Source of the DNA: a virus
DNA length: 64,000 nucleotides
IMG/VR virus record: IMGVR_UViG_3300036790_000551
Coordinates: 28,832-92,831 of that record
Direction: 5' to 3' (one strand)
Below are positions 1-64,000 of the stretch, in pieces (the first letter of the stretch is position 1; each line of letters starts with the position of its first letter). The position numbers and the translations under genes are program-made. The notes below the pieces were generated by a model. The model did not search any database and had not been told where the DNA came from. It was given only the letters and a program-made list of their open reading frames with translations.

Positions 1-1
1 A

Positions 2-460
2 CTCCGCGGCCTCGCTCAGGAGAGCAACTGCGTCATGATTGTGGCCGACCAGACGAACCGCAGCGGCCTCGACCTCGAACTCGTCACCATCGGAGCCATT
101 TCCGAGGCCTACTCGAAGGCAACGGTCTGCGACCTCATCCTCACCATTAGCCGCACCCCGGAGGACAAGCAGAACGGGACCGGTCGCCTCTTCATCGCGA
201 AGAGCCGCCTCGGCTCGGACGGCATCGTTCTGCCCTTCACCCTGAAGACCTCTGCAAACGTACGGGTTGAGGTCTTCGAGAGCAACACGAGCGCCATCGA
301 GTTGGCCCTCAAGGACCCCGAGACGCTGAAGAGGCACATGGCCCAGTCCTTCGCGGGCTACAAGAAGATGAAGGTCCAGCAGGACCTCGATGAGAGGAAC
401 GCCACGGAACTCATGAAACTCTCCGAGGTTGGCGGCAGCGTTGGAGGAGCGACGAAGTGA
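2..460 (+). CDS. DnaB-type (SF4) replicative helicase, C-terminal part
   Basis: Only the last 152 residues are present; the reading frame is open to the window edge. The order L-R-G-L-A-Q-E, a strand with IVADQTNRS, AISEAYSKATVCDLILTISR and then GTGRLFIAKSRLGSDGI follows the C-terminal RecA-fold core of phage and bacterial DnaB helicases: walker-B-distal strand, H4 region, then the arginine-finger strand in which K-x-R-x-G contacts the neighbouring subunit's ATP. The likely role is unwinding at the phage fork with the Pol III alpha encoded at 9.8 kb. The stop overlaps the next start. The N-terminal half cannot be judged. Confidence 0.8.
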   Translation, partial: LRGLAQESNCVMIVADQTNRSGLDLELVTIGAISEAYSKATVCDLILTISRTPEDKQNGTGRLFIAKSRLGSDGIVLPFTLKTSANVRVEVFESNTSAIELALKDPETLKRHMAQSFAGYKKMKVQQDLDERNATELMKLSEVGGSVGGATK

Positions 461-2496
461 TTGCGGGACTTTCGTTTCGCCTCGACCCCGACTTCATCTC
501 CGGTTTCATCGGTCAACAACCGAATTGGGGACCCATCGGGTACGTTACGTACAAGCGGACATACGCCCGTCCGCTTGACACCCTCTATCTGTCACACCGT
601 GAGTTTGCGGCCTTCGCGAGCCTCCAGCGGTCGGAGGAGTTCTGGCTGACCCTCTTACGGGTAGTCGAAGGCACGTTCAGCATCATCCAGGACCACTGCG
701 CCTCCCTCCGACTGCCGTGGGACCCGCATAGGGCCCAGGAAATGGCGAAGGAGATGTACGTCCTGATGTGGACGTTCCGGTTCACGCCGCCCGGCCGCGG
801 ACTCTGGATGATGGGCACGCCGGCGGTTGCCAAGATTGGTGCCGCTGCGCTTATGAACTGCGGCATGGTCTCCACCGCCAACATCGACGTCGACTTCGCG
901 GACCCGTTCTGTTTCCTGGCGGACATGTCAATGCTGGGCGTCGGCGTCGGGGGGGATACGAAGGGGGCCGGAAAGGTCCGCTTGGTCGTCCCCGTCTGTG
1001 ACCCGAGTCCCCACGTCGTGGCCGATTCCAGGGAGGGTTGGGTCGCACTCATTCGTCGGGTCCTCAACTCGTTCGTGGGGAAGGCCACCCTCCCACTCAA
1101 CGTAGACTACTCCTTAGTCCGGCCCGCTGGGGCGCCCATCATGACATTCGGAGGGACGGCGTCGGGTCCGGAGCCGCTGCAGGAACTCATCACCAGCCTG
1201 ACCACCGTCCTCATGCGTCGGGCCCTCTCAGACAACCCAACCATCACCAGTGACGACATCGTGGACGTCTTTAACCTCGAGGGTCGCTGCGTTGTGGCCG
1301 GTAACGTCCGGCGCTCAGCCGAGATAATGCTCGGGGAGCCCACCGACGACGGCTTCCTGGAATTGAAAGACCGGGAGAAGAACGCCGCGGCGCTGGACGG
1401 CTGGCGCTGGGCGTCGAACAACTCCATCATCGCTCAGGTCGGGCAGTCGTACGCGAAGGCCGCTCGACAGACCTCGAAGAACGGCGAGCCCGGCTTCTTC
1501 TGGTTGGAGAACGCCCGCCGGTTCGGACGGATGGGACGGGAGCCGAACGGCAAGGACGCGAAGGCCGTCGGAACGAATCCCTGTTCCGAGCAAACGCTCT
1601 TCGATTACGAACTCTGCAACCTCGTGGAGACGTATCCGGCCCACTGTAAGAATGTGACGGAGTACAAGCACGCGGTTAAGTTCGCGTACCTCTATGCGAA
1701 GGCCGTGACCCTGGTCACGACCCATAACCCGAAGACCAACGCGGTAACGATGAAGAACCGTCGCATCGGCTGCTCAATGTCCGGCATCGTCCAGGCGATG
1801 TCAAAGTTCGGGCGTCGAAGGTTCTTTGAGATGTGCGACGAGGCCTACGACTACATTCAGGCCCTCGACGAGGAGTACAGCGGCTGGCTATGCGTTCCGC
1901 TGTCCATCAAGACCACGTCCGTCAAGCCTAGCGGGACGGTCTCCCTCCTCTGTGGAGCGACCCCCGGCATCCATCATCCCATCGCCCATCGCTATTGGCG
2001 GGTCATCCGGTTCGCCAACGACAGTTACATGGTTCCGATACTGCAGGAGGCCGGTTATCCAGTCCATGTGCTGGACCCAGCCAAGGAGCCGAACACAACG
2101 GCGGTTTACTTCCCTGTCGAGGAGCAGAACTTCGAGCGTTCCGAGGATGACGTCTCGATGTGGGAGCAACTGGAATACGCGGCCCAGATGCAGGAGCACT
2201 GGGCCGACAACCAGGTCTCCGTGACCATCAAGTTCGACCGGGGGGCTGAGGGGCGAGACATCGTTCGGGCCTTGGAACTCTTCGAGACCCGCCTTAAGGG
2301 TGTGTCGTTCCTTCCCAAGGACGACCACGGCTTCGAGCACGCTCCGTATCAGCCCATTAGTCGAGAGCAGTACCAGGAGGCCGTGGCCAGGCTGCGACCG
2401 TTCGACCTAAACGGCTCGACCACTGAGGTTGAGGACAGGTTCTGTGACAGCGATAAGTGCGCGACGCCGTGGAAAAGTCAGTCGCAACAGGCGTAA
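457..2496 (+). CDS. nrdJ: Adenosylcobalamin-dependent (class II) ribonucleoside-triphosphate reductase
   Basis: Makes deoxyribonucleotides from ribonucleotides through a cobalamin-generated thiyl radical. The 679-residue length and motifs match the monomeric Lactobacillus-type enzyme. Cys135 in NCGMVS and Cys387 in ELCNL are the redox pair. N374-P-C376-S-E378 is the active-site loop that carries the radical Cys and the Glu/Asn. KPSGTVSLL binds phosphate. The C-terminal pair C663-x4-C668 is the swinging dithiol that re-reduces the enzyme. The start is GTG, overlapping the helicase stop (GTGA), with GGAGGAG upstream. All key residues are visible. B12 must come from the host, because no cobalamin gene is seen here. 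Confidence 0.95.
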   Translation: MIAGLSFRLDPDFISGFIGQQPNWGPIGYVTYKRTYARPLDTLYLSHREFAAFASLQRSEEFWLTLLRVVEGTFSIIQDHCASLRLPWDPHRAQEMAKEMYVLMWTFRFTPPGRGLWMMGTPAVAKIGAAALMNCGMVSTANIDVDFADPFCFLADMSMLGVGVGGDTKGAGKVRLVVPVCDPSPHVVADSREGWVALIRRVLNSFVGKATLPLNVDYSLVRPAGAPIMTFGGTASGPEPLQELITSLTTVLMRRALSDNPTITSDDIVDVFNLEGRCVVAGNVRRSAEIMLGEPTDDGFLELKDREKNAAALDGWRWASNNSIIAQVGQSYAKAARQTSKNGEPGFFWLENARRFGRMGREPNGKDAKAVGTNPCSEQTLFDYELCNLVETYPAHCKNVTEYKHAVKFAYLYAKAVTLVTTHNPKTNAVTMKNRRIGCSMSGIVQAMSKFGRRRFFEMCDEAYDYIQALDEEYSGWLCVPLSIKTTSVKPSGTVSLLCGATPGIHHPIAHRYWRVIRFANDSYMVPILQEAGYPVHVLDPAKEPNTTAVYFPVEEQNFERSEDDVSMWEQLEYAAQMQEHWADNQVSVTIKFDRGAEGRDIVRALELFETRLKGVSFLPKDDHGFEHAPYQPISREQYQEAVARLRPFDLNGSTTEVEDRFCDSDKCATPWKSQSQQA

Positions 2497-2500
2497 GCGG

Positions 2501-2506
2501 TATGAT
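2501..2506 (+). promoter_or_regulatory. -10 box TATGAT in GCGGTATGATG context
   Basis: GCGGTATGATG directly follows the RNR stop. The box ends 5 bases before the ATG at 2512, so transcription would begin at or next to the start codon. The same string recurs at 4630, 27219, 30122 and 34312. Confidence 0.6.
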
Positions 2507-2511
2507 GGGTC

Positions 2512-2748
2512 ATGGCGTACATTCCCGTGGCTCCCGAACTGGCAGAGAAAAGAGCGAGGCTCCAAGAGAACCTCATTGAGGCCGCTGCGGCTCTTGGACG
2601 AGCGAAGGCCCTCGCCGATGAAATCGGTGTAGAGTTCACTTTCCTGGACCGGACGTACCATCCGAAGCAACAGAAAGTCATCGAGGGCGGTTGGGACTAC
2701 GAAGACGCTGATGACTGGCAGAGTTCCGGTCCTGGGATTGGGTGTTGA
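2512..2748 (+). CDS. Small unknown protein, member 1 of a five-copy local family
   Basis: 78 residues with an N-terminal amphipathic helix rich in Ala, Glu and Lys (ARLQENLIEAAAALGRAKAL), then a strand IGVEFTFLDRTY, and a C-terminal tail WQSSGPGIGC. The layout of helix, aromatic strand and terminal W-x-S-S-x-C returns in the genes at 2786, 3040, 3892 and 4216. No Shine-Dalgarno sequence is evident, but a promoter box sits 5 bases before the ATG, so a leaderless start is plausible. Function unknown. Confidence 0.7.
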   Translation: MAYIPVAPELAEKRARLQENLIEAAAALGRAKALADEIGVEFTFLDRTYHPKQQKVIEGGWDYEDADDWQSSGPGIGC

Positions 2749-2785
2749 TGTGTGGGAGCACATCGGACAGACTGCTCTAGGGTCC

Positions 2786-3040
2786 ATGACCAAGGACGAG
2801 GGCCAGCAGCGAGCCCAGGAACTCTTGAGCCAGGCCGAGAAGTTGGTCCGTGAGGCCCAGGACATCGGCGAACACTTCGGCTTCGACCTCAACTTTCTCG
2901 GTGCCCGCTACGACGGAAGTGATGAGATGTGGAGCGTCACTCGGTTCGAGCATACCGTCGAGTGGTCTTCGTCCTCTTTCTGTATCGAGGACCTCGGCCC
3001 GCAGGACTTCAAGCGTCGGATGGAGGGAAAGAGACCGTGA
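2786..3040 (+). CDS. Small unknown protein, family member 2
   Basis: 84 residues from the ATG at 2786. A longer reading from 2711 is possible but would overlap the previous gene by 38 bases, and the family alignment begins at MTKDEGQQ. It has an N-terminal helix, then GFDLNFLGARYDG, then WSSSSFC. The stop overlaps the next start (TGATG). It is probably co-transcribed with its neighbours. Function unknown. Confidence 0.65.
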   Translation: MTKDEGQQRAQELLSQAEKLVREAQDIGEHFGFDLNFLGARYDGSDEMWSVTRFEHTVEWSSSSFCIEDLGPQDFKRRMEGKRP

Positions 3041-3381
3041 TGGACGATAAAAAGAAGACCGAACTGCAGAAGGAAGCGCAGTCGCTTCTTAGCGAGGCCA
3101 AGAAGTTATTGAATCAGGCAGGAGCGCTCGCTAGTCAGGGCGGCTTCACCCTCCATTTTGCGGGCGGAGGCGACTACATCCCGAAGAAACTCATGAACCT
3201 CGAGTACTGGCGCGCCCTCGCTGTCGAGGAACTCAAGCAGGAGGGAATAGAGGACCCGGATGAAGAGAGGGTCAACGACCTAGCCACCGACATGCGTGGC
3301 GACTGCGACATTCCGTACACGTATCTTGAGTACGCCGATGAGGACGATGGCGACGTCTGGTGGCAGCCCTCAAGTTGCTGA
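3040..3381 (+). CDS. Small acidic unknown protein, family member 3
   Basis: 113 residues with a Lys/Glu-rich helix (KEAQSLLSEAKKLL), the strand GGFTLHFAGGGDYI, an acidic middle, and the terminal WWQPSSC. The ATG shares its A with the previous stop. The inverted-repeat cassette begins 16 bases after its stop, so it was the last gene before the insertion site. Confidence 0.7.
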   Translation: MDDKKKTELQKEAQSLLSEAKKLLNQAGALASQGGFTLHFAGGGDYIPKKLMNLEYWRALAVEELKQEGIEDPDEERVNDLATDMRGDCDIPYTYLEYADEDDGDVWWQPSSC

Positions 3382-3388
3382 GGGGCTT

Positions 3389-3397
3389 GGTTTCATC
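3389..3397 (+). repeat. Direct repeat GGTTTCATC, left copy
   Basis: Left flank of the cassette; identical to 3863-3871. Read as a 9-bp target-site duplication. If the terminal CC/GG pair is counted in the inverted repeat, the duplication is TTTCAT (6 bp). Confidence 0.65.
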
Positions 3398-3420
3398 CAT
3401 GCTTATCCGGTTAACACCCA
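3397..3420 (+). repeat. Left terminal inverted repeat of the cassette
   Basis: CCATGCTTATCCGGTT, then AACACCCA. It pairs with 3841-3864 at 22 of 24 positions. Its ATG (3399) opens a nine-codon frame, M-L-I-R-L-T-P-K-E-stop, that holds the AAGGAG serving the gene at 3433. Confidence 0.75.
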
Positions 3421-3862
3421 AGGAGTGACGTAATGCGCAAGAAAGATGAGCTAGACAAGAAGAACACCTGCATGTCGCACGCCCACTCCAAAGAAATGGT
3501 GTTCGTGCTGCTGAGCCGCGATGCGGCGGCGCCTGTCGCTATTCGTGCGTGGGTCGCCGAGCGCCTGCGGCTCGGCAAGAACGTCGAAAGCGACGAGCAG
3601 GTCGTCGAGGCGCTGGCGTGCGCGCAGACGATGGAAACCGAGGGACGCAAGTGGGTTGGCCATCCCGAGCACTATCCGTTCGGCATGGGTGAGGAATCGC
3701 GGCGGTTGCACCGTGAATACGACCGACTTGTTCGCGAGCAAGCGGCCGGAGCCAAGAATGGCGCAGAAGTCCGCAGGTTGACTGACGAGTGCGAGGCGAA
3801 GGGCATCATCCTTGTCACGGGTGGCGAGAACCTGTGACGTTGGGTGACAACCGGATAAGCAT
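3398..3862. mobile_element. 465-bp inverted-repeat cassette with 9-bp direct repeats, no transposase
   Basis: The left end (3397-3420) begins CCATGCTTATCCGGTT. The right end (3841-3864) ends AACCGGATAAGCATGG. They are inverted copies over 24 positions with 22 matches. The direct repeat GGTTTCATC flanks both sides (3389-3397 and 3863-3871), as expected of a target-site duplication. Removing the insert restores a short leader with GGGAAGGA before the gene at 3892. The single gene inside is not a transposase, so any movement would need an enzyme from elsewhere. One AGCT occurs inside, while none occurs in the flanking tens of kilobases, which supports a recent foreign origin. Confidence 0.7.
3433..3837 (+). 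CDS. Cargo gene of the cassette, unknown protein
   Basis: 134 residues. The N-terminus is charged (MRKKDELDKKNTC). A region with HSKEMVFVLLSRDAAAPVAI and IRAWVAERLRLGKN follows, then a segment rich in Glu and Arg. It is predicted soluble and mixed alpha/beta. AAGGAG lies 8 bases before the ATG. It resembles accessory proteins scattered among unrelated phages, but I cannot assign a fold. Codon choice (GAG followed by CTA, giving AGCT) differs from neighbouring phage genes. It fills almost the whole inverted-repeat cassette. Confidence 0.75.
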   Translation: MRKKDELDKKNTCMSHAHSKEMVFVLLSRDAAAPVAIRAWVAERLRLGKNVESDEQVVEALACAQTMETEGRKWVGHPEHYPFGMGEESRRLHREYDRLVREQAAGAKNGAEVRRLTDECEAKGIILVTGGENL

Positions 3863-3864
3863 GG
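3841..3864 (-). repeat. Right terminal inverted repeat of the cassette
   Basis: TGGGTGAC, then AACCGGATAAGCATGG. It is the inverted partner of 3397-3420 and begins 3 bases after the cargo gene stop. Confidence 0.75.
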
Positions 3865-3871
3865 TTTCATC
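3863..3871 (+). repeat. Direct repeat GGTTTCATC, right copy
   Basis: Right flank of the cassette; identical to 3389-3397. Confidence 0.65.
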
Positions 3872-3891
3872 TACACGGGAAGGATTCACGA

Positions 3892-4212
3892 ATGCCTATG
3901 AAGTCTACGGACAAGCATGAGAAGTCTACGGACAAGCATGAGAAGCACCTACAGACGCTCCTGGTGAAGGCCCAGGAGGCATTGGACGAGGTCAAGCACT
4001 ATGCCGTGCTTCACAACCTGGAGTTCGAGTTCGCAGGCCTCCGTCGAGGCTTGGAGGGTAGAGACTACGGACCCGTCACCCGAGAGGACTTCGGTGGCGA
4101 GGACGATGAGTATCTCCAGCGTGAAATCAAGGCCGGCCGATACAGCGTCAAGGTAAGCAGCCTCGACTTCGATAGCAAATGGATGGGCTCCTGGTCCCCG
4201 GGATGCGGCTGA
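3892..4212 (+). CDS. Small unknown protein, family member 4, with internal duplication
   Basis: 106 residues. Codons 4-17 are two perfect copies of KSTDKHE, encoded by a 21-bp tandem repeat. A helix (VKAQEALDEVKHYAVL), the strand LEFEFAGLRRG and the C-terminal WMGSWSPGCG follow, as in the upstream paralogues. It is separated from them by the cassette. GGGAAGGA is the ribosome site. Confidence 0.7.
   Translation: MPMKSTDKHEKSTDKHEKHLQTLLVKAQEALDEVKHYAVLHNLEFEFAGLRRGLEGRDYGPVTREDFGGEDDEYLQREIKAGRYSVKVSSLDFDSKWMGSWSPGCG
3901..3942 (+). repeat. Perfect 21-bp tandem duplication
   Basis: The unit AAGTCTACGGACAAGCATGA plus G occurs twice in a row and keeps the reading frame (KSTDKHE twice). It lies 30 bases from the cassette's right direct repeat. 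Confidence 0.95.
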
Positions 4213-4215
4213 GCC

Positions 4216-4617
4216 GTGACCGACGATGTTCATGAACCGGGACCTGTCAGACCGCTGACTGCGGTCGAACTCCGACGGGAGGAGGGCCATGCGAAGATGC
4301 AGGCGCTCCTGGTCTCCCTCAAGGAGACCATCGACGTCATGTGGGACGTCGCGACTGAGCACGGCATCGAACGGGTCGAGTTCATGGGAAACTACCTCCA
4401 CTTCGGGACGGACTTCGGGTACGGCAACTGGGACAGTTTCTCTAATCGCTTTGTCAAGACCGAGGATGGGTTCGAGGCCGCTGTCGGCGGTCCGGTTCTC
4501 AACGATGAGTATTGGTCGCAATCCTCCTATGGCTGCTGGATTGATGATAAGGCTCGGGCGTGGATGTGGGGACCTGACCCTGCGAAATGGCGGAAGACGA
4601 GTTACGATGAAGACTGA
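4216..4617 (+). CDS. Small unknown protein, family member 5
   Basis: 133 residues from a GTG 3 bases after the previous stop. It carries a leading acidic tail absent from the others, then the helix (HAKMQALLVSLKETIDVMWD), the strand RVEFMGNYLHFG and YWSQSSYGCW. The Trp-Ser-Ser-Cys element is internal here and is followed by 20 further residues. Function unknown. Confidence 0.7.
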   Translation: MTDDVHEPGPVRPLTAVELRREEGHAKMQALLVSLKETIDVMWDVATEHGIERVEFMGNYLHFGTDFGYGNWDSFSNRFVKTEDGFEAAVGGPVLNDEYWSQSSYGCWIDDKARAWMWGPDPAKWRKTSYDED

Positions 4618-4629
4618 CGACGGCTGCGG

Positions 4630-4635
4630 TATGAT
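4630..4635 (+). promoter_or_regulatory. -10 box TATGAT, leaderless type
   Basis: GCGGTATGATG with 6 bases to the ATG at 4642. It stands between the small-protein run and the nucleotidyltransferase-like gene and starts a new unit. Confidence 0.6.
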
Positions 4636-4641
4636 GTCCGC

Positions 4642-5637
4642 ATGCTTCTCATCGGTTCCAAGGCGCTGAGGCTTCGAGGCATCGACACCGGACGGCCGCC
4701 TCTCGACGTCGACGTCATCGCGACCTTCGACGAACTTGGCAAACTCACGCGATGGATGTCGGCCCGCAGTCGGACGGTTTCGATTCCCCTCTCCGTCAAC
4801 AAGACGGTCCTTAAGTCTGTTGATGGAACGATAGTTGAGGTCGAGATTGCCTGGCCGGACACCGCGGCCCACTCCCTCCTCACCGAGGGGAGCGTCTGGG
4901 CCCCTGACGTCAAGGACGACTGGTTGATGTCCGCGAACGGGTTCCCGCATCCGTTCGACGTTCAGGTCGCCACCCTGGACCAACTCTATGCACTGAAGAT
5001 GTCCCATCGGTACCTGAAGAACAGTCCGCACTTCCTGAAGACGATGCGTGACATCCAACTGATGCGGAGCATGGGTGCCAAGGTCGTCAGCGCAGACTGG
5101 CTGAAGCGGCGTGAACTCGAGACCTACACCTACAAGCATCCGAAGTTGAACGTGATGAAGAAGGACTTCTTCACGGGCGACGGCGTCCAGTACGTCTTCG
5201 AACACGACGACATCCACGTCGCGATGGCTCACTTCAGCGGTAAGTGTGGTGACCCTGTTCCTGCCTACACCCTCTACGCTAAGGACGGTGAGCAGGTTAA
5301 GAGCGACAAAGTCAAGTTCCTCTCTCTCTCAGAGGATGTTCGCCTCTACGGCGTCCTCGAGGAGGCCCAGGTCCTGGCCTTGGAGCGCAGCCAGATACCC
5401 TTCCGTGGTAAGGTGGAGGCACGTCGGTCGTTCGACATCGCGCTGATGAAGGTCTGTACCAGCATCACGAGCGGTTGGTTCCGGGAGTATGCCTGGGAGA
5501 ATTTCGACCGCGTGAACCTGCTCTACGAGAACGACTACGTAGAGCGTTTCTGGAGGGCCGTCGACGACGGACACGTGAGGAAGATTGCTGAAGCCGACCG
5601 ACAGGACCCTGTTAGTAACCCACAAAAATTGCCTTGA
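4642..5637 (+). CDS. Nucleotidyltransferase-fold phage protein
   Basis: 331 residues. The N-terminus LLIGSKALRLRG, followed about 11 residues later by P-L-D-V-D-V, is the GS-x-D-x-D signature of Pol-beta-like nucleotidyltransferases. The middle has conserved-looking blocks (DQLYALKMSHRYLKN, HFLKTMRDIQLM) typical of the large-phage members of this group; the substrate is unknown. The C-terminal 150 residues are a separate helical part. It starts leaderless behind the box at 4630 and overlaps the DHH gene by 53 bases. It may modify a tRNA, nucleotide or protein; the sequence does not say which. Confidence 0.65.
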   Translation: MLLIGSKALRLRGIDTGRPPLDVDVIATFDELGKLTRWMSARSRTVSIPLSVNKTVLKSVDGTIVEVEIAWPDTAAHSLLTEGSVWAPDVKDDWLMSANGFPHPFDVQVATLDQLYALKMSHRYLKNSPHFLKTMRDIQLMRSMGAKVVSADWLKRRELETYTYKHPKLNVMKKDFFTGDGVQYVFEHDDIHVAMAHFSGKCGDPVPAYTLYAKDGEQVKSDKVKFLSLSEDVRLYGVLEEAQVLALERSQIPFRGKVEARRSFDIALMKVCTSITSGWFREYAWENFDRVNLLYENDYVERFWRAVDDGHVRKIAEADRQDPVSNPQKLP

Positions 5638-6511
5638 CGGCACCGGTTCCGCGTTCGTCTTCGTGAAGGCCGGCGGCCTGCAGGCCAACGTTCGCTTTCG
5701 GTTGCCGAACAACTGCGTCCTCAAGCCCAATGACGTCATGGGCCTCGACGAGGTGTGGTTCGTTGACGTCTGCCCATCGGACCTGACCGACCCGGCCGGC
5801 GGACTTCCGTTTCGGGTCATCGACCATCACGTGACGAACGTCCGTCGATTCGATGGTGACCCCCGCTGCACGTTCTCCCTGGACCACAGCGGAACGTCGC
5901 TGTTGGCCCGAGAGGTCGGGCTCGTGGGCTTTGACCGCCTAGTTCGGGCCCTGGAGGCGTACGACCTCGGGCGGTTCCATGACGCCGACGGCATGCTGCT
6001 AGCCGACCTCGCCTCGACATACGCCCAGGACGAGATGCTGAATCGACTCGTCGGAAGGCTTTCGAAGTCTGAGAACCTTTACGACAGCCATCCGATTCTC
6101 GATAGCGAGTACTTCGTGGCCCGCGCCGAGGGGGTCGCGGGAATGCGTGATGATTGGGCCCGGCGCTGCGCCCGGTCTGCCTACGTCTTCATCCTCGATG
6201 ACAACTATGCCCTCGACGACCGCCGGTTCGTGGCAGCCCTCGCGGTCTGTCCGCCTAACTGGACAAACGCCGTCTCCCAGGCCATCATGGACCGGGACGA
6301 CTTCAGGTACTGCGGAGCGGACGTGTCAGTGCAGGTCGCCGTCTGCGTCGACCCAAACGGTGGACAGGTGAGCCTGCGGACCCGGGACGACGCCGTCGAC
6401 TGTAGTAGGATAGCCGAGGGCTTCGGCGGCGGCGGGCACCGTAAGGCAGCAGGTTTTCGGACCGTCGGCGGCACCGGCCTCCGCGGTCTCATTGAGGAGA
6501 TATTCGAATGA
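5585..6511 (+). CDS. DHH-family phosphoesterase (oligoribonuclease/phosphatase type)
   Basis: 308 residues. THKNCLDGTGSAF is motif I, a degenerate form of the usual D-x-D-G. VDVCPSDL is motif II. VIDHHVTN is the family DHH motif. GGGGHRKAAGF is the C-terminal DHHA1 glycine loop. Members cleave small phosphodiesters such as nano-RNA or cyclic dinucleotide products. TTG at 5585 is chosen because GAGGAAG lies just upstream; it overlaps the preceding gene. A role in salvage of short RNA or DNA, or in removing a signalling nucleotide, is possible. Confidence 0.8.
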   Translation: MLKPTDRTLLVTHKNCLDGTGSAFVFVKAGGLQANVRFRLPNNCVLKPNDVMGLDEVWFVDVCPSDLTDPAGGLPFRVIDHHVTNVRRFDGDPRCTFSLDHSGTSLLAREVGLVGFDRLVRALEAYDLGRFHDADGMLLADLASTYAQDEMLNRLVGRLSKSENLYDSHPILDSEYFVARAEGVAGMRDDWARRCARSAYVFILDDNYALDDRRFVAALAVCPPNWTNAVSQAIMDRDDFRYCGADVSVQVAVCVDPNGGQVSLRTRDDAVDCSRIAEGFGGGGHRKAAGFRTVGGTGLRGLIEEIFE

Positions 6512-7542
6512 GCCTCAGGGTTTACGGCGACAGTCTGAACTTCATCCATCGGGCGTTGATGCGAGAGTTAGCGGAGGACCCGGAGTGCGAGAGCGCTCCC
6601 CGAGGCAAACCAATCAAGGAACTCATCGCGTCGTCGTTCACGTTGACGGACCCTCGAAACCGGCTCATTACGAGTCCGGCCCGGAAGATGAACTACGGGT
6701 TCAGCGTCGGGGAGTTCTGTTGGTACCTCCGGGGAGACACGGACCTCGAGACGATGGTCTATTACAACAAGCGGATGGCCCAGTTCTCTGATGACGGAAA
6801 GACCATCAACTCCGCCTACGGAGACAGGATGTTCAATCCGACGCCGGGATACGCCTACGGCGTCATCAACGGGAAGTTTGGGCCATACTCCCCGTTCGAG
6901 TTTGTGATGGCGGAACTCAAGAGGGACCCCGACAGTCGTCGGGCCGTGATGCACATTAACCGGTCCCATGACCTCATCAACGCTGTCTCCAACGGGTCCA
7001 AGGACGTCCCCTGTACTATGTCCCTGCAACTCCTCGTCAGGAACCGGAAGTTGCATATGCACGTGCTGATGAGGAGCAGCGACATCAATTGGGGGCTTCC
7101 TCACGATGTCTTTAGTTTCACGTGCCTCCAAGAGGTCTTTCTCTATGAGTTACAGGCCGCCGGGGTGCCGGTCGATGACCTGGGGGAGTACCACCACACG
7201 GCAGGCTCCCTCCACCTCTATGAGCCATTTTACGGCCTGGCCAAGGAGATAGCGGCCGAGCCCCTTGAGACCCCTGCTCCGATGAGCCCGTTCACTCTGG
7301 CACAGGTCCAGGGACTGGCTGAGGTGATTGAGCCGGCCATTCGGAACGGAGACCGAGGCAACCTCCTCAACGTTGGAACCTCAGAGGGAACGGAGACGCT
7401 CTCGTGGATGACCGACCGCCTACTCGACCATCGCGTGAAGCGAGAAGCCGAGGAGGTTGAGCGCAACCGAAAGGACGCCGCTTTGAACGAACTTAGTCGA
7501 TTGTCTGAAGAGATTCTTGCCGAGAAGGAGACCGAGAAGTGA
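6508..7542 (+). CDS. Thymidylate-synthase-fold enzyme, probable dCMP hydroxymethylase
   Basis: 344 residues. GEFCWYLRGDTDLE, the catalytic Cys169 in DVPCTMSL, MRSSDINWGLPHDVFSFT and the later HLYEPFY are ThyA-family landmarks. In thymidylate synthases G-L-P-F-N holds an Asn that reads the uracil ring. Here the aligned residue is Asp200. T4 dCMP hydroxymethylase has Asp at this position, and this change favours cytosine. With a separate ThyX at 20.6 kb, this copy need not make dTMP. The C-terminal 80 residues are an extra charged coiled tail. Inference: it makes 5-hydroxymethyl-dCMP using methylene-tetrahydrofolate. A plain ThyA role is not excluded. Confidence 0.75.
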   Translation: MSLRVYGDSLNFIHRALMRELAEDPECESAPRGKPIKELIASSFTLTDPRNRLITSPARKMNYGFSVGEFCWYLRGDTDLETMVYYNKRMAQFSDDGKTINSAYGDRMFNPTPGYAYGVINGKFGPYSPFEFVMAELKRDPDSRRAVMHINRSHDLINAVSNGSKDVPCTMSLQLLVRNRKLHMHVLMRSSDINWGLPHDVFSFTCLQEVFLYELQAAGVPVDDLGEYHHTAGSLHLYEPFYGLAKEIAAEPLETPAPMSPFTLAQVQGLAEVIEPAIRNGDRGNLLNVGTSEGTETLSWMTDRLLDHRVKREAEEVERNRKDAALNELSRLSEEILAEKETEK

Positions 7543-7952
7543 GCAGTCGCCCCGACATCGAACTTGCCCTGGACGTCCGCAGCCATGAGCGCGTCGTCGT
7601 GCTGGCTTCCTCGGACTCCGAGTATGAGTATCCGGAGCATTGGATTCGTCCGTCCCGAGCCGCGGAACTTGAGCAGATAGACGAGGCCACTGTGGTCATC
7701 GTCGACCGCGCCGAGTTGCAGCGCCGCACCCTGACGACGGTCGCTGAGCGCCGTCCGCGGCTCCTGGCCGTCTCTCCGAACGGAGTGGAGGGGGAGAAGG
7801 CCGCTCGCCGGATGTTGACATCGCTCTTTCCGTGGTCCGAGGTCTGGACGATACAGACGGCGTTCGGTCGACTCCTGGTCACGAAGGACGCGGTCGGGCC
7901 GGTGTACGACCGAGAGCAACTCGTTGACATGAGAACGTCCGGAGCGGCCTGA
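7539..7952 (+). CDS. Unknown protein, Rossmann-like pattern
   Basis: 137 residues from a GTG overlapping the previous stop. Alternating strands (ERVVVLASSD, ATVVIVDRAEL, RLLAVSPNG, WTIQTAFGRLLVT) and helices suggest a small alpha/beta sandwich. No catalytic motif is recognised. It lies between two nucleotide-metabolism genes and may share their transcript. Confidence 0.6.
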   Translation: MSSRPDIELALDVRSHERVVVLASSDSEYEYPEHWIRPSRAAELEQIDEATVVIVDRAELQRRTLTTVAERRPRLLAVSPNGVEGEKAARRMLTSLFPWSEVWTIQTAFGRLLVTKDAVGPVYDREQLVDMRTSGAA

Positions 7953-7953
7953 G

Positions 7954-8319
7954 ATGGCAGACAAATTGGACAAGGTCTTTGTGAAGCAGCGCGAGTTCGT
8001 CGACATGCTCGTCGAGCACGACAAGTTTCCGGAGTATCCGGTCGACTTGACGACAAAAATCGGGCAACGGTTTGCCAAGGAGGTCATCTTCAATCTTTCT
8101 GAAGAACTCTTTGAGGCTTCGTTTACCCTGAAGAACCGTCAGCACAAGTTGAGCAACGACAACGAGTTGGACTTCGAACACTATCGTGAAGAACTCGGTG
8201 ATGCGTTCGCGTACTTCATTGAACTCTGTCTCATCAGCGGCATCTCGGCCGACGACATCTACGAGGAGTACACCCGAAAGAACGCTATCGTGAAGCAGCG
8301 ATTGGCGGACGGGTACTGA
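7954..8319 (+). CDS. All-alpha NTP pyrophosphatase (dimeric dUTPase/MazG-like)
   Basis: 121 residues, almost all helical. NLSEELFEASF, YREELGDAFAYFIE and EEYTRKNAIVKQR follow the E-x-x-E ... E-x-x-D ... K-x-x-N-x-x-R layout of dimeric dUTPases and related dCTP/dUTP pyrophosphatases, in which the acidic residues hold magnesium. It would remove dUTP, or unmodified dCTP if the phage replaces cytosine. The neighbouring ThyA-fold enzyme fits either role. Confidence 0.75.
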   Translation: MADKLDKVFVKQREFVDMLVEHDKFPEYPVDLTTKIGQRFAKEVIFNLSEELFEASFTLKNRQHKLSNDNELDFEHYREELGDAFAYFIELCLISGISADDIYEEYTRKNAIVKQRLADGY

Positions 8320-8537
8320 TGTTGTATCCGTGGCCGTGCTTCATCTGTCTCTCAGTCGACTGCTGTCCCCGTAACCATCAGAACGAGTTGCTTAACGATG
8401 AGCAAACGCTTCGCTTAGCAAAGGAGATGTTCGATGACAAAGGCCTCAGGGCCGGCCGCGGCCGCATGCTGGCACGCTGCGTCATTGTTCGATTGACCGG
8501 TGTTGACCCCGGTCCTGCCTTTCCTAATGATTATTGA
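8319..8537 (+). CDS. Small Cys-rich unknown protein
   Basis: 72 residues. CFICLSVDCCPRNH near the N-terminus could hold zinc. A helical segment and a short hydrophobic strand follow. The ATG overlaps the pyrophosphatase stop (TGATG). Confidence 0.55.
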   Translation: MLYPWPCFICLSVDCCPRNHQNELLNDEQTLRLAKEMFDDKGLRAGRGRMLARCVIVRLTGVDPGPAFPNDY

Positions 8538-8549
8538 GGATTGAATTCA

Positions 8550-8933
8550 TTGAAGTTCCTTCGCAAGGATAAGGACGGCGGCCCAAAATCGACCGTCACG
8601 GGATACTGGCTGACTGAGTTAAAAAGGCTCTTCAGCGTCGTGTTGTTGAAGTTCGAGAACGGAAGCCGCGAAGAATACCACTCCCATGCCTTCACGAGCC
8701 TAAACTGGGTCCTCAGTGGCCGAGTTGTTGAGCAACACGTCCAGGGAATCGAGCAGGTCCATGGGCCGAGCGTCTGGCCGGTCATTACGCACCGTCACAC
8801 GTACCATCGGGTGGTGAGTGAGGGGACGACCTGGGTCTTCTCTCTCCGCGGACCATGGGCCAAGACCTGGCTTGAGTTCGACCCGAAGACGAAGCGGGAG
8901 ACCACTCTGACGCACGGCCGAAAGGAAGTCTGA
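8550..8933 (+). CDS. Cupin-fold protein
   Basis: 127 residues from TTG 8550, chosen because TGAGGA is then 10 bases away; TTG 8541 would be too close to it. SREEYHSHAFTSLNWVLSGRV gives the H-x-H...G of cupin motif 1, and HRHTYHRVV gives the second histidine set. It probably binds one metal in a small beta-barrel. Substrate unknown. It lies in a row of tightly linked small genes. Confidence 0.6.
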   Translation: MKFLRKDKDGGPKSTVTGYWLTELKRLFSVVLLKFENGSREEYHSHAFTSLNWVLSGRVVEQHVQGIEQVHGPSVWPVITHRHTYHRVVSEGTTWVFSLRGPWAKTWLEFDPKTKRETTLTHGRKEV

Positions 8934-9121
8934 TGCTACGCTGTAGTCGGTACGTTTATCATGACTGCCCGAACCCCCCGACGCTAGTCGGACTTCCGTG
9001 GCCGACTCCGCTGTGTGAGGAGTGCGCCGTGGGTTGGTGTGACGGACCGAATCCGTTAGGACAGAAGGAAGTTCGTCCGATGACTGAGGATGAGTTGCGA
9101 AGGGTTAGAGAGAATGGGTGA
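8933..9121 (+). CDS. Small Cys-rich unknown protein
   Basis: 62 residues. Cysteines in LRCSRYVYHDCPNP and PLCEECAVGWCDG could make a zinc knuckle. The ATG overlaps the cupin stop. Confidence 0.55.
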   Translation: MLRCSRYVYHDCPNPPTLVGLPWPTPLCEECAVGWCDGPNPLGQKEVRPMTEDELRRVRENG

Positions 9122-9698
9122 CTGCGCTGACGATACGATGAACTGGGAGGACGAGCCTGGAGACCACTACGTCGGCGACGGCGGTTTGAGTGACCAACGG
9201 CTAGATGAGTATATTCGCGGGCCTGACCGGTTTCGGCGGACATCGACGTATGACCCGAACTCGGAGCGGGCTAGGTTCGGTCGCGGTTCCGAGGTCTTCC
9301 TCGTTGGTCAGTTGAACAAACTCTGTCCCCAGGGAATGCGTCGCGTTCAACTGCTCACCGACAAACAGTTCCTCACGGCACGGGAAGCCATCGAGAACTC
9401 GCGCAACGGCGATGCCGTCGTTCAGGAAATGATTCCCGGGATGGGTTGGCGGCGCCGGCGAACGTTAGAACTGAAGTCATCCGACGGCTGGCCGAACGTC
9501 ACGATTTCAGACAGCGAGTTGGCAGAGAGTGAGGCCGAGTTCATCGTGGCCCTCACCGTCGTTAAGAACGACCTGGCCATCTGGGCCTGCACAATGGAAA
9601 GCGCACGTGAACACTCCTTCATGCCAGGCAATGCCCGCTTCTGGGTCGTGCCTCGAGACCGAGTGCCGACCGTACCCTTGCGAGAGGTGCTGCAGTGA
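9114..9698 (+). CDS. Unknown protein
   Basis: 194 residues from the ATG at 9114, overlapping the previous stop by 8 bases. The acidic N-terminus (DTMNWEDEPGDHYVGDGG) is followed by a mixed alpha/beta body ending in FWVVPRDRVPTVPLREVL. No family recognised. Confidence 0.6.
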   Translation: MGDCADDTMNWEDEPGDHYVGDGGLSDQRLDEYIRGPDRFRRTSTYDPNSERARFGRGSEVFLVGQLNKLCPQGMRRVQLLTDKQFLTAREAIENSRNGDAVVQEMIPGMGWRRRRTLELKSSDGWPNVTISDSELAESEAEFIVALTVVKNDLAIWACTMESAREHSFMPGNARFWVVPRDRVPTVPLREVLQ

Positions 9699-9775
9699 GG
9701 GTCGCCTTCACCGGCCACCGGCCGGACAGGATTAACCATCGCGTCAACGAGGTCTATTCGGCCATCCACGGATGA
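9695..9775 (+). pseudogene. 26-codon remnant of a SLOG/DUF1273-like gene
   Basis: GTG 9695 overlaps the previous stop and reads MRVAFTGHRPDRINHRVNEV before stopping after 26 codons. F-T-G-H-R-P-D is the typical opening of YpsA/DUF1273-type SLOG nucleotide-binding proteins, which normally run well over 100 residues. No continuation is visible in another frame before the polymerase gene. It is most likely a truncated leftover, though a functional micropeptide cannot be excluded. Confidence 0.5.
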
Positions 9776-9794
9776 TTAAGTGGGAGAACGATGA

Positions 9795-12700
9795 GTGATT
9801 ACTCAGATGACTGACCGACGCATCTCCAACCTGCACGGTCATTCATGCTTCAGTTTCCAAGACGGAATCTGCACTCCCGAGGAAATAATCGAGGCCGCTA
9901 AGGCCAAGGGCCTCCGCTCTGTGGCGCTCACGGACCACGGTCACGCACACGGCCACGGCAGGTTCTACTTGGCCGGCAAGAAGGCCGGAGTCCGCACCCT
10001 TCTCGGAATGGAGGCCTATTGCATCAATGACTTCGCCGAGTGGCATGAGTTCAAGGACAAGGTGGCTGAGGAGAAGCGGGCCCAGAAGGCCGCCGGCAAG
10101 GGCGTCGTCCCGTCAATCGACCCGAACGAGGAGCCTGAGGGGCCTGTCGATAAGGCCGCGCTTCTCAAGGCCATGTCCAAGGTCCTCTATCGCAAGGGCC
10201 ACCTCGTCCTCCTTGCCCAGAACCGAACCGGCCTCGCGAACATCTACCGCCTCCAGTTCAAGGCCCACAAGCACGGGTACTACCAGAAGCCGCGCATCGA
10301 CAAGCGGATGTTGGCCGAGCACGCCGAGGGCATCGTGGCCTCGTCGGCCTGCATGGGCGGAATTCTAAGCCAGAAAATCTGGGGATTGGAGCGCGGCGAA
10401 CTCGAGTGGAGCGACGTGGTTCGTGAGGCCCAGGAGTACGCTGAGATATTTCCCGGTCGCTTCTTCCTCGAACTACAGAGCAACGAGGCGGCGGGCCAAC
10501 GCTACATCAACGAGCACCTCATCCGGCTCTCCCAGGAGACGGGACTGCCGTTAAACGTCACGATGGACGCCCACTACGTGGACCCGGAGGACTGGCGCTC
10601 ACAGCAGATGCTCCACATGCTGATGACCCACCGGGGCGGAAAGGCCCTGACTTTGAACAACCTGCCAGAGGGTTATTCGTTCGACGTGCGGTCGCTGTTC
10701 ATCAAGAGCGGCGACGAGTTGTGGGAGAGTTTCCGCCGCCTGAACCCTGAAGTCGACGAGACCACGCTGGCGCGGGCCTTCGACAACACCCTTTACGCAG
10801 ACAGTCTCATCAGTGACTTCGAGCCGGACACCTCGATGCGCCTTCCGTCCCTGCCGTATGAGGACACGCTCGCCGAACTTAGGAGGTCTGCCGCGGCCGG
10901 GCTCGTGGCCAAGGGCCTGGTGACCAACGACCAGTACATCGAGCGCCTCAAGTACGAACTCGGCGTCATCAAGGAGAAGGGAATCGCGAATTACTTCCTA
11001 GTGGTCCGTAACATCTGTGACAGCGCCCGGAAGGAAATGCGCATCGGACCTGGGAGAGGCTCGAGTGCAGGGTCTTTGATTTGCTACCTGACCGGCATCA
11101 CGAACATTGACCCGATAGAACACAAGTTGATGTTCGAGCGGTTCATCAACCTGGACCGAGTTGAGTTGCCGGACATCGACCTCGACTTCGAGGACGTGGA
11201 CCGCATCAAGGACATTCTCCGTCGCGACTTCGGTGAGGACAACGTTGCGTGTCTCAGCGCCTTCGGAACGTCCCAGATTAAGGGCCTGATGAAGGACGTC
11301 TGCCGCGTGCACGGCATCGACCACCAGGAGTGCAACCGCACAAACGCCCTCATCGAGCGGGAGATGAAGGCCCTTTACTCCGAGGGGGAGGGCGTCACTC
11401 GGTCGGCAATCACGATTAAACTCGACGACGTCTATCGTCTCAGTCCGTCGTTCAACGCCTTCATCGAGAAGTATCCCCAGATAGAGCGGGCCATCAAGTC
11501 CCTGTACGGCCGCGAGCACCACGTCAGCCGGCACGCCTCAGGCGTCGTCATCGGCGACGACCTGCCGGCCGAGACCTCTGTCTTCACGTCAAAGGGCGTG
11601 GTCCAGGCCTCGTTCACGGACGGAATCGTCGGAAAGACGGCGAGCAGCATGGGCCTGGTGAAGTTCGACATCCTGTCGCTCGCCACGCTCAAGGTCATCG
11701 CCAAGGCCCTCGAACTAATTGCCGAACGGACAGGGCGGACCGTGTCCGACGTCGACCGTGAAATCGACCCGAAAGTCATGGACTTTAACAATCTAGACGT
11801 CCTGAAGAAGGTCTTCTGGGAGGGCAACACAACCGGCATCTTCTCCGTGACTTCCGCTGGCATGGTTAAACTCTTCCAGCGAGTAAAACCGACCTCATTC
11901 GATGACGTTGCCGCCGTTACGGCCCTCTTCCGCCCGGGCCCACTCGGCTCGAAGATGGACGTGATGTTCGCCAATCGCAAGAACGGCCTCGAGGAGGTCA
12001 CGTACGACCATCCGATACTCGAGAGCATCATGAAGGACACCTACGGATGTCTCGTCTATCAAGAGCAGATGCTGGAAATCGGCCGTCTGATGGGAAAGAT
12101 GTCATGGAAGGACACCAACCGGCTCCGCAAGTTATTCCTCAAGAAGGACAAGAGCAAGGCGGACGGCTACATCGACGAGGAGGAGCGGTACCTCAAGTCC
12201 ACCCTCATCAAGGGCGTCGTCGAGAATGGGCTCACCGAAGAGCACGGGGAGAAACTCTGGGAGATGTGCGGGAAGTTCGGGGGCTACGGGTTTAACCGTT
12301 CACATTCATATGCCTACGCCATGGTCACGATGCAGACCGCGTACCTGCGCTACCACTACCCGCTCGAGTTCTTCGCGGCGTTGCTTACGGTCGGTCAGGC
12401 CGTCGACCTTCAGACGTACGTGAACGAGATTCGGGCCCAGGGCTTCGAGGTGCTGCCGGTCGACGTCAACAGGTCCAAGGCCGCGCACGTCATGGAAGGC
12501 AACGCCATCAGGCTCGCCCTCTCCTCTGTGAAGGGCATCGGGCCATCCGCCGTGCAGAAGATTGTGGACCACCAGCCCTACGCGGACTGGGAGGCCTTCC
12601 TTCTCGACAGCACCTGCTCGAAGACCATCGTGAACGCACTCATCGGTTGCGGGGCCTTCACGGAACTCTGTCCGGGCCTCTCCGTACGCACCCTGGACGC

Positions 12701-13253
12701 CCGCCACACCCACTTTCGTGGGGACAAGAAACTCTCCCACAAGAAGAACCGAGACACCGTCCGACCCACGCTGGAGGCCATCTGGGCCGATGCGGATGAC
12801 CCCATCGAACTGATGGAGCGGGAGCGTGAACTGCTCGGCTTCAACCTTCGCGGGACTCCCTTCGGCATCAACGGCCGTTACGACAAGGTCGACCGGCTCG
12901 TTGAGCAAGGCATCTGCTCCCGCGGTTGGGCTGAGTTCGTCGAGGACCAGTCAGAGCCTGTGCTTGTGGCCCCGCTCCTGGTGAAGTCCATCAAGGAGCG
13001 GGCGCAGAAGAACGGAAAACTCATGGCTTTCCTTCGACTAGAGGACCGTGACGGCAACGATTACGAGGCACCGGCGTTCGGTAACGTCTGGGGGCACGTC
13101 CGGGAGCACGTCCGGCAGGGGGACGTCTACGTGTGCATCCTCCACCGCAAGGAGGAGGAACCGGACCGGTTCATCGTGGGGCGGCCGGGTTGGGCCCAGA
13201 CCGCGAAGTCGGCCCAGCAGAGTTTCATTCCGATTGACAGGCTCACCGTTTAG
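9795..13253 (+). CDS. dnaE: DNA polymerase III alpha subunit (C-family polymerase)
   Basis: 1152 residues. The N-terminal PHP domain is intact in its metal motifs (HGHSCFSFQDG, ALTDHGHAHGHG). GPGRGSSAGSL begins the palm near residue 420. PDIDLDFED, about residue 459, carries the catalytic aspartates. FRPGPLGSKMD and GYGFNRSHSYAYA are fingers motifs. SVKGIGPSAVQKI is the tandem HhH. An OB-like C-terminus follows. It is the replicative polymerase of this phage. GTG 9795 is preferred over ATG 9807 because GGGAG lies 8 bases before it. No clamp or clamp loader is seen in the window, so host subunits or genes outside it may complete the machine. Confidence 0.95.
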   Translation: MITQMTDRRISNLHGHSCFSFQDGICTPEEIIEAAKAKGLRSVALTDHGHAHGHGRFYLAGKKAGVRTLLGMEAYCINDFAEWHEFKDKVAEEKRAQKAAGKGVVPSIDPNEEPEGPVDKAALLKAMSKVLYRKGHLVLLAQNRTGLANIYRLQFKAHKHGYYQKPRIDKRMLAEHAEGIVASSACMGGILSQKIWGLERGELEWSDVVREAQEYAEIFPGRFFLELQSNEAAGQRYINEHLIRLSQETGLPLNVTMDAHYVDPEDWRSQQMLHMLMTHRGGKALTLNNLPEGYSFDVRSLFIKSGDELWESFRRLNPEVDETTLARAFDNTLYADSLISDFEPDTSMRLPSLPYEDTLAELRRSAAAGLVAKGLVTNDQYIERLKYELGVIKEKGIANYFLVVRNICDSARKEMRIGPGRGSSAGSLICYLTGITNIDPIEHKLMFERFINLDRVELPDIDLDFEDVDRIKDILRRDFGEDNVACLSAFGTSQIKGLMKDVCRVHGIDHQECNRTNALIEREMKALYSEGEGVTRSAITIKLDDVYRLSPSFNAFIEKYPQIERAIKSLYGREHHVSRHASGVVIGDDLPAETSVFTSKGVVQASFTDGIVGKTASSMGLVKFDILSLATLKVIAKALELIAERTGRTVSDVDREIDPKVMDFNNLDVLKKVFWEGNTTGIFSVTSAGMVKLFQRVKPTSFDDVAAVTALFRPGPLGSKMDVMFANRKNGLEEVTYDHPILESIMKDTYGCLVYQEQMLEIGRLMGKMSWKDTNRLRKLFLKKDKSKADGYIDEEERYLKSTLIKGVVENGLTEEHGEKLWEMCGKFGGYGFNRSHSYAYAMVTMQTAYLRYHYPLEFFAALLTVGQAVDLQTYVNEIRAQGFEVLPVDVNRSKAAHVMEGNAIRLALSSVKGIGPSAVQKIVDHQPYADWEAFLLDSTCSKTIVNALIGCGAFTELCPGLSVRTLDARHTHFRGDKKLSHKKNRDTVRPTLEAIWADADDPIELMERERELLGFNLRGTPFGINGRYDKVDRLVEQGICSRGWAEFVEDQSEPVLVAPLLVKSIKERAQKNGKLMAFLRLEDRDGNDYEAPAFGNVWGHVREHVRQGDVYVCILHRKEEEPDRFIVGRPGWAQTAKSAQQSFIPIDRLTV

Positions 13254-13256
13254 TGA

Positions 13257-13262
13257 TATGAT
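13257..13262 (+). promoter_or_regulatory. -10 box TATGAT after dnaE
   Basis: GTGATATGATT begins 3 bases after the dnaE stop, with 8 bases to the ATG at 13271. Confidence 0.55.
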
Positions 13263-13270
13263 TGAATGGG

Positions 13271-13546
13271 ATGCATGAGTACGCGGAGCCCGATAGGTGG
13301 GGACGGACGTTCCGCACCTGCACAGCGTGCTTCTATCGGGCCCGTCGCGACGACCGGTACACGATAATTGACAACGCGTGTCCCGCCTGCAACGGGGGCA
13401 CGTTGGTCCTTGAGAGCGACCTCCCTGCCTGCTTCTGGGGCGTGATGTGGCTCTGCTTCATTGTTCGAATCGTGATGACCGGCTGGCACGCTGAGTTGAT
13501 GCAGGACGATGCGAGGCTCCGGTTCTCGCTGATGGAATTGGATTGA
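13271..13546 (+). CDS. Zinc-ribbon protein with a membrane segment
   Basis: 91 residues. CTAC and CPAC, separated by about 20 residues, form a zinc ribbon. A hydrophobic stretch (CFWGVMWLCFIVRIVM) at about residues 55-70 may cross the membrane. ATG 13271 is preferred over TTG 13262, which lies inside the promoter box. Function unknown. Confidence 0.6.
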   Translation: MHEYAEPDRWGRTFRTCTACFYRARRDDRYTIIDNACPACNGGTLVLESDLPACFWGVMWLCFIVRIVMTGWHAELMQDDARLRFSLMELD

Positions 13547-13553
13547 AAGGTGA

Positions 13554-13559
13554 TAGGAT
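13554..13559 (+). promoter_or_regulatory. -10 box TAGGAT, leaderless type
   Basis: GTGATAGGATA with 6 bases to the ATG at 13566. Confidence 0.5.
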
Positions 13560-13565
13560 ACCGGC

Positions 13566-14552
13566 ATGGCTGACACCGCACTCGTCGTACCCAGCATTCG
13601 GGAGGACAGCCTCAAGAGGTTCATCCGTGAGTGGGAACCGACCGGTTTATTCGACCGCGTCGACCTCATAATCATGGAGGACAATTCGCAGAAGTCATTC
13701 GAGACGCCTGCGGCCGCCAAACTCCATCTCTGCTGGGAGGACATCGATAACCACGACTGGGGTTGGATAATCCCGCGACGGTCAGACACCGTGCGGTCGT
13801 ACGCCTACTGGCGGGCCTGGAGCGACGGCTACGACTACCTGATGTCGTTTGACGATGACGTCTACCCCGAGCCCGGGTACGAACCGGTCGATGAAATACA
13901 CAAGTCGATGCTCACCCGAACCAAGTGGTTCAACACGTTGAACAGCGTGCGACCCCGTGGCACACCGTACTACAACCTCGGTCAGCGCCAGGTCCACGTC
14001 AACCACGGGCTCTGGACCGGTGTGCTCGACTACGACGCCCCGCAGCAACTGGTGAACCCGATACCCGAGACGTTCACCCATGACAACCGCATCGTTCCGC
14101 ACGGAGCGTTCTTCTCCTTCTGTGGAATGAACGTGATTTTCCGTCGCGAGGCGATGGTGCTCAGTTACCACCTCATGATGGGCCAGATGATGACCGACAG
14201 CGGTCAACTCGAACGGCTCTTTGCGGATAGAATGGGGGACATTTGGTGCGGCATCATCATGAAGAAGGTCTGCGACCACCTCCGCTGGGCCGTCAGCAGC
14301 GGCACCCCGTACATCCACCACGACCGAGCATCGAACCCGTTCACCAATCTTAGGAAGGAGGCTCCAGGAATTGAGGTGAACGAGTGGTTCTGGCAACGCA
14401 TCGATGAAATCAGGCTCACCGCTAAGACTGCAGTCGGATGCTACAAACAGATAGCGAACGGCGTCCGGGGCTTCGGCGGTGAACACGCCGCATACTGGGA
14501 CCGGCTCGCCGAGGCGATGGACGTCTGGGCCTCGCTGTTCATTGGCGGCTGA
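13566..14552 (+). CDS. Glycosyltransferase-like protein of the reversibly glycosylated polypeptide (GT75) type
   Basis: 328 residues. ALVVPSIREDSLKRF opens a GT-A-like fold. DLIIMEDNSQK, RRSDTVRSYAYWRA and YLMSFDDDVYP (a D-D-D metal site) match the order seen in reversibly glycosylated polypeptides/UDP-arabinopyranose mutases. Those enzymes self-glycosylate and interconvert UDP-sugars. Here the activity could prepare or transfer a sugar onto DNA or virions. The assignment rests on motif order only; another DxD glycosyltransferase is the alternative. Confidence 0.6.
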   Translation: MADTALVVPSIREDSLKRFIREWEPTGLFDRVDLIIMEDNSQKSFETPAAAKLHLCWEDIDNHDWGWIIPRRSDTVRSYAYWRAWSDGYDYLMSFDDDVYPEPGYEPVDEIHKSMLTRTKWFNTLNSVRPRGTPYYNLGQRQVHVNHGLWTGVLDYDAPQQLVNPIPETFTHDNRIVPHGAFFSFCGMNVIFRREAMVLSYHLMMGQMMTDSGQLERLFADRMGDIWCGIIMKKVCDHLRWAVSSGTPYIHHDRASNPFTNLRKEAPGIEVNEWFWQRIDEIRLTAKTAVGCYKQIANGVRGFGGEHAAYWDRLAEAMDVWASLFIGG

Positions 14553-15004
14553 TGTCATACTCGGGAACCTATAAGGGAGTTCGCTTCCGGTCGCTGCTGG
14601 AACTGTCAGTCATCAAAAACCTCGAATCCGCCGGGTTTGTGTTGGGTGCCACGATGCTCTACGAGACGACTAGGATTCCCTATGGAAAGACTAGGGTGAG
14701 GACCTACATCGTCGACCTAACGCTCCCTCAGATGAAAACGTTAGTCGAGGTGAAGCCCAGTTCCCGAGCCGACAATCGAAACAACCGAGCCAAGCGGTCC
14801 GCCGCGGAGGCCTGGTGTCTCGCGAACGGCTGGACGTACGTCATCGTCACCGAGGAGGAGTTGCACGAGTGCGGCCACGGCATCACCCTCGAGGAGGCAG
14901 CGACGATGCCTGACGTGGAGTTGAACGAGCGGGCCAAGCGAGCGAACCGGCGAAAGGCCGCTGCACGGGCCCGACGGCGTGTTAAGATGAAGGGAAAGAA
15001 ATGA
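14552..15004 (+). CDS. PD-(D/E)xK nuclease-like protein
   Basis: 150 residues. GVRFRSLLELSVIKNLE supplies the helix-1 Glu. RTYIVDLTLP, then KTLVEVKPSSR, gives the D...E-x-K core of the TnsA/Holliday-type restriction fold. The C-terminal tail is strongly basic (RAKRANRRKAAARARRRVK) and suits DNA binding. It may cut recombination or host DNA. The ATG overlaps the previous stop. Confidence 0.65.
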   Translation: MSYSGTYKGVRFRSLLELSVIKNLESAGFVLGATMLYETTRIPYGKTRVRTYIVDLTLPQMKTLVEVKPSSRADNRNNRAKRSAAEAWCLANGWTYVIVTEEELHECGHGITLEEAATMPDVELNERAKRANRRKAAARARRRVKMKGKK

Positions 15005-15168
15005 GCGTAAGGCCAAAACAAGACCCGTTTCGGAGGGTCAGCGGTGACCCGCGGGTCCAACACCAACTCCTCGCTCGTCGTGTGACTGAACTCGAGGGGA
15101 CCGTCATAATCCTCGACGCACGGGTGAAACTGCTTGAGGAACTCGTCGCTCATCTCCAAGGTACTTGA
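15001..15168 (+). CDS. Small unknown coiled protein
   Basis: 55 residues. The frame overlaps genes on both sides (ATGA at the start, TTGA at the end), which supports it as real. The second half is a leucine-spaced helix (LEGTVIILDARVKLLEELVA), a likely short coiled coil. Confidence 0.55.
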   Translation: MSVRPKQDPFRRVSGDPRVQHQLLARRVTELEGTVIILDARVKLLEELVAHLQGT

Positions 15169-15170
15169 GA

Positions 15171-15704
15171 TTGACTGACGTTCGTTCAATCATCGTCGAG
15201 GGCCCCGATAGGGTCGGCAAGACCACAATCGTCAAGCATCTGTCCCAGTGGATGTACCTGCCTGCCTTCAAGGCACCCTCCGAGAAGATAATCTTCAAAG
15301 AGGGAGGCCGACAGTCCCTGGTGTTCGATTACACCCTCACCCACTTCCTGGCGCAGACCGGTCATAGGTTCATCAGCGACCGTAGTTATCCAAGTGAGTG
15401 CGTGTACTCGAAGGTCTTCGAACGGGACACCGATTGGGACCTCTTGAACCGCATCGATGAGGCCCACTCCAGCATCGGAACGACGATTCTCTACCTCTAC
15501 TCGTCGACCGAGCCCACGGAGAAGGACGACCTCGTACCCGACGGGATGTACTGGACGGTCAAGGAGCGGTACGATTGGTTCCGCGACTGGACCGACTGCC
15601 GGGTAGTCTCCTACGATACCGCGGACATGCTGAAGGCATTCGGTGAGGGCTACGACGACAGTCCCCTACACGTCCATCGAATTATGAGGGAAATTTTGAA
15701 ATGA
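15171..15704 (+). CDS. Thymidylate/dNMP kinase-like P-loop protein
   Basis: 177 residues from TTG 15171; TTG 15165 is an alternative. IIVEGPDRVGKTTIVKHL is the P-loop, where G-x(4)-G-K-T is exact. FISDRSYPSECVYSKVF is the DR-(S/Y) motif that binds the nucleoside monophosphate. ILYLYSSTEPT precedes the lid. It would convert dTMP, or a modified dCMP, to the diphosphate. Phages with hydroxymethylcytosine need such a kinase, which fits the ThyA-fold enzyme at 6.5 kb. Confidence 0.7.
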   Translation: MTDVRSIIVEGPDRVGKTTIVKHLSQWMYLPAFKAPSEKIIFKEGGRQSLVFDYTLTHFLAQTGHRFISDRSYPSECVYSKVFERDTDWDLLNRIDEAHSSIGTTILYLYSSTEPTEKDDLVPDGMYWTVKERYDWFRDWTDCRVVSYDTADMLKAFGEGYDDSPLHVHRIMREILK

Positions 15705-16105
15705 CAGACAGGAAACCGCTACCGACCCTTGTTCAAATCGCCAAGGGCGAGGCTGAGTTCGAGTTCTATTCCGATGGAAAGATGCAGTATAGGCTGTGGT
15801 GGAGTGAACACGACGACTTCGAGCGTGACCCGGTGTGGCATGAGTTTCACGTCCCCATTCCCGTCGCTGATACCGGCGGGGGATTCTTCAATCCCACGAT
15901 GAAGGGCCTCGAGTTGATGCGTTGGGCTCGTAAGGAACTCGCTCGCCTTCAAGAGGAGGCCGAAATGGTCGCTAAGGCCCGTGAGGAGTGGTTGACTGAG
16001 CAGGACGCGATGATGACGATTATCGAAGCCGACGTTGCCGCCCTCTCCATCACCGAGCGTGGAATTGAACTTGATGGCTTCATCAAAAACAAAAAGACGA
16101 AGTAG
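15701..16105 (+). CDS. Unknown protein
   Basis: 134 residues. A beta-rich first half (FEFYSDGKMQYRLWWSEHD, WHEFHVPIPV) is followed by a long acidic helix (LMRWARKELARLQEEAEMV). No motif recognised. It overlaps both neighbours. Confidence 0.6.
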   Translation: MTDRKPLPTLVQIAKGEAEFEFYSDGKMQYRLWWSEHDDFERDPVWHEFHVPIPVADTGGGFFNPTMKGLELMRWARKELARLQEEAEMVAKAREEWLTEQDAMMTIIEADVAALSITERGIELDGFIKNKKTK

Positions 16106-16391
16106 CAAGCGTCGAGGCAATTGCTACGTGACCGCCGAGGCGCTCTACCACCTGTTGGGCGGCAAGGCGGGCGGCTACACGCCGCACACCGTCCGGCACG
16201 AGGGCGCGGTCCACTGGTACCTTGTGCAGAACCTCGATGGGTTCGTCCCGGGCGCGAGGCAGGTCATCGACCCAACGGCAGCGCAGTTCAAGACACCGCC
16301 GCCGTACCATGAAGGCCGCGGTCGCGGCTTCCTGACGAAGGTCCCGAGCAGGCGGACCCGAGAGATGATGAAGAGGATGCTCTACGGATGA
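16074..16391 (+). CDS. Conserved phage protein with a Cys-His-Asp pattern
   Basis: 105 residues from the ATG at 16074. A basic tail is followed by GNCYVTAEALYHLLGG, then GAVHWYLVQN, then RQVIDPTAAQF. Cys, His and Asp in this order and spacing recall small papain-like or transglutaminase-like thiol enzymes. The sequence type is common in tailed phages. The activity is inferred and not established. It could equally be a structural fold that kept these residues. Confidence 0.55.
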   Translation: MASSKTKRRSSKRRGNCYVTAEALYHLLGGKAGGYTPHTVRHEGAVHWYLVQNLDGFVPGARQVIDPTAAQFKTPPPYHEGRGRGFLTKVPSRRTREMMKRMLYG

Positions 16392-17572
16392 GGATAGGCT
16401 ATCTCTTCCGCGGTTACCTTGGTGACGTCAAGTGGGACGCGGCCGGCAACGAGGTCTCCACTCCTGACGGCAATGCCACATACTCGTGGTCAATCGAGCA
16501 TGAGTGTGAACGGAGGAAGCATAAACTGATTCCACTCGGAGAGAACCTCGACGCGCCGGCAGCCGCATCCCTCGGGCCCGACCTCTTCAAGGCCTTCAGC
16601 GGCTCCAAGCGGGCCAAGTCATACGAGCGGATGCTCCGTCGCGGCTGGTCCCGGCTCTCTGAACGAACGTTTCCTGCGCTCGACCTGGTCCTCGTGGAGT
16701 GGCGCTGGCCCATTCCCGGTCGAAACACCCCAGCGGACCGAGAGAGCGTCGACTACCGGCGTGACCTCGAGCGACAATGGGAGGTCCTCAGACACTACTC
16801 CAATGCCGGCACCCCCATAGTGGTCTGGGACCTCGACCACAAACTGACCGAGTTGGACGTGGAGATGATGCAGGCGGCCGACATGCCGGTCCGCTTCATT
16901 GAGACCGCAGTCAAGCCTAAGGCTTGGGCCCGACGAGTTGAGCCTCCGACGCTCGTCGCGGACCTCTGCCAGCACGACATCAACCCCCGCCTGCCCTCTC
17001 ACCACCTGGGCTACGTCGGCTCCCGTTACGAGCGGGACGAGACGATAGACAAGTGGATTCACCCCATCGCGAACGTGAACGGGCATCGGGCCAAGTTCTG
17101 GGGAAAATGGGAGCCCTCTGATGAGGTCCGGACCCGCTGGCCGGGAATCACCTTTGCGGGCAGGATTGGAGTCAGGGACTTCTATGATGCTTATTCAAGA
17201 GTTGCAGCGGTTCCGTTGCTGGCAAAGCAGTCGTACTACAGGTCCGGCTTCATTACCCCTCGAGTTTGGGAGGCGGTCCTGTTCGGCTCCATTCCCATTG
17301 GGCTCGCCGGCCACCGCGGCATCGGTCAATACGTGGAGCGGGTGGCCATTGACTCACGGGGCCTCCTTGAGGCGGCCACGGAGATTCGCAACATCTCATC
17401 AATCCGCCGTCGCGTTCTGCGGGAGGAGGCGGCGCATAGGTTATCCCATATGGACGCTCGGCATTTCGTCGACGTTCTCGAGGGGTTGGTAGATGCGGTG
17501 GCCAAGGATTTTGAGTCGACCGCTGAAGTTCCTGAGACGCAAGAAGGCACAGAACATGGCAACCAAGAGTAA
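16388..17572 (+). CDS. GT-B-like glycosyltransferase
   Basis: 394 residues. The C-terminal half has YVGSRYERDETIDKWIHPI, a sugar-binding strand (GITFAGRIGVRDFYDAYSRV), and RSGFITPRVWEAVLFGSIP, a pattern of CgeB-like and phage GT-B enzymes in which the E-A-x-x-x-G segment holds the nucleotide sugar. The N-terminal half (VLVEWRWPIPG, TPIVVWDLDHKL) is the acceptor domain. It is one of four glycosyltransferase-like genes in the window. The acceptor is unknown; modified DNA or a surface glycan are the options. Confidence 0.65.
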   Translation: MRIGYLFRGYLGDVKWDAAGNEVSTPDGNATYSWSIEHECERRKHKLIPLGENLDAPAAASLGPDLFKAFSGSKRAKSYERMLRRGWSRLSERTFPALDLVLVEWRWPIPGRNTPADRESVDYRRDLERQWEVLRHYSNAGTPIVVWDLDHKLTELDVEMMQAADMPVRFIETAVKPKAWARRVEPPTLVADLCQHDINPRLPSHHLGYVGSRYERDETIDKWIHPIANVNGHRAKFWGKWEPSDEVRTRWPGITFAGRIGVRDFYDAYSRVAAVPLLAKQSYYRSGFITPRVWEAVLFGSIPIGLAGHRGIGQYVERVAIDSRGLLEAATEIRNISSIRRRVLREEAAHRLSHMDARHFVDVLEGLVDAVAKDFESTAEVPETQEGTEHGNQE

Positions 17573-17939
17573 CAACAACCCCGAGGCAAACCTCAAGATT
17601 CAGTGGCACCTGGACGGCGACGGCATGCGGCCGGTTGAGACCGCGTTCGGGTACGCGGTCCGCAACCCGCTCGTGGCTTCGATTCCCCCGGGGGCGACCC
17701 GCCGGATTGACTTACACGTCGCCACCGACCATCCGATGCACGTGTGGCCCACTCGCGCTCACGCCCCTCATTCTCGGGTTGTGAGTGTGGTCCCGGGAAT
17801 CCTTCAGCCGGGTGAGGACCTGATGATTGACATCGAGAATAAGAGTCAGCACGTCACCCTCACCGTGGAGACCAAGGAGGTCCTCGTGAACCTCTCTCCC
17901 GTCGTCCTACCGGCCGGTATCGCGACGGAGGTCGCGTGA
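17556..17939 (+). CDS. Beta-rich protein, possible trimeric dUTPase-like fold
   Basis: 127 residues from the ATG at 17556, with AGAAGG 6 bases upstream. Strands such as GYAVRNPLVASIPPGATRRI, LHVATDHPMHVWPTR, DLMIDIENKSQHVTL and VNLSPVVLP resemble the double-stranded beta-barrel of trimeric dUTPase-type proteins. The catalytic motifs I cannot match clearly, so the function stays open. Confidence 0.5.
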   Translation: MATKSNNNPEANLKIQWHLDGDGMRPVETAFGYAVRNPLVASIPPGATRRIDLHVATDHPMHVWPTRAHAPHSRVVSVVPGILQPGEDLMIDIENKSQHVTLTVETKEVLVNLSPVVLPAGIATEVA

Positions 17940-17940
17940 G

Positions 17941-18330
17941 ATGAAGCGGACGTTCCGACGACCCGACGGCGCAGAGGAGACCCTCGAGGGAACCCCCGAG
18001 GAGTTGGCCGAGCACGAGCGTCGGCTTCGAGAGCAATCCCAGCCCGTCAAGGCTCCGCCTGACCAGACCCGAGACGTTCTCCTCGGTAAGACGATGGAGG
18101 AGTGGAAGCAATGGCTCGACGAACTCAAGAAGTTGAATCCGTCGTTTCCGCCGCTTCCGCAACCCGAACCGTTAATCCACCCTGGGCCAATCTGGATTGT
18201 TTCTTGCAGTCTGTGTCAATCCTATCCGTGTCGTTGCAAATCTCTCGGGTGGCCGCATGGGACCATCACCGTCACCGGCACGACTGCTTTCATACCCCGG
18301 ATTGACACGCAGGGTTGGCTGCTGGACTGA
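17941..18330 (+). CDS. Unknown protein with Cys cluster
   Basis: 129 residues. The acidic helical first half (TPEELAEHERRLREQ) is followed by a proline-rich link and CSLCQSYPCRCKSLGWPHG, a likely zinc-binding tip. Confidence 0.6.
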   Translation: MKRTFRRPDGAEETLEGTPEELAEHERRLREQSQPVKAPPDQTRDVLLGKTMEEWKQWLDELKKLNPSFPPLPQPEPLIHPGPIWIVSCSLCQSYPCRCKSLGWPHGTITVTGTTAFIPRIDTQGWLLD

Positions 18331-18332
18331 CC

Positions 18333-18674
18333 GTGTCCGAGATACAGCGACTGCTACGGGTCGCGCAGCGCCGGTCGACGGCGCGTGAGTATCGCTTTCC
18401 GCGATTCAAACTCCAGCGCTCACTGGAGGAGCGGCTGCGGGTCCGGCTCAAGGAGTTGAACATCAGTTCCGCTGCCTTCATGGAGGCCGTCGTCACGGGC
18501 TTCGTGGAGGGCCATCCCTCCGTCATGGCCATGATTGACCAATGGACGCGGGAGAACGAGACCGATTTCCAGGACGAGAAGCCCTCGCTGCGCTTGAAGG
18601 AGTTAGGCGAGGTCTACGGCGCCATCGCGGCCGGCGATGGCCTTATGACTGATGAGGAGAAGGACAATGAGTAA
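18333..18674 (+). CDS. Possible ribbon-helix-helix DNA-binding protein
   Basis: 113 residues from GTG 18333, 2 bases after the previous stop. A basic N-terminus (RFPRFKLQRSLEERLRVRL) is followed by LNISSAAFMEAVVTGFVEG, which fits the two helices of phage Arc/MetJ-type regulators. The acidic tail is unrelated. Confidence in the fold is low. Confidence 0.5.
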   Translation: MSEIQRLLRVAQRRSTAREYRFPRFKLQRSLEERLRVRLKELNISSAAFMEAVVTGFVEGHPSVMAMIDQWTRENETDFQDEKPSLRLKELGEVYGAIAAGDGLMTDEEKDNE

Positions 18675-19005
18675 CAGGACCATCGAACGCAGCGTCGCCC
18701 GTGCTCTCTACGCTAAGTTCTCGCGGGACTGGAGGGACCACCTCCGTGCGTCAGGAAAGTACGGTGAGCCGAAGTCTCCGAAGCGCCCGACTTTCTCCCA
18801 GTGGTACGCACTCCACGAGCGCAACCGAGCGATGATGGAGCAGTCCAAGGCCGCGGACGTTCTCGAGTTCCTGCAGGCCGACCCCTGGGAGCGCTTCGCC
18901 AACGAGCACCCGGAGGAGGCCCAGGCCTCGTCTGAGGACGCTTCGGACGATGAACGTGGAGTGGTTCACATCGACCTGAGGACGGGTGAGGAGACGAAGG
19001 AGTGA
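18667..19005 (+). CDS. Unknown helical protein
   Basis: 112 residues, mostly helical and basic at first (IERSVARALYAKFSRDWRDH), acidic at the end. The start overlaps the previous stop by 8 bases. Confidence 0.6.
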   Translation: MSNRTIERSVARALYAKFSRDWRDHLRASGKYGEPKSPKRPTFSQWYALHERNRAMMEQSKAADVLEFLQADPWERFANEHPEEAQASSEDASDDERGVVHIDLRTGEETKE

Positions 19006-19229
19006 GGGCCCTCCTGCTCTCCCTCCTGCTCGCCGCCGGTTGCCTGGTCACGACCAATAGGCCGGGTGTGATAGTCTGCGAGGACATCAACTACGAGGCA
19101 CCGAGTTGCGCGGGGTACTACGACTGGGTCCCCGGCTTCTGGGCCGGCGGCGTCTGGAACCGCGGCCACTACACGCACCGCTACCGCGGCCCACGCTTCA
19201 ATCACGTCCGCTCCGGTCGCCGTCGCTAG
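19002..19229 (+). CDS. Small lipoprotein
   Basis: 75 residues from GTG. RALLLSLLLAAGC is a signal peptide ending in a lipobox (L-A-A-G-C), so the mature protein should begin at Cys14 and be lipid-anchored outside the membrane. The mature part is rich in Trp, Tyr and Gly (YYDWVPGFWAGGVWNRGHY). It may alter the infected cell surface, for example to exclude other phages. Confidence 0.6.
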   Translation: MRALLLSLLLAAGCLVTTNRPGVIVCEDINYEAPSCAGYYDWVPGFWAGGVWNRGHYTHRYRGPRFNHVRSGRRR

Positions 19230-19289
19230 GGGCCTCCGCGGTTGGAAGACGAACCCCGTATCATCCGGCTCGCCCGGAGGAGGATGCTT

Positions 19290-19424
19290 GTGACTCCCGT
19301 TAGGAAACCACCCGAGAAGATTCGAATTCCCGTTCGGGGGTCGACCCGTAAGAAGCCGACCAGGATTGTGAAGTCAACGACCGTTGCACCGGCCAAACCG
19401 AGGCTCAAGCCAAACCACCGGTAA
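19290..19424 (+). CDS. Small basic peptide
   Basis: 44 residues from GTG 19290, with GGAGGAGG 6 bases upstream; ATG 19284 is possible but touches that site. It is strongly basic with many prolines (PVRKPPEKIRIPVRG). It could bind nucleic acid. No family recognised. Confidence 0.4.
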   Translation: MTPVRKPPEKIRIPVRGSTRKKPTRIVKSTTVAPAKPRLKPNHR

Positions 19425-19430
19425 GCGTGT

Positions 19431-19436
19431 TATGAT
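19431..19436 (+). promoter_or_regulatory. -10 box TATGAT before a mini-ORF
   Basis: GTGTTATGATG with 7 bases to the GTG at 19444. Confidence 0.55.
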
Positions 19437-19443
19437 GCCCTCG

Positions 19444-19488
19444 GTGAGCAAGTTAACCGAGGAAGAGCGAAAGACGACGTGCTGCTAG
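19444..19488 (+). CDS. 14-codon leader mini-ORF MSKLTEEERKTTCC
   Basis: It begins 7 bases after a -10 box, where transcription should start, and its TAG directly abuts the ATG of the phosphoesterase gene. GAGGAAGAG inside it can serve as the ribosome site for that gene. It ends in two Cys codons, as do leaderless Cys-sensing leader peptides described in mycobacteria. Whether it senses anything here is untested. Confidence 0.45.
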   Translation: MSKLTEEERKTTCC

Positions 19489-20166
19489 ATGCGTCTAGTT
19501 CACTTCTCAGATTTACATTGGTCTGGGTTTGACCGTCTTCCCGAAGCGGACCTGTATGTCTGCACGGGCGATATGATGGCCGACCACGTTAGTAAGGTCA
19601 AGACCGGGTTCCCCGGCGTCTACTCCTGGGACATCGTTCCTGGTCACGCTAAGCACGTGCAGGAGGAGCAGGCCCGACGCTTCGTGGAACGCGACGGCGG
19701 TTACCGTAAGTTCCTCGGGAGCCCCGATGCCCCGCTCGTCTGTGTCCGCGGCAACCATGACTTCACAGACCTCCGACACCTGTTCGTCGGCTGTAACCTC
19801 GTGCATGAGTTCATCGACAACGAGTTCATCGAGGTGGCCGGTCTGCGGGTCACGGGTCATCGCGGCATTCCATACATCTACGGCGGTTGGAACGACGAGG
19901 TCATGCGCGCGGACCTGCTTGACCGCGCCCGTCGAATGCCGAACGCCGACCTCTTCCTGACGCACTACCCGCCGCTCGGTATCCTCGACGGCGGGCCGCT
20001 GGCATACGGCCTCGAGGGCCTCGCAGCCGTCCTCCAGGGTAAAATGGACGGGCCGGTCGGGGTCCACTGCTTCGGTCACATCCATGAGAGCCGTGCGGTT
20101 CATCGTCCGAGCGATTCAATCGTCTTCTCGAACGCGGCAACGTACTTCAACGTAATCGATATTTGA
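19489..20166 (+). CDS. Calcineurin-type metallophosphoesterase
   Basis: 225 residues. FSDLHW (D-x-H), CTGDMM (GD), RGNHDF (GNHD), THYPP and FGHIHES (GHxH) are the five metal-site motifs of the family, all intact. The substrate is unknown; related phage enzymes act on phosphodiesters or end-phosphates. Translation is likely coupled to the mini-ORF whose stop abuts this ATG. A second, unrelated member lies at 41.0 kb. Confidence 0.85.
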   Translation: MRLVHFSDLHWSGFDRLPEADLYVCTGDMMADHVSKVKTGFPGVYSWDIVPGHAKHVQEEQARRFVERDGGYRKFLGSPDAPLVCVRGNHDFTDLRHLFVGCNLVHEFIDNEFIEVAGLRVTGHRGIPYIYGGWNDEVMRADLLDRARRMPNADLFLTHYPPLGILDGGPLAYGLEGLAAVLQGKMDGPVGVHCFGHIHESRAVHRPSDSIVFSNAATYFNVIDI

Positions 20167-20171
20167 GGACC

Positions 20172-20345
20172 ATGTCAGCAAAGACCATGCTCTCTGTCTT
20201 ATTCGTGTTCATACTGCTCGCTTGGGCCGGCGTAATCGCGTTTGGAGTCGTCACGCACGACTTGGGGCCAATCCTCGGCGCAACGTTTATGTTCGGAGGC
20301 GCGACGTTCGTCATCGTCGTTCTCCAGCGCGACTTGGAGTCCTGA
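20172..20345 (+). CDS. Small membrane protein
   Basis: 57 residues with two hydrophobic segments (MLSVLFVFILLAWAGVIAFG and PILGATFMFGGATFVIVVL) separated by HD. ATG 20172 follows GAGGACC. It is probably an inner-membrane protein of unknown role. Confidence 0.6.
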   Translation: MSAKTMLSVLFVFILLAWAGVIAFGVVTHDLGPILGATFMFGGATFVIVVLQRDLES

Positions 20346-20346
20346 A

Positions 20347-20594
20347 ATGGTATTCAAGGTCGTCTACGGATTAGAGCACATAAACTTTGGCATCGGCGAC
20401 GAGCGCAGCGGCTGGTGGATTGTACGCTACCTCTTGAATACATCAAGCAACACGTTGTGGACACAAAGCCGATTGCGCAGTTTCCGTATGGGCCGGCGAG
20501 CGCGCACGACCTGTCGGACTTCGAGGCCTACTGCTTGGAGGGACACGCGGTGCTGAAGCGTAATGCAACGATTGAAGACATGAGGGATGCTTAA
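20347..20594 (+). pseudogene. Frame-disrupted small gene
   Basis: The ATG at 20347 opens a convincing frame (MVFKVVYGLEHINFGIGDER, then SGWWIVRY) that decays into Arg/Thr-rich noise and stops at 20556. From about 20421 the -1 frame reads LPLEYIKQHVVDTKPIAQF and on to EDMRDA, ending at 20594, where the stop overlaps the ThyX start (TAATG). Together they make an 83-residue protein if a -1 shift occurs near 20422-20437. No canonical slippery heptamer is present, so a mutation or base-call error is more likely than programmed shifting. Confidence 0.6.
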
Positions 20595-21472
20595 TGCTGA
20601 TTTCCGCACGCGTCATCGCTGACTCAATCAACCCGGACGGCGACCGCCTGACGACGGTCGAGGCGGTCTTCAATAGGTGGATACTGGCCGAACTCAACAC
20701 CCATCGCATGCTGAGTCGGAACTCCGCCAGTTCCCGAGCCATCCCAGTCGCGCGCGTGCTGAAGCAGGTCTGGCGGGAGCCGGCCTACCCCGTGCACTGG
20801 GGCAAGAACCAGGCGGGAATGCAGAGTAAGAGTGAACTCGGAGGACTGCGTCTCTGGTTGGCGAAGCGCCTCTTCTTCTGGGCCCGCGTCCCCGCGCTGG
20901 TCCTCGTTTGGCTCCTCAGCAAGGTCGGCCTCCACAAGCAGGTAGCCAACCGCATTCTGGAGCCCTGGGTCTGGCACACGGCAATCATCAGCAGCACGAC
21001 CTGGCACAACTTCTTCAAGTTGCGAGCGCATCCGGATGCCCAGCCCGAGTTCAAGGAGTTGGCTTATAAGATGAACCAAGCCATTAACTGCAGCGAACCT
21101 CGAAGGTTGGAATGGGGTGAGTGGCACCTGCCGTACGCTGACGGGTTGGACGTCAAGACGGCTTCCGGCGCCGCCGTCCTGCCTTCAATGGTGAAGGTCT
21201 CGGCCGCGTGCTGCGCTAGGGTCTCCTACGTTCGACAGAATGACCGGAAGTCTATCGAAGAGGACGTGACGCTTTCCGACAGGCTCGGCGCGAACGGACA
21301 CTTCTCTCCCCTCGAGCATCCGGCCCGGGCGGAGCGCGGCCAATGGGGGAACTTCCGGGGCTGGAAGCAGGCGCGAAAGTTTTACGCCAATGAATCAGGC
21401 GAACCGAAACAGAAGTGCCTCTGTGAGAACGACCTCTACACGTCAGGCTGCCCGACCCACGGGCACAGTTGA
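20594..21472 (+). CDS. thyX: Flavin-dependent thymidylate synthase
   Basis: 292 residues. ELNTHRMLSRNSASSRAIPV is the phage form of the ThyX motif R-H-R-x-x-S that binds dUMP and FAD. HFSPLEHPA is the second signature. It makes dTMP from dUMP with FAD and methylene-tetrahydrofolate. An insert of about 70 residues (WLAKRLFFWARVPALVLVWL) is hydrophobic and unusual for the family. It is encoded together with a ThyA-fold protein at 6.5 kb, which suggests that the latter has a different substrate. Confidence 0.85.
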   Translation: MLISARVIADSINPDGDRLTTVEAVFNRWILAELNTHRMLSRNSASSRAIPVARVLKQVWREPAYPVHWGKNQAGMQSKSELGGLRLWLAKRLFFWARVPALVLVWLLSKVGLHKQVANRILEPWVWHTAIISSTTWHNFFKLRAHPDAQPEFKELAYKMNQAINCSEPRRLEWGEWHLPYADGLDVKTASGAAVLPSMVKVSAACCARVSYVRQNDRKSIEEDVTLSDRLGANGHFSPLEHPARAERGQWGNFRGWKQARKFYANESGEPKQKCLCENDLYTSGCPTHGHS

Positions 21473-21498
21473 AGCCTATCTGTACGCAAAGGAAGCGC

Positions 21499-21804
21499 AT
21501 GTCAGACGACTGGAACGTTCCCGACGACGATGAGGACGAGATGCTGGAACTTCCGGGTCTTGACACCGAGGCCGGTCGCGACGGATGGATTGAGATTCTC
21601 GCGCAACAGGACGAGGAGAGCATCGCTGCGAACGGCGGTTGGATTCAAATGATTATCGTCTCGGACGAGAAGCCTGAGAACGGTGTGATGCGCGTGCGTT
21701 ACGCCGACGGAACCGAGGACATCTTCGACGTTCAAATCAGACGTAAGATTGGCCTCGTGACTGAGAACGACCTCGTGACGGACAACGACAGCGAGAGGAA
21801 CTGA
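21499..21804 (+). CDS. Acidic unknown protein
   Basis: 101 residues from the ATG at 21499 with AAGGAAG upstream. The first half is very acidic (VPDDDEDEMLELPGLD). The second half has a strand pair (WIQMIIVSDE, VMRVRYADGTEDIFDVQIR). Confidence 0.6.
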   Translation: MSDDWNVPDDDEDEMLELPGLDTEAGRDGWIEILAQQDEESIAANGGWIQMIIVSDEKPENGVMRVRYADGTEDIFDVQIRRKIGLVTENDLVTDNDSERN

Positions 21805-21805
21805 C

Positions 21806-22849
21806 GTGGCCACCCTTTCCACGACGCTTGACATCCATCAGCCCGATGCCAGTTTCACGCCGGACCAACTCCATGTTATTGCGGTGGTCCACAACCCGCT
21901 CCGCTTCAGGAGCCGAGACGTGCTCTTCCAGCAGTTCGTGCAACACATGCAAGCGGCGGGCGTGACGCTGCACGTGGTCGAGGCCGCCTTCGGAGAGCGA
22001 CACCACCGTCACTCCGACCTGGGTGCCCACACCCACACCCTTTTCCAGCACTCGAATGAGATATGGATGAAGGAGGCGATGATTAACGCGGGGTTCAGTC
22101 GGCTTCCAGACGACTGGAAGTACGCCGCGTGGATAGACGGCGACGTCCACTTCGCCCGACCCGATTGGGCGACCGAAACGATTCACCAGTTGCAACACTA
22201 TCGGGTCGTCCAGATGTTTCAGACCGCCGCGGACCTCGGTCCGACCGGAGAGATTGTCGACGTTCATAACAGTTTCGGCTGGTCTTATGCCGCAGGACTA
22301 CCGAAGTGGGTGCACGGCAACGCCCCAGAGGCTGCCGTTCATGACGGCCTCGATTACTACTTCTATGACGACAGCGAGAGTCTCGGTGGCACCCGACCGG
22401 CGGGAAAGTTCTGGCATCCGGGATACGCCTGGGCCATTCGTCGCAAGGCCTTCGATGACCTCGGCGGTCTGATAGACTGGTCAGGCCTCGGTTCGGCCGA
22501 CCACATGATGGCGCTAGCGATGATTGGAGAGGTTGAGAAGTCGATTCCAGGAAACCTCCATCCGAACTACCTTCGTCACGCTCGACTGTGGCAGGAACTC
22601 GCCGCCGAGCACATCCGCGGTGACATGGGGTTCGTTCCGGGGACCATCACTCATTCCTGGCACGGTCGCAAGCGGGAGCGCTTCTATGTTCCTCGATGGG
22701 AGATTTTACGGAAGCATGCCTATGACCCCGAGCGGGACATCCGGCGTGACCACCAGCGCATGGTTCACTTCACTCGTCCCGGTGAGCGGCTTCGTGACGA
22801 CATGCGGACCTATTTCAGGTCCCGTAATGAAGACGGAGTCGAGTTGTAA
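21806..22849 (+). CDS. GT-A glycosyltransferase
   Basis: 347 residues from GTG. LHVIAVVHNPLRF opens the nucleotide-sugar fold. YAAWIDGDVHFARP has the D-G-D metal motif. KFWHPGYAWAIRRKAFDDLGG and GSADHMMALAMIG follow the acceptor-side motifs of family-2-like phage enzymes. It is probably cytoplasmic, because no signal or membrane segment is seen. The donor could be host UDP-sugar or the CDP-sugar made by genes at 35-37 kb. Confidence 0.75.
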   Translation: MATLSTTLDIHQPDASFTPDQLHVIAVVHNPLRFRSRDVLFQQFVQHMQAAGVTLHVVEAAFGERHHRHSDLGAHTHTLFQHSNEIWMKEAMINAGFSRLPDDWKYAAWIDGDVHFARPDWATETIHQLQHYRVVQMFQTAADLGPTGEIVDVHNSFGWSYAAGLPKWVHGNAPEAAVHDGLDYYFYDDSESLGGTRPAGKFWHPGYAWAIRRKAFDDLGGLIDWSGLGSADHMMALAMIGEVEKSIPGNLHPNYLRHARLWQELAAEHIRGDMGFVPGTITHSWHGRKRERFYVPRWEILRKHAYDPERDIRRDHQRMVHFTRPGERLRDDMRTYFRSRNEDGVEL

Positions 22850-23265
22850 TGTTGACATGTCCCGTGTGCGGCGAGTACTCATGTAAATACTGGCAATGGT
22901 GCAAGATGAATACAGGACCGAAACAATCGACGCCAGTTCCCTCGGGACAGATGAAGACCGACGGAGATACCACTCATCGAGTTCCCCGTTTCGAGCCGGA
23001 GGCCTTGCCTGAGATATACGGTGAGTCACTCGAGGAGCGTGACAACGACCCAGTGAACCACCCATCGCATTACACTGCCAGTGGCATTGAAACGATTGAT
23101 GTCATCGAGGCATGGGACCTAGACTTCTGTTTGGGGAACGCCGTGAAGTACATCTCTCGTGCCGGCAAGAAGGACCCCGAGAAGGAACTGGAAGACCTCA
23201 AGAAGGCTCGGTGGTACGTTGACCGTCGCATCGAGCAAATTCAAAATCGAGGAAAAACCGGATGA
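22849..23265 (+). CDS. DUF3310-domain protein
   Basis: 138 residues. An N-terminal zinc-like CPVCGEYSC leads to the DUF3310 core, with NHPSHYTASGIETIDVIEAW, LGNAVKYISRAGKK and DLKKARWYVDRRI. This domain is widespread in phages, sometimes called nucleotide-kinase-like; its function is not settled. The ATG overlaps the glycosyltransferase stop. Confidence 0.85.
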   Translation: MLTCPVCGEYSCKYWQWCKMNTGPKQSTPVPSGQMKTDGDTTHRVPRFEPEALPEIYGESLEERDNDPVNHPSHYTASGIETIDVIEAWDLDFCLGNAVKYISRAGKKDPEKELEDLKKARWYVDRRIEQIQNRGKTG

Positions 23266-23894
23266 TTTCATTACGCTTGCTCGTCAATAATGAGGTCTGT
23301 TGCGACGTCGACGGCGTCGTGGCAGACCTCGTGGGCGGCCTGCAGGGGTGGCTCCTCACGACCTATGGCGTTGAGATGGACCGGTCTCGGGTCGTCTATC
23401 ACAACGACATGGGTCGCTCTCCCGGCATCAGGGAGACAACGGCTCGAAAACTGATGAGGTTCTTTCCAAGCGCAGAGACCCCGGAGCAGGCGTTCTCCTT
23501 CGCGTTCGAGGCCTTCATGAAGGACCGCGACGTCTACGGTCGCTACATCCCCGTCATTCCCGGGGCGCTTGAGGGAATCGCGGCCATCCAGCAGAGGTAC
23601 GAGGTGGTCTTCGTGACCGCCCTCATGAAGAAGGCCCGCGACCACTTTCGCTCCAAGATGGAGTGGATTGAGCGATGGTTTCCCGGTTGCGAGGTCATCA
23701 CGGCCACGGCCAGCAAGAAGCGCATGGTCCGCGGCCGGTATGCTATCGATGACCGCTACGACACCTGCGCCATGTATAGGGCGGCCGGCACCGAGCCCCT
23801 GCTCTTCGAACAGCCATGGAACGAGGTTCCCGACGGCGTCGTCGAGCCAAGTTACGACTGGAAGGGAATCGTGCAGAGGATATGCGATGAGTGA
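23262..23894 (+). CDS. HAD-type 5'(3')-deoxyribonucleotidase
   Basis: 210 residues. CCDVDGVVADLVGG is the D-x-D-G-V motif with the nucleophile Asp. VVFVTALMKKARDH supplies the Thr and Lys. YAIDDRYDTC gives the final D-D. This is the NT5C-like phage type that removes phosphate from deoxyribonucleoside monophosphates. It would tune dNMP pools with the RNR and kinase. Confidence 0.75.
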   Translation: MISLRLLVNNEVCCDVDGVVADLVGGLQGWLLTTYGVEMDRSRVVYHNDMGRSPGIRETTARKLMRFFPSAETPEQAFSFAFEAFMKDRDVYGRYIPVIPGALEGIAAIQQRYEVVFVTALMKKARDHFRSKMEWIERWFPGCEVITATASKKRMVRGRYAIDDRYDTCAMYRAAGTEPLLFEQPWNEVPDGVVEPSYDWKGIVQRICDE

Positions 23895-24228
23895 AATCGA
23901 CGGAAAGGTTGCTCCACCGCCGGCCGGGTACACCTCGGTTCGCCTCGGCGCGGCCTTTCTGATGCCTGCCGACGAGGCCGACCACTACGAACTCTTTCGA
24001 CAGACTGTGACGGTGGCCAATGAGGGCGACCGGACGGTCAAGAGCGAGGCAATCGGAACCCCGATTGGACCCCTGGCTCGCTATCGACGAAAGGGACGGG
24101 GTGACAAGACCCCGAAGCACCTGGCCTCGGTGAGCGGGCCACCCCTGGAGATGAAGACTACGGACGCGAAGGGACAGCCCATGACTTTAATTTTGCTCTG
24201 GTGGCCGGGAATGGATAACAACAAATGA
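23887..24228 (+). CDS. Unknown protein
   Basis: 113 residues with an 8-base overlap. Proline-rich start, beta-rich middle (AAFLMPADEADHYELFRQTV), and a closing hydrophobic strand (MTLILLWWPG). Confidence 0.55.
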   Translation: MSEIDGKVAPPPAGYTSVRLGAAFLMPADEADHYELFRQTVTVANEGDRTVKSEAIGTPIGPLARYRRKGRGDKTPKHLASVSGPPLEMKTTDAKGQPMTLILLWWPGMDNNK

Positions 24229-24350
24229 CAGGCGAAGAGAAAGTCGGTCTCGTGTTCATTGTGATGTGGGCCCTCTCGGTCCTCGCGAGCCTAGCCATGT
24301 CCGCGGCCGTCGTTTACGTTCTGATTCATTTTCTTTCAAAGTATTGGTGA
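24225..24350 (+). CDS. Small single-pass membrane protein
   Basis: 41 residues. One long hydrophobic helix (VGLVFIVMWALSVLASLAMS and beyond). The ATG overlaps the previous stop (ATGA) and the next gene begins 2 bases after, so the frame fits the operon. Confidence 0.55.
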   Translation: MTGEEKVGLVFIVMWALSVLASLAMSAAVVYVLIHFLSKYW

Positions 24351-24351
24351 G

Positions 24352-25107
24352 ATGACCGACGTCCAGTTGTTCAGCGAGCGTCTCACCCAGACGCTGGGGC
24401 TCTTGTCCTGGGAAGTGCGTAACGCCCTGTTGGTCAAAATCGGTCACATGGAGTTGCAGATGCGAAGCAACGGCCAATGCCAGCCGGTCTGGACCGGTCC
24501 CGTGCCCGAGGTCCAGTTGCTGGGTCGCGAGGTCGTTGTACCGACCGACGTCGGCGAGCGACGGGGCATCGTCGTCTGCTTCGGAGTCATGAACATGGGC
24601 GCTGAGTATGAGCGGTCCGTGGTCGTGCACGTCCCGGCCTCTGGCACCGTCCATGAGGCCCCGGGCTCCTCCACCAGGCTGGCGTCTGCAGAGGACTCCA
24701 GACGCATCCAGGAGGAACTGGCGATGGCTCGGAAGTTGAGCGAGGCGACCGAACGGGTGCAGGCGGAGCCGCCGGCCGGCAAGGCCAGGCGTCGCGGCCA
24801 CAAGGACCCCGCCCTTCAGAAGTGGATGCTCGAGCACGGAGCGGCCCATCCCAACGTCCGTCAAGCGGTTGAGGGCGGCGGCTGCCTTAAGTTGGTCGGT
24901 CTCGATGGTGACAAGCGCCTTTACGTCTTTCGCGGACAACTTCGGGTCGACGTCAGCGGCTTCGTCGTCGGTCATCCGTCCGTTCGTCAGATATCCGAGG
25001 CCGAGGCCAAGGAGATGCACCTCGGAAAGGTCCGCGGACAGTTCATCTTCGAGGACCCCGCCGCGGCTCGTGAGGCCTTCGAACTCGCTCTCTCCCTCCT
25101 CGGTTAG
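24352..25107 (+). CDS. Unknown protein
   Basis: 251 residues. The N-terminal 60 residues are helical. A beta-rich region follows (VVVPTDVGERRGIVVCFGVM), then a basic link (GKARRRGHKD) and a C-terminal alpha/beta part (GGGCLKLVGLDGDKRLYVFR). Two domains are likely. No family recognised. Confidence 0.6.
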   Translation: MTDVQLFSERLTQTLGLLSWEVRNALLVKIGHMELQMRSNGQCQPVWTGPVPEVQLLGREVVVPTDVGERRGIVVCFGVMNMGAEYERSVVVHVPASGTVHEAPGSSTRLASAEDSRRIQEELAMARKLSEATERVQAEPPAGKARRRGHKDPALQKWMLEHGAAHPNVRQAVEGGGCLKLVGLDGDKRLYVFRGQLRVDVSGFVVGHPSVRQISEAEAKEMHLGKVRGQFIFEDPAAAREAFELALSLLG

Positions 25108-25139
25108 ACGTTTGCGACGGACGTCCGTCGCCGTTGTGG

Positions 25140-25145
25140 TACAAT
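25140..25145 (+). promoter_or_regulatory. -10 box TACAAT, leaderless type
   Basis: GTGGTACAATG with 6 bases to the ATG at 25152. Confidence 0.55.
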
Positions 25146-25151
25146 GGACGC

Positions 25152-25403
25152 ATGCCGCAACAGGTAATGCCGCCCTACGTCGAGACCGAGGCCCTTCGCC
25201 AGGACCGAATCATTCGTGTGATTGAGTTCATCATGGAGACCGAGAGCGATGTGACGCTCGAGAACGGGCCGCTGACGATGACTGTCCGCGGCCACGAAAT
25301 CAAGGTCCGCGACAACAAGACCGGGTTCCTAGTGGCCTATTCCATGACCAAGGCGGACTTTGAGCAGTCCGTCGATGAGTTCGTCTCCGACTTCATGGCC
25401 TGA
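25152..25403 (+). CDS. Small unknown protein
   Basis: 83 residues with a helix (EALRQDRIIRVIEFIMETES), then strands (TMTVRGHEIKVRDN) and an acidic end. Leaderless start inferred from the promoter box. Confidence 0.6.
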   Translation: MPQQVMPPYVETEALRQDRIIRVIEFIMETESDVTLENGPLTMTVRGHEIKVRDNKTGFLVAYSMTKADFEQSVDEFVSDFMA

Positions 25404-25450
25404 ACGGCGGTGGAGCGGGCGGAAGTCCGCGGACGGCGGTACCTATTCGC

Positions 25451-26572
25451 ATGTCCGGTTCCTGGATGCAACTTCGCGGCCTCCTCCTGGTGGGAGAGGC
25501 CAAGACCTCGGTCGACTACAAGAACGCCCTGGCGCGGTACATGGTCGGTCGGTACGGTGAGCACGCGGCCGATGAGGCCATATCGCTCCTGCAGCGCAGC
25601 CGTCCACAGGACTTCCAGAAGCAGTTGGCTCTGAAGTACATGGACAGTCGGCTCGACGGTATCGTTAAGGACCTCGTGAAGTCCATGACGCCGACGACGA
25701 ACGCCCCCAAGTCGAAGGACGAACCCGAGGCAGGCTTCAAGGCTGCGGACGACGACGAAGAAAGCGACGACGGACCGGCCTTCAAGACCCCCGATGAGGT
25801 GGCTGCGCAGCGAGCGAAGACGACCGCCACCGCCGCGAGCCGTCCGGACCGGGCCGGCACGACCTCCAACGTGCAGCGGCCCGCCGGCGGCGGCACCAGG
25901 GCCGAGCCCGGTAAGGCGACCGCGAGCGTCATGGGCACCGCCGGCCAGTACCAGATAAAGAAGCCGAGCGCTGACCCCAGCATCAAGCCGACGGTGAAGG
26001 CTAAGCCCGGAGAGTCGGGAATGTCTAACTCCCAGAAGAAGGTCGACTACGTCACCCAGACGTACGGTCAGGCCACCGGTGACCGCCTCGCCAAGAAACT
26101 GGGTGTTCCGACATCCGCCGAGCGCGGCGGTGTACTCGGAGTCGGAATGGGGTCCCCCTGGAAGACCAAGCCGAAGGTCGTCTCCGGTCAGGCCGCCCAG
26201 AAGGCAGCCGACCCGGACTCCCCGACAGCGGCACCCACTCCGCGAAACGCCCGCGATATTCCACCCAGGCCGGTCGCTCAACGACCGGGCGGTAGCAACG
26301 GTAAGCCGCTGGTGCGAACGAGGAACCCCGAGACCGGTGAGGACGAGGTCGGGGTGCGGCCGGGGGACTTCGTCGGCCAGCGCTGGAAGCCGCACGGCAT
26401 CTCCAAGAAGGTAGCCACGGCCCGTCCAGACGCGGCCACTGGCAACTTCCAGCGCGGCAGTCGACTCACGAACCCCTCCCAGGAGGGACAGGAAATGGTC
26501 TGGGACGGCAGTGACTGGGTCCTCCCGAGCGTCTACGCCGCCTCCCGGGCCCAAGCGAAAGCGAGCAACTGA
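25451..26572 (+). CDS. Long disordered protein
   Basis: 373 residues. A helical head (SVDYKNALARYMVGRYGEHA, DEAISLLQRS) is followed by about 290 residues of low-complexity Ala/Pro/Thr/Lys-rich sequence with short ordered islands (KVDYVTQTYGQATGD, QEMVWDGSDWVLP). The composition suggests a scaffold or internal virion protein, but nothing proves it. A long open frame on the opposite strand is a codon-bias shadow. Confidence 0.6.
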   Translation: MSGSWMQLRGLLLVGEAKTSVDYKNALARYMVGRYGEHAADEAISLLQRSRPQDFQKQLALKYMDSRLDGIVKDLVKSMTPTTNAPKSKDEPEAGFKAADDDEESDDGPAFKTPDEVAAQRAKTTATAASRPDRAGTTSNVQRPAGGGTRAEPGKATASVMGTAGQYQIKKPSADPSIKPTVKAKPGESGMSNSQKKVDYVTQTYGQATGDRLAKKLGVPTSAERGGVLGVGMGSPWKTKPKVVSGQAAQKAADPDSPTAAPTPRNARDIPPRPVAQRPGGSNGKPLVRTRNPETGEDEVGVRPGDFVGQRWKPHGISKKVATARPDAATGNFQRGSRLTNPSQEGQEMVWDGSDWVLPSVYAASRAQAKASN

Positions 26573-27184
26573 ATGCGTCTCCCCCTCTCTCCAATGCTGG
26601 CCCTCGCCGTCGGGGCCTGCGTCCACATGCCGCGACTGAACCCCGAGTATCGCCTGGAGACCGACCAGGAGCGATACGCCGTGGTCGTCGAGTCCGGTTG
26701 CGCCGAGGACGCGCCGATTCCGAATCACCTGCCGATTGAGTGGAGGCCCGGGCGCCACGGCTCGGGCGTGCTCATCGACGGCCGCCACGTCCTGACGGCC
26801 CTTCACGTCGTAGACTGCCCGATTCTGCCGGCGGTAACGGTCTACCTCGAGGACGGTACACCCTTCTTTATGAACGTGGTCCGTGAGGACCGCGACCGGG
26901 ACCTCGCCCTCCTCGAGGTGGCGTCCCAGGGAAACATCTCGAACCGCGTTGCTCCGCCGACCCTGGGTTTGCCTGAGGGTCGGCTCTGCTCCCAGGCCGC
27001 GTGGCCGTATCGAATGAGTCGCTGTGGGGAGTTCGATTCGCCCGACGGCTTCTGGACAGCGAGCGTCAGGGGCAACTCGGGGGCCGGCGTCTACGATGAG
27101 TTCGGTGCCCTGGTCGGCATCGTGACGCGCTCCACCGAAGCGGAGACCACGTTTAGTCGCCTCGACAGCGACTGGGTCCGTTAA
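26573..27184 (+). CDS. Trypsin-like serine protease with lipoprotein signal
   Basis: 203 residues. PLSPMLALAVGAC is a signal peptide with a lipobox, so Cys15 or Cys16 is probably lipidated. HVLTALHVV carries the catalytic His, DRDLALLEV the Asp, and VRGNSGAGVYD the Ser (G-N-S-G-A). The triad is complete. An extracellular or periplasmic membrane-anchored protease is unusual for a phage early-type region. It may act on host surface proteins or on competing phages. Confidence 0.8.
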   Translation: MRLPLSPMLALAVGACVHMPRLNPEYRLETDQERYAVVVESGCAEDAPIPNHLPIEWRPGRHGSGVLIDGRHVLTALHVVDCPILPAVTVYLEDGTPFFMNVVREDRDRDLALLEVASQGNISNRVAPPTLGLPEGRLCSQAAWPYRMSRCGEFDSPDGFWTASVRGNSGAGVYDEFGALVGIVTRSTEAETTFSRLDSDWVR

Positions 27185-27218
27185 CGCTTCCAGCACCGGT
27201 CCCCGCTTGCCCTCGAGG

Positions 27219-27224
27219 TATGAT
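27219..27224 (+). promoter_or_regulatory. -10 box TATGAT, leaderless type
   Basis: GAGGTATGATG with 6 bases to the ATG at 27231. Confidence 0.6.
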
Positions 27225-27230
27225 GGCCGC

Positions 27231-27503
27231 ATGCTTCGACGCATCCTCAATGCCGCCGCCGTTCTCCTTGAGGACGGGATAGAACGCTGGGCCAACCTGA
27301 ACCGGGGAACCGTGCGGGTTGACCGCGCGACGATTGACCGCGCCGCGGAACTGGCCCTCGAGAACGCTCGCCTTCGGGACGAGGTGGCGCGGCTCCATGC
27401 CGCTCTGTTTGTGAGCGATGACCCCGGTCAAGACGTTGATGCGGATTGGCTCGCGAAGTGGTGTGACTCAATCGAATCAATTAAACCTGAGGACCCGTTC
27501 TGA
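27231..27503 (+). CDS. Small helical protein
   Basis: 90 residues, largely helical with a heptad-like stretch (DRAAELALENARLRDEVARL) that should form a coiled coil. Function unknown. Confidence 0.6.
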   Translation: MLRRILNAAAVLLEDGIERWANLNRGTVRVDRATIDRAAELALENARLRDEVARLHAALFVSDDPGQDVDADWLAKWCDSIESIKPEDPF

Positions 27504-27748
27504 TGTCGGACAAGTCGGGGCCGGTCGACCACGGGCTCATGATGCGAATCGGACACGCAATCGATGCGTTGGCCCATCAGTTGATTGAACTGGGAGACAG
27601 ACTGACTCCGGAGCAGGAGGACGCGCTGCTCGCCGGCGCGCTGGGCGGAGCACCACTCGTGGAGTTGATGAACTCGCTCTCCCTCGTCGTTGAGGTGCAG
27701 AACGAGACCGGGTTCATGAACGTCTTCCTCAACGAGGGAGTGAACTGA
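27503..27748 (+). CDS. Small unknown protein
   Basis: 81 residues. Helical (MRIGHAIDALAHQLIELGDR), then a hydrophobic strand (SLSLVVEVQNETGFM). The ATG overlaps the previous stop (TGATG). Confidence 0.6.
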   Translation: MSDKSGPVDHGLMMRIGHAIDALAHQLIELGDRLTPEQEDALLAGALGGAPLVELMNSLSLVVEVQNETGFMNVFLNEGVN

Positions 27749-27749
27749 G

Positions 27750-28121
27750 ATGGCGGACACCAAGCAGGTCATCGTGATGCGAACTGACCTCAACATGAGA
27801 AAGGGAAAGATGGTTGCCCAGGGCTCCCATGCCTCCCTGGGTGCCGTCCTTCGCATTCAGGACGAGGGCAACCACGACTGGACTGCGGCCTTGAGCGAAT
27901 GGCTCGACTCGTCCTTCAAGAAAATCTGCGTTGGGGTCGATAGCGACACGACCCTGTTGGAACTCAAGGCGGCCCTCGATGCCGCCGGCCTGCCGTGCAA
28001 ACTGGTCACGGACCTCGGTCACACCGAGTTCCATGGCAAACCCACAGTCACGTGCCTCGCGGTGGGCCCGTACTACTCAGACGTGATTGACAGGTTCACG
28101 GGAGGGTTGAGGCTGCTATGA
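27750..28121 (+). CDS. pth2: Peptidyl-tRNA hydrolase 2
   Basis: 123 residues. KQVIVMRTDLNMRKGKMVAQ, GSHASLGAVL and TDLGHTEFHGKPTVTCLAVG are the Pth2 signature blocks. The enzyme releases tRNA from stalled peptidyl-tRNA. The family is typical of archaea and eukaryotes and is scattered in phages. In a genome with many leaderless mini-ORFs, which may produce peptidyl-tRNA drop-off, such an enzyme would make sense, but that link is speculative. Confidence 0.85.
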   Translation: MADTKQVIVMRTDLNMRKGKMVAQGSHASLGAVLRIQDEGNHDWTAALSEWLDSSFKKICVGVDSDTTLLELKAALDAAGLPCKLVTDLGHTEFHGKPTVTCLAVGPYYSDVIDRFTGGLRLL

Positions 28122-28270
28122 AGACCATTAAGGAAACGCTGCGGAGGTTCCTTGCTCTGGCGCATCTCGTCCTTGAGACGGCCACGGGGCTCATGGCGCT
28201 TCTCCTGGCGTTCACGCTCTGCACTTGGCTCGTCACTCTGTTAGCGACACGCATCATCAAACTGATGTAA
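28118..28270 (+). CDS. Small membrane protein
   Basis: 50 residues. A basic amphipathic start (KTIKETLRRFLALAHLVL) is followed by a hydrophobic segment (GLMALLLAFTLCTWLVTLLA). The start overlaps the pth2 stop. Confidence 0.55.
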   Translation: MKTIKETLRRFLALAHLVLETATGLMALLLAFTLCTWLVTLLATRIIKLM

Positions 28271-28276
28271 TACGAT
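28271..28276 (+). promoter_or_regulatory. -10 box TACGAT, leaderless type
   Basis: GTAATACGATG with 6 bases to the ATG at 28283; begins right after the preceding TAA. Confidence 0.5.
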
Positions 28277-28282
28277 GGCCTC

Positions 28283-28606
28283 ATGGCAGGCCTTCGAGTC
28301 ACCCTCGGCGAGCGTCTCGGTGGATACCGGGATGTCGCCATTGTGCATCAACCGAAACCCGTCTCAGACGAAACGGAGGGGGCTCCGGAGTACGTGGAAC
28401 TCGAGTTGGCCGGGCCGGTCGTCAAGTTGGCCCAATGCCGGTCCGCGACGCTTCCCTTCGGTGCTCCGTTCGAGCGACCCGACGACGACGGACCCGCTCG
28501 GGTCCGAGGAGAGATGGTTTGGACTCACAAGACCGCGCCGACCCTCGTCATTGAGGGTAGGCCGGGAATGACCGCGGACGAGTACGCTGCGGGGAGGAGG
28601 CGTTGA
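28283..28606 (+). CDS. Unknown protein
   Basis: 107 residues, beta-rich (RDVAIVHQPKPVSDET, YVELELAGPVVKLAQ). No family recognised. Likely leaderless. Confidence 0.6.
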   Translation: MAGLRVTLGERLGGYRDVAIVHQPKPVSDETEGAPEYVELELAGPVVKLAQCRSATLPFGAPFERPDDDGPARVRGEMVWTHKTAPTLVIEGRPGMTADEYAAGRRR

Positions 28607-28785
28607 TGTCGAGCAAAGAGGCTTGGGTTAGGTTCAACATACCAGCGCTGCTTGTCGTCCTCGTCGTCGCCATGGCGCTCGGGTTCATCGGCGGCCTGCT
28701 GCTCGGACACGCCGACGGTGTCAACGACGGCTGGACGCAGGCGGCCCAGGCCTTCAGGCACGACGGAGACTTTAAGTCGCCTTAG
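28606..28785 (+). CDS. Small membrane protein
   Basis: 59 residues. One hydrophobic helix (IPALLVVLVVAMALGFIGGL) with a short exposed tail. A TTG one codon earlier is also possible. Its end overlaps the end of a convergent gene. Confidence 0.55.
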   Translation: MSSKEAWVRFNIPALLVVLVVAMALGFIGGLLLGHADGVNDGWTQAAQAFRHDGDFKSP

Positions 28786-29201
28786 CGGCGACCGTTGCCC
28801 GAGAGCGAGTCGAGCCAGTCGCCGTCGGCCTCGGTCTCGTCGTCGGGAGCGCCCGCGTCCTGCGCGGAGCCGACGTTCATGCCGCCCGGCACGGACCCAC
28901 CGGTCGCCTGGGGCAGCATGCTGCCCTTCGATGGCGGTCCGAAGAGGGGGTTGGTCTGGCCCGGCCTATCCGTCCCGTTGGGAATCGGCGGCGGTGGCTT
29001 TCCCTGGCCCCTCATCGCCGGACGCTGGCCGTCCTGGGCCGCGCCGGTGCCGCTCGCGTTGAAGTACGGCATCGGACCCTGTTTGTTGCGGCGGTCCATG
29101 GTGCCGTAGCGGGCGATGTTGCGTCGCTTGGCGACGGCGTCCCAGTTCGCCTCGGTCTCGATGCCGAGCGCCTCGGCCAGCCGCATCCAAGAGTTGCTCA
29201 T
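28782..29201 (-). CDS. Pro/Gly-rich unknown protein on the opposite strand
   Basis: 139 residues. A short ordered N-terminus (SNSWMRLAEALGIETEANWD) is followed by a disordered Pro/Gly/Gln-rich part with an acidic end. It is the only leftward gene within the first 43 kb. The plus-strand frame over the same bases is Ser/Pro-rich with no ribosome site, so the minus frame is preferred. Confidence 0.55.
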   Translation of the reverse strand: MSNSWMRLAEALGIETEANWDAVAKRRNIARYGTMDRRNKQGPMPYFNASGTGAAQDGQRPAMRGQGKPPPPIPNGTDRPGQTNPLFGPPSKGSMLPQATGGSVPGGMNVGSAQDAGAPDDETEADGDWLDSLSGNGRR

Positions 29202-29281
29202 GGCGTTACCTAGCGCGGTTGCGGTTACCGCGGCCGCCGTTCGCTGAACTTGAATACCTTGTTCCGGGAGGCCGCGGCGCT

Positions 29282-29485
29282 ATGGACCACGACTCGACGG
29301 TTGCGGAGGTTGAACGCCTGGTCGAACGGGCCAGGCGGATGCTATCGGACGCCGCAGACATGCTGCGTGGGCCCCTGGTTGAGCCGTCTCGGGCCGCGAT
29401 GGAGGCCGAGACGGCGGTCACCCGGTCGCTGGACTCCCTCTCCGGGCAACTCTTCAGGGACCGACTGGCCCGGAGGTTCCGGTGA
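29282..29485 (+). CDS. Small helical protein
   Basis: 67 residues, almost one continuous helix (STVAEVERLVERARRMLSDA). GGGAGG lies 10 bases upstream. The 80 bases before it, shared with the divergent gene, show no clear promoter. Confidence 0.55.
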   Translation: MDHDSTVAEVERLVERARRMLSDAADMLRGPLVEPSRAAMEAETAVTRSLDSLSGQLFRDRLARRFR

Positions 29486-29913
29486 CCGACGCCGAGATGC
29501 CGCCGAATCGCAAGGAACGTCGCCTGGTCTACCGCTGCCTGCTGGAGCAGGGCGTCCTCATTGGAAACGAGGAGGAGGTTTGGAGCGTACCGGCGGCGTA
29601 CCGGGCCCTGGACACGCTTCGGGAGTGCGTCGACGCCATCTGCACATTGATAGGCGGAAGGCATGGGCTCACCTCCTCGTTCGTTAAGGCCTGCGTGATG
29701 CAGGGTGACATGGCCGGTGGTGGTCACGCCCCCTACGTCCTCGATGAGATGGCTGAGTTCCTCGTCCATGACGGTGAGGCCCGAGCGTACTGGGAGGGCT
29801 TCGTGAGCGACGCCCTCTATCCCCACCGCTGTCCCTTCTGCGGCGCGAGCGCCTTCGTTGGATTCCTACAGGTGGACTGCAAGGCCAAGTGCTCGGGACC
29901 GCGGCGGTCGTGA
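29482..29913 (+). CDS. Unknown protein with C-terminal zinc ribbon
   Basis: 143 residues from GTG overlapping the previous stop. Helical body. The end has CPFCGASAFVGFLQVDC plus KAKC, a four-Cys ribbon, which suggests a nucleic-acid or protein contact. Confidence 0.6.
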   Translation: MTDAEMPPNRKERRLVYRCLLEQGVLIGNEEEVWSVPAAYRALDTLRECVDAICTLIGGRHGLTSSFVKACVMQGDMAGGGHAPYVLDEMAEFLVHDGEARAYWEGFVSDALYPHRCPFCGASAFVGFLQVDCKAKCSGPRRS

Positions 29914-30095
29914 GTGACATGCGGCTCGTGCCGTGGCCGCTCGTCCTGAACCAGGGATTCGGGAACGTGTTGCCGAACGGCCGTTGGGGGTTCGAGGGGG
30001 CCCAGTTAATCGCCGACGCCATCAACGACGGCGACTGGAGCCTCGTCGAGGAGTACGCGAACCTCCTCGTTTGGGACGACGCTGCAAGCGACTGA
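29910..30095 (+). CDS. Small unknown protein
   Basis: 61 residues from GTG 29910 (overlap GTGA). LVLNQGFGNVLPNGRWGF and ADAINDGDWSLVEEYANLLV resemble a small helical domain. No family recognised. Confidence 0.55.
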   Translation: MSDMRLVPWPLVLNQGFGNVLPNGRWGFEGAQLIADAINDGDWSLVEEYANLLVWDDAASD

Positions 30096-30121
30096 CGAGG
30101 CCTGGCGGCGTTGCGATGCGG

Positions 30122-30127
30122 TATGAT
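30122..30127 (+). promoter_or_regulatory. -10 box TATGAT, leaderless type
   Basis: GCGGTATGATT with 6 bases to the ATG at 30134; GTTGCGAT lies just upstream. Confidence 0.6.
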
Positions 30128-30133
30128 TGCGGC

Positions 30134-30556
30134 ATGCCAAACGCAACTAGGAACCTCTCCCGACGCCAACGAGCCATCGTCGGCCTCATCATCAAGCGGG
30201 CCCGGAAGTACGGCCTGAGCCTCCGGCGCGACGTTGGCCCACTCGAGCACATCGGCCGCCGCATCAGCGCCCGGCGCGGCTACGGGTGCGCGGTCGACGC
30301 CGGCGCCGTCGGGCGGCTCGCGTTGGCGAATGACAGCGGGAACCTGGAGGCCTTCTCGAAGGCCTTCGAAGTCTCCATGGGCTTCGCGGCGGGCGTCAGC
30401 GACGGCTTCGAGAAGGGATTCTCCGCCACTGTCGCCCAGGCGCTCGTGAGTTACGGCTACTGCCTGACGCCCGACCGGGCCGGAACCAACCGGGAGTACC
30501 TCTCAGGCGTTAAGGTCGGGCGCGCGGTGGCCGCGCTGACCGTCGACGCGGTATGA
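30134..30556 (+). CDS. Unknown protein
   Basis: 140 residues. Basic N-terminus (NLSRRQRAIVGLIIKRARKY), Gly/Ala-rich helical remainder (FEVSMGFAAGVSDGFEKGF). Its last codons overlap the promoter of the next gene. Confidence 0.6.
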   Translation: MPNATRNLSRRQRAIVGLIIKRARKYGLSLRRDVGPLEHIGRRISARRGYGCAVDAGAVGRLALANDSGNLEAFSKAFEVSMGFAAGVSDGFEKGFSATVAQALVSYGYCLTPDRAGTNREYLSGVKVGRAVAALTVDAV

Positions 30557-30557
30557 T
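30552..30557 (+). promoter_or_regulatory. -10 box TATGAT with a leader and Shine-Dalgarno
   Basis: GCGGTATGATT, then a 28-base leader holding AAAGGA before the ATG at 30586. This is the leadered version of the same promoter type. Confidence 0.6.
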
Positions 30558-30585
30558 TGCGGATACGAAAGGACACGACAGCAAC

Positions 30586-31137
30586 ATGAGCGAAGAAGCA
30601 ACGGTTACCGAGACTGAGACCAAGAAGCGTGAATCCAAGAAGAACTCGATTCCGATGACGGAGATTGAGAGCCTGATTGCGGGGATTCCGAGTTACACGA
30701 AGACCTCGTTCCTCGTGGTCGGACACAAGGGAGGCGTTCGCATCGCGATGCCGAAGACCACCGGCGTCAGCCGCGCGTACTTCTACGGCAACGACGACTA
30801 CGCGCTCGTTCCGAAGCACGACGCAATCACGGTCCACTCCGAGGAGGCCCGCAAGGCCGGACGCAAGGGTGGAATCATGGCCGAGGTGGACTTCTCCAAG
30901 AGCAACGAGCAGGCCCGGGAGGCCCTAACGCTGCTCGTTGCTGCGGTCCGTAGGGCCGAGGCGCCGGCTGCCAAGGCGGTGAAGGCTCCGAAGGAGCCCA
31001 AGCAACCCAAGGCCCCAAAGGTCCCTAAGGCAGCCAAGGCCGCCGCCGCTCCCGTGACGCAGCAAGCCGCCGAGCACGGCGGCGGCATGGCCGGTCACGA
31101 CGGGGACACCGACGGCGGGGAGACCACCGAGGCGTGA
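30586..31137 (+). CDS. Member of a five-copy small beta-alpha family, with an Ala/Lys/Pro tail
   Basis: 183 residues. A domain of about 95 residues (TSFLVVGHKGGVRIAMPKTT through GGIMAEVDFS and ALTLLVAAVRRA) has the same strand order and G-x-I-x landmark as the minus-strand genes at 55.7, 57.5, 58.2 and 60.4 kb. It ends in a disordered tail of K-A-P repeats that could bind nucleic acid. Its strong leadered promoter suggests abundant expression. Function unknown. Confidence 0.6.
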   Translation: MSEEATVTETETKKRESKKNSIPMTEIESLIAGIPSYTKTSFLVVGHKGGVRIAMPKTTGVSRAYFYGNDDYALVPKHDAITVHSEEARKAGRKGGIMAEVDFSKSNEQAREALTLLVAAVRRAEAPAAKAVKAPKEPKQPKAPKVPKAAKAAAAPVTQQAAEHGGGMAGHDGDTDGGETTEA

Positions 31138-31544
31138 TATCCGAGGAACGGGCCCGAGAGGTCAACGCTGCAGCCAAGCCCTTCATGGATGAACTCGTTG
31201 AGTTGCTGCGTCCGTTCTTCCCGTTTCATGCCGCGGCGATGTCCAGCGAACTCCACGGAACCAAACTCACGTCGGACCGCTGGCATCGCATCGCCGCCGC
31301 CGCCGCGTCGCTGCACTCGATTCCCGGCTCGGCGTTGGGTCCGGAGGAACACGACCGACGAAACCTGGGCCTCGCCGGCTACAACGTGGCCCTAAAGATG
31401 GCGGCCATCCTCTTCAACTCCCGGCGTCCCGAGATGGACGCTGACTTCGTGCTTTGGCGCATCGCCTGCCTACGACAGCAAATCCTAGAGACGCTACCGC
31501 AGCAGCAGCAGCAACAACGGAAAGACGAAAGCGAAAACCGATGA
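31134..31544 (+). CDS. Unknown protein ending in a poly-Gln run
   Basis: 136 residues from GTG overlapping the previous stop. Helical body. The end has six Gln in a row, encoded by a CAG/CAA repeat at about 31499-31518, before a charged tail. Confidence 0.6.
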   Translation: MISEERAREVNAAAKPFMDELVELLRPFFPFHAAAMSSELHGTKLTSDRWHRIAAAAASLHSIPGSALGPEEHDRRNLGLAGYNVALKMAAILFNSRRPEMDADFVLWRIACLRQQILETLPQQQQQQRKDESENR

Positions 31545-32497
31545 GCAAGGAAAGCGTCCTCCAGTACACGAGGAACGGTTCGACATGGGTTCGTTGCGGG
31601 TCCACGGTCGGCGAACTCGAGCCCGGCTTCTACGACCCAACCCAGACGAACCAGGGCTGGGGCCTCACCCCGCGACAGGCCGTTTCGGACGACTTAATCG
31701 ACATTCCGGGAACTGTGGCTGACGAGATTTACGCGGACATTGACGTGTTCATGGCGACACGGTCCCGCTACTCCGCGTACGGACTAACCCATAAGCGCGG
31801 CTACCTCTTCTTCGGTCCTCCAGGCAGCGGCAAGACCAGCCTCGGACTGATGCTCGCTCGGCGCTTCATCGACACCATGCGCGGTGTCGTCGTATATGCG
31901 AACGGCGTCAGCGAGTTCTATCACGCGGTGGACATCATGCGCGAAGTCGAGCCCGGCCGACCCTCTCTCTATCTGCTGGAGGAGGCCGATGACGTCGTGA
32001 ACAACGTCCATTGCCTCAGCATCCTCGACGGTGAGCAGAGCCTCCAGGGCGCGGTCTTCATCGCGATGACCAACCATAAGGAGCGACTACCGCCGCGCAT
32101 CGCGAACCGGCCGGGTCGGTTCGACCGCGTCGTGTACGTTGACTGTCCGCCGCCCGCTGTGCAGGTGGAGTACCTGCGGCGTGTGGCGGCCCGGAACCCG
32201 GGGACGACCGCTGAGGAGGCCGCCAAGACGGCGATGACGATTGTTGAGGCCCTCAGCGGCCTGCCGATATCGATGGGTCACCTCCGGGAGGCCTTCATCT
32301 CGACAGTTCTGATGGGCGTCGACCTTCGGGTCATTCGCAAAAGGTTCGAGGACATGGCGAGCCTGGACGTTGAGGCCTCCTCCAGTGTCCTTTCGCTTCT
32401 CACAGAGAGGACGGAAGCGTCCGTTCAGGAAGCGACTGACGAATACGACCCCGGCGAAGAGAAGACGGAGTGGGTGGCCTCCAACGGGTTTTGCTGA
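31541..32497 (+). CDS. AAA ATPase
   Basis: 318 residues. YLFFGPPGSGKTSLGLMLAR is Walker A, LYLLEEADDV is Walker B, and RIANRPGRFDRVVYVDCPP holds sensor-like residues and the arginine finger. The overall pattern is the BCS1/Rca-like AAA group. It lies one gene upstream of an HTH-vWA protein. AAA-vWA pairs such as MoxR or RavA with a vWA partner remodel other proteins, so the two may act together. The target is unknown. Confidence 0.8.
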   Translation: MSKESVLQYTRNGSTWVRCGSTVGELEPGFYDPTQTNQGWGLTPRQAVSDDLIDIPGTVADEIYADIDVFMATRSRYSAYGLTHKRGYLFFGPPGSGKTSLGLMLARRFIDTMRGVVVYANGVSEFYHAVDIMREVEPGRPSLYLLEEADDVVNNVHCLSILDGEQSLQGAVFIAMTNHKERLPPRIANRPGRFDRVVYVDCPPPAVQVEYLRRVAARNPGTTAEEAAKTAMTIVEALSGLPISMGHLREAFISTVLMGVDLRVIRKRFEDMASLDVEASSSVLSLLTERTEASVQEATDEYDPGEEKTEWVASNGFC

Positions 32498-32503
32498 GTA
32501 GCG

Positions 32504-32929
32504 ATGGCCCACACTAAGGGGTCTCCGCCTAAGACCCTAACCGGACAACTGCCGGTCTCAAGCCAGGACTCACCCTGGTGGGACGGAGTTGCGTCTGAGT
32601 TACGCACTCGGGTCGACCTGGTGGGAAGGACCCTCACGATTGAGGAACTCACTCAGACGCTCCCCTCATACGAGGACGGCCGCCGACCGAGGCCACGCGC
32701 GGCCGCCCGACGCTTGCTTGCCCGTGGGGCCGTCGAACTCGTGCTCCGCGGCCCGAACGACTCGCTGGGCCGAGGCGCGACGTATCGGGTCGTGGAGCCC
32801 ATCGTGCAGGCAGCGGCGGTATCACCACCGCCGGACTGGCGGCCGACCACCGACGCTCCTGACGACGAACTCCGGCCGGACATGGACTGGCTCGAAGCCG
32901 CTGTCGAACGCATGACGAAGCCGAAGTGA
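32504..32929 (+). CDS. Unknown protein, possible winged helix
   Basis: 141 residues. LTIEELTQTLPSYEDGRR and AAARRLLARGAVELVLRG could be a winged-helix DNA-binding unit; the C-terminus is acidic. It lies between the AAA ATPase and the vWA gene. Confidence 0.5.
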   Translation: MAHTKGSPPKTLTGQLPVSSQDSPWWDGVASELRTRVDLVGRTLTIEELTQTLPSYEDGRRPRPRAAARRLLARGAVELVLRGPNDSLGRGATYRVVEPIVQAAAVSPPPDWRPTTDAPDDELRPDMDWLEAAVERMTKPK

Positions 32930-32935
32930 TACGAT
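32930..32935 (+). promoter_or_regulatory. -10 box TACGAT with a leader and Shine-Dalgarno
   Basis: GTGATACGATA, then a 22-base leader with AAAGGA before the ATG at 32958. Confidence 0.55.
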
Positions 32936-32957
32936 AACGCGAAAGGAACAACACGAC

Positions 32958-34148
32958 ATGGCAAAGGGAACGCTACTGACGGCCCAGCAGGCCGCCAATC
33001 TCATCGGGGTCTCCGTGGAGACGCTGCGCAAGCACGCCGCTGCCGGCAAGGTCAAGGGTCAGAAGGTCAACGGCTTCTGGGTCTTCAACGAGAGCGACCT
33101 GCCGCAGGGCAAGGGCAAGGCGACCAAGGCCGCACCCGTGAAACGCAGCGTGACGGACGTGGTCTTCGTGCTTGACGGTTCGGGCTCGATGAACGGCCTG
33201 CATTCGGACGTGCGGAGGAGCCTAGAGCAACAGATTGCCGCTCTGGCGAACGCCGCGAACGAGAGCAACACGTACGAGTTCAGCGTCATTAACTTCGGCG
33301 GCCTCACCGTCGAACAAACGCCGTTCAGAGACGTCCGGGACGGCTTCAGTCCGTCCCTCTACAGGCCGCCCGGCGGCGGGACACCGCTGCACGACGCAAT
33401 CGGGAGGGCAATCAATACTTGCGCCGCGCGCGACGACAACGCCCGCTCGTTCCTCATCTCTGTCCTGACGGACGGTGAGGAGAACCAATCAACGACATAC
33501 AAGCATGTTCTGATTGACATGCTCAAGAGATACACCAAGACCGACCGCTATACGTTCACGTTCGCGGGCCCACATGGGTGTCAGAGCGAAGCCTTGGGGC
33601 TCGGCATCCCAAGCGGCAACATCACGTCCTGGGAGCAGACCGCTGCCGGCCTGAAGTTCCTCTCGAGCGTCTCGACGCAGTCACTGTCCACGTACACGAG
33701 CAATCGCTCGGCCGGCATCCGCGGCAGCACCAGTTTCTACGTCCAACCGAACACGACGGACGCCGCGAATTTCGCCCAACAGTTGCAGAAGGTCGTTCCG
33801 GCCCTGGCTCCGACCGACTTCCGGGTCGAGCGCGTCGGCAAGTCCGACCCACTGGTGGTAAGCAAGTTCGCGGAGAAGAGGCTCGGCGGATTCCAAAAGG
33901 GCAAACTGTACTACGAGTTGACCTCCTCGGAAAAGGTCCAGAGTTACAAGCAGTTAATCGTGCATGACACGAAGACCGGTCAGTTCTACGCCGGTCAACG
34001 CGACGCCCTCTCCCTCCTCGGAGTGCCGAACTTCAGCGGGACCGTTCGCCTGAAGCCGGGTAACCTCGGTGAGTTCAAGGTGTTCGTGCAGTCGACGTCG
34101 ACGAACCGCAAGTTGGTTCCCGACACCGCTGTGGTCGTTCTGAAGTAA
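32958..34148 (+). CDS. HTH-vWA fusion protein
   Basis: 396 residues. Residues 6-50 (LLTAQQAANLIGVSVETLRK, then KVNGFWVFNESDL) are an excisionase/MerR-type helix-turn-helix. Residues 68-250 are a von Willebrand A domain with an intact MIDAS (DGSGSMNG, GGGTPLHDA, LTDGEEN). The last 130 residues are a beta-rich extra domain. An HTH fused to a vWA is uncommon. It may place the neighbouring AAA ATPase on DNA or use DNA as a switch. It has its own leadered promoter, so it is probably abundant. Confidence 0.75.
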   Translation: MAKGTLLTAQQAANLIGVSVETLRKHAAAGKVKGQKVNGFWVFNESDLPQGKGKATKAAPVKRSVTDVVFVLDGSGSMNGLHSDVRRSLEQQIAALANAANESNTYEFSVINFGGLTVEQTPFRDVRDGFSPSLYRPPGGGTPLHDAIGRAINTCAARDDNARSFLISVLTDGEENQSTTYKHVLIDMLKRYTKTDRYTFTFAGPHGCQSEALGLGIPSGNITSWEQTAAGLKFLSSVSTQSLSTYTSNRSAGIRGSTSFYVQPNTTDAANFAQQLQKVVPALAPTDFRVERVGKSDPLVVSKFAEKRLGGFQKGKLYYELTSSEKVQSYKQLIVHDTKTGQFYAGQRDALSLLGVPNFSGTVRLKPGNLGEFKVFVQSTSTNRKLVPDTAVVVLK

Positions 34149-34168
34149 CAGCGTAAGAGACGCAGACC

Positions 34169-34327
34169 GTGAACTACTACTACTTGTTCGGGCTCCCAAT
34201 TGTCCTCGCCGCGCTCTGGCTGGTCGGATGGGTTGCCGCAGGTCGCGAGCGTGAGCGCGCTCGCTTGCGAGCGCGCGGTCTGGCTAGCGATGTACCGCAA
34301 CGTTGTTGCGGTATGATGTGGAGGTAA
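34169..34327 (+). CDS. Small membrane protein over two hairpins
   Basis: 52 residues from GTG. An N-terminal hydrophobic helix (YYLFGLPIVLAALWLVGWVA) is followed by an Arg-rich stretch encoded by strongly palindromic DNA. The last codons overlap a promoter box, so the end may be constrained by regulation more than by protein. Confidence 0.45.
   Translation: MNYYYLFGLPIVLAALWLVGWVAAGRERERARLRARGLASDVPQRCCGMMWR
34255..34276 (+). promoter_or_regulatory. Perfect 9-bp hairpin, GC-only type
   Basis: GCGCGCTCG, loop CTTG, CGAGCGCGC. No T-run follows, so this is more likely a regulatory structure than a terminator. Confidence 0.5.
34293..34313 (+). promoter_or_regulatory. 9-bp inverted repeat overlapping a promoter
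   Basis: TACCGCAAC, loop GTT, GTTGCGGTA. The right arm shares its last two bases with the -10 box at 34312, a good position for an operator. Confidence 0.5.
34312..34317 (+). promoter_or_regulatory. -10 box TATGAT with short leader
   Basis: GCGGTATGATG with 12 bases, including GGAGG, to the ATG at 34330. Confidence 0.6.
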
Positions 34328-34329
34328 CG

Positions 34330-34839
34330 ATGACGAAGCAACTGGACGACATGATAGCAGACATCCTGCGACCCGTGACGCCCAGTCGCTTCGGCAATCG
34401 CGTCACTGTGGTTTACCCGGAGACCGCGGTCGTTCAGGACTACCTGGACGAATGCGTCCCTCATCCAATCAACGATTATTCAAATCACTTCCTCATGCGT
34501 CGCTTCTGTGACGTGAGGACTTCGATGGCGGCCTGGCCGATTCCCGCAGAGAACGGTTTTCGTGGACAGGTCACGTATCCGTGGTTCGTCCACGAGAAGA
34601 ACGCCGATGGGTCTTGGCTCATCGTTGACGGTCACCTCGCCAGCAGGGGTAAGACGGCATACTCCGACACCGCGGAACGTGAGATGCCCTGGCGATGCTT
34701 CCACGGTGACGCCGACTGGCCGTGCAGCGAGTGTGGCCATGCCGAACGCTGCCATGACCGCAGCCACGCATGGGACAATTGCGACGCTACCACCAATGAG
34801 GGACATCCCTGTAACTGCGGCAACAACGTTGGCCGCTGA
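34330..34839 (+). CDS. Unknown protein with Cys/His-rich end
   Basis: 169 residues. Mixed body (FGNRVTVVYPETAVVQDYL). The C-terminal 50 residues carry C-S-E-C, C-H-D, C-D and C-N-C groups with nearby His, likely binding one or two zincs. Function unknown. Confidence 0.6.
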   Translation: MTKQLDDMIADILRPVTPSRFGNRVTVVYPETAVVQDYLDECVPHPINDYSNHFLMRRFCDVRTSMAAWPIPAENGFRGQVTYPWFVHEKNADGSWLIVDGHLASRGKTAYSDTAEREMPWRCFHGDADWPCSECGHAERCHDRSHAWDNCDATTNEGHPCNCGNNVGR

Positions 34840-34855
34840 AGAGAGAGAGAACCGA

Positions 34856-35113
34856 ATGAGAGCGCTTTCAGAACCCAATTCCACCGTCGACCTTCGCAAC
34901 CCCCTCTCCCGTGTGGCCACCGGCACGGACATCGTCTTGGCCGACGGCCGCCGCGGATACGTGGCCGGGCCTGCGCCCCTGGCTGGTAAGTTGGTCTTCG
35001 TCCAGCGCGGGGAGCGGACCAACAAGGTCACTGAAATCTGGGCCGGAGAACTGCGTGACCACCGCGTGGTTCTGCCTGACCGGCTTTCCTGGCGAGCCCC
35101 GGAGGAGGAGTAG
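34856..35113 (+). CDS. Small SH3-like unknown protein
   Basis: 85 residues. GTDIVLADGRRGYVAG and GKLVFVQRGERTNKVTEIWA look like a small beta-barrel. GAGAGAGAGA is the ribosome site. Confidence 0.5.
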   Translation: MRALSEPNSTVDLRNPLSRVATGTDIVLADGRRGYVAGPAPLAGKLVFVQRGERTNKVTEIWAGELRDHRVVLPDRLSWRAPEEE

Positions 35114-35117
35114 TAGC

Positions 35118-35315
35118 ATGGCGAAGCGTCTTCGAATGAGCATCGGCAGGTTCAACGAACTGCAGGAAAGCCTGCGGTGGTGTCAGTTGCGCGGCTTCAT
35201 CGGCCTGACGCAGTACTATCAGGACGAACTGGAGTACGCGGCGAAGTGCAAGCGCCTACCGCACTCGGTCCAGCGGACGGAGGAGAATGACGATGGGAGA
35301 GACCAATCCCGGTAA
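35118..35315 (+). CDS. Small unknown protein
   Basis: 65 residues, basic, helical. GGAGGAGGAG lies 7 bases before the ATG. The end overlaps the next gene by 29 bases. Confidence 0.55.
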   Translation: MAKRLRMSIGRFNELQESLRWCQLRGFIGLTQYYQDELEYAAKCKRLPHSVQRTEENDDGRDQSR

Positions 35316-36135
35316 CATACCGGTCGTAATCTTTGCGGGCGGCCGAGGCTCCCGCTTCAACGCGGAGACGCAGGTCCTGCCGAAGCCCCTCATCGAGGTG
35401 GCCGGCAAGCCGATACTGCAACACATCATCGACCTCCTTCATGCCCAGGGATTTCGCGAGTTCATCGTTGCGACGGGGTACATGGGAGAGGCAGTCAACG
35501 ATTACTTCAGTTCCCGCGGCCCCCTCTTCTCCTATGACAGGCGCGAGGGCCACTGCCAGTTCTATGACCGTGAACTCAGTGCGGCGGGCAACACGCCCTG
35601 TTTCATTCGGTGCTTCAACACCGGGCTCGATAGCCACGTCGGTCGCCGGCTCGCCGTCCTCAACGAGATGCCGATTAACGCCATCGCTAACCGGCGCTTC
35701 GTCATGACGTACGGCGACGGCCTCTGCGACGTGGACATGCGGACGCTGATTGACGGACACGAGGTCGCCGGCGCCGGAGTCACCATGACCGCGGTGCATC
35801 CGCCGGGACGCTTCGGCGTCGTTCAGTTCTGTGATGACACCTCTCCCGAGGTGTACTCGTTCTCCGAGAAGCCAACGCACGACTGGATTAACGGCGGCTT
35901 CATGGTCGCTGAGCCGGAGTTCATTGAGCAGTACATCGAGGGCGACAGCGAACTCGAGCGGACGGCCTTGAACGAGTTGGCCGCGAGCGGGGGCCTACAC
36001 GCACACCGGCACCACGGGTTCTGGATGTGCATGGACTCGAGACGGGACCTCGAGGCGATTGAGGCCGTGGTGGCCGCTGAGGGCGGCTTGCTGCCGTGGC
36101 GTCGCGATATGATGTCTCCCAACACGAAGCCATAA
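35287..36135 (+). CDS. rfbF: Glucose-1-phosphate cytidylyltransferase
   Basis: 282 residues. VVIFAGGRGSRFNAET, then KPLIEVAGKPILQHIIDLL, is the NDP-sugar pyrophosphorylase opening. TYGDGLCDVDM has the metal-binding D-x-D. HPPGRFGVVQF, SEKPTHDWINGGFMV and HHGFWMCMDSRRDLEAIE match the RfbF group closely. It makes CDP-glucose from CTP and glucose-1-phosphate in the cytoplasm. The next enzyme of the pathway is encoded 0.66 kb downstream. Confidence 0.85.
   Translation: MTMGETNPGNIPVVIFAGGRGSRFNAETQVLPKPLIEVAGKPILQHIIDLLHAQGFREFIVATGYMGEAVNDYFSSRGPLFSYDRREGHCQFYDRELSAAGNTPCFIRCFNTGLDSHVGRRLAVLNEMPINAIANRRFVMTYGDGLCDVDMRTLIDGHEVAGAGVTMTAVHPPGRFGVVQFCDDTSPEVYSFSEKPTHDWINGGFMVAEPEFIEQYIEGDSELERTALNELAASGGLHAHRHHGFWMCMDSRRDLEAIEAVVAAEGGLLPWRRDMMSPNTKP
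36108..36113 (+). promoter_or_regulatory. -10 box TATGAT inside the end of rfbF
   Basis: GCGATATGATG. It would give a leader of about 50 bases with AAGAGGA before the ATG at 36167. Confidence 0.45.
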
Positions 36136-36166
36136 GACACGGATACGAAAACGAAAGAAGAGGAAC

Positions 36167-36802
36167 ATGAGCGTAGCCACAGTCAAGGAACACATTCGTC
36201 GCGAGAATAAGCGGACCAGTGACCGCAACCGTCGCTTCAAGAAGATGACCAAGGCGCAACAGCGCGTGGCCATCGCAAGGGACGTCCTGAAACTGCTCAC
36301 AGAGAATAAGATTGCGGCCATACGCGGGGAGTACTTCGAGTTGTCGGACAACGGCTACGACCTCAACGCGGCCGTCGCGGATATCGAACTTGAGTTCGTG
36401 CCCCCCAACGTTACGAACTGTTTTCAACACGCGGATATCACTCTCAAGGAGTTAATCCACGTGCCTAGCGTGACATGCAATGTCTGCGCCATCGGCGCCG
36501 TCTTCACCGCCGCGGTGGCACGTCGAGGAATCAACGGGGATGAGACGGTCTGCACCGTCTCGAAAAACGTCGGCGGCGGCGGCGAATTGACCACCACTGA
36601 AACCATCGAGCGCCGCACGATGGTTCGCGTCATGCGGCCGTACTTCACGCCTCGCCAGTTAAGCGTGCTCGAGGACTTCTTCGAGGGCTCGGACTATGAC
36701 ATCGACGACTCCGATGATGCCCTCCGAATGGCGATGAAGCACATCATCAAGACCAAGGGCAAGGAGGTCGCGCCGCCGCGGAGTGAATGGGCTAGCGAGT
36801 GA
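36167..36802 (+). CDS. DUF6197-like protein
   Basis: 211 residues. A basic head (RRENKRTSDRNRRFKKMT) and a core with VTCNVCAIGAVFTAAVAR, resembling the C-x-x-G-A-(I/L) centre of the minus-strand proteins at 51.7, 52.9 and 55.3 kb. It is longer than those and has an acidic tail (FEGSDYDIDDSDDAL). Function unknown. It sits between two sugar genes. Confidence 0.55.
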   Translation: MSVATVKEHIRRENKRTSDRNRRFKKMTKAQQRVAIARDVLKLLTENKIAAIRGEYFELSDNGYDLNAAVADIELEFVPPNVTNCFQHADITLKELIHVPSVTCNVCAIGAVFTAAVARRGINGDETVCTVSKNVGGGGELTTTETIERRTMVRVMRPYFTPRQLSVLEDFFEGSDYDIDDSDDALRMAMKHIIKTKGKEVAPPRSEWASE

Positions 36803-37788
36803 CCGTCGTCGTCACCGGCGCCTCCGGCTTCATTGGGGGAGCGTTGACCCGCTCTCTCCTCGGCCTCTCCCATAGGGTTGTGACCCTCTGCCGGGACGGT
36901 GAGGTCGACGTGCCCGGGCGCGACGTTGTTCGCGGTGAACTCGAGGACCTGCGGGCCTGCGAACGCCTCATCAATGAGCATCAGCCGTGCGCGGTCTTTC
37001 ACCTCGCCGCGCAGGCGATGGTGCAGCGCGCGCAGCGGGACCCCTGGGCGACCATGGAGAGCAACGTTCGTGGTACCTATAACCTGCTCGAGGCCTTTCG
37101 GAGGCATGCTCCACAGGGGGCCATCTTCGTCATGGCATCGTCTGACAAGGCCTATGGGGAGATACGAGGCGGCCGGTCCTATCACGAGGACGACCCTCTG
37201 GAGGGCCGGGGCCCATACGACTGCTCCAAGAGTTGCGCGGACCTGATAGCCCAGAGTTACGCTCTGGAGTACGGACTGAAGTTGGGCATCGTTCGGGCCG
37301 GCAACGTCTACGGACCCGGTGACACGGACTCCAGTCGAATCGTGCCCTCCCTAGTCGCGGACCTCATGGCAAACCGCGACCCTACGATTATGTCCGACGG
37401 GACTCCGGTCCGCGACTACCTGTACATCACCGACGCCATCGCCGGTTACTTGAGCCTCTGGAGGCACCTGGACTCGCTAGAAGCCGGTGTCGCCGGCCGC
37501 GGCGCCTTGGCGGTGAACCTCTCCGGCGGTGAACCCATTAGCGTCGAGGACCTCGCCTGGACGGCAATAAAGGTCCGAGAGGGCCTCGAGAGGCAGCGGC
37601 ATCCTGGGCATGAGCCGAAGGTACTGCGGCCGAACATCCTCGGCGTTAGGCGCGGGGAGATTTCCCGACAGGTCTTAGACTGCTCATTCGCCAAGCGTGA
37701 ACTGAAATGGGAGCCTGCGGTCGACCTCGATACGGGTCTACGCAACGCTCTGCTATCGGCCTACGCGATTCGCTTTCCGTATCTCTGA
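36799..37788 (+). CDS. rfbG: CDP-glucose 4,6-dehydratase-like SDR
   Basis: 329 residues from GTG. VVVTGASGFIGGAL is the NAD loop. HLAAQAMVQRAQRDPWATME, SSDKAYGEIRGG, PYDCSKSCADLIAQSYALEY (active-site Y-x-x-x-K) and RAGNVYGPGD follow the CDP-glucose dehydratase pattern. With RfbF it should give CDP-4-keto-6-deoxyglucose, the precursor of several dideoxy and deoxy sugars. The next step and the acceptor are not identified. Confidence 0.8.
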   Translation: MTVVVTGASGFIGGALTRSLLGLSHRVVTLCRDGEVDVPGRDVVRGELEDLRACERLINEHQPCAVFHLAAQAMVQRAQRDPWATMESNVRGTYNLLEAFRRHAPQGAIFVMASSDKAYGEIRGGRSYHEDDPLEGRGPYDCSKSCADLIAQSYALEYGLKLGIVRAGNVYGPGDTDSSRIVPSLVADLMANRDPTIMSDGTPVRDYLYITDAIAGYLSLWRHLDSLEAGVAGRGALAVNLSGGEPISVEDLAWTAIKVREGLERQRHPGHEPKVLRPNILGVRRGEISRQVLDCSFAKRELKWEPAVDLDTGLRNALLSAYAIRFPYL

Positions 37789-37821
37789 CCGACAAATCCC
37801 CACTGTGGGAGGATGGAGCCG

Positions 37822-39438
37822 ATGCCGAAACTCGACTGGCGCCCGTACTTCCCGAAACAGGAGCCGAGGCCAGGCCAGGTCCAAGCGCTCGACTGGATTT
37901 GTGAGCAGTTCGAGGCCGGTCATCGTCGTATAATCTGTGAGTTGGGAACCGGCGTCGGGAAGTCAGCCGTAGCGGTCTGCGTAGGCGCTTGGCTCGAGGC
38001 CCGAGAGAAGGGCCAAGGCGCCCACGCACCCGGCGTGACCGTCCTTACCTCGCAACTGATACTTCAGAACCAGTACGTCGACGACTTCAAGCAGGCCCGA
38101 GACCTCCGGGCGGCCGCCAATTTCAAGTGCTCTGGTCCGGTCGCAGGCACCTGCGGTGAGACGTCCCGGGTTCGCAAGGCCGTCGGTCAGGAGATGGCCC
38201 AACAGAGCCTGAAGTGCGTGGCCTGCCCGTATCGAGAGGCAAAGAACGACTTCATCGAGAGCCCCGTTGGGGTCACGAACTACTCGTACAGTTTGTCAGA
38301 GAGCATGTACGCCGGGGAGTTGCCGCCCCGCCGGCTCTTGGTCTGCGACGAGGCACACAATGTTGAGGACGAGGTTCGACGCTGGACGTCCGTTGAACTC
38401 ACAGACAGCGAACTCGAGAAGTTGGGTCTCTCCCTTCCCTCCTCCACCTGGGACGATGATAAGTGTGTGGAGTGGCTGGACACGGTCTACCGTGACGCCC
38501 TCGACCGGCACCTGAAGCAGACGGCCAGCAAACTGAAAAAACACGTCAAGGCCGGCACGCTGGCGACGGCGGCCGTCAAGACCCTTGCGAACTCCAACGA
38601 CAAGTTTGACAAGGACCTCTGCAAGTTGAACCGGCTCCTCAACAAGGGAGGCCGGCTGCTCGTGTCCCATGACCGGAACGACCGGACCCACACGGAGAGC
38701 ATTCGGTTCCAACCCCTGGAGATTGCCGGGCTCATTGAGGAGGTCCTCTACTCCCGGGCCTCGGCGGTCCTGTTGCTCTCGGCCACTCTCCTCGACCGCG
38801 ACGTCTTTTCCAAGAGCGTCGGACTGGTCGGAGCCCCATACCTCAGCATACCCTCTCCCTTCAAGGACCACGCCTTCGGCGTGCGCTTCCGCCCCGTGGG
38901 GAAGATGACCCAGGCCCACATCGAGAACACGCTCAGGAGTTACCCCAAGGCCCTGCGACGCATCCTGAACGAGAACAAGGGGTCCAAGGGCATCGTTCAC
39001 GCGATGAACTATCGCATCGTGCGCGCCCTCAAGGAGGCAATGGGGGGAGAGAAGCGACTTCTGTTTCAGGACTCCGCTCGAGACCGAGACACCCTGTTGA
39101 AGCGTCATTTGCACTCTCCCGATGACACCGTCCTGGTGTCACCCTCCATGATGGAGGGCCTCGACCTCCGCGACGACCTCGGTCGGTTCCAGGTCATCTG
39201 CAAGGTCCCCTACCCGGACATGTCTGACCCGCTGGTGAAACACAAGGACCGGGAGTGGTACAGTTGGAGGACGGTGCGGACGCTGGTCCAGGCCGTCGGG
39301 CGCAGTGTGCGTTCTGAGACGGATTGGTGCATTTCTTACATTCTCGATGAATGTTTCGTTGATGTCCTGGACCGGGCCGGCCACATGGTCCCGAGGCACC
39401 TGTCCGCGAACAGCCTGACCCTAGAGGAGCCGTTCTGA
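37822..39438 (+). CDS. DinG/XPD-type iron-sulfur helicase
   Basis: 538 residues. RPGQVQALDWICEQ is the Q-like motif, CELGTGVGKSAVAV Walker A, and VCDEAHNVEDE the DEAH box. FKCSGPVAGTC and LKCVACPY give four Cys for the 4Fe-4S cluster at about residues 103-137. MMEGLDLRDDLGRF and QAVGRSVRSETD are motifs V and VI. It is a 5'-to-3' DNA helicase. ATG 37822 is preferred over 37813 because GGGAGG is 9 bases away. Confidence 0.85.
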   Translation: MPKLDWRPYFPKQEPRPGQVQALDWICEQFEAGHRRIICELGTGVGKSAVAVCVGAWLEAREKGQGAHAPGVTVLTSQLILQNQYVDDFKQARDLRAAANFKCSGPVAGTCGETSRVRKAVGQEMAQQSLKCVACPYREAKNDFIESPVGVTNYSYSLSESMYAGELPPRRLLVCDEAHNVEDEVRRWTSVELTDSELEKLGLSLPSSTWDDDKCVEWLDTVYRDALDRHLKQTASKLKKHVKAGTLATAAVKTLANSNDKFDKDLCKLNRLLNKGGRLLVSHDRNDRTHTESIRFQPLEIAGLIEEVLYSRASAVLLLSATLLDRDVFSKSVGLVGAPYLSIPSPFKDHAFGVRFRPVGKMTQAHIENTLRSYPKALRRILNENKGSKGIVHAMNYRIVRALKEAMGGEKRLLFQDSARDRDTLLKRHLHSPDDTVLVSPSMMEGLDLRDDLGRFQVICKVPYPDMSDPLVKHKDREWYSWRTVRTLVQAVGRSVRSETDWCISYILDECFVDVLDRAGHMVPRHLSANSLTLEEPF

Positions 39439-40785
39439 GTGCTGAGGGAACACTGGGAAATCATCGTCGGCGGCATGGCTCTGCTCATGACCGTCTGGAG
39501 CCACCTGAAGTCGTGGACCGCTTGGCTTCGCGGCCTCGTTGTCAAGCGATGCTGGATTGACAGTAATACCGCTCTTAGCGTGTTGGCCATGCTCACGCAG
39601 GGAAACATAAAGGCCAAGGAGCAGGCCTTCATCACTTCAGACGAATACGTTAGACCACTCGGAAAGTGGACGCGTGTAGTTCGAGAAATGCTGACGGAGG
39701 GCCAATGGCGGCTTTGGTTCAAAGGGCGGCCGGTCTGGATAGGTCGGCAGAAGGACGCTCCGGGTGCCCTGCACGGACTCAGTTACGCGATTGATTACGT
39801 CCGCGGAACAATTGACGTCGAGCGCCTAATCGCGCAGGCCGTCGATTGGGACAACAGGACTGCGGCCACGCTCGTGAAAGTCAAGCGGTCACGCCACGCG
39901 TTCACGTACCACCACGGCGAGGGAGCGCTTCTAATCTCAGAGGATTCCCAAAAGGGACAGAAGTATGAGGTTAGCAACGGCATCGGTCAGCGCTTCCTTG
40001 GGTGGAGGCCCGAGGAAATCGGACAACTAATTCACGCCCGTAGTGTCTCGTCCCTCTCCCTTCCGCCGTACCTGCTAGACCTCGCGGAGCGAATCAAGCG
40101 ATGGATTGAATCCAAGAAATGGTACGAAGAGCGGGGAATTCCCCATCGGCGTGGCTTCCTGCTCCACGGACGGCCGGGAACCGGCAAGACGAGTTTCGTG
40201 CGGGCCGTGGCGGAGGAGCACGACCTGCCGGTCCACGTCATGGACCTCGCCTCCCTGAACAATAAGGAACTGCGCGCGGCATGGGTGGCGTCAGTCAAGG
40301 ATGCTCCCTGCGTCATCCTCATAGAGGACATCGACGCCGTGTTTGATGGGCGCGAGAGCGTCACTCGCGCCGGTGGCCTTGCTGTCAATCCGGGTCTGAC
40401 CTATGATGCCCTGTTGAACTGCGTTGACGGTGTGGAACGACACGACGGCATCATGTTCGTTATAACGACGAACCACATCAAGAAGGTCGACGAAGCGCTC
40501 CTGAGCCGGCCGGGACGCATCGACCACGTCGTGGAGTTCCTACCGCTCGAGTGCAGTGAACGCCTCGATATCGCTCGTCGCATCATGGGGGAGGGCGGCG
40601 ACGTCGAGGTGCTGGCTGCGCAGCACGCCGATGCGACCGCCGCCGAGTTCGTTAACATCTGTTGTCAGCGGGCGCTCGATAGGCTGTTCGAGGCGCGACC
40701 GGTACCGCCGTCGGCCGTGGTAGCATTGCAATCGGTGCCTGAGTTAAGGCCCATTGTTCCGATTAAGCGAAAGTCCCAATCATGA
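39439..40785 (+). CDS. BCS1-like AAA ATPase with N-terminal membrane helix
   Basis: 448 residues from GTG. A membrane segment near residues 6-23 (WEIIVGGMALLMTVWSHL). The middle BCS1-like region precedes GFLLHGRPGTGKTSFVRAVA (Walker A) and CVILIEDIDAVFDG (Walker B), then TTNHIKKVDEALLSRPGRID. In mitochondria BCS1 moves a folded protein across a membrane. Phage homologues are unexplained. The membrane anchor separates it from the soluble AAA protein at 31.5 kb. Confidence 0.8.
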   Translation: MLREHWEIIVGGMALLMTVWSHLKSWTAWLRGLVVKRCWIDSNTALSVLAMLTQGNIKAKEQAFITSDEYVRPLGKWTRVVREMLTEGQWRLWFKGRPVWIGRQKDAPGALHGLSYAIDYVRGTIDVERLIAQAVDWDNRTAATLVKVKRSRHAFTYHHGEGALLISEDSQKGQKYEVSNGIGQRFLGWRPEEIGQLIHARSVSSLSLPPYLLDLAERIKRWIESKKWYEERGIPHRRGFLLHGRPGTGKTSFVRAVAEEHDLPVHVMDLASLNNKELRAAWVASVKDAPCVILIEDIDAVFDGRESVTRAGGLAVNPGLTYDALLNCVDGVERHDGIMFVITTNHIKKVDEALLSRPGRIDHVVEFLPLECSERLDIARRIMGEGGDVEVLAAQHADATAAEFVNICCQRALDRLFEARPVPPSAVVALQSVPELRPIVPIKRKSQS

Positions 40786-41030
40786 TGAGAGCGATTACCG
40801 TAACGCTGTTGCTGCTGCTGGGTGCCTGCGTCGACACGGATTTCAGTCAGAACTACGTTAGCAACCTCTACGGGTCCAGCGCTATATGTTGGGAGATGCA
40901 GCAGGGACCGACGTCTGATTCGGCGGTCTGTACCATCAATGTCTCGCGTTTGTTCTGCGAAACTAAGGATAGTCAGACGAGTTGCTGGTACCTTGACCAT
41001 CCCGTTATTGTACAGCGAGTTGTGCCATGA
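40782..41030 (+). CDS. Small lipoprotein
   Basis: 82 residues. AITVTLLLLLGAC is a signal peptide with lipobox (L-L-G-A-C). The mature part has four more Cys (SSAICWEMQ, SAVCTIN, RLFCETK, TSCWYL), probably in two disulfides. It should face the cell exterior. Confidence 0.6.
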   Translation: MMRAITVTLLLLLGACVDTDFSQNYVSNLYGSSAICWEMQQGPTSDSAVCTINVSRLFCETKDSQTSCWYLDHPVIVQRVVP

Positions 41031-41584
41031 CCGTCTGGTTCACGTCCGACACGCATTACGGGCACTCGAATGTCATCGAGTACTCCCATCGTCCGTTCAA
41101 GGACGTAGAGGAGATGAACGAGGCGTTGGTCACGAACTGGAACGCCGTCGTTAAGCCCGGGGACCGGGTCTATCACCTCGGTGACTTCTGTCTCGGTCCG
41201 CGTGAGTTGGCCATCAAGACCGTCAAGCGCCTCAACGGACAGAAGTATCTCGTGTTCGGAAACCATGATAAGCGCCTGCGCAAGGACGTCGAGTTCCTCG
41301 GGCATTGGGTCTGGACCCGTGACCTGGAGCAGGTTGAGGTCGACGGTCAGAAACTTATTCTTTGTCATTACGCAATGTTGACCTGGAACCAATTCCATCG
41401 GGGGTCATGGCAACTACACGGACACAGCCACGGCTCCCTGGCGGACGACCCGCACTCGCTCCGCCTTGACGTCGGTGTGGACTGCCACGACATGTACCCG
41501 GTGTCGTTCGAGGCCGTGAGGGACATCATGGCAAAGAAGGACTTCAGGCCGGTCGACCACCACGGTCGAGAACGTGGCGAGTGA
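41027..41584 (+). CDS. Metallophosphoesterase
   Basis: 185 residues. FTSDTHYGHSNVI (D-x-H), HLGDFCLG (GD), FGNHDKRL (GNHD), CHYAMLTW and LHGHSHG (GHxH) are intact. This is the compact phage type, different from the 225-residue enzyme at 19.5 kb. The substrate is unknown. Confidence 0.85.
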   Translation: MTVWFTSDTHYGHSNVIEYSHRPFKDVEEMNEALVTNWNAVVKPGDRVYHLGDFCLGPRELAIKTVKRLNGQKYLVFGNHDKRLRKDVEFLGHWVWTRDLEQVEVDGQKLILCHYAMLTWNQFHRGSWQLHGHSHGSLADDPHSLRLDVGVDCHDMYPVSFEAVRDIMAKKDFRPVDHHGRERGE

Positions 41585-41679
41585 ATATAGGGCCCACTAC
41601 GGGCCTCATCCTTGGCCAACATACCCACCTGGCCATGCCAACTGGAATGAAACTAGAGTGAAACTGGAAGGACTACAGA
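41585..41679. other. Non-coding gap with short hairpin
   Basis: A 95-base gap. GGGCCC, ACTAC, GGGCCT makes a short hairpin just after the phosphoesterase stop, possibly a terminator. TGGCCA then recurs 20 bases apart. GGAAGGA precedes the GTG at 41680. Confidence 0.4.
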
Positions 41680-41868
41680 GTGAATAACGACCAACCAACC
41701 AAGCCGGCCAGTGGCCGCTATCACAAGCCCTGGTCCACCATCGAGGACGAGCGTCTCCGGCTGTTCGAGGAACTCGAGCGTCTCACGAGCGTTGTGCTCT
41801 ACTCGAGGAACCATCCCGCCTTCGTTCGCCTCGTCGCCGTCCTGGAGGCCCTGGGGGCGTACCGGTGA
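41680..41868 (+). CDS. Small unknown protein
   Basis: 62 residues from GTG. Helical C-terminal part (RLRLFEELERLTSVVL). Confidence 0.55.
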   Translation: MNNDQPTKPASGRYHKPWSTIEDERLRLFEELERLTSVVLYSRNHPAFVRLVAVLEALGAYR

Positions 41869-42476
41869 ACGTCGCTGTCTGCGGAATCCGTTCCTGGATT
41901 GCGAATGAGTTGTTTCACGGGCTTTGTGAGACAGGTCACACCGTGGATTTGGTGCAGAAGGGGATGCTCGGCGAGCACGACTTCAGCGCCGTTGACTGCC
42001 TCTACCTGATTATCGGTAGAGCCAAACCCACTGAAGCGGAGATGGACGCCGAGTGCGCGCAGATGGCTGCCTTCATGGGGAACCCGCGGAAGCCGCGGCG
42101 CGCCGTCTACCTCAGTTCACTGGGGTCGAACCGCGCCAAGCGGGACTGCGAGGGGATGCTAGGCCCGCTGGGTGAGCGGGGCTTCATCATCAGACCGGGA
42201 GCCGTCTTTGGGCCATCCCAGGACCCGCTCAGCGAGATGCTCATTCCCAGCCTGGCTCGAGACGAGAACCTGACACTGCGAACTCCGGAGTTGAATACGC
42301 AGTTCGTCTCCGTTTATGACCTCGTTCGGTTCCTGCAACAGTGCGCGGACCCGGAGTGGTTTCCCTTCGATTGTTGGGATGTTCCCGGCACGTTCACCAT
42401 GACACCGCTGCAGATGCGCGCCCTGTGGCGAACGTGGAACGGGTACCACGCCCAAGAGGGCTGGGAGCATCGGTGA
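41865..42476 (+). CDS. NAD-dependent epimerase/reductase-like SDR
   Basis: 203 residues from GTG. MNVAVCGIRSWIANELFHGL is a degenerate NAD loop. AVYLSSLGSNRAKRDCEG and FIIRPGAVFGPSQDP are SDR-like. It is shorter than usual and lacks the standard Y-x-x-x-K. It may act on the CDP-4-keto sugar or be a non-catalytic remnant. Confidence 0.6.
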   Translation: MNVAVCGIRSWIANELFHGLCETGHTVDLVQKGMLGEHDFSAVDCLYLIIGRAKPTEAEMDAECAQMAAFMGNPRKPRRAVYLSSLGSNRAKRDCEGMLGPLGERGFIIRPGAVFGPSQDPLSEMLIPSLARDENLTLRTPELNTQFVSVYDLVRFLQQCADPEWFPFDCWDVPGTFTMTPLQMRALWRTWNGYHAQEGWEHR

Positions 42477-42979
42477 GACCCGTCGACCAGCGACGGGAGT
42501 GCCCGACGGGGGACTGCCTCTCGGCCTGTGTTGCCTCAATACTGGAAATGGACATCGAGCATGTCCCCATCTTCGTCAGGGAAAATGACTGGGTCGGGGC
42601 CCTTGACCGATGGCTCCAAACTCGTGGTCTCTGCCTGGTCGGCTATCGGGCCATAGACAGCGAGTTCCTGGCACCGGCCTGCCTCCACATCGCCACCGGC
42701 CCCAGCACCCTAGGGGGAGAGCACGCCATCGTGATGCGGGGCGACGAGGTCATCCACGACGGAAACTCCGAGGCCCGTCAGGCCGGCCTCCATTACATCT
42801 CGAACAGGTTCATCATTGCGCCGCTGGCCGACGACACCGAGGACATCCCGGAACTTCGGATGATGCGGCCGCCGCGCCTCTGGTTGCTGCGTGAGCCGGT
42901 CCTACTCCTGATGATTGGCGTAGACATCGGCTTGGCTCTCGCGAAGTGGGGACCCTGGGTCATGAGGTACCTCTTCTAA
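42473..42979 (+). CDS. Papain-like cysteine peptidase-like protein with membrane tail
   Basis: 168 residues from GTG overlapping the previous stop. ECPTGDCLSACVASILEMDI supplies a Cys at a helix start. GGEHAIVMRGDEVIHDGN supplies His and Asp. This order resembles C39/papain-like proteins found in phages and bacteria. A hydrophobic C-terminal segment (PVLLLMIGVDIGLALAKWG) could anchor it. The activity is inferred. Confidence 0.55.
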   Translation: MRPVDQRRECPTGDCLSACVASILEMDIEHVPIFVRENDWVGALDRWLQTRGLCLVGYRAIDSEFLAPACLHIATGPSTLGGEHAIVMRGDEVIHDGNSEARQAGLHYISNRFIIAPLADDTEDIPELRMMRPPRLWLLREPVLLLMIGVDIGLALAKWGPWVMRYLF

Positions 42980-42981
42980 CG

Positions 42982-43389
42982 ATGCGTTACTTCGAGACGC
43001 CAAGACAGAGGTGGCATCGGGAGCGCAGGCTCCAACGCCTCGCCGCGAAACAGTCCAAGGCCGCACCCGAGGAACACGTAATCAGCATTGACATCATGTG
43101 CCAGGCCCTCTCCTCGTTCTATTACTCCGAGGAGTGGTTGGCCCTCGCTCCGTTCGGCCGTTGGCTCACGTTCTGGCGTCGGCTCGGACAGCAGATGGAG
43201 ACCGAGCGCTGGGGGAACTTCTTCTTACGAGCGCTGGATATGCCAGCGAAGTTCTTGGGATTCCAGATTGGACCCATCATTCCCATACCGATGGAGATTC
43301 CAGACGGACTCCTGTTTCGACAGGAGTACACGTACTCGATGCATCAGATGGTCATGACCGGCAGTCTGTCGAACTTCGTCGGCATCTAA
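42982..43389 (+). CDS. Unknown protein
   Basis: 135 residues. Basic start (RQRWHRERRLQRLAAKQSK), aromatic middle (SSFYYSEEWLALAPFG). Last gene of the long rightward block; its stop overlaps the stop of the convergent GH25 gene. Confidence 0.55.
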   Translation: MRYFETPRQRWHRERRLQRLAAKQSKAAPEEHVISIDIMCQALSSFYYSEEWLALAPFGRWLTFWRRLGQQMETERWGNFFLRALDMPAKFLGFQIGPIIPIPMEIPDGLLFRQEYTYSMHQMVMTGSLSNFVGI

Positions 43390-44297
43390 GTCGTCGGCGG
43401 AAACGCCAGGCACCGCTGGTATAGGTCCTGCAGACCCGTCCGTAGGGAACCGTTAACGTAGACGCTATAGTCCGTGACGCCCCAGCCGGGAATGGTGACG
43501 GGGAAGCCGACCGCGGCGACCTGTCCGTCACCGGCCAACTGCCACTCGACCATGTCAGAGAGCGGCCACCCATAAGTTATCATGCTCGGTGGATGGCTGG
43601 TGTATGCGGGGTTGCAGACTGCGTCCGCGCCGAATCGGCAGGACGTCATGGCGAGGTCACGAAAAATTCCTCTCCCATAGAGCCCGACCCTAATTCCGGG
43701 AAAGCGTTGCTTTAGGCGAGCGATGTAGGCGGTCGTAACCCGTGTGACGTCCGCGGCCAATTTGGCCTTGGTCACCGTGTCGAGTGTGCTAAGGTCCTCG
43801 ACGCCGTGGTCCCAAGCGCCCTGTCCCCCGCTCTCCACGTCGACCCAAGGCATCAGGTCTCCCTCTCCCCAGCCGCCGGCCGACTGGATGAGGTCCGCGA
43901 AGTAGTCCGCCTGTGCTGCCCCGTCCTGAAGGAAGACCAGGAAGTGGTACGTACCGCGGTGGAACTCGGTGCCGGTCGGCCGGCCGTCGCGGACCGCCGC
44001 CATCCGCTGCCAGTTCGTGCGGAACCACTGCTCGTACTGCGGGGCCCAGCCGGTCCCCTGGCTGGCCTTGATGTAGCAGCCGACGACCTCCTTTCCCTCG
44101 ACGTTCAGACCCGGAAGGACCTGGAACGGAGGCGTGGCGCCGGTCGGGTCTAGCGGGTAGACGTCCGGAATGATGAACGTTCCGTACCGGTTGGCCACCG
44201 GCGGGGCCGAGGTCGGAATCGCTTGGACGGGGACGGAGGATGCTGCTTGTCCGCTCGCGCCCCTGACAGCGTTCAGAAAGATGTCGATTAGTCCCAT
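43386..44297 (-). CDS. GH25-type muramidase (endolysin or virion lysin)
   Basis: 303 residues. VVGCYIKASQGTGWAPQYEQ, GTYHFLVFLQDGAAQADYFA, LMPWVDVESGG and IRVGLYGRG follow the GH25 barrel, in which the D-x-E strand carries the catalytic Glu. A low-complexity N-terminal 40 residues precede it. It cleaves the MurNAc-GlcNAc bond of peptidoglycan. It is the only gene in its unit; no holin is next to it. Confidence 0.7.
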   Translation of the reverse strand: MGLIDIFLNAVRGASGQAASSVPVQAIPTSAPPVANRYGTFIIPDVYPLDPTGATPPFQVLPGLNVEGKEVVGCYIKASQGTGWAPQYEQWFRTNWQRMAAVRDGRPTGTEFHRGTYHFLVFLQDGAAQADYFADLIQSAGGWGEGDLMPWVDVESGGQGAWDHGVEDLSTLDTVTKAKLAADVTRVTTAYIARLKQRFPGIRVGLYGRGIFRDLAMTSCRFGADAVCNPAYTSHPPSMITYGWPLSDMVEWQLAGDGQVAAVGFPVTIPGWGVTDYSVYVNGSLRTGLQDLYQRCLAFPPTT

Positions 44298-44335
44298 GCG
44301 TCTAGGTAGCCGCCTCGCACCGAAGTCCGTCGTGG

Positions 44336-44341
44336 TATAGT
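44336..44341 (+). promoter_or_regulatory. -10 box TATAGT before a mini-ORF
   Basis: GTGGTATAGTG with 6 bases to the ATG at 44348. Confidence 0.55.
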
Positions 44342-44347
44342 GGAAGC

Positions 44348-44377
44348 ATGCCTATCCGGTTGTCAAGGAGCACGTAA
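44348..44377 (+). CDS. 9-codon leader mini-ORF MPIRLSRST
   Basis: Begins at the expected transcription start; its TAA directly abuts the GTG at 44378, and AAGGAG inside it serves that start. Its first 20 bases (ATGCCTATCCGGTTGTCA) nearly copy the ends of the cassette at 3.4-3.9 kb. Confidence 0.5.
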   Translation: MPIRLSRST

Positions 44378-44479
44378 GTGAGCAAGCGTGAAGGACCGAA
44401 GGTCTATATCGATGCGTCGTGTTTCGATTGTGCCTACGAGCATAGTGAGCACTACGCGGTGCAGGCCGGTGCTGAGTGA
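44378..44479 (+). CDS. 33-residue Cys-pair peptide
   Basis: MSKREGPKVYIDASCFDCAY and so on. One C-x-x-C pair could bind zinc or a disulfide. The GTG directly follows the mini-ORF stop; the stop overlaps the next GTG. Confidence 0.5.
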   Translation: MSKREGPKVYIDASCFDCAYEHSEHYAVQAGAE

Positions 44480-44802
44480 CAACTGGACGGCAGGCCTGGA
44501 TGGGCACATGCGGCTGGAGCAGTTACCGCCTCTCGTATGACGCGCCCGAGGTCGATGAGCAGCCGGTCGTCGGCGCGATATACACCCGATACGAGGAGAC
44601 GTGGCTCATGACGGACATCGGCGAGGAGAGGATGCTTGACCGCGTCGGAACAGGTGAGCGCTTCGAGTGCCTCGGCACGTGGTCGTTCGCCGGAGAGGAA
44701 GCCCCATCGGCATTCTATACCGAGCGAATGCCGGCCGACGAGGCCTTCGTAGTCTGTCGGGGTCGTAGGGAGTTCATTCGATTGAGGAGGTACTGCGCGT
44801 GA
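44476..44802 (+). CDS. Unknown protein
   Basis: 108 residues from GTG. Beta-rich (VVGAIYTRYEETWLMTDIG, FECLGTWSFAGEE). No family recognised. Confidence 0.55.
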   Translation: MTTGRQAWMGTCGWSSYRLSYDAPEVDEQPVVGAIYTRYEETWLMTDIGEERMLDRVGTGERFECLGTWSFAGEEAPSAFYTERMPADEAFVVCRGRREFIRLRRYCA

Positions 44803-45356
44803 GTGATGAAGCAAGGGACACCGGTCGTGAGAGCATAGCCGAGAAGATAGTTGAACTTCGGGACAGGTGCCGGCCGACGATGGCGACGGCCCTCAAGGCC
44901 TTCGAGAGCGTTTTCATGGCCATCTTTCCGTCAACGGAGTTGACGCCGTTGACGACCGGACCCGAGCAGTGGATTTGGCGGGACGAGGGCGCGAGCGCCC
45001 TGGGCGTTGACCGGTTCTTCATCATCGGAACCTCGACCGAGCCCGAGACGGTCGGTTATCCGTTGCTCACTATTCGGCAGGCGTACAGCAAGAAACTGGA
45101 CATGTGGCTGTCGTGCTCGTCCCTGGTGACGGGACCCGATGAGATGGAGGCCGCGCGCTCCATCATCAACACCGTTGCGAACCACAAGGGGTCCGTTGCC
45201 GGCGCGCGCCTGGCGATGGTGGCGATGATTACGGCCGGTGGAGACCCCATGGCGGGCCTGGACGCGGCCGAATCTCTCGGTGACCAAATTGACCGGGTTC
45301 CGTTGCAGAACCCGCTTGAGGCGTTGACCACTCCTGACCCGGGAACGGTGAACTGA
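44799..45356 (+). CDS. Unknown protein
   Basis: 185 residues from GTG overlapping the previous stop. Helical with an alpha/beta centre (LGVDRFFIIGTSTEPETVGY). No family recognised. Confidence 0.6.
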   Translation: MSDEARDTGRESIAEKIVELRDRCRPTMATALKAFESVFMAIFPSTELTPLTTGPEQWIWRDEGASALGVDRFFIIGTSTEPETVGYPLLTIRQAYSKKLDMWLSCSSLVTGPDEMEAARSIINTVANHKGSVAGARLAMVAMITAGGDPMAGLDAAESLGDQIDRVPLQNPLEALTTPDPGTVN

Positions 45357-45733
45357 TGCCCGTAGACGAGATTGACTGGCTGCGAGACCACGGTCGATAC
45401 ATGAAGGGCGAGATGACGTACGAGCAATACAAGGAGAAGTACCCGGCCGGGCTTCTCGGCCTGTGTAGCGATTGTAGCGATGAGACTCCCGAGCAAGCGG
45501 CCTCTCGCCTCATCAGTGAGAGAGCAAACCGCCAACTCAACGTCGAGGCGGACGTCGGAACCCGCAACATCGGTGCCATCCTATTTCTCTTCTCCCTCCT
45601 GTGGGGAGCGGCGGCCGTCGTCAATCACAGTGACACGGGACTCCTAGGGATTGACCTCGGCATGGCGGTCTTCATGGGCGTCGCGGGCGGCGGCCTATTG
45701 GGGTTCTATGCGGGACGGCGTGGGGACCGTTGA
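45356..45733 (+). CDS. Membrane protein
   Basis: 125 residues. A soluble acidic start with a C-S-D-C-S pair, then two membrane helices (IGAILFLFSLLWGAAAVV and LGMAVFMGVAGGGLLGFYAG). Confidence 0.6.
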   Translation: MPVDEIDWLRDHGRYMKGEMTYEQYKEKYPAGLLGLCSDCSDETPEQAASRLISERANRQLNVEADVGTRNIGAILFLFSLLWGAAAVVNHSDTGLLGIDLGMAVFMGVAGGGLLGFYAGRRGDR

Positions 45734-46101
45734 GGCCGCATCGGTTCGTCTTCCACAAGACCGCCGCGGAGATAGTGAAGGCGTTCTTCGCCGATGAGCC
45801 CGACGGACCCGACCTGGCCGGACTGCCGCGCACGGCTCCCTCTCTCCTCAAGAGGGTGCGGCAGGAGGGCATGTGGGGCTACTGCGACATCCCGAGCAAG
45901 CGAACGGGTGAGGCCGTCGTTCACCTCTGGTGGCGGGCCAACAAGAACCCGTTGGAGGTCTGCGTCCTCATCGGACACGAACTCGGTCACCTGGTGGACA
46001 GCGGCCGGCGTCGGGACCCGATGGCCGAGGAGGACCGGGCCAACGACTTCGCCGCCGTGGCCCGGGAGACGGTCCTCGTCCTCACGAACGCGAGACGGTG
46101 A
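45730..46101 (+). CDS. HExxH zinc metallopeptidase-like protein (ImmA/IrrE type)
   Basis: 123 residues from TTG. LIGHELGHLVD contains the HELGH zinc motif. The context (VHLWWRANKNPLEVCVLIGH) and small size suit the ImmA/IrrE group, which cleaves repressors. A Cro-like HTH protein lies 0.5 kb away on the other strand. Whether they are partners is unknown. Confidence 0.65.
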   Translation: MRPHRFVFHKTAAEIVKAFFADEPDGPDLAGLPRTAPSLLKRVRQEGMWGYCDIPSKRTGEAVVHLWWRANKNPLEVCVLIGHELGHLVDSGRRRDPMAEEDRANDFAAVARETVLVLTNARR

Positions 46102-46102
46102 T

Positions 46103-46618
46103 TTAGAGTTCGGGCCAGCGGGACGTCGGCCTGTCAGAGAGCCTCTCCGCTCGTCTGAGAGTGATGGCCGGGTACAGCCCCTTGTGGCATGTGCCGTTGA
46201 AGCCAGCGTTCCCGCAGGCCCTATACAGAAGCGCTCGACGGAGGTCCCCGTGGACCCGTCGGTCGGCCAGCAACATGTGCATCTCGCGAACTCCCGCTGC
46301 GTAGGCAGCGTCGACGTCTGTGGCCCAGAGCCCGCAGCGGCTCCGCGGCTCCCCGATGTCCGAAGGACTGACGCTGAGCGGTCCGCATGTCCGCCCGGTT
46401 CGATTGCCGGGCTCGAGTCGAGTCTCGGCCCAAGCAATCGAAAGCAGCAACTCGGCAGATACCCACTCGGTCTCGGCCAGCATCGCCGCGTGCACCGCCG
46501 GTCCCACGAGTTCCGGCCTGACGTCCCCAAGCCCCTTGACTCGGGCCTCGAGGCGGTCGCTTCGAGGGTTGGCGTGGCCGGCCGCGGTAAGGGCCAGCAG
46601 GAGGGAGAGGGCCTTCAC
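46103..46618 (-). CDS. Secreted lytic transglycosylase-like protein
   Basis: 171 residues from GTG. KALSLLLALTAAGHA is a signal peptide. LLLSIAWAETRLEPGN has the catalytic-Glu helix of SLT enzymes, followed by GPLSVSPSDIG. Four Cys may form disulfides. It would cut glycan strands outside the membrane. It ends 2 bases from the end of the convergent metallopeptidase gene. Confidence 0.6.
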   Translation of the reverse strand: MKALSLLLALTAAGHANPRSDRLEARVKGLGDVRPELVGPAVHAAMLAETEWVSAELLLSIAWAETRLEPGNRTGRTCGPLSVSPSDIGEPRSRCGLWATDVDAAYAAGVREMHMLLADRRVHGDLRRALLYRACGNAGFNGTCHKGLYPAITLRRAERLSDRPTSRWPEL

Positions 46619-46821
46619 TTGCGGCTCTCCCTCTTCAGAAGCGCCTCGGCCTTCTTCTGGATGCTCGGGTGCGGACTGCCGAGCCCGTTGGCCCACCGTC
46701 GGACCATTGATTCCGGAACACCGAGTTCCTCCGCCATTCGCTTGATGCGTATCTCGTACTCGTCCTCATCGATGAAGGCGGCCAGGTCGATGGCGAAGCG
46801 GTCGGGTTTGTCTGTCGGCAT
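46615..46821 (-). CDS. Cro-like HTH regulator
   Basis: 68 residues. RIKRMAEELGVPESMVRRWA is a helix-turn-helix. The rest is charged. It could bind promoters of this block. Its stop overlaps the GTG of the transglycosylase gene. Confidence 0.6.
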   Translation of the reverse strand: MPTDKPDRFAIDLAAFIDEDEYEIRIKRMAEELGVPESMVRRWANGLGSPHPSIQKKAEALLKRESRK

Positions 46822-46908
46822 CTCTGTTGCGCTCCGTTCACTCTGAGTTGGGTTTGTTTTGATGGCCTTGGTTGGTAGGTGACCGATGGGCCGGTCACGT
46901 GGAGGGCC

Positions 46909-47205
46909 CTACGGAAGAATCCCACGAACCAAGCCACCGGGACCCCGGAGGCAGACGTATCGGCAGTTGACAGGTGGGCCGAGGAGGCTGCCACCCACGA
47001 CCGGCTCGTGACCCGGGAGTCCCGGGTGACCGGGCCCGCGGTGGAGCGCCGAGACGGCGGCTATCCTCTGCATCCACTTCCAACCCTCGATGACGGTGTG
47101 GAGGTCAACGGCGTGCAGGTGGACCGTGTCCGCGCGGCCGATGTCTGGACCTCCCGTCACGAGCGGGCAGTCGAACTCCGCCGGGTCCCAGTACTCGACC
47201 CTCAT
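46909..47205 (-). CDS. Unknown protein, uncertain end
   Basis: 98 residues. The ATG shares bases with the previous stop (GCATGAG), which supports translation. MRVEYWDPAEFDCPLVTG and the strand after it look normal; the second half is Gly/Pro/His-rich and may be out of frame. A rightward frame over the same bases lacks a ribosome site. Confidence 0.4.
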   Translation of the reverse strand: MRVEYWDPAEFDCPLVTGGPDIGRADTVHLHAVDLHTVIEGWKWMQRIAAVSALHRGPGHPGLPGHEPVVGGSLLGPPVNCRYVCLRGPGGLVRGILP

Positions 47206-47770
47206 GCTGCTTCGTCGGGAATGTAGAGGTTCGTGTTACAGTCCTTCTTGAGTTCGACCTGGCCGAACGAGCCGGCCCCGTGGTTGCCCCAGTACTTCCG
47301 ACCGTCGAACGGCTTGACGATTAGGTGCTCGCCCCGTCGGGAGGGAATGACGGCCTCGAGCAGGCCGTCGCGCTCCATGTCGAGCTTGAGCACCTCGGTG
47401 CTTGAGGTCGTCTCGTCGACGTCGAACATCCAGAGCTTCCGGTTCGGCGTGGTCACGCCGGCCGCCCGGGCGTACAGCGACTTCATGCCGGCCCAGTTGT
47501 CGGTGAGGGCCGCGTCCACCACGAGCGACGTGAACTGCCGGCCCGTCTGCTTCCATGAGCGGGGAGCCAGGCGGGTGTAGGCCCGGCAGTTGTTCAGGTC
47601 ACAGAGCCTCCGAATGGTCGGAAGCTGCTCGTCAAACTCGCCGCGCCAACGATGCGGAAGCCGTTGTTGCCCTTGGTCTTCGACCGGTCTAGGAGCTCGG
47701 AGTAGACGTACGTGTCCCCGTCGTCGTGCTCGGGAACGAAGTTGCGAACGATTTCAGAGTTGTCCAGCAT
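47202..47770 (-). pseudogene. Frameshifted conserved phage gene
   Basis: The ATG at 47770 follows GAGGAGAGCG and reads MLDNSEIVRNFVPEHDDGDT and on through RSKTKGNNGFRIV, then stops at 47594. The -1 frame continues with WRGEFDEQLPTIRRLCDLNN, CRAYTRLAPRSW, FTSLVVDAALTDNW and LWMFDVDETT through to 47202. Joined, they make one protein of about 189 residues of a type I recall as a conserved phage protein of unknown function. The shift lies near 47650-47690. Missing base or true mutation cannot be told apart here. Confidence 0.65.
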
Positions 47771-48110
47771 CGCTCTCCTCTAGAACTTGGACCGGTACGT
47801 CTTGAATCAGGCGCTTCCACTCCTCGAGGTCACCCCAAGCCAGCTCCACGTCCGAGCGAAGCCAGAGCGTGACCGGGAGCTTGATGCCGGCCCGGACCGC
47901 CGCTTCGTGGCGGTGGGTCCCCGACAGTAACTGGACGCGGCCGTTCAGCGGGTAACCGACGAGGGCCCCGTGTGTCCTGTCGAAGCCGGCCTCATCGAAC
48001 CTCGCGATGAGCATGTTCACCTTCTCGTAGTGATGCGGCTCCCGTAGGTCCAGGCCGTGCGGCGGGTCGCAGTCGGTGGGGTCGAGCCATGTCACGGGGT
48101 GCTTGCTCAC
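47754..48110 (-). CDS. ParB/sulfiredoxin-fold protein
   Basis: 118 residues from GTG overlapping the AlkB-like stop. GALVGYPLNGRVQLLSGTHR, then HEAAVRAG, is the ParB-type nuclease/CTPase core with the S-G-x-H-R-x-x-A pattern. In phages such proteins bind or nick DNA. It lies inside the AGCT-containing segment. Confidence 0.65.
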   Translation of the reverse strand: MSKHPVTWLDPTDCDPPHGLDLREPHHYEKVNMLIARFDEAGFDRTHGALVGYPLNGRVQLLSGTHRHEAAVRAGIKLPVTLWLRSDVELAWGDLEEWKRLIQDVPVQVLEESDAGQL

Positions 48111-48679
48111 GGAACGTACCTCCTGAAGGTGAGAGAGACCCGGCAACCCATCTCACGGTCGCCCTTGGGAATGCGGTGCTGGTGGGTCAGTTGGAATCCC
48201 GGCGGCATGACGAAGACGGAGCCGTTGCCTAGCCGCTGGCGCCACTCTTCCGGGATGACTCCCTTGAAGTCCTTCGGGCGCCACCAGATGTCGCGAGGCT
48301 CCCCGAAGGAGACCACCGCGATTGGATGCTCGTGGAGCATGCCCGGGCTGTCATCGCTGTGCCACCCGAGCTGCTTATGGGCGTCGTCGTAGCGATTGAG
48401 GAAGCAGACGTTGTATTCGTTGAATCCGACGCGAGCCGCCATGTACTTGTTCAACGAGAGTTGAATGTCTTTAACCCAGGTCGAGTAGGCCACGGACGTG
48501 TAGGTGCGGACTCCGCGGCCTACTCCGTACGTGTATTGCTCCCCCGGAGGCTCGGACATGAAACACTCCTGCCGAGCGTCGGTGACCTCTACCCAAGGCG
48601 TGGTTTCTCGAATGGTCTCGAGCGTCACGCCGCGATACACATCGGGAAAATATTGGGGTCTGATTTCAGTGTCCGCCAC
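48107..48679 (-). CDS. AlkB-like 2-oxoglutarate/Fe(II) dioxygenase
   Basis: 190 residues. LNRYDDAHKQLGWHSDDSP gives the H-x-D iron ligands. PIAVVSFGEPRDIWW is the next core strand. VMPPGFQLTHQHRIPK supplies the third His, and CRVSLTFR the Arg that holds oxoglutarate. AlkB enzymes remove alkyl groups from bases; a phage copy may repair damage or strip host methylation. It has one AGCT and lies in the foreign-looking segment. Confidence 0.8.
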   Translation of the reverse strand: MADTEIRPQYFPDVYRGVTLETIRETTPWVEVTDARQECFMSEPPGEQYTYGVGRGVRTYTSVAYSTWVKDIQLSLNKYMAARVGFNEYNVCFLNRYDDAHKQLGWHSDDSPGMLHEHPIAVVSFGEPRDIWWRPKDFKGVIPEEWRQRLGNGSVFVMPPGFQLTHQHRIPKGDREMGCRVSLTFRRYVP

Positions 48680-48929
48680 GGTCTAACACCTCCACGAACT
48701 GCCGCCACGTGTTGTACTGCTGCTGGAGGTCGGCCACCTCGTGCGAGCCGTAGACCTCCCTCACCATCCACACCTGGTCGTCCTCTAGCGAGCGCACCGG
48801 CCGGCCGACCTTGGCCAACCTGGCGTCTATCCAGCAGACGTCCATGAGTGACCTGGTGGGGTCAGGGAGTGAGCCGTCCTCCGTCCGGACCGGCCTGGTC
48901 ATCAAGACCTGTGTCAGGCGGTCGGTCAC
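48666..48929 (-). CDS. Unknown protein
   Basis: 87 residues. Helical and charged (LMDVCWIDARLAKVGRPV, EVADLQQQYNTWRQFV). Overlaps the AlkB-like start. Confidence 0.55.
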   Translation of the reverse strand: MTDRLTQVLMTRPVRTEDGSLPDPTRSLMDVCWIDARLAKVGRPVRSLEDDQVWMVREVYGSHEVADLQQQYNTWRQFVEVLDRGGH

Positions 48930-49135
48930 TCGAACCCCGCTTTTTTGAATGCCTGAATCCAGCGTTTGAATTCGGTAACCGTTCCCGGTAAGACGTTACC
49001 GAAGACACAGCATCGACCGTTCGTGTGTTGTCCGCCGTGTGACGGATGGCGTGAGTCCGCAGGGTCATGGGCTCCGACGGCGATGTCCATGTCCTGAAGG
49101 AGTGAACGCAGCAGGTCTTCCGTCTTTGAGTTCAC
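48926..49135 (-). CDS. Small unknown protein
   Basis: 69 residues from GTG with GGGAGGA upstream. His/Gly-rich middle with a C-C pair (HTNGRCCVFGN). Overlaps the neighbours on both sides. Confidence 0.5.
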   Translation of the reverse strand: MNSKTEDLLRSLLQDMDIAVGAHDPADSRHPSHGGQHTNGRCCVFGNVLPGTVTEFKRWIQAFKKAGFE

Positions 49136-49221
49136 GACTTCCTCCCAAGGGAGCGGACGGCTCCACCGATGGCGAACGCTCCGAGGATGAGGGCCGCGGC
49201 CGTTGCAATGAGCGGCAGCAT
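49132..49221 (-). CDS. Small membrane peptide
   Basis: 29 residues: MLPLIATAAALILGAFAIGG and a short basic tail. It starts 2 bases after the preceding stop and overlaps the next GTG. Confidence 0.45.
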   Translation of the reverse strand: MLPLIATAAALILGAFAIGGAVRSLGRKS

Positions 49222-49223
49222 GC

Positions 49224-49457
49224 TTATCGGTTCGCTTTCGAGTCCCGCTTGACCCAGACGGTCCAGGCCATCGCGATGCCGACATAGAGGGTGAGCGGCC
49301 AGGCCGCGCCCATCTTGGCGACGAAGGACCAGTCCGGCAGTCGGGTCAAGCGGGACTCCGTGCCGTCGCCTCGGGCCGTGAGGACCTCCATGTAGCCGCA
49401 GGCCGCGAACGTAGCGAGCGCCGCTGCGGCATAGAGCCCGACGATGGTGGCAATCAT
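49224..49457 (-). CDS. Small membrane protein
   Basis: 77 residues. Two hydrophobic segments (TIVGLYAAAALATFAACGYM and AWPLTLYVGIAMAWTVWV). AAAGGAA is the ribosome site. Confidence 0.6.
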   Translation of the reverse strand: MIATIVGLYAAAALATFAACGYMEVLTARGDGTESRLTRLPDWSFVAKMGAAWPLTLYVGIAMAWTVWVKRDSKANR

Positions 49458-49514
49458 CTTAAATTCCTTTTCTCTTTGACATTTAACAATGGCTCACGAA
49501 ACGGCCGAAACTCT

Positions 49515-49526
49515 TCATGCCTTCAT
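49515..49526 (-). other. Three-codon mini-ORF (M-K-A) after a leaderless-type promoter
   Basis: ATG AAG GCA TGA, 7 bases after the TATGAT at 49534-49539. The next gene on this strand starts 57 bases later. Confidence 0.3.
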
Positions 49527-49533
49527 CGCTTAA

Positions 49534-49539
49534 ATCATA
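49534..49539 (-). promoter_or_regulatory. -10 box TATGAT for the leftward accessory block
   Basis: GTGATATGATT on the minus strand, about 77 bases before the ATG at 49457. Confidence 0.5.
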
Positions 49540-49627
49540 TCACGCCACTACGCTAATTAGAACCAAATGACCGTCATCGATGGAGCAACAGTATTCGGTT
49601 ACACGGTTAGTTTCGATTGGATTGAGA

Positions 49628-50440
49628 ATGCCTAAACTTCTCTGGTGCATCAATGTCTACAGTCGATTGAACCACCTCAGGCTTCAAGAGGCCCTAATCC
49701 GAAAGCACTTCGGAAACGGTATTGACCTGTTGGTCTTCAGTAACCATGAGAAGAACAAATCAGACGTTCTTCACTTCATGGAAGACCACCTCCACATCCA
49801 TCCGACTAATTCGGGCGGGCACACCGGATGCCAAGACGCATACAACGAGGGACTGCGTTATCTCAAACCCGAGCACAAGTTCATCATTTGGAGCCATGCC
49901 GACTGCATCCTGAGCGACTACTCGTTCATAGAGGAAACGCTCGAAGAGATGCAGGCTAACAACTCAGTCTTCTCTGCTTTAGAGGGAGTCACCCGACGCA
50001 CCAACCCGCGGCGGGGAGACTTCACGGACGTGCAACCATACGTCTTGAATGACCTCATGATTTTCCGTCCAGACTTCTACCAACGGGTCTTCCCTCGTTA
50101 TGAAGTGCTTGACGGATTGATTCAGAACTCAGACGGGACGAACACGATGGCTCCATACGGAGTTGAGGTGGCTGTCGGCCGCTGGGTCAATGGGGTCATC
50201 GGAAAGCATGAGACCATCCACGCAATGGGACGCAACGTTCAACACCACCAGATTGCGAATGACCTCGGCTCTAACTCAGCAATGGCTCACATGAACAACA
50301 ACTTCGATAGAGCCGTTGCATTCGTTGAATACATGTACGATGCCGAGACTGTTGGGTGGCTACACGAGCACCGAGTTCTTACTAGGAACTTTGATGACCG
50401 GCGCTTCGGTCCTGGATACGATGACCCTCTAGCGGAGTGA
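49628..50440 (+). CDS. Glycosyltransferase-like protein
   Basis: 270 residues from ATG 49628 (ATG 49580 is possible). KLLWCINVYSRLNHLRLQEA opens like a GT-A fold. FIIWSHADCILSDYSFIEET places H-A-D where D-x-D is usual. LNDLMIFRPDFYQRVFPRYE resembles the acceptor region of phage enzymes. Codon use is more A/T-rich than in the neighbours, yet GATC and AGCT are still absent. It stands alone between two leftward blocks. Confidence 0.5.
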   Translation: MPKLLWCINVYSRLNHLRLQEALIRKHFGNGIDLLVFSNHEKNKSDVLHFMEDHLHIHPTNSGGHTGCQDAYNEGLRYLKPEHKFIIWSHADCILSDYSFIEETLEEMQANNSVFSALEGVTRRTNPRRGDFTDVQPYVLNDLMIFRPDFYQRVFPRYEVLDGLIQNSDGTNTMAPYGVEVAVGRWVNGVIGKHETIHAMGRNVQHHQIANDLGSNSAMAHMNNNFDRAVAFVEYMYDAETVGWLHEHRVLTRNFDDRRFGPGYDDPLAE

Positions 50441-50444
50441 AACG

Positions 50445-51560
50445 CTAAGTCATCTCGATGGGGAAGTCGGGGGTCACCGCCAGTGCCACGGCGAGGTTCT
50501 TGTCGCCGTTCGCGATGATTTTCTGGCCGGTCGTGACGACCTCCGGTCCGGTCACCAGGTCGTTGCCGAGGCCGATGACGACCTTCTCAGAGGTCGTGAT
50601 GAGTGAGCCGTCGGCGTTCTTCGCGGGCGGGTCCGACACCCGATAGCCCTTGCGGCCGTTGACCTTCTCGCAGAGAACCGTGAAGCCGTCGCGGACGAGG
50701 CGCTTGGTCGCCATCTCGAGGCCGGCCCGCCACATCCCACCGCCGCAGTTCGCGAGGTCGAAGTCGTACCCGTCGAGGCGCTTGCCGTCCAAGAGGAGGA
50801 CGTACGCCGTCTCACAGGCCTTCTCAAGGGCGGTGCGTGCCATGGCCGTACCGCCGTGCGGAGAGAGGGCCGCGGGGACTCCGACCGAGAGGCCACTCAG
50901 GGTGATGTTCAGCGGGACCTGGAAGCCGGCCCGGCCCATGCGGTTCTTCCGCACCTCCAGGAGGCGCTCGCTCTTCTTGGCATTGGCGGTCACGTGCAGG
51001 TGGATGTCCACCACGTGGGCCAGGGCCGCCGCACCGGCGTGGTCCTGACCGGTCTTGGAGACGTGGGAGACGAGGATGACCGCGCCGCCGTTGGAGCAGA
51101 TTTGCCCGCACAGCATCTCCGCCGCCTCGAGTTGGTGTTCCGGACGTCGCTTTCCCCCGAGGGTCATCGTCTGGACGGAGTCCACGACAACAACACCGAG
51201 CGGCTTCTCCTTCGAGAGGTCACGAACGACCTCACAGGCGTCCTCGACGGCGCGAAGCGGACAGATGTATGGGTCGGCGTCCTTGAGACCGAGGCGGGTC
51301 CAGCGGGCCTTGACGCGCTCGGCGCGCTCCTCCCCGCTGAGGTAGAGGGCGTCCCTCCCGGTCGGGGCCGAACTCATGATGGTGGCGATGGAACTCTTCC
51401 CGCCACCGGGCATCCCACTGAGGAGCACGCTGGTCCCGTACTGCAGGCCCTGCGGCCCGTCCTCGGACTCCGCGAGGCAGGCGTCAAGGCCACTGATGTT
51501 GGTGGAGAAGCGTTGCTCCTCGACGGGAACCTGGATTTCAGACATCTTCTTAAGCGACAT
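50445..51560 (-). CDS. RadA/Sms-like recombinase without the zinc finger
   Basis: 371 residues. FSTNISGLDACLAE, GTSVLLSGMPGGGKSSIA (Walker A), YLSGEERAERVKARW, VVVVDSVQTM (Walker B) and LLEVRKNRMGRAG, the K-N-R-x-G motif specific to RadA, are present. The N-terminal four-Cys finger of cellular RadA is missing. The Lon-like C-terminal part is reduced. It should drive branch migration in recombination-dependent replication. ATG 51560 has AAGGAGA 7 bases upstream. Confidence 0.8.
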   Translation of the reverse strand: MSLKKMSEIQVPVEEQRFSTNISGLDACLAESEDGPQGLQYGTSVLLSGMPGGGKSSIATIMSSAPTGRDALYLSGEERAERVKARWTRLGLKDADPYICPLRAVEDACEVVRDLSKEKPLGVVVVDSVQTMTLGGKRRPEHQLEAAEMLCGQICSNGGAVILVSHVSKTGQDHAGAAALAHVVDIHLHVTANAKKSERLLEVRKNRMGRAGFQVPLNITLSGLSVGVPAALSPHGGTAMARTALEKACETAYVLLLDGKRLDGYDFDLANCGGGMWRAGLEMATKRLVRDGFTVLCEKVNGRKGYRVSDPPAKNADGSLITTSEKVVIGLGNDLVTGPEVVTTGQKIIANGDKNLAVALAVTPDFPIEMT

Positions 51561-51586
51561 TTGACTCTCTCCTTGGTGTGTTATCA

Positions 51587-51592
51587 ATTATA
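51587..51592 (-). promoter_or_regulatory. -10 box TATAAT, leadered promoter of the RadA-like gene
   Basis: GTTGCGATATAATTG on the minus strand, with GTTACA 18 bases upstream as a possible -35. A 26-base leader with AAGGAGA follows. Confidence 0.6.
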
Positions 51593-51711
51593 TCGCAACT
51601 TTAAAGCGAGTGTAACCCGGAAGTGAGACGCCTGTAGGGACTGAAAACTACAATGGGGAGGGGAGACTGCGCTCCCACTCTCCACCATCATCTTCTTTTT
51701 TTTGAAGGAAC
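51593..51711. other. Non-coding gap with stem and A/T run
   Basis: A 119-base gap. On the minus strand GGAAC, TGA, GTTCC spans the DUF6197-like stop, followed by an A-run. GGGAG, CGCAGT, CTCCC comes next. They may end the transcript of the gene at 51.7 kb, but no T-run follows. Confidence 0.35.
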
Positions 51712-52200
51712 TCAGTTCCCGAGCGACTGGTACAGGAACTGCTTGGCCTGCTCGCTCTGAGTGTCCACGTCGGCCCACTTCGAGAACTCGAAGGGCTCGG
51801 CGGTCTCATCGTCCGGGAGGGCAATCGCCCAGAGGCGGTCGGCCGCGCGGGTCATGGCGTCAACCACCTCCTGGTGCTGTCGGGTCGGCTCGTCGTTGAA
51901 CGTCGCCATCGGGATGCCGTGACCGGCCATCTTGTACGCGTCGTTCGTATTGAACGCTGAGTCACACATGAACGCGACCGAGACGTCCTCCACGTCCTTG
52001 GCGACGGTCGGCGAGACGAGGCCAAAGACCTCCTGCAACGCAAGGTTCAGGGCCCCGTGCACACAGAAACTCTCGGCCCTTTCGAAGCCGGTCGCCATTG
52101 AGCCCTTGGACCAACCGTCCTGGATGAGGTCCCGGGCCCGTTCGGTGACGGAGGCCGCAAGCGTAAGTACGGCCTCGTCGTTCTGAAGTTTCATTGTCAT
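51712..52200 (-). CDS. DUF6197-like protein
   Basis: 162 residues. DLIQDGWSKGSMATGFERAE, then SFCVHGALNLALQEVFG, and a later acidic end. ATG 52200 has AAGGAGA upstream. An in-frame ATG at 52224 lies 8 bases after a TAATAT box and would give a leaderless form 8 residues longer. Confidence 0.65.
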   Translation of the reverse strand: MTMKLQNDEAVLTLAASVTERARDLIQDGWSKGSMATGFERAESFCVHGALNLALQEVFGLVSPTVAKDVEDVSVAFMCDSAFNTNDAYKMAGHGIPMATFNDEPTRQHQEVVDAMTRAADRLWAIALPDDETAEPFEFSKWADVDTQSEQAKQFLYQSLGN

Positions 52201-52232
52201 GTCTTTCTCCTTGGTGTTCTCCATCGTGGCCA

Positions 52233-52238
52233 ATATTA
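52233..52238 (-). promoter_or_regulatory. -10 box TAATAT
   Basis: GTGGTAATATT on the minus strand; 8 bases to the in-frame ATG at 52224. Confidence 0.45.
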
Positions 52239-52296
52239 CCACGACGGTTGTCGGCATGAAGGCCGAATGTATTGGTCTAACTATGGATGACTGTAG

Positions 52297-52302
52297 TATG
52301 GT
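52297..52302 (+). promoter_or_regulatory. -10 box TATGGT before a mini-ORF
   Basis: GTAGTATGGTG with 6 bases to the ATG at 52309. Confidence 0.5.
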
Positions 52303-52308
52303 GTTGGC

Positions 52309-52350
52309 ATGAAGCATTCAATCGCGTTCACTACGGACGTAAAGGAATGA
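52309..52350 (+). CDS. 13-codon leader mini-ORF MKHSIAFTTDVKE
   Basis: Starts 6 bases after the -10 box; its stop overlaps the methyltransferase start (AATGA). AAAGGA at its end is too close to serve that ATG well, so coupling by re-initiation is likely. Confidence 0.45.
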   Translation: MKHSIAFTTDVKE

Positions 52351-52937
52351 TTGAGCCCAACATCTACTGCAAGGTCTCCGGCATGGCCATGCGGGCCATC
52401 TCCCTCCTCAACGATGAGGGGCATCGGCTACCAACCGTAATCGAGATTGGAACCGCCGAGGGCTTCGGCACGATGCGCTACGCCGGCTTCTGCAGCCGGG
52501 TCATCGGAGTCGATGCCATGGTCTCCGGGCGACCGGACATCGTCTCAAACTCGGAGGAGGCGATGGACATCGACACTGCCAAGAGGGATGCGTTCATTCG
52601 CAACCTTCAGGGACTCACCGATGCAAAGTTAATCATCGGCTCATCGACGTGGCCGTCGACTATCACAGGGGTTCGTGAGGCGCTCAGCGGCCAACAGGCA
52701 GACCTTCTCATCATCGATGGCTGCCATCATCCGGAGTCCGCCGTGTGGCGGGACTTCGAACTCTATGAGCCTCTCGTCCGCTCCAATGGGTTCGTTATTT
52801 TCGACGACCTCTATGAGGTCGACATCATGAACTGCTATCGCCGGGCCCAGGAGGAGCGGGGGTACGTCGAGGCGTCCCGCTGGGGAGTGAGCACCCCCCA
52901 CATCCTCCAGGAGTGCGGACTACTTCGAAAGCCCTGA
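52347..52937 (+). CDS. Class I SAM-dependent methyltransferase-like protein
   Basis: 196 residues. TVIEIGTAEGFGTMRYA is the SAM loop, SRVIGVDAM the acidic strand end, and ADLLIIDGCHHPESAVW, then LVRSNGFVIFDDLYE, follow the Methyltransf_24-like group, whose members methylate sugars and small molecules. A link to the phage's sugar genes is possible. It is the only rightward gene right of 50.5 kb and is convergent with its neighbour. Confidence 0.65.
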   Translation: MIEPNIYCKVSGMAMRAISLLNDEGHRLPTVIEIGTAEGFGTMRYAGFCSRVIGVDAMVSGRPDIVSNSEEAMDIDTAKRDAFIRNLQGLTDAKLIIGSSTWPSTITGVREALSGQQADLLIIDGCHHPESAVWRDFELYEPLVRSNGFVIFDDLYEVDIMNCYRRAQEERGYVEASRWGVSTPHILQECGLLRKP

Positions 52938-53288
52938 ATCGTTCGGCTCCTGCTCGAGGAACTCCAAGACCTCGGCGAACGTCCGACCGGGAGCGTCATT
53001 GAAAGCCGCCACATGCGTCGTCAGCGACGGAGACCCGTCACTCAGGGTGAGTGAAGCAGTCTTGCTCCGCAGGTGACTCATGACGGCAATGGCGGTCTTT
53101 GAACCCGGAGGAATGGCACGGGTAATCGCTCCAGCGATGCAGCAGCCATCGGGAGTAGCGAAGTCGCCCTGAATCCAGCCGTGCCGCCGAAGGTAATCGG
53201 CCACTCGCTTTAGGCCCTCAGCGAGGGGGATGTCTTTGTCCTCGTCGTTATACTCGAAGGGCTTATAGGGATTATCAAACTGGTTCAT
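52920..53288 (-). CDS. DUF6197-like protein
   Basis: 122 residues. YLRRHGWIQGDFATPDGCCI, then AGAITRAI, and VAAFNDAPGRTFAEVLEFLE: the typical DUF6197 layout, with N-D-x-x-G-R-T before the last helix. Its end overlaps the convergent methyltransferase gene. Confidence 0.7.
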   Translation of the reverse strand: MNQFDNPYKPFEYNDEDKDIPLAEGLKRVADYLRRHGWIQGDFATPDGCCIAGAITRAIPPGSKTAIAVMSHLRSKTASLTLSDGSPSLTTHVAAFNDAPGRTFAEVLEFLEQEPNDSGLSK

Positions 53289-53596
53289 ACCGCTGCTCCC
53301 CTCGAATGAATCTTGTAATTGCCACCGCGGGTCCGGCTCAGCACCCAGCCAGCCGTAGACAGCGCTCCGATGTATTGCTCGAAGAGTTCGGCCGCCAGTC
53401 CCTCCGTCATGGGAGCCTCCGTGACCTCCACGGTGTCCAGGACGAAGTGCTTAGAGGCGGTGTGCTTGGTGCTCCGGCCCTTGAACGATGTGACGTGGCC
53501 CCAGCAGTGGGCCCGCCCGGTGTCCAGCGACAGTTGCTGAACGAGGAACCGCTGGCCCGTGGCCTTGACGGTCGCGATGCGTACGGTCTTGCTCAT
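53285..53596 (-). CDS. Unknown protein
   Basis: 103 residues. Beta-rich (VRIATVKATGQRFLVQQLSL, HFVLDTVEVTEAPMT), with a helix and a final strand pair. GAAGGAG precedes the ATG. Confidence 0.6.
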   Translation of the reverse strand: MSKTVRIATVKATGQRFLVQQLSLDTGRAHCWGHVTSFKGRSTKHTASKHFVLDTVEVTEAPMTEGLAAELFEQYIGALSTAGWVLSRTRGGNYKIHSRGAAV

Positions 53597-53898
53597 GGGA
53601 ACTCCTTCTTCTCCGAAGAGGTACGTTTGCGGCGGGACGAACTCGATGACTTTGGCCCCACCGGCGAGGACCTCCAACTTGGGACTGGTCGGTTTTCTAA
53701 CCCAGTCTTCTTTCCCGGGTACTTGACGTCGAGGTCGAAACGAGCCCGGAACTTCTTGCTCGGGACCATGAGCGTCGTCTTACAGATTAGGCATTGGACT
53801 GTGAGGTCGCCCAGGTCGACGTTCCAACCCAGGCTTTGGACATCGCAGTCGCAAATGGGTCCCGTGAGGTTGATGACGATGTCCTTGAACACGGTCAC
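53593..53898 (-). CDS. Unknown protein with Cys pairs
   Basis: 101 residues from GTG. C-D-C-D and C-L-I-C pairs about 25 residues apart could hold zinc. The Ser/Arg/Lys-rich tail is likely disordered. Confidence 0.55.
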   Translation of the reverse strand: MTVFKDIVINLTGPICDCDVQSLGWNVDLGDLTVQCLICKTTLMVPSKKFRARFDLDVKYPGKKTGLENRPVPSWRSSPVGPKSSSSSRRKRTSSEKKEFP

Positions 53899-54428
53899 AA
53901 CTCCACAAGTCCGAGGCCGACGCACGCGGGGTACGCTCCATCGAAGAGTTCCTCCAGGCCCTCGAGCGTCGGGGGGAAGCCGAGGCTATGGAGGCCGCTA
54001 ACGAGCAACTCAGAGGCGCGTTCGATGTCATCGTTGAACGTGCGGTTGTTGTGAGCGTACTCGGTCATCACCAGGGCCGCTGCGATGCGGTCAAGCGACG
54101 GGCCCTCCTGACTGACCCACGCCGCGTGGCTCCGCCAAAGCAGTTCTAGGGTCGGCTCCATCTCAGGGAACCACTGACGGGAGAGGGCCTCCCGCCCGAG
54201 GAAGCGGACCGCCGCCTCCATTCGGGAGTTCAGGCCACGCACCGCTCGGGCCTCGTGCTCCAGGGTGTACGGGTCCGCGTGCCCGATGAGGCGCTCCACG
54301 TCTCGGCGGGCGTGGTATTGCAGACGCCCGCCCTCGAAAAGGAGGGAGGCGACGGTCGCGCCGTCCACCTCAAAGCGCTCGAGGTGTCCACGGAGGGCGG
54401 GGGAGAAGCGGACGCTAAGGCTAGTCAT
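53895..54428 (-). CDS. Unknown helical protein
   Basis: 177 residues. Helical throughout (MEAAVRFLGREALSRQWF, LDRIAAALVMTEYAHNN). The ATG overlaps the previous stop by 8 bases. Confidence 0.55.
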   Translation of the reverse strand: MTSLSVRFSPALRGHLERFEVDGATVASLLFEGGRLQYHARRDVERLIGHADPYTLEHEARAVRGLNSRMEAAVRFLGREALSRQWFPEMEPTLELLWRSHAAWVSQEGPSLDRIAAALVMTEYAHNNRTFNDDIERASELLVSGLHSLGFPPTLEGLEELFDGAYPACVGLGLVEL

Positions 54429-54690
54429 TTGGGCCACCGACCATGTCCATTTCGTATATTCGGTCGGCCGTGGCTTCCTCTCCGGCCTCGAATCCGCGCT
54501 GAAACGCGGTGGAGACGGCGCGAACGAACGCTTGCGCGAGGGAGAATGTATCGACGATGCCTCCATCGAACTCGTATTCGAGTTTCATCGGGAAGCCGCG
54601 GTCGTCGAGTTGCTCGCTGGTCGGGTCGTTCTCCACCGCGACGGTGGTCCACTCACAGGAGTCGATGCTTCGATACACTCGAAACCTCAT
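54421..54690 (-). CDS. Unknown protein
   Basis: 89 residues. Strands (RFRVYRSIDSCEWTTVAVEN), then a helix (FSLAQAFVRAVSTAFQRGFE). Confidence 0.55.
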   Translation of the reverse strand: MRFRVYRSIDSCEWTTVAVENDPTSEQLDDRGFPMKLEYEFDGGIVDTFSLAQAFVRAVSTAFQRGFEAGEEATADRIYEMDMVGGPND

Positions 54691-54893
54691 TGGCCACGCT
54701 CCTCGTCCCAGTTTCGAAGCCGCTCAGTGAGCCGCTCCCGCAACTCCGCGCTGTCCGCGGCCTGGAGCATCTTCACGATGAACGAGAGCACGCTTTCATC
54801 GTTGTTGTTCAGGGCCAGGACCACGTCGTCTCCCTCGAACTCGAACTCGACCGGGGAGACCAGAGTGACGTCGCAGGTAATCGTTGCCTTCAC
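54687..54893 (-). CDS. Small unknown protein
   Basis: 68 residues from GTG overlapping the previous stop. A strand-rich half (KATITCDVTLVSPVEFEFEG) and a helical half (LRERLTERLRNWDEE). Confidence 0.55.
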   Translation of the reverse strand: MKATITCDVTLVSPVEFEFEGDDVVLALNNNDESVLSFIVKMLQAADSAELRERLTERLRNWDEERGQ

Positions 54894-55183
54894 GGCGTCA
54901 CCGCTTCGTCGTCCGCGCCCGCGGACTCCAGTGCCTCGTCCAACTGCTCGGCGTCCATGCACCAGTCGTCCGGGGCCTGGACCTGGGCCAGGTCGTACTG
55001 CTCTTTGAAGTGATGGTACAGCCGACAGGTGACCTGCCAGTCCCCGGTGTGCTTCTCGATGTCCATCACGAAGTCCACGATTTCCGTGGGCGTGAGGTTG
55101 TCCGCCACGTCCGTGGCGTCCAGGCGGTACGTCGCCTTGATGTCGATTTCGTATGACGCGGGAACGCTCTCTTGGTCTGACAT
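54890..55183 (-). CDS. Small acidic unknown protein
   Basis: 97 residues. ASYEIDIKATYRLDATDVAD and a helical, acidic C-terminus. AAAAGGAGAGAGAGC is a strong ribosome site. Confidence 0.55.
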   Translation of the reverse strand: MSDQESVPASYEIDIKATYRLDATDVADNLTPTEIVDFVMDIEKHTGDWQVTCRLYHHFKEQYDLAQVQAPDDWCMDAEQLDEALESAGADDEAVTP

Positions 55184-55332
55184 GCTCTCTCTCCTTTTGG
55201 CCATGGACACAGCGGTCCGGCCGGTGAACGATTGACTTAGACGAACTCAGAGGCGCGAGGGGCACCGCTGATGGCGTCTAGCCGGAGTAAAGCGACCTTT
55301 ACTAGCGCTGGGACGCGGTAAAGGCTTGTTTC
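55184..55332. other. Non-coding gap with CTTTAC/GTAAAG repeats
   Basis: A 149-base gap between leftward units. On the minus strand CCTTTAC ... GTAAAGG pairs across 15 bases and CTTTACT recurs nearby. It could be a terminator for the DUF6197-like gene or an operator. I see no clear -10 box of the main type. Confidence 0.35.
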
Positions 55333-55698
55333 CTAGCCCGACTTTGACGACGCTTCCGTCAATGCGATGGCCTCATCGAGGAGAGCGAGGACCTCTTCCT
55401 TGGTTCGACCCAGTTTGTCGTTCCATCTAGCCAATTGACCGTCACACCTTCGGTCAATGACGCCGCGGAGGACCGAGGCGGGCTCGACGATGCCATCGCG
55501 GCAAGCGTTCATGAGACACCAATCGTGAGCCAAGCAGAGGCGGCCGTCATCGGGGGCGACCGCAAACACCCCGGAATTCGCGAATGCAATCGCACCGATG
55601 ACGCAGCATGAGTCTCCGTCACCATAACCGTACTGCTGCCAATTGTGTTTGGCCAGCCAGTCCCTGGCGTTTTGCAGGACCTCGCGCTCGGTAATCAC
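55333..55698 (-). CDS. DUF6197-like protein
   Basis: 121 residues. DWLAKHNWQQYGYGDGDSCC, then VIGAIAFAN, and ARWNDKLGRTKEEVLALLDE: the standard family pattern. Function unknown. Confidence 0.7.
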   Translation of the reverse strand: MITEREVLQNARDWLAKHNWQQYGYGDGDSCCVIGAIAFANSGVFAVAPDDGRLCLAHDWCLMNACRDGIVEPASVLRGVIDRRCDGQLARWNDKLGRTKEEVLALLDEAIALTEASSKSG

Positions 55699-56366
55699 GA
55701 GAGTTCCACTCCCGCTTCGGAGGCGAGGTCGGTCACGTCCGCAGCCTCTCGATTGGCGGCCGCCTCCTGCAGGTCTGCGAGTTTGACGCGGCCCTCCACG
55801 ATGGCGACGGCCTCGTCGTGGCTGTGCCCGTCCTCCACGTAGCGGCGGATGCGCGCGTCGCGGGCCCGGGCCTTGATGTTCGCCAGGCGGACCCGGAGGC
55901 CGTCGGGGTCAATTGACGGCTCCTCACCGTTCGCAGGCCCGACGGGCACGAGCGCCTCCTCGGGGACCGGGGCGGCGACCGGCTTGGGCTTGCGGGGAAT
56001 CGGAGTCTTGCTCGGAGCGAAGGGCCGCGGTTTGTTCGGAACCTGAACGCCGAGGGTAGCGTCGTTCAGCCGCCGCAAATGGAACTCGAGGTTCTCCAGC
56101 GTGGGCTCGAGGTGGCACTTGATGCTGCCGTTCGGGTTCGAGACCCCGAGGGTTCCCGGGACCTGGTTGCCCGCCGCGTCGGTCATCTCCATCGTGCTGT
56201 CGATGCGGTTCAGACGCTTCGAGAGTTGAACGTAAATCCGATGCTTGGTGCTCGGTGACTGCACCTTGATGAAGCCGCTCGTGTCCGCCGTGAGGAGACC
56301 GGTCTCCTGGGCGACGCGGTCAACGACCGCGCGGGCCTGTTCAAGGGTGATGTCGGTTTTGGACAT
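55695..56366 (-). CDS. Member of the five-copy small beta-alpha family
   Basis: 223 residues. The N-terminal domain (SGFIKVQSPSTKHRIYVQLS, RLNRIDSTMEM, PNGSIKCHLEPTLENLEFHL) matches the others. A Pro/Lys linker and a helical, charged C-terminus are specific to this copy. CA-rich 63-base leader with CAGGAGA. Confidence 0.6.
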   Translation of the reverse strand: MSKTDITLEQARAVVDRVAQETGLLTADTSGFIKVQSPSTKHRIYVQLSKRLNRIDSTMEMTDAAGNQVPGTLGVSNPNGSIKCHLEPTLENLEFHLRRLNDATLGVQVPNKPRPFAPSKTPIPRKPKPVAAPVPEEALVPVGPANGEEPSIDPDGLRVRLANIKARARDARIRRYVEDGHSHDEAVAIVEGRVKLADLQEAAANREAADVTDLASEAGVELS

Positions 56367-56429
56367 TTTGCTTTTCTCCTGTTGTTGTGTGTGTTGTTGC
56401 TGTGGGCGTGTCGCGTTGCGTGTACGACA

Positions 56430-56435
56430 ATCCTA
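56430..56435 (-). promoter_or_regulatory. -10 box TAGGAT with -35 TTTACA
   Basis: TTTACA, 18 bases, TAGGAT, preceded by GTTGCGA as at the RadA-like promoter. Confidence 0.6.
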
Positions 56436-56473
56436 TCGCAACAACTGTCCGCCTGTAAAGGCGGAAGAGGAGG

Positions 56474-56848
56474 TCACCAGTCGTCTCGGTCGATGTTGTC
56501 GTTCTGGTCTTCCAGTGCCCGGTCTAACCGGGCCTCCAGCGACCAGTCGTCGAAGTCAACGTCGGCGGCGTCGGCCTCGCGTTCGATGACCTCCTCCTCG
56601 ACGTCGTACCGTGCCTGCTCGTAGGAGAGTTCGTTGAGTTTAGCCCATTCGTTCAGGAAGACCGAGAGGGTGGTGTATTGCCACGGTCCGCAAGTTGAGC
56701 CGTCGTCTCCCGACTCGACTCGCCATTTGACCCGGTCCTCGACCTCCACCTCAGTATCCCCTCCGTGTCCCCATGTCACCGCGGCCTCGAGGAGGTATGA
56801 GTGCGCCGACCCGTCCGCCTGCTCGATGATGAACTCGTGTTGGCTCAT
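56474..56848 (-). CDS. Acidic unknown protein
   Basis: 124 residues. A beta-rich half (EFIIEQADGSAHSYLLEAAV), then a strongly acidic helical half (VEEEVIEREADAADVDFDDW). Confidence 0.55.
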   Translation of the reverse strand: MSQHEFIIEQADGSAHSYLLEAAVTWGHGGDTEVEVEDRVKWRVESGDDGSTCGPWQYTTLSVFLNEWAKLNELSYEQARYDVEEEVIEREADAADVDFDDWSLEARLDRALEDQNDNIDRDDW

Positions 56849-57087
56849 TTCATCTCCTCCCAGCGACCGTCGATGTACTCGAGGACGACGAACGAGTCCT
56901 CCTCTGCGAATGAGACGTGGGCCGTGAGTCGTCCGCTCGGGCTCATCTCCAGTTCCCGGAGGCACGGAGCCTTGTCGTGGTTCGGCTGCATCCCTCGGTA
57001 CCAGAACTCGAGCCTGTCCATGGCGGCGGCCAGGTCCCGGAGCGCCTCCGTCGGAATGCAGTGCATGTCCCAGCGCGGCGCGGTCAT
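56845..57087 (-). CDS. Unknown protein
   Basis: 80 residues. A helix (EALRDLAAAMDRLEFWYRGM) and a final strand pair (SFVVLEYIDGRWEEM). Overlaps both neighbours. Confidence 0.5.
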   Translation of the reverse strand: MTAPRWDMHCIPTEALRDLAAAMDRLEFWYRGMQPNHDKAPCLRELEMSPSGRLTAHVSFAEEDSFVVLEYIDGRWEEMK

Positions 57088-57431
57088 TTGCCCCACCTCC
57101 GCAACGCCTCGTAACTCGCCTCCATGCTCTGAAGGGTGAGCGGCAGGCCACCGCTCTTGACCGCTTGGGCATGGAAGAGGGCGTCCTCGGCCCAGTCGTC
57201 CCATTCGTCGTAGAAGCGACGCTCGGCCTCCAGTATCTCCTCAGCCGAGCATTCCTCTCCGAGGCTTCGCATCTCCAGGTCGAAGAGCGCCTGTCGGGAG
57301 CACACCCTCGGCCAGTTGAAGTTGAGGTTCTCGACGGCCCACTTAATCGTGGCCGCCTGCGCTAGCGATTCAATCGTTGGATGCACGGCTCGCATGAGCA
57401 CGTCCCTCCAGTTCTCTTCCTCGGTCATCAT
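57084..57431 (-). CDS. Unknown protein, paralogue of the gene at 59.9 kb
   Basis: 115 residues. Shared blocks: V-H-P-T-(I/V)-E-(S/A)-L near the start, W-x-V-E-N-L next, and G-L-P-L-T-(L/M)-x-S-M-E near the end. Helical, acidic middle. GGAGGAAG is the ribosome site. Confidence 0.55.
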   Translation of the reverse strand: MMTEEENWRDVLMRAVHPTIESLAQAATIKWAVENLNFNWPRVCSRQALFDLEMRSLGEECSAEEILEAERRFYDEWDDWAEDALFHAQAVKSGGLPLTLQSMEASYEALRRWGK

Positions 57432-57444
57432 TGCTTCCTCCCAT

Positions 57445-57467
57445 CGGAGGCCGGACCCGCCGGCCTC
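57445..57467 (-). terminator. Strong hairpin GGAGGCCGG/CCGGCCTCC
   Basis: 9-bp perfect stem, 5-base loop, between the stop of the gene ending at 57485 and the ribosome site at 57435. No T-run follows. Confidence 0.4.
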
Positions 57468-57484
57468 CTGTGGGTTGTGAGACC

Positions 57485-58000
57485 CTATAGCAAGGGTATC
57501 AGGGAGTCGCTCGCCAGCAGTTCGATGGCCTTGGCCACGGCGTCGGGCTCCGGAGGCAGCCAGGAGGCGATTTTTCCGTTCCTGAAGCCGGGACTCTTGG
57601 CTCCCGGGATTGACTCCGGAGGCAATGTGGAGTCCACCCTTCCGACCGCGAGTTTACCCTTCGAGATGTAGACTCGATGTCCGTTCCTCACGCTCTCGAG
57701 TTTTACGAAACTTGAGCCCGCCGTCACCCGAACCCTTTGCACGGAGCGTGAGAGCGCTCCCTCTAGCGCATCCATGAACGCATCGAACGACATCCTATCG
57801 CCGCGCGGATTCGGTCGGGCCTTCGGCGGGGCCGCCGGCGTCTTCCCATCGGTCTCCTCGAGGAGAGAGAGGGCCACTTCGGCCTGTGATATTACCTCTT
57901 CGATATTTGCGAGCACGTCCCGTGCTGTGATGGAGTTGCGTTGGATGCTCACAGCGAAGGAGTTTCCGACCCGGGTTACACGAGCGGTTGACTTACCCAT
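57485..58000 (-). CDS. Member of the five-copy small beta-alpha family
   Basis: 171 residues from ATG 58000; a GTG four codons earlier is possible. The N-terminal extra strand-helix part (STARVTRVGNSFAVSIQRNS) precedes the family domain (SFVKLESVRNGHRVYISKGK, VGRVDSTL, NGKIASWLPPEP). Confidence 0.55.
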   Translation of the reverse strand: MGKSTARVTRVGNSFAVSIQRNSITARDVLANIEEVISQAEVALSLLEETDGKTPAAPPKARPNPRGDRMSFDAFMDALEGALSRSVQRVRVTAGSSFVKLESVRNGHRVYISKGKLAVGRVDSTLPPESIPGAKSPGFRNGKIASWLPPEPDAVAKAIELLASDSLIPLL

Positions 58001-58248
58001 TGGTTTCACGTTGACCACAGCCACCTGTCTCTTTGTCTGGCCTTTCGATACAGCGAGTTGTTTTTCATATGAACGAGGAGCATCCCCGCCCACCAGGCCA
58101 CCCCTCAGTAGACGTAACGCAGTCAGCCTGCCAATGGCTGAAGCACCGACCCTGAGGACCCTTTGTTTTTCCGTCCAGTCAACGAACGGAACAGCGGAAC
58201 GACCGACCACACAGGAGAGGAAAGAAGGCCGGTCGTTCCTGGGTTCCA
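58001..58248. other. Non-coding gap with promoter and hairpin
   Basis: 248 bases. It holds the hairpin at 58196-58239 and a T-run. A possible -10 TATCGA lies before the gene at 58000. The open minus frame through this gap has no support. Confidence 0.4.
58196..58239 (-). terminator. 10-bp perfect inverted repeat
   Basis: GGAACGACCG and CGGTCGTTCC, 24 bases apart, 10 bases after the stop at 58249. Terminator-like but with a long loop. Confidence 0.4.
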
Positions 58249-58815
58249 TTAGCGACCGCTACCCTGTGCCTGACCCGGAGCCAGGCGGGGACGAAGCGGA
58301 CCGGCCGTCACCAGGAGGCGAATCGCCTCCGAGACAATCTCGGGGTCCGCCGGGAGGCGGGAGGCAATCTTTCCGTTGCTGCCGACCGGGACCGCCTCGG
58401 CGCCTTCGATTAACTCGGGGGCCAGTGTGGTCTCGACCCGGTTCACGAGCGTCTTGGTCTTGGTGATGTAGATTCGCTGTTGGGTCGGTCCCTCGATTTT
58501 GACCCAACCGGCGTTCTCGCTCACATGAATCGCGGGACCTGCCTTCTTGATGGCGGAATCGAGGGCCGCCATGAAGGCCTCGAACGCCATGGGCGCTCCC
58601 GGGGGAAGCGCGGGTCCCCGGCGCCCGCCGCCGGTGGCGGTCCTGGCCACGACCGGAGTCTGGCTGGCGGACGGCTGGTCCATGCCCTCGATTCCCGCGG
58701 CCACGACCTCCGCGGCGGCTCCCGCGGCCTCCGCGGCCTTCACGGCGGCCTCGGCGGCCCGAGTCAGGTCCTCGCGGGTCGGCTTCCGACCCCGGGTGTT
58801 ATCGTTCCTTGCCAT
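58249..58815 (-). CDS. Member of the five-copy small beta-alpha family
   Basis: 188 residues from ATG 58815; GTG 58824 is possible. A basic, Ala-rich N-terminal tail (DLTRAAEAAVKAAEAAGAAA), then the family domain (GWVKIEGPTQQRIYITKTKT, NRVETTLAP, NGKIASRLPADPEIVSEAIR). The Gly/Gln-rich end is disordered. Confidence 0.6.
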   Translation of the reverse strand: MARNDNTRGRKPTREDLTRAAEAAVKAAEAAGAAAEVVAAGIEGMDQPSASQTPVVARTATGGGRRGPALPPGAPMAFEAFMAALDSAIKKAGPAIHVSENAGWVKIEGPTQQRIYITKTKTLVNRVETTLAPELIEGAEAVPVGSNGKIASRLPADPEIVSEAIRLLVTAGPLRPRLAPGQAQGSGR

Positions 58816-58908
58816 ACGGTGCACACTTTCGTTGGGGTTTCGGTCGGCCTATCACAACATGACCAACCATAAGGACATTTTAACACCACAGTTTCGCAGA
58901 GTACACAC

Positions 58909-58932
58909 GGAAAACACACGCGGTTGTTTTCC
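58909..58932 (-). terminator. Hairpin after the gene at 58.9 kb
   Basis: GGAAAACA, CACGCGGT, TGTTTTCC. 8-bp stem, 9 bases after the stop at 58941 on the minus strand. Confidence 0.45.
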
Positions 58933-58940
58933 TGGAACAC

Positions 58941-59180
58941 TCAGCGGTTCTTGTACGCCACCAGCGCCCAGTGGGCGTGACGGGTGTGGGCCTTGACCCG
59001 CGTCTTTTTGATGTGAACCCTGCGGTAACCCCAGCCGTCGGCGAGCCGCTGCTCGAGGCGGTTCCGTGCCGCGATGAGTTCCGCGATTCGCTTCTCGAAC
59101 TGCCTGGCGGTGAGGCGGGTCTGCGGCCCGGGCTCGCTGAATCCCTTCTTCCTATTACTTCTAGTACTAGAAGTTCCCAT
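58941..59180 (-). CDS. Small basic protein
   Basis: 79 residues. Many Arg/Lys and a helix (LTARQFEKRIAELIAARNRL). The C-terminus HTRHAHWALVAYKNR could touch nucleic acid. Its start lies 6 bases from an 18-bp DNA palindrome. Confidence 0.55.
   Translation of the reverse strand: MGTSSTRSNRKKGFSEPGPQTRLTARQFEKRIAELIAARNRLEQRLADGWGYRRVHIKKTRVKAHTRHAHWALVAYKNR
59157..59174. repeat. 18-bp perfect palindrome
   Basis: ACTTCTAGTACTAGAAGT. It lies just after the start codon of the gene at 59180 and codes for T-S-S-T-R-S. Chance alone could yield one such site in this length. Confidence 0.4.
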
Positions 59181-59277
59181 AGAGCACCTCAGCCGCTGTG
59201 AGCAGCACCAAGAGGAAGAGCCCTGCAGCCGTGACCGCGGCTGCGATGACCGCCTCGTTATTGGGTCGTGACTTCAT
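59167..59277 (-). CDS. Small membrane peptide
   Basis: 36 residues, mostly one membrane helix (AVIAAAVTAAGLFLLVLLTA). GGGAGG is 5 bases before the ATG. A coupled GTG at 59316 would add 13 residues. Confidence 0.5.
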   Translation of the reverse strand: MKSRPNNEAVIAAAVTAAGLFLLVLLTAAEVLYGNF

Positions 59278-59312
59278 CGAGACCTCCCGTCTCAGCGCGG
59301 TCGATAGTTTGC

Positions 59313-59606
59313 TCACGTGGCCTCCCGCAGCAACGAGGCCGTGACGTTCCAGCGGCAATTGGTGCCGTCCTGGATGACCTGCACGTTCACGCTCTTGATG
59401 CGCTCCACGACGCCGGTCTGCTTGAAGCCGTACCTGTCGTTCCATTCCACTCGCATGCCGACATGGAGTTGCCGCTTGCGTTGAGCGATTCGGGTCTCCC
59501 GGTTGTCATTGAAGGCGCGGCTCACTCGACGCGTGTCCTCCTCGTCGTCAAGCAGATGGATGAGGCGAACGAGAGTCGCCATGTCATCAATCGATAGTTT
59601 ACTCAC
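59313..59606 (-). CDS. SH3-like small protein
   Basis: 97 residues from GTG. The C-terminal half (VGMRVEWNDRYGFKQTGVVE, KSVNVQVI, CRWNVTASLL) is a five-strand barrel of the KOW/SH3 kind common in phage small proteins. Confidence 0.55.
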   Translation of the reverse strand: MSKLSIDDMATLVRLIHLLDDEEDTRRVSRAFNDNRETRIAQRKRQLHVGMRVEWNDRYGFKQTGVVERIKSVNVQVIQDGTNCRWNVTASLLREAT

Positions 59607-59884
59607 ATCTTCCTCCTTGTGTAGGGGTACGCCGCGGGGTTGCGGCGAATCACCGAGTTGAAGTATCGGCCGACGCTCTCGGCCATCCAGAGTTCCAGCC
59701 ACGTGGGGACCGAGACGTTGCGATAGACGTAGAGGAGCGTGGGGTCGGCCACGAAGACCGCATGGAGCCGCTTACGGCCCGGGTCATACCCTAGTTCCAA
59801 TAGGTTGGTGCTATGCAGCCGGACCCGGCCGGTCCGCATGAAGTGGGCGCAGACGGAGTCGTCCTTCGACGGCACGACATTCAC
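59603..59884 (-). CDS. KTSC-domain protein
   Basis: 93 residues. LLELGYDPGRKRLHAVF, LLYVYRNVSVPTWLEL and AESVGRYFNSVIRRN fit the KTSC domain. It is known from lysyl-tRNA synthetase fusions and phages. Function not settled. Confidence 0.75.
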   Translation of the reverse strand: MNVVPSKDDSVCAHFMRTGRVRLHSTNLLELGYDPGRKRLHAVFVADPTLLYVYRNVSVPTWLELWMAESVGRYFNSVIRRNPAAYPYTRRKM

Positions 59885-60231
59885 TTCCTCTGCTGGTTCG
59901 GCAGCCCTTGATAGAAGGCTAGTTCCATGCTCGCCATCGTCAGCGGCAGCCCCGCCTCCACCACGAACCCAGAGAGGTCTTTCGCTTCTTCAAGCCAGTG
60001 GCTATACTCGCCCTGGAGCGCCCGCTCGTGTTCCCTGAGTTCACGGGCACCCATGCTTCCCGTGCCGTCCATGTGACACTCGAGGAGTTGGTTCCAAGTG
60101 CTGGTTTCCGGCCAAGACTGGCCGAGGTTCTCGACCGTCCAACGAAGGGCCGAGGCCTTGACTAGCGCCTCGACGGTCGGGTGCACGACTGCCAGCAACC
60201 CATCCCGCCTCTTCTTGAAATGCTCGTGCAT
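59881..60231 (-). CDS. Unknown protein, paralogue of the gene at 57.1 kb
   Basis: 116 residues with V-H-P-T-V-E-A-L, W-T-V-E-N-L and G-L-P-L-T-M-A-S-M-E-L shared. Duplicated in this leftward block. Confidence 0.55.
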   Translation of the reverse strand: MHEHFKKRRDGLLAVVHPTVEALVKASALRWTVENLGQSWPETSTWNQLLECHMDGTGSMGARELREHERALQGEYSHWLEEAKDLSGFVVEAGLPLTMASMELAFYQGLPNQQRK

Positions 60232-60269
60232 GTCAGGTCTCCTGTGTTTGTCTGAGTGAAACGGCGATT

Positions 60270-60293
60270 GGACCGGCCACCAAGCACCGGTCC
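60270..60293 (-). terminator. Hairpin GGACCGG/CCGGTCC
   Basis: 7-bp stem, 10-base loop, between the units at 60.35 and 60.23 kb. Confidence 0.4.
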
Positions 60294-60349
60294 TGTCTCC
60301 GAAACCCTCTCTCAGAGGAGCCTACGGGCCTCCACTTGGCGGCTTGCCG

Positions 60350-60817
60350 CTACTCCGCGGCCTGCTCCGTGGACTCCGGCGCTTCCGCGGCCGCCTTCGG
60401 GGCACGCTTCGGGGCCGGCAGGTTGCCGAACTGGTCCGACGCCAGCATGGCCAGGACCTCGCTCACGGTGTCCATGTCCGCCGGCACGTGGCAGGCGATG
60501 CGGCCGTTCGAGCCCGGGCCCTTCTCCAGTTCCTGGGCACCGGCGAGGACGCCGAGGAGGGGGAGGGTCGTGTCGACGCGCTTGACCTTGCGGGCCTGGA
60601 GCGCAATGTAGAGTTTGTGCCCCGTGGTTGCGTTCTTCACCTGGAAGTAACCCTTCTGCTGCTTCGTCTCGAGGCCGAGCGACTGGGCGTGGGCCGCGGT
60701 CGCCGCGATGAACGCCTCCCATGCCGGGGTCTTGGGCTCGGTCGGCTCGCTGCCGACGTCCGTCGATTCGATGTTGAGGTTCTCTTCGGTGCTGACGGTG
60801 TTCTCGATGTTCTCCAT
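60350..60817 (-). CDS. Member of the five-copy small beta-alpha family
   Basis: 155 residues. KGYFQVKNATTGHKLYIALQ, VKRVDTTLP and NGRIACHVPADMDTVSEVLA form the core; Glu/Thr-rich N-terminus and an Ala/Pro/Lys tail. A long leader and the best -35/-10 pair of the window precede it, so it may be abundant. Confidence 0.6.
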   Translation of the reverse strand: MENIENTVSTEENLNIESTDVGSEPTEPKTPAWEAFIAATAAHAQSLGLETKQQKGYFQVKNATTGHKLYIALQARKVKRVDTTLPLLGVLAGAQELEKGPGSNGRIACHVPADMDTVSEVLAMLASDQFGNLPAPKRAPKAAAEAPESTEQAAE

Positions 60818-60916
60818 TGTCGTTGTCCCTTGCTTTGTTGTTTCGTCGCTCTTGAATCTCTTGAGAGGGGCCGGCAGAATCGCTAACCCCTCATCAACTT
60901 TATACTTCTAATATAA

Positions 60917-60945
60917 CACTTGGCATCTCTGATGTAAACTCGGAA
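60917..60945 (-). promoter_or_regulatory. -35 TTTACA, 17 bases, -10 TATATT
   Basis: On the minus strand GAGTTTACA, 17 bases, GTGTTATATTA. Near-consensus spacing. It lies about 100 bases before the ATG at 60817. Confidence 0.6.
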
Positions 60946-60969
60946 AATCTTAATACTTCATCAATAGCG

Positions 60970-61185
60970 CTACGTTTTGCTCTTCACGTTGAAGCGCTTC
61001 CTGAAACTCACGCAGTCCCTGTTCCGGCAGTCGGCGATTTTCTCGGACCGCAGTTTCCGCCCGCAGTCCGGGCAGGTCGGGTACTCTCCCCAGTGAGGGA
61101 CGCAGACCCGACAGTCGTCCTGCATGCCGCCGACCTCGGGCGTGTGCGCCTGCCCGGAGCACTTGACCCAGACCGCGTCCCTCAC
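60970..61185 (-). CDS. Zinc-ribbon protein
   Basis: 71 residues from GTG overlapping the previous stop. Cys groups C-R-V-C, C-P-D-C and C-R-N-R-D-C make one or two ribbons. Basic tail. Confidence 0.55.
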   Translation of the reverse strand: MRDAVWVKCSGQAHTPEVGGMQDDCRVCVPHWGEYPTCPDCGRKLRSEKIADCRNRDCVSFRKRFNVKSKT

Positions 61186-61436
61186 AACTCCTGCTCCGGG
61201 TCAAGCCAACCGGTGTCGCCGTCGTATTCGTCGACGCTCTTGAGGAACGAAACGTAGTCGTCGACGCTCTCTCCCTCGTCGTAGGCCTCGCGGGCCTCGT
61301 CACCGCGACAACGGAACAGGAAGTCGGCCGACGAGCCGATGCCCCTGTTCCTGACCCGCCCCGCGGCGGCCATGTCGCACACCACGGCGGCCGACCATGC
61401 GAGCCAGGTTAGGTTCCTTTTGTTGTTGAGTATCAC
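61182..61436 (-). CDS. Unknown protein
   Basis: 84 residues from GTG. NLTWLAWSAAVVCDMAAAGR and an acidic end (SVDEYDGDTGWLDPEQEL). Confidence 0.5.
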   Translation of the reverse strand: MILNNKRNLTWLAWSAAVVCDMAAAGRVRNRGIGSSADFLFRCRGDEAREAYDEGESVDDYVSFLKSVDEYDGDTGWLDPEQEL

Positions 61437-61636
61437 GACTTCTCCGTCCGCTTCTTGACGAGAAGGTCGTACAACCCGGTCCGCTGTCGGAAGCGAATTC
61501 GGGTCCGATACTCCCCGTCCTCCTCGGTGATTGGCAGGCCGCTCTTCACGAGCGCGGCCATGGCTGCTTCATAGGTCGGAAACCCCGTCTTGGTCTTCTC
61601 GTCGTCGCGCTTGTAGAAGATTGAATCGCCCATTTT
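61433..61636 (-). CDS. Small unknown protein
   Basis: 67 residues. FPTYEAAMAALVKSGLPITE and a basic C-terminus. CAGGAGC is the ribosome site. Confidence 0.5.
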   Translation of the reverse strand, partial: KMGDSIFYKRDDEKTKTGFPTYEAAMAALVKSGLPITEEDGEYRTRIRFRQRTGLYDLLVKKRTEKS

Positions 61637-61648
61637 TCGTTGCTCCTG

Positions 61649-61728
61649 TTGCGGGTTACGGGCCCGCAATCGGAGGGCCGCGTCAGTGCGGCCGAAATAA
61701 CTTCAAGTAACGGCTCACCGCTACTTGA
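61649..61728 (-). promoter_or_regulatory. Three consecutive hairpins between units
   Basis: TTGCGGG/CCCGCAA (61649-61669), GGCCGC/GCGGCC (61676-61693) and TCAAGTA/TACTTGA (61703-61728). They follow the stop at 61721 and overlap the leader of the gene at 61636. Confidence 0.4.
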
Positions 61729-62581
61729 CCAGCCCTCGCGCGATTGGTCGCACCTGCCACGGGGCACGGCTCAGCGGCGGCCCGAGTTTGGCACAGAACG
61801 TTTTGCAGACCCCAGGCAACTGGCCGCCCCCGGGTAGACCGCGGTCAGTCAGGAACTTGTTGATGTCACTCTGATTGGACAGCCAGTTTCGCTCTCTCAT
61901 CCAGACCAGAAATTGAGCGTCACGGTCGGTCAACTCATGCGCCAGCGGCGTCAGCGCGTCCATGACCCATTCCAGCACGGCCTTGACGCTGGCGCTGAGT
62001 CGAGCGAGCCAGTCACACATCAGTTGCGGGACCGCATATTCGGTCACCCACTCTCCATTTTTCCATTGAAAGACCGATTTGGAGCGTGAAAAATGGCGTG
62101 TCAGGCCGAACACCTGACAAATCGGAGAATATGCGTTGTCGAGTCGCCAGTCATATCGAAGTTCGCCACGGACTTGGTCGAGCCAGAGACGTGAAGTCTT
62201 AATCTCTAAGACCCTATGGAGGTCTCCGTCCTTCCATACCTTGTGCGTCTCTGCGACCCACCCCGCTTCCAGCCTCCGGGCCAACGCTTCGATGTAGACG
62301 GCGTGGAAGAGGGCGGCCTTCTCCAGTGACTTGGGCAGTTCCACGTGGACGGAGACCGTCTCCCACTTTGACTCGGGATTGATTAAGACCGTCTTGGCGG
62401 CGTCCGGAACGTACGGGTCGAAGGCCTGCACCGTCGGGTTGCCCTCGCCGAGCCAGTACGGGTTCTCAGAGAAAACGTCACCGGCCACCCGCACGCTCGC
62501 GGCGAGGTCGTTCATCATGGCTCGGGTCTGAGCAACGGCGTCCAGAAACCTGGGGTCGTTGCGGGAGTTTCCGCGGGCCAT
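61721..62581 (-). CDS. Unknown protein
   Basis: 286 residues, the longest unknown in this block. A beta-rich first half (ETVSVHVELPKSLEKAALFH, HRVLEIKTSRLWLDQVR) and a helical second (WLARLSASVKAVLEWVMDAL, FLVWMRERNWLSNQ). No family recognised. Confidence 0.6.
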   Translation of the reverse strand: MARGNSRNDPRFLDAVAQTRAMMNDLAASVRVAGDVFSENPYWLGEGNPTVQAFDPYVPDAAKTVLINPESKWETVSVHVELPKSLEKAALFHAVYIEALARRLEAGWVAETHKVWKDGDLHRVLEIKTSRLWLDQVRGELRYDWRLDNAYSPICQVFGLTRHFSRSKSVFQWKNGEWVTEYAVPQLMCDWLARLSASVKAVLEWVMDALTPLAHELTDRDAQFLVWMRERNWLSNQSDINKFLTDRGLPGGGQLPGVCKTFCAKLGPPLSRAPWQVRPIARGLVK

Positions 62582-62583
62582 GG

Positions 62584-62841
62584 CTACTTGATTCTCACTT
62601 CGAAGACTTGGGCCTTGAGTTCGGCGACCGAGCCCTTGGCGAAGGGCGACCACCGCTCCTGTCCGTCCGGGCCGAGCCGCAGCACGTCCGTGTAGACCTG
62701 GACCTCGTTGCCGTTCCAGTACGAGTTGCGTTCGCTGACCCGGAACGTCTCGCCGGGAAAGCCGGCCAGGCAGAACGTCTCGGGAAAGAGGGCGCAGGCC
62801 TCACGGACGGCCTGTAGTTGCTCCTGGTGCGTCTTAAACAC
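62584..62841 (-). CDS. Unknown protein
   Basis: 85 residues from GTG with CAGGAGA upstream. A helix (THQEQLQAVREACALFPE), then strands (NEVQVYTDVLRLGPDG, ELKAQVFEVRI). Confidence 0.5.
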   Translation of the reverse strand: MFKTHQEQLQAVREACALFPETFCLAGFPGETFRVSERNSYWNGNEVQVYTDVLRLGPDGQERWSPFAKGSVAELKAQVFEVRIK

Positions 62842-62922
62842 TCTTTGTGTCTCCTGTTTCGTCTGAGCGGAACTGCTCAAACGCAAGCGGAGCGACGGCC
62901 ACGGAGGCGCCGTCGATGTGTC

Positions 62923-63180
62923 TCAACCCACGTCAGGCTCGATGGGCATGATGACCGTGCAGCAGACCTGCATCACGAACCGACCCGGGTCCATGGCGAG
63001 CAACTCGGGTTCGTCCGGAAACGTGGCATCGGGATGCATCGCCGCCAGCACGGCCCGACCCTCCGCAGCGGCGGCCTCCAGTTGGGAGAGGGAGAAACTC
63101 GTCCCCTGGAGCGGACGCTCGGCGGAGTAGAGCACCTGCTGTCCGCAGCGATACAGGACCGCGACCTGCCACTGGCTCAC
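62923..63180 (-). CDS. Unknown protein
   Basis: 85 residues from GTG overlapping the previous stop. WQVAVLYRCGQQVLYSAE and a strand FVMQVCCTVIMPIE. Confidence 0.5.
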   Translation of the reverse strand: MSQWQVAVLYRCGQQVLYSAERPLQGTSFSLSQLEAAAAEGRAVLAAMHPDATFPDEPELLAMDPGRFVMQVCCTVIMPIEPDVG

Positions 63181-63431
63181 GAACGCGCCTCCGCGATGCG
63201 ATAGGCGGCGTCCAGCGGCAACCCTCGCGGCATCCGAAGGACCATGGCCTTGCGACCGTTCTGTTCGTTCCAGAAGGCCGCGCACATGTCGTCGTCCAAT
63301 GACCCCGAGGACTTGGACCAGCGGCCGCCGAGCATCTCCCGGACCCGCTTGAGCGGCGAACCCTTCACGACCTCCTCGGTCCAAAGGGAGCGACGCGGAC
63401 ACCACTCCATCACGATGTGGATGTCGTTCAT
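63177..63431 (-). CDS. Unknown protein
   Basis: 84 residues. HIVMEWCPRRSLWTEEVVKG, then a helix and AMVLRMPRGLPLDAAYRIAE. Confidence 0.5.
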   Translation of the reverse strand: MNDIHIVMEWCPRRSLWTEEVVKGSPLKRVREMLGGRWSKSSGSLDDDMCAAFWNEQNGRKAMVLRMPRGLPLDAAYRIAEARS

Positions 63432-63916
63432 GGGGTCGCCTCCCCGCTGAGCCGCTGGCCCGCGTCCTCGGGAGTGACGTTGAGCATGGCCGCCAACTCG
63501 GCGGTCTTCTTAGCCTTCTCCTCGAGGATGTTCATGGCGTGCTGCTGGACCTCGATGAGTTGGGTCTCGGTCAACTGGCGCATGACGTCGGTCAGGTGGA
63601 CGACCAACTCATCGACGTTGATGTCCCTGACCATGTCCTTGGCCATTCGCATCTGCTGCTCCGGGTTGCATGCCTCGCCGAACTCATGGGCCAGCCACTC
63701 GGCCACCGCATGGTGCTCGTCATGGAGGTTGGCCGCCGTTTCCAGGCAGGCCCCGGCCATGTTGAGGAGACGACGTGCGCTGTACTCGTCGCCGTTCTGC
63801 TCGAACGCTTGGACCAAGAGGCCTTCGATGTCCTTTGCGCCGAGTTCCTCAAGGGCCAGTTCGATGATTTCGTCCGTCTCGAGGTCGATTTCGACTTCCT
63901 TCTGAATAGTCGCCAT
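63428..63916 (-). CDS. Unknown helical protein
   Basis: 162 residues. Mostly helical and acidic (LETDEIIELALEELGAKDIE, LLNMAGACLETAANLHDEHH). ATG 63916 has CAGGAGA upstream. The remaining 84 bases of the window carry two short hairpins (GACGGC/GCCGTC and GGCCGG/CCGGCC) upstream of it. Confidence 0.6.
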   Translation of the reverse strand: MATIQKEVEIDLETDEIIELALEELGAKDIEGLLVQAFEQNGDEYSARRLLNMAGACLETAANLHDEHHAVAEWLAHEFGEACNPEQQMRMAKDMVRDINVDELVVHLTDVMRQLTETQLIEVQQHAMNILEEKAKKTAELAAMLNVTPEDAGQRLSGEATP

Positions 63917-64000
63917 TCGTTTCTCCTGTCTCGACGGCGGGATTGCCGTCGCGAGCGGAGGGCCGGACTTCCGCCGGCCGCTAAACATCACCTCTTAGTC

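Follow-up and report, generated by a model that had tools for sequence, protein, structure and literature searches.

The DNA analysed here, called the window, is a 64,000-nucleotide stretch of a 92.8-kb viral record that carries phage-type ribonucleotide reductase, thymidylate synthase, and DNA polymerase. Near the start of the window, a 466-bp element with a single passenger gene sits among small paralogous genes and runs in the same direction as they do. Its features are as follows.

3398..3863, plus strand: whole element, 466 bp, very probably a non-autonomous mobile insertion cassette of the IS1595 family (from its ends, its duplication, and family comparison)
3390..3397, no strand: left copy of the 8-bp target-site duplication, GTTTCATC, an exact match to 3864–3871 and of the length seen across the family
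3398..3421, plus strand: left terminal inverted repeat, on the 5' side of the cargo, CATGCTTATCCGGTTAACACCCAA, supported by the right repeat and the family consensus
3422..3425, plus strand: Shine-Dalgarno GGAG, abutting the terminal repeat, 7 nt 5' of the ATG
3433..3837, plus strand: passenger gene P0001, 134 aa, function unknown (open reading frame [ORF]; relatives in four phage contigs and in cassette L238)
3449..3452, no strand: AGCT, a tetramer nearly absent from the rest of the window
3840..3863, minus strand: right terminal inverted repeat, the complement of CATGCTTATCCGGTTGTCACCCAA
3864..3871, no strand: right copy of the target-site duplication, GTTTCATC
CATGCTTATCCGGTT: a stretch within the terminal repeat of the element

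The 24-bp inverted ends are identical at 22 of 24 positions, as the initial annotation of this DNA had described. That annotation also reported a 9-bp direct repeat, GGTTTCATC. The nine letters are indeed present at 3389–3397 and 3863–3871, but they are not the duplication: the duplications of the relatives are exactly 8 bp, so the duplicated sequence is GTTTCATC, and the terminal repeat extends through the G at 3863. The insert given earlier as 474 bp is 466 plus 8. The cargo, a single ORF, does not code for a transposase, in agreement with what had been proposed. Its start codon lies 36 nt from the left end, just 3' of the GGAG, and its stop codon 26 nt before the right end. No second intact copy of the element was found in the phage record.

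The role of the 134-aa protein can only be inferred. A Pfam search gave no match, and the one match among the PHROG families is weak (label transcriptional regulator, E = 0.003). Over its N-terminal 75 residues, the protein is a member of a small conserved family (FVLLSRDAAAPVAIRAWVAERLRLGKN) with relatives in four phage contigs, where they stand without these ends, and another relative is carried by an independent cassette (L238; 38% over 50 residues). Neither the protein nor the DNA of the element found a match among 50,697 phage records, and the protein had none in isolated phages. A structure model of P0001 is helical, with a mean pLDDT of 64.7 and a pTM of 0.38, which is too poor for a fold search; no relative with a solved structure was found.

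The genes around the element form a tandem array at 2512–4617 that encodes five or more small proteins of weak similarity (about 28–30% to the first), and the element is inserted after the third and before the fourth. The gene downstream of it has a perfect 21-bp tandem duplication at its start (3900–3941), which adds seven residues. The tetramer AGCT occurs 8 times in the whole window against 169 expected, once in the element (3449) and seven times within 47383–48369. The foreign AGCT signature that had been claimed for the element is thus a real mark, but a weak one (n = 1), and the GC content is alike (element 60.5% vs 61.4%). GATC is fully absent from the window (0 against about 222 expected), and the strong avoidance of both GATC and AGCT is perhaps restriction avoidance. 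The AGCT-bearing segment 47383–48369 is probably another recent foreign segment; no terminal repeats of the IS1595 type were found around it. On the minus strand, 47202–48679 holds an AlkB-like DNA repair gene (48107–48679, phrog_21963) and a 130-aa ORF of unknown family (47754–48146). Elsewhere, 44347–44361 matches the 15-base core of the ends with one mismatch (CATGCCTATCCGGTT); AGGAG and a 33-aa ORF with a GTG start come next. This partial end may belong to a decayed second cassette, but no right end rises above chance.

Elements with these ends were sought with a query made of the 15-base core plus an inner motif. Three versions of the query found 23, 103, and 85 stretches of viral contigs, and a reversed end pattern, used as a control on the same contigs, found 0. 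With 103 viral stretches found for the ends and none for their reversal, the ends in the window are not due to chance. Bacterial and archaeal genomes gave 43 stretches, many of them copies in one strain of Cupriavidus necator, while the ends are absent from INPHARED (isolated phages) and PLSDB (plasmids), where matches reached only 16–17 bases. The 106 unique elements extracted, which fall into 77 sequence clusters, were selected for duplications with 7–8 of 8 bases identical, and almost all have an exact 8-bp duplication. In a count not selected in this way, 66 of 99 nearest convergent end pairs have an 8/8 duplication, compared to about 1% with shuffled flanks. The insertions show 52 distinct duplication sequences, which favour a palindromic pattern like GTTCGAAC, and the consensus end of the family is CATGCYTATCCGGTTGaCACCCA.

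Most of what these ends enclose is not a transposase. Among the viral clusters, 65 carry a passenger ORF of at least 60 aa, 3 carry a transposase, and 1 has no such ORF; the bacterial and archaeal clusters comprise 2 with a passenger, none with a separate transposase, 5 without an ORF of at least 60 aa, and 1 with a transposase fragment. The Cupriavidus insertion sequence (IS) was assigned to a shared cluster in this count, and a few of the passenger ORFs may be miscalled. Since fixed end motifs determined which elements were sampled, these counts are not prevalences. In Pfam and PHROG searches, the cargo includes several kinds of DNA methyltransferase, Mom, a PAPS-reductase-like protein, MazG, RNA ligase, DHH phosphoesterase, DUF1643, nucleoside deoxyribosyltransferase, radical SAM and HTH proteins, and many unknowns. 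The flanking genes fall into 123 PHROG families, with replication genes the commonest and DNA methyltransferase, integrase, and terminase also present; because of these families, the carriers look like phages. The viral status of the contigs rests on IMG/VR and on these flanking genes.

The same ends also point to the enzyme family that recognises them. One element with these ends (L018) codes for a transposase with the domains PF12762 (DDE_Tnp_IS1595, E = 7e-34) and PF12760 (E = 4e-7), both above the cut-off, and tblastn matched the transposase in other full-length elements. The nearest named insertion sequence is ISAcr1 of Acidiphilium (IS1595-like), with 64% protein identity and ends (CTTGCCTATCCGGTT) that have 2 mismatches to the 15-base core on both sides. 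The family thus resembles ISAcr1 and other IS1595 elements in its PF12762 plus PF12760 transposase, its 8-bp duplications, and its similar ends, and by these marks it belongs with IS1595, although the transposase is found in same-ended relatives and not in the window copy, whose ends differ from those of ISAcr1 at 2 of the first 15 bases. No IS1595 transposase was found in the 92.8-kb phage record, which may be incomplete. More widely, 12 of 50 cassette-bearing viral records contain a transposase and 38 lack one, and these records may be incomplete as well.

The cassettes share a uniform layout: an end, a Shine-Dalgarno sequence, a start codon, the ORF, and a stop codon that often lies inside the other end. 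In 60 cassettes with a clear ORF, the start codon is 24–60 nt from the end in 52, and a Shine-Dalgarno sequence precedes it in 45 (24 of 31 in an earlier subset), compared to 14% of random 14-nt windows within the elements that hold such a word. A GGAGCTA leader is common to 13 of the 60 and never occurs on the other side. The stop codon is inside the terminal repeat in 23 of 60 (e.g., TGACAACCGGATAAGCATG), as it is in most transposase copies. A TTGACA inside the 5' end with a -10 box 17 nt further on is seen in 7 of 18 transposase copies but in none of the 60 cassettes (p = 1e-5), and no sigma-70-like promoter match was found in the window region. The cargo points in the direction of the neighbouring or interrupted genes in 28 of 35 cases, according to a crude codon-model gene caller. 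This caller replaced a longest-first ORF caller that was uninformative, with 86% of random points inside an ORF. Of the insertion sites, 18 of 27 are inside a called ORF compared to 81% of random positions, so avoidance of genes is not clear. The simplest reading of this anatomy, which rests on sequence features alone, is that the cassettes would be translation units without a promoter of their own, reliant on whichever operon they enter.

Members of the family have moved. The same 765-bp methyltransferase cassette (L034 and L089, 78% identical) occurs at unrelated sites with different duplications, and the homology between the two ends about 7 bp beyond the element. In L029, the same 485-bp sequence is found with and without a 1191-bp element, and the empty copy, which could be a second allele in the assembly, has exactly one GGTCGGAC. 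At about 80% identity, L235 is the empty site of the L072 cassette. One 117-kb record, IMGVR_UViG_3300050119_000104 (L035, L094, L098, and L100), has 26 ends and about 13 copies of an element of ~240 bp with varied duplications and no long ORF, along with one IS1595 transposase. In L027, two different cassettes lie in tandem at 3538–4588 with GAAAGAAC three times, between them and on both flanks. Other members bear on origin. In the L141 cassette, the last residues of the transposase form the end of the ORF, and the final DNA of the ORF matches the transposase gene at its 3' end, with the stop codon in the repeat included; the ORF of L233 has a relative in the passenger gene of L016, an element that also bears a transposase. 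These two cases support a route from insertion sequence to insertion sequence with passenger to cassette, though the order is inferred.

Because the same ends enclose the gene of an IS1595-family (ISXO2-like) transposase in some elements, the window element is very probably a non-autonomous mobile insertion cassette (MIC) of this family, that is, a phage gene with its own ribosome-binding site between IS1595-type repeats and without a transposase. Its ends, its duplication, the family of the cognate transposase, the mobility of members, the anatomy, and the lack of a promoter match are all read from sequence comparison. The initial annotation had proposed a non-autonomous mobile element with a single cargo gene, and the family with the same ends and varied cargo bears this out. 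It had looked for support in the same ends around different cargo, which the family provides, or in an empty site with one copy of the duplication, which L029 provides at 100% identity. It knew of no named element of this form, but the form does have a name, MIC, here of the IS1595 family. For the window copy itself, the enzyme that moved it has not been seen, and no empty site for the exact insertion is available: the best neighbour protein at its site is only 47% identical, and the relatives of 4642–5634 are too distant for deriving one.

How could such a unit move? As the phage record has no transposase, mobilisation in trans is inferred, with an IS1595-family transposase supplied by another phage, a prophage, or the host. 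The enzyme would recognise the CATGCYTATCCGGTT ends, excise or copy the unit, and insert it with an 8-bp duplication, preferably at GTTCGAAC-like targets. The promoterless gene would then be expressed by landing in a transcribed phage operon, usually along its direction; the ribosome-binding site beside the end would start translation, and the stop codon inside the other end would often close the ORF. Such a cassette may have arisen when an IS1595 element gained a passenger gene and later lost its transposase and promoter. The order of these steps and any benefit to the phage are likewise inferred, and transposition itself has not been observed.

The element could instead be the dead remnant of an old IS1595 insertion: its transposase would have been replaced, leaving an ordinary phage gene that is fixed between fossil ends. 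A record without a transposase or a second intact copy would fit this. However, ends that are still 22/24 intact, a perfect duplication, and an AGCT in a phage purged of it elsewhere speak of a recent arrival, and members of the family have moved recently (L034/L089 and L029). This explanation is unlikely, though it deserves to be kept in mind. It is highly improbable that the small protein is an unrecognised transposase or recombinase and the element autonomous and ultra-small, like the mobile elements of mycobacteriophages (MPMEs). The 466 bp and the one-ORF layout do resemble MPME1 (439 bp, PMC3029335), but more than 60 unrelated proteins, most unlike P0001, occur between the same ends and 8-bp duplications, as does a genuine DDE transposase, and relatives of P0001 exist without the ends. 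In addition, MPME insertions come with 6 extra bp of unexplained origin, placed between left repeat and target (PMC3029335); none are seen here. Capture by site-specific recombination, whether integron-like or by homologous exchange at repeated ends, has the single-gene form and the tandem cassettes of L027 in its favour but is hardly credible, as the 52 distinct target duplications are those of DDE transposition rather than of integron or homologous recombination and no integrase is tied to the ends.

The MIC reading can be set beside known systems. Integron gene cassettes are promoterless single-gene mobile units as well, but they use an integrase at attC/attI and insert without a target duplication; here a DDE transposase and 52 distinct 8-bp duplications are found. 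The first MIC to be reported was MIC231 of Bacillus cereus, which has the ends of IS231 (De Palmenaer 2004, cited in PMC3129680). MICs consist of IS ends around a passenger gene, lack a transposase, and can be mobilised in trans by a related IS. The window element matches them in the IS ends around non-transposase passenger DNA and in the missing transposase; for movement in trans the signs are only indirect, namely family cassettes at different sites with different duplications and an empty site. The family differs from MIC231 in its IS1595 origin, its phage carriers, its many unrelated cargoes, its ribosome-binding site at one end, and the stop codon often inside the other. Transporter ISs are copies of IS1595 that carry additional passenger genes (Siguier 2009, cited in PMC3129680); L016, L021, and others with these ends likewise have a passenger gene beside the transposase, but the cassettes lack both the transposase and its promoter. 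MPME1 and MPME2, the ultra-small mobile elements of mycobacteriophages, are also phage-borne and of about 440 bp, with one small ORF and inverted ends. They have a fixed single gene and the 6-bp addition at one end, and the passage of PMC3029335 that describes them reports no link to IS1595; the duplications here are clean, without extra bases. No report of IS1595-type cassettes in phages was found in the open literature, with subscription papers outside this coverage. MICs and passenger-carrying IS1595 elements are thus known from bacteria, and the phage-borne promoterless family appears to be undescribed.

It has long been asked how phages gain single extra genes whose borders are clean. The same ends around more than 60 different genes in environmental phages suggest a general way to pick up single genes. 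One could go further and consider a pool of IS1595-ended promoterless cassettes, shared among phages and mobilised in trans, which would act like a transposition-based counterpart of integron cassettes and be a main source of morons, especially those for DNA modification and anti-restriction. This wider proposal is tentative, falling a little short of an even chance. The mechanism is at least concrete and searchable, with short ends, exact duplications, a known transposase family, and a fixed architecture of ribosome-binding site and stop codon, and a transposase-plus-cassette pair can be tested by experiment. With more than 60 cargo families, mostly unknown proteins and DNA-modification enzymes, the ends may also be used as a handle for finding new counter-defence genes.
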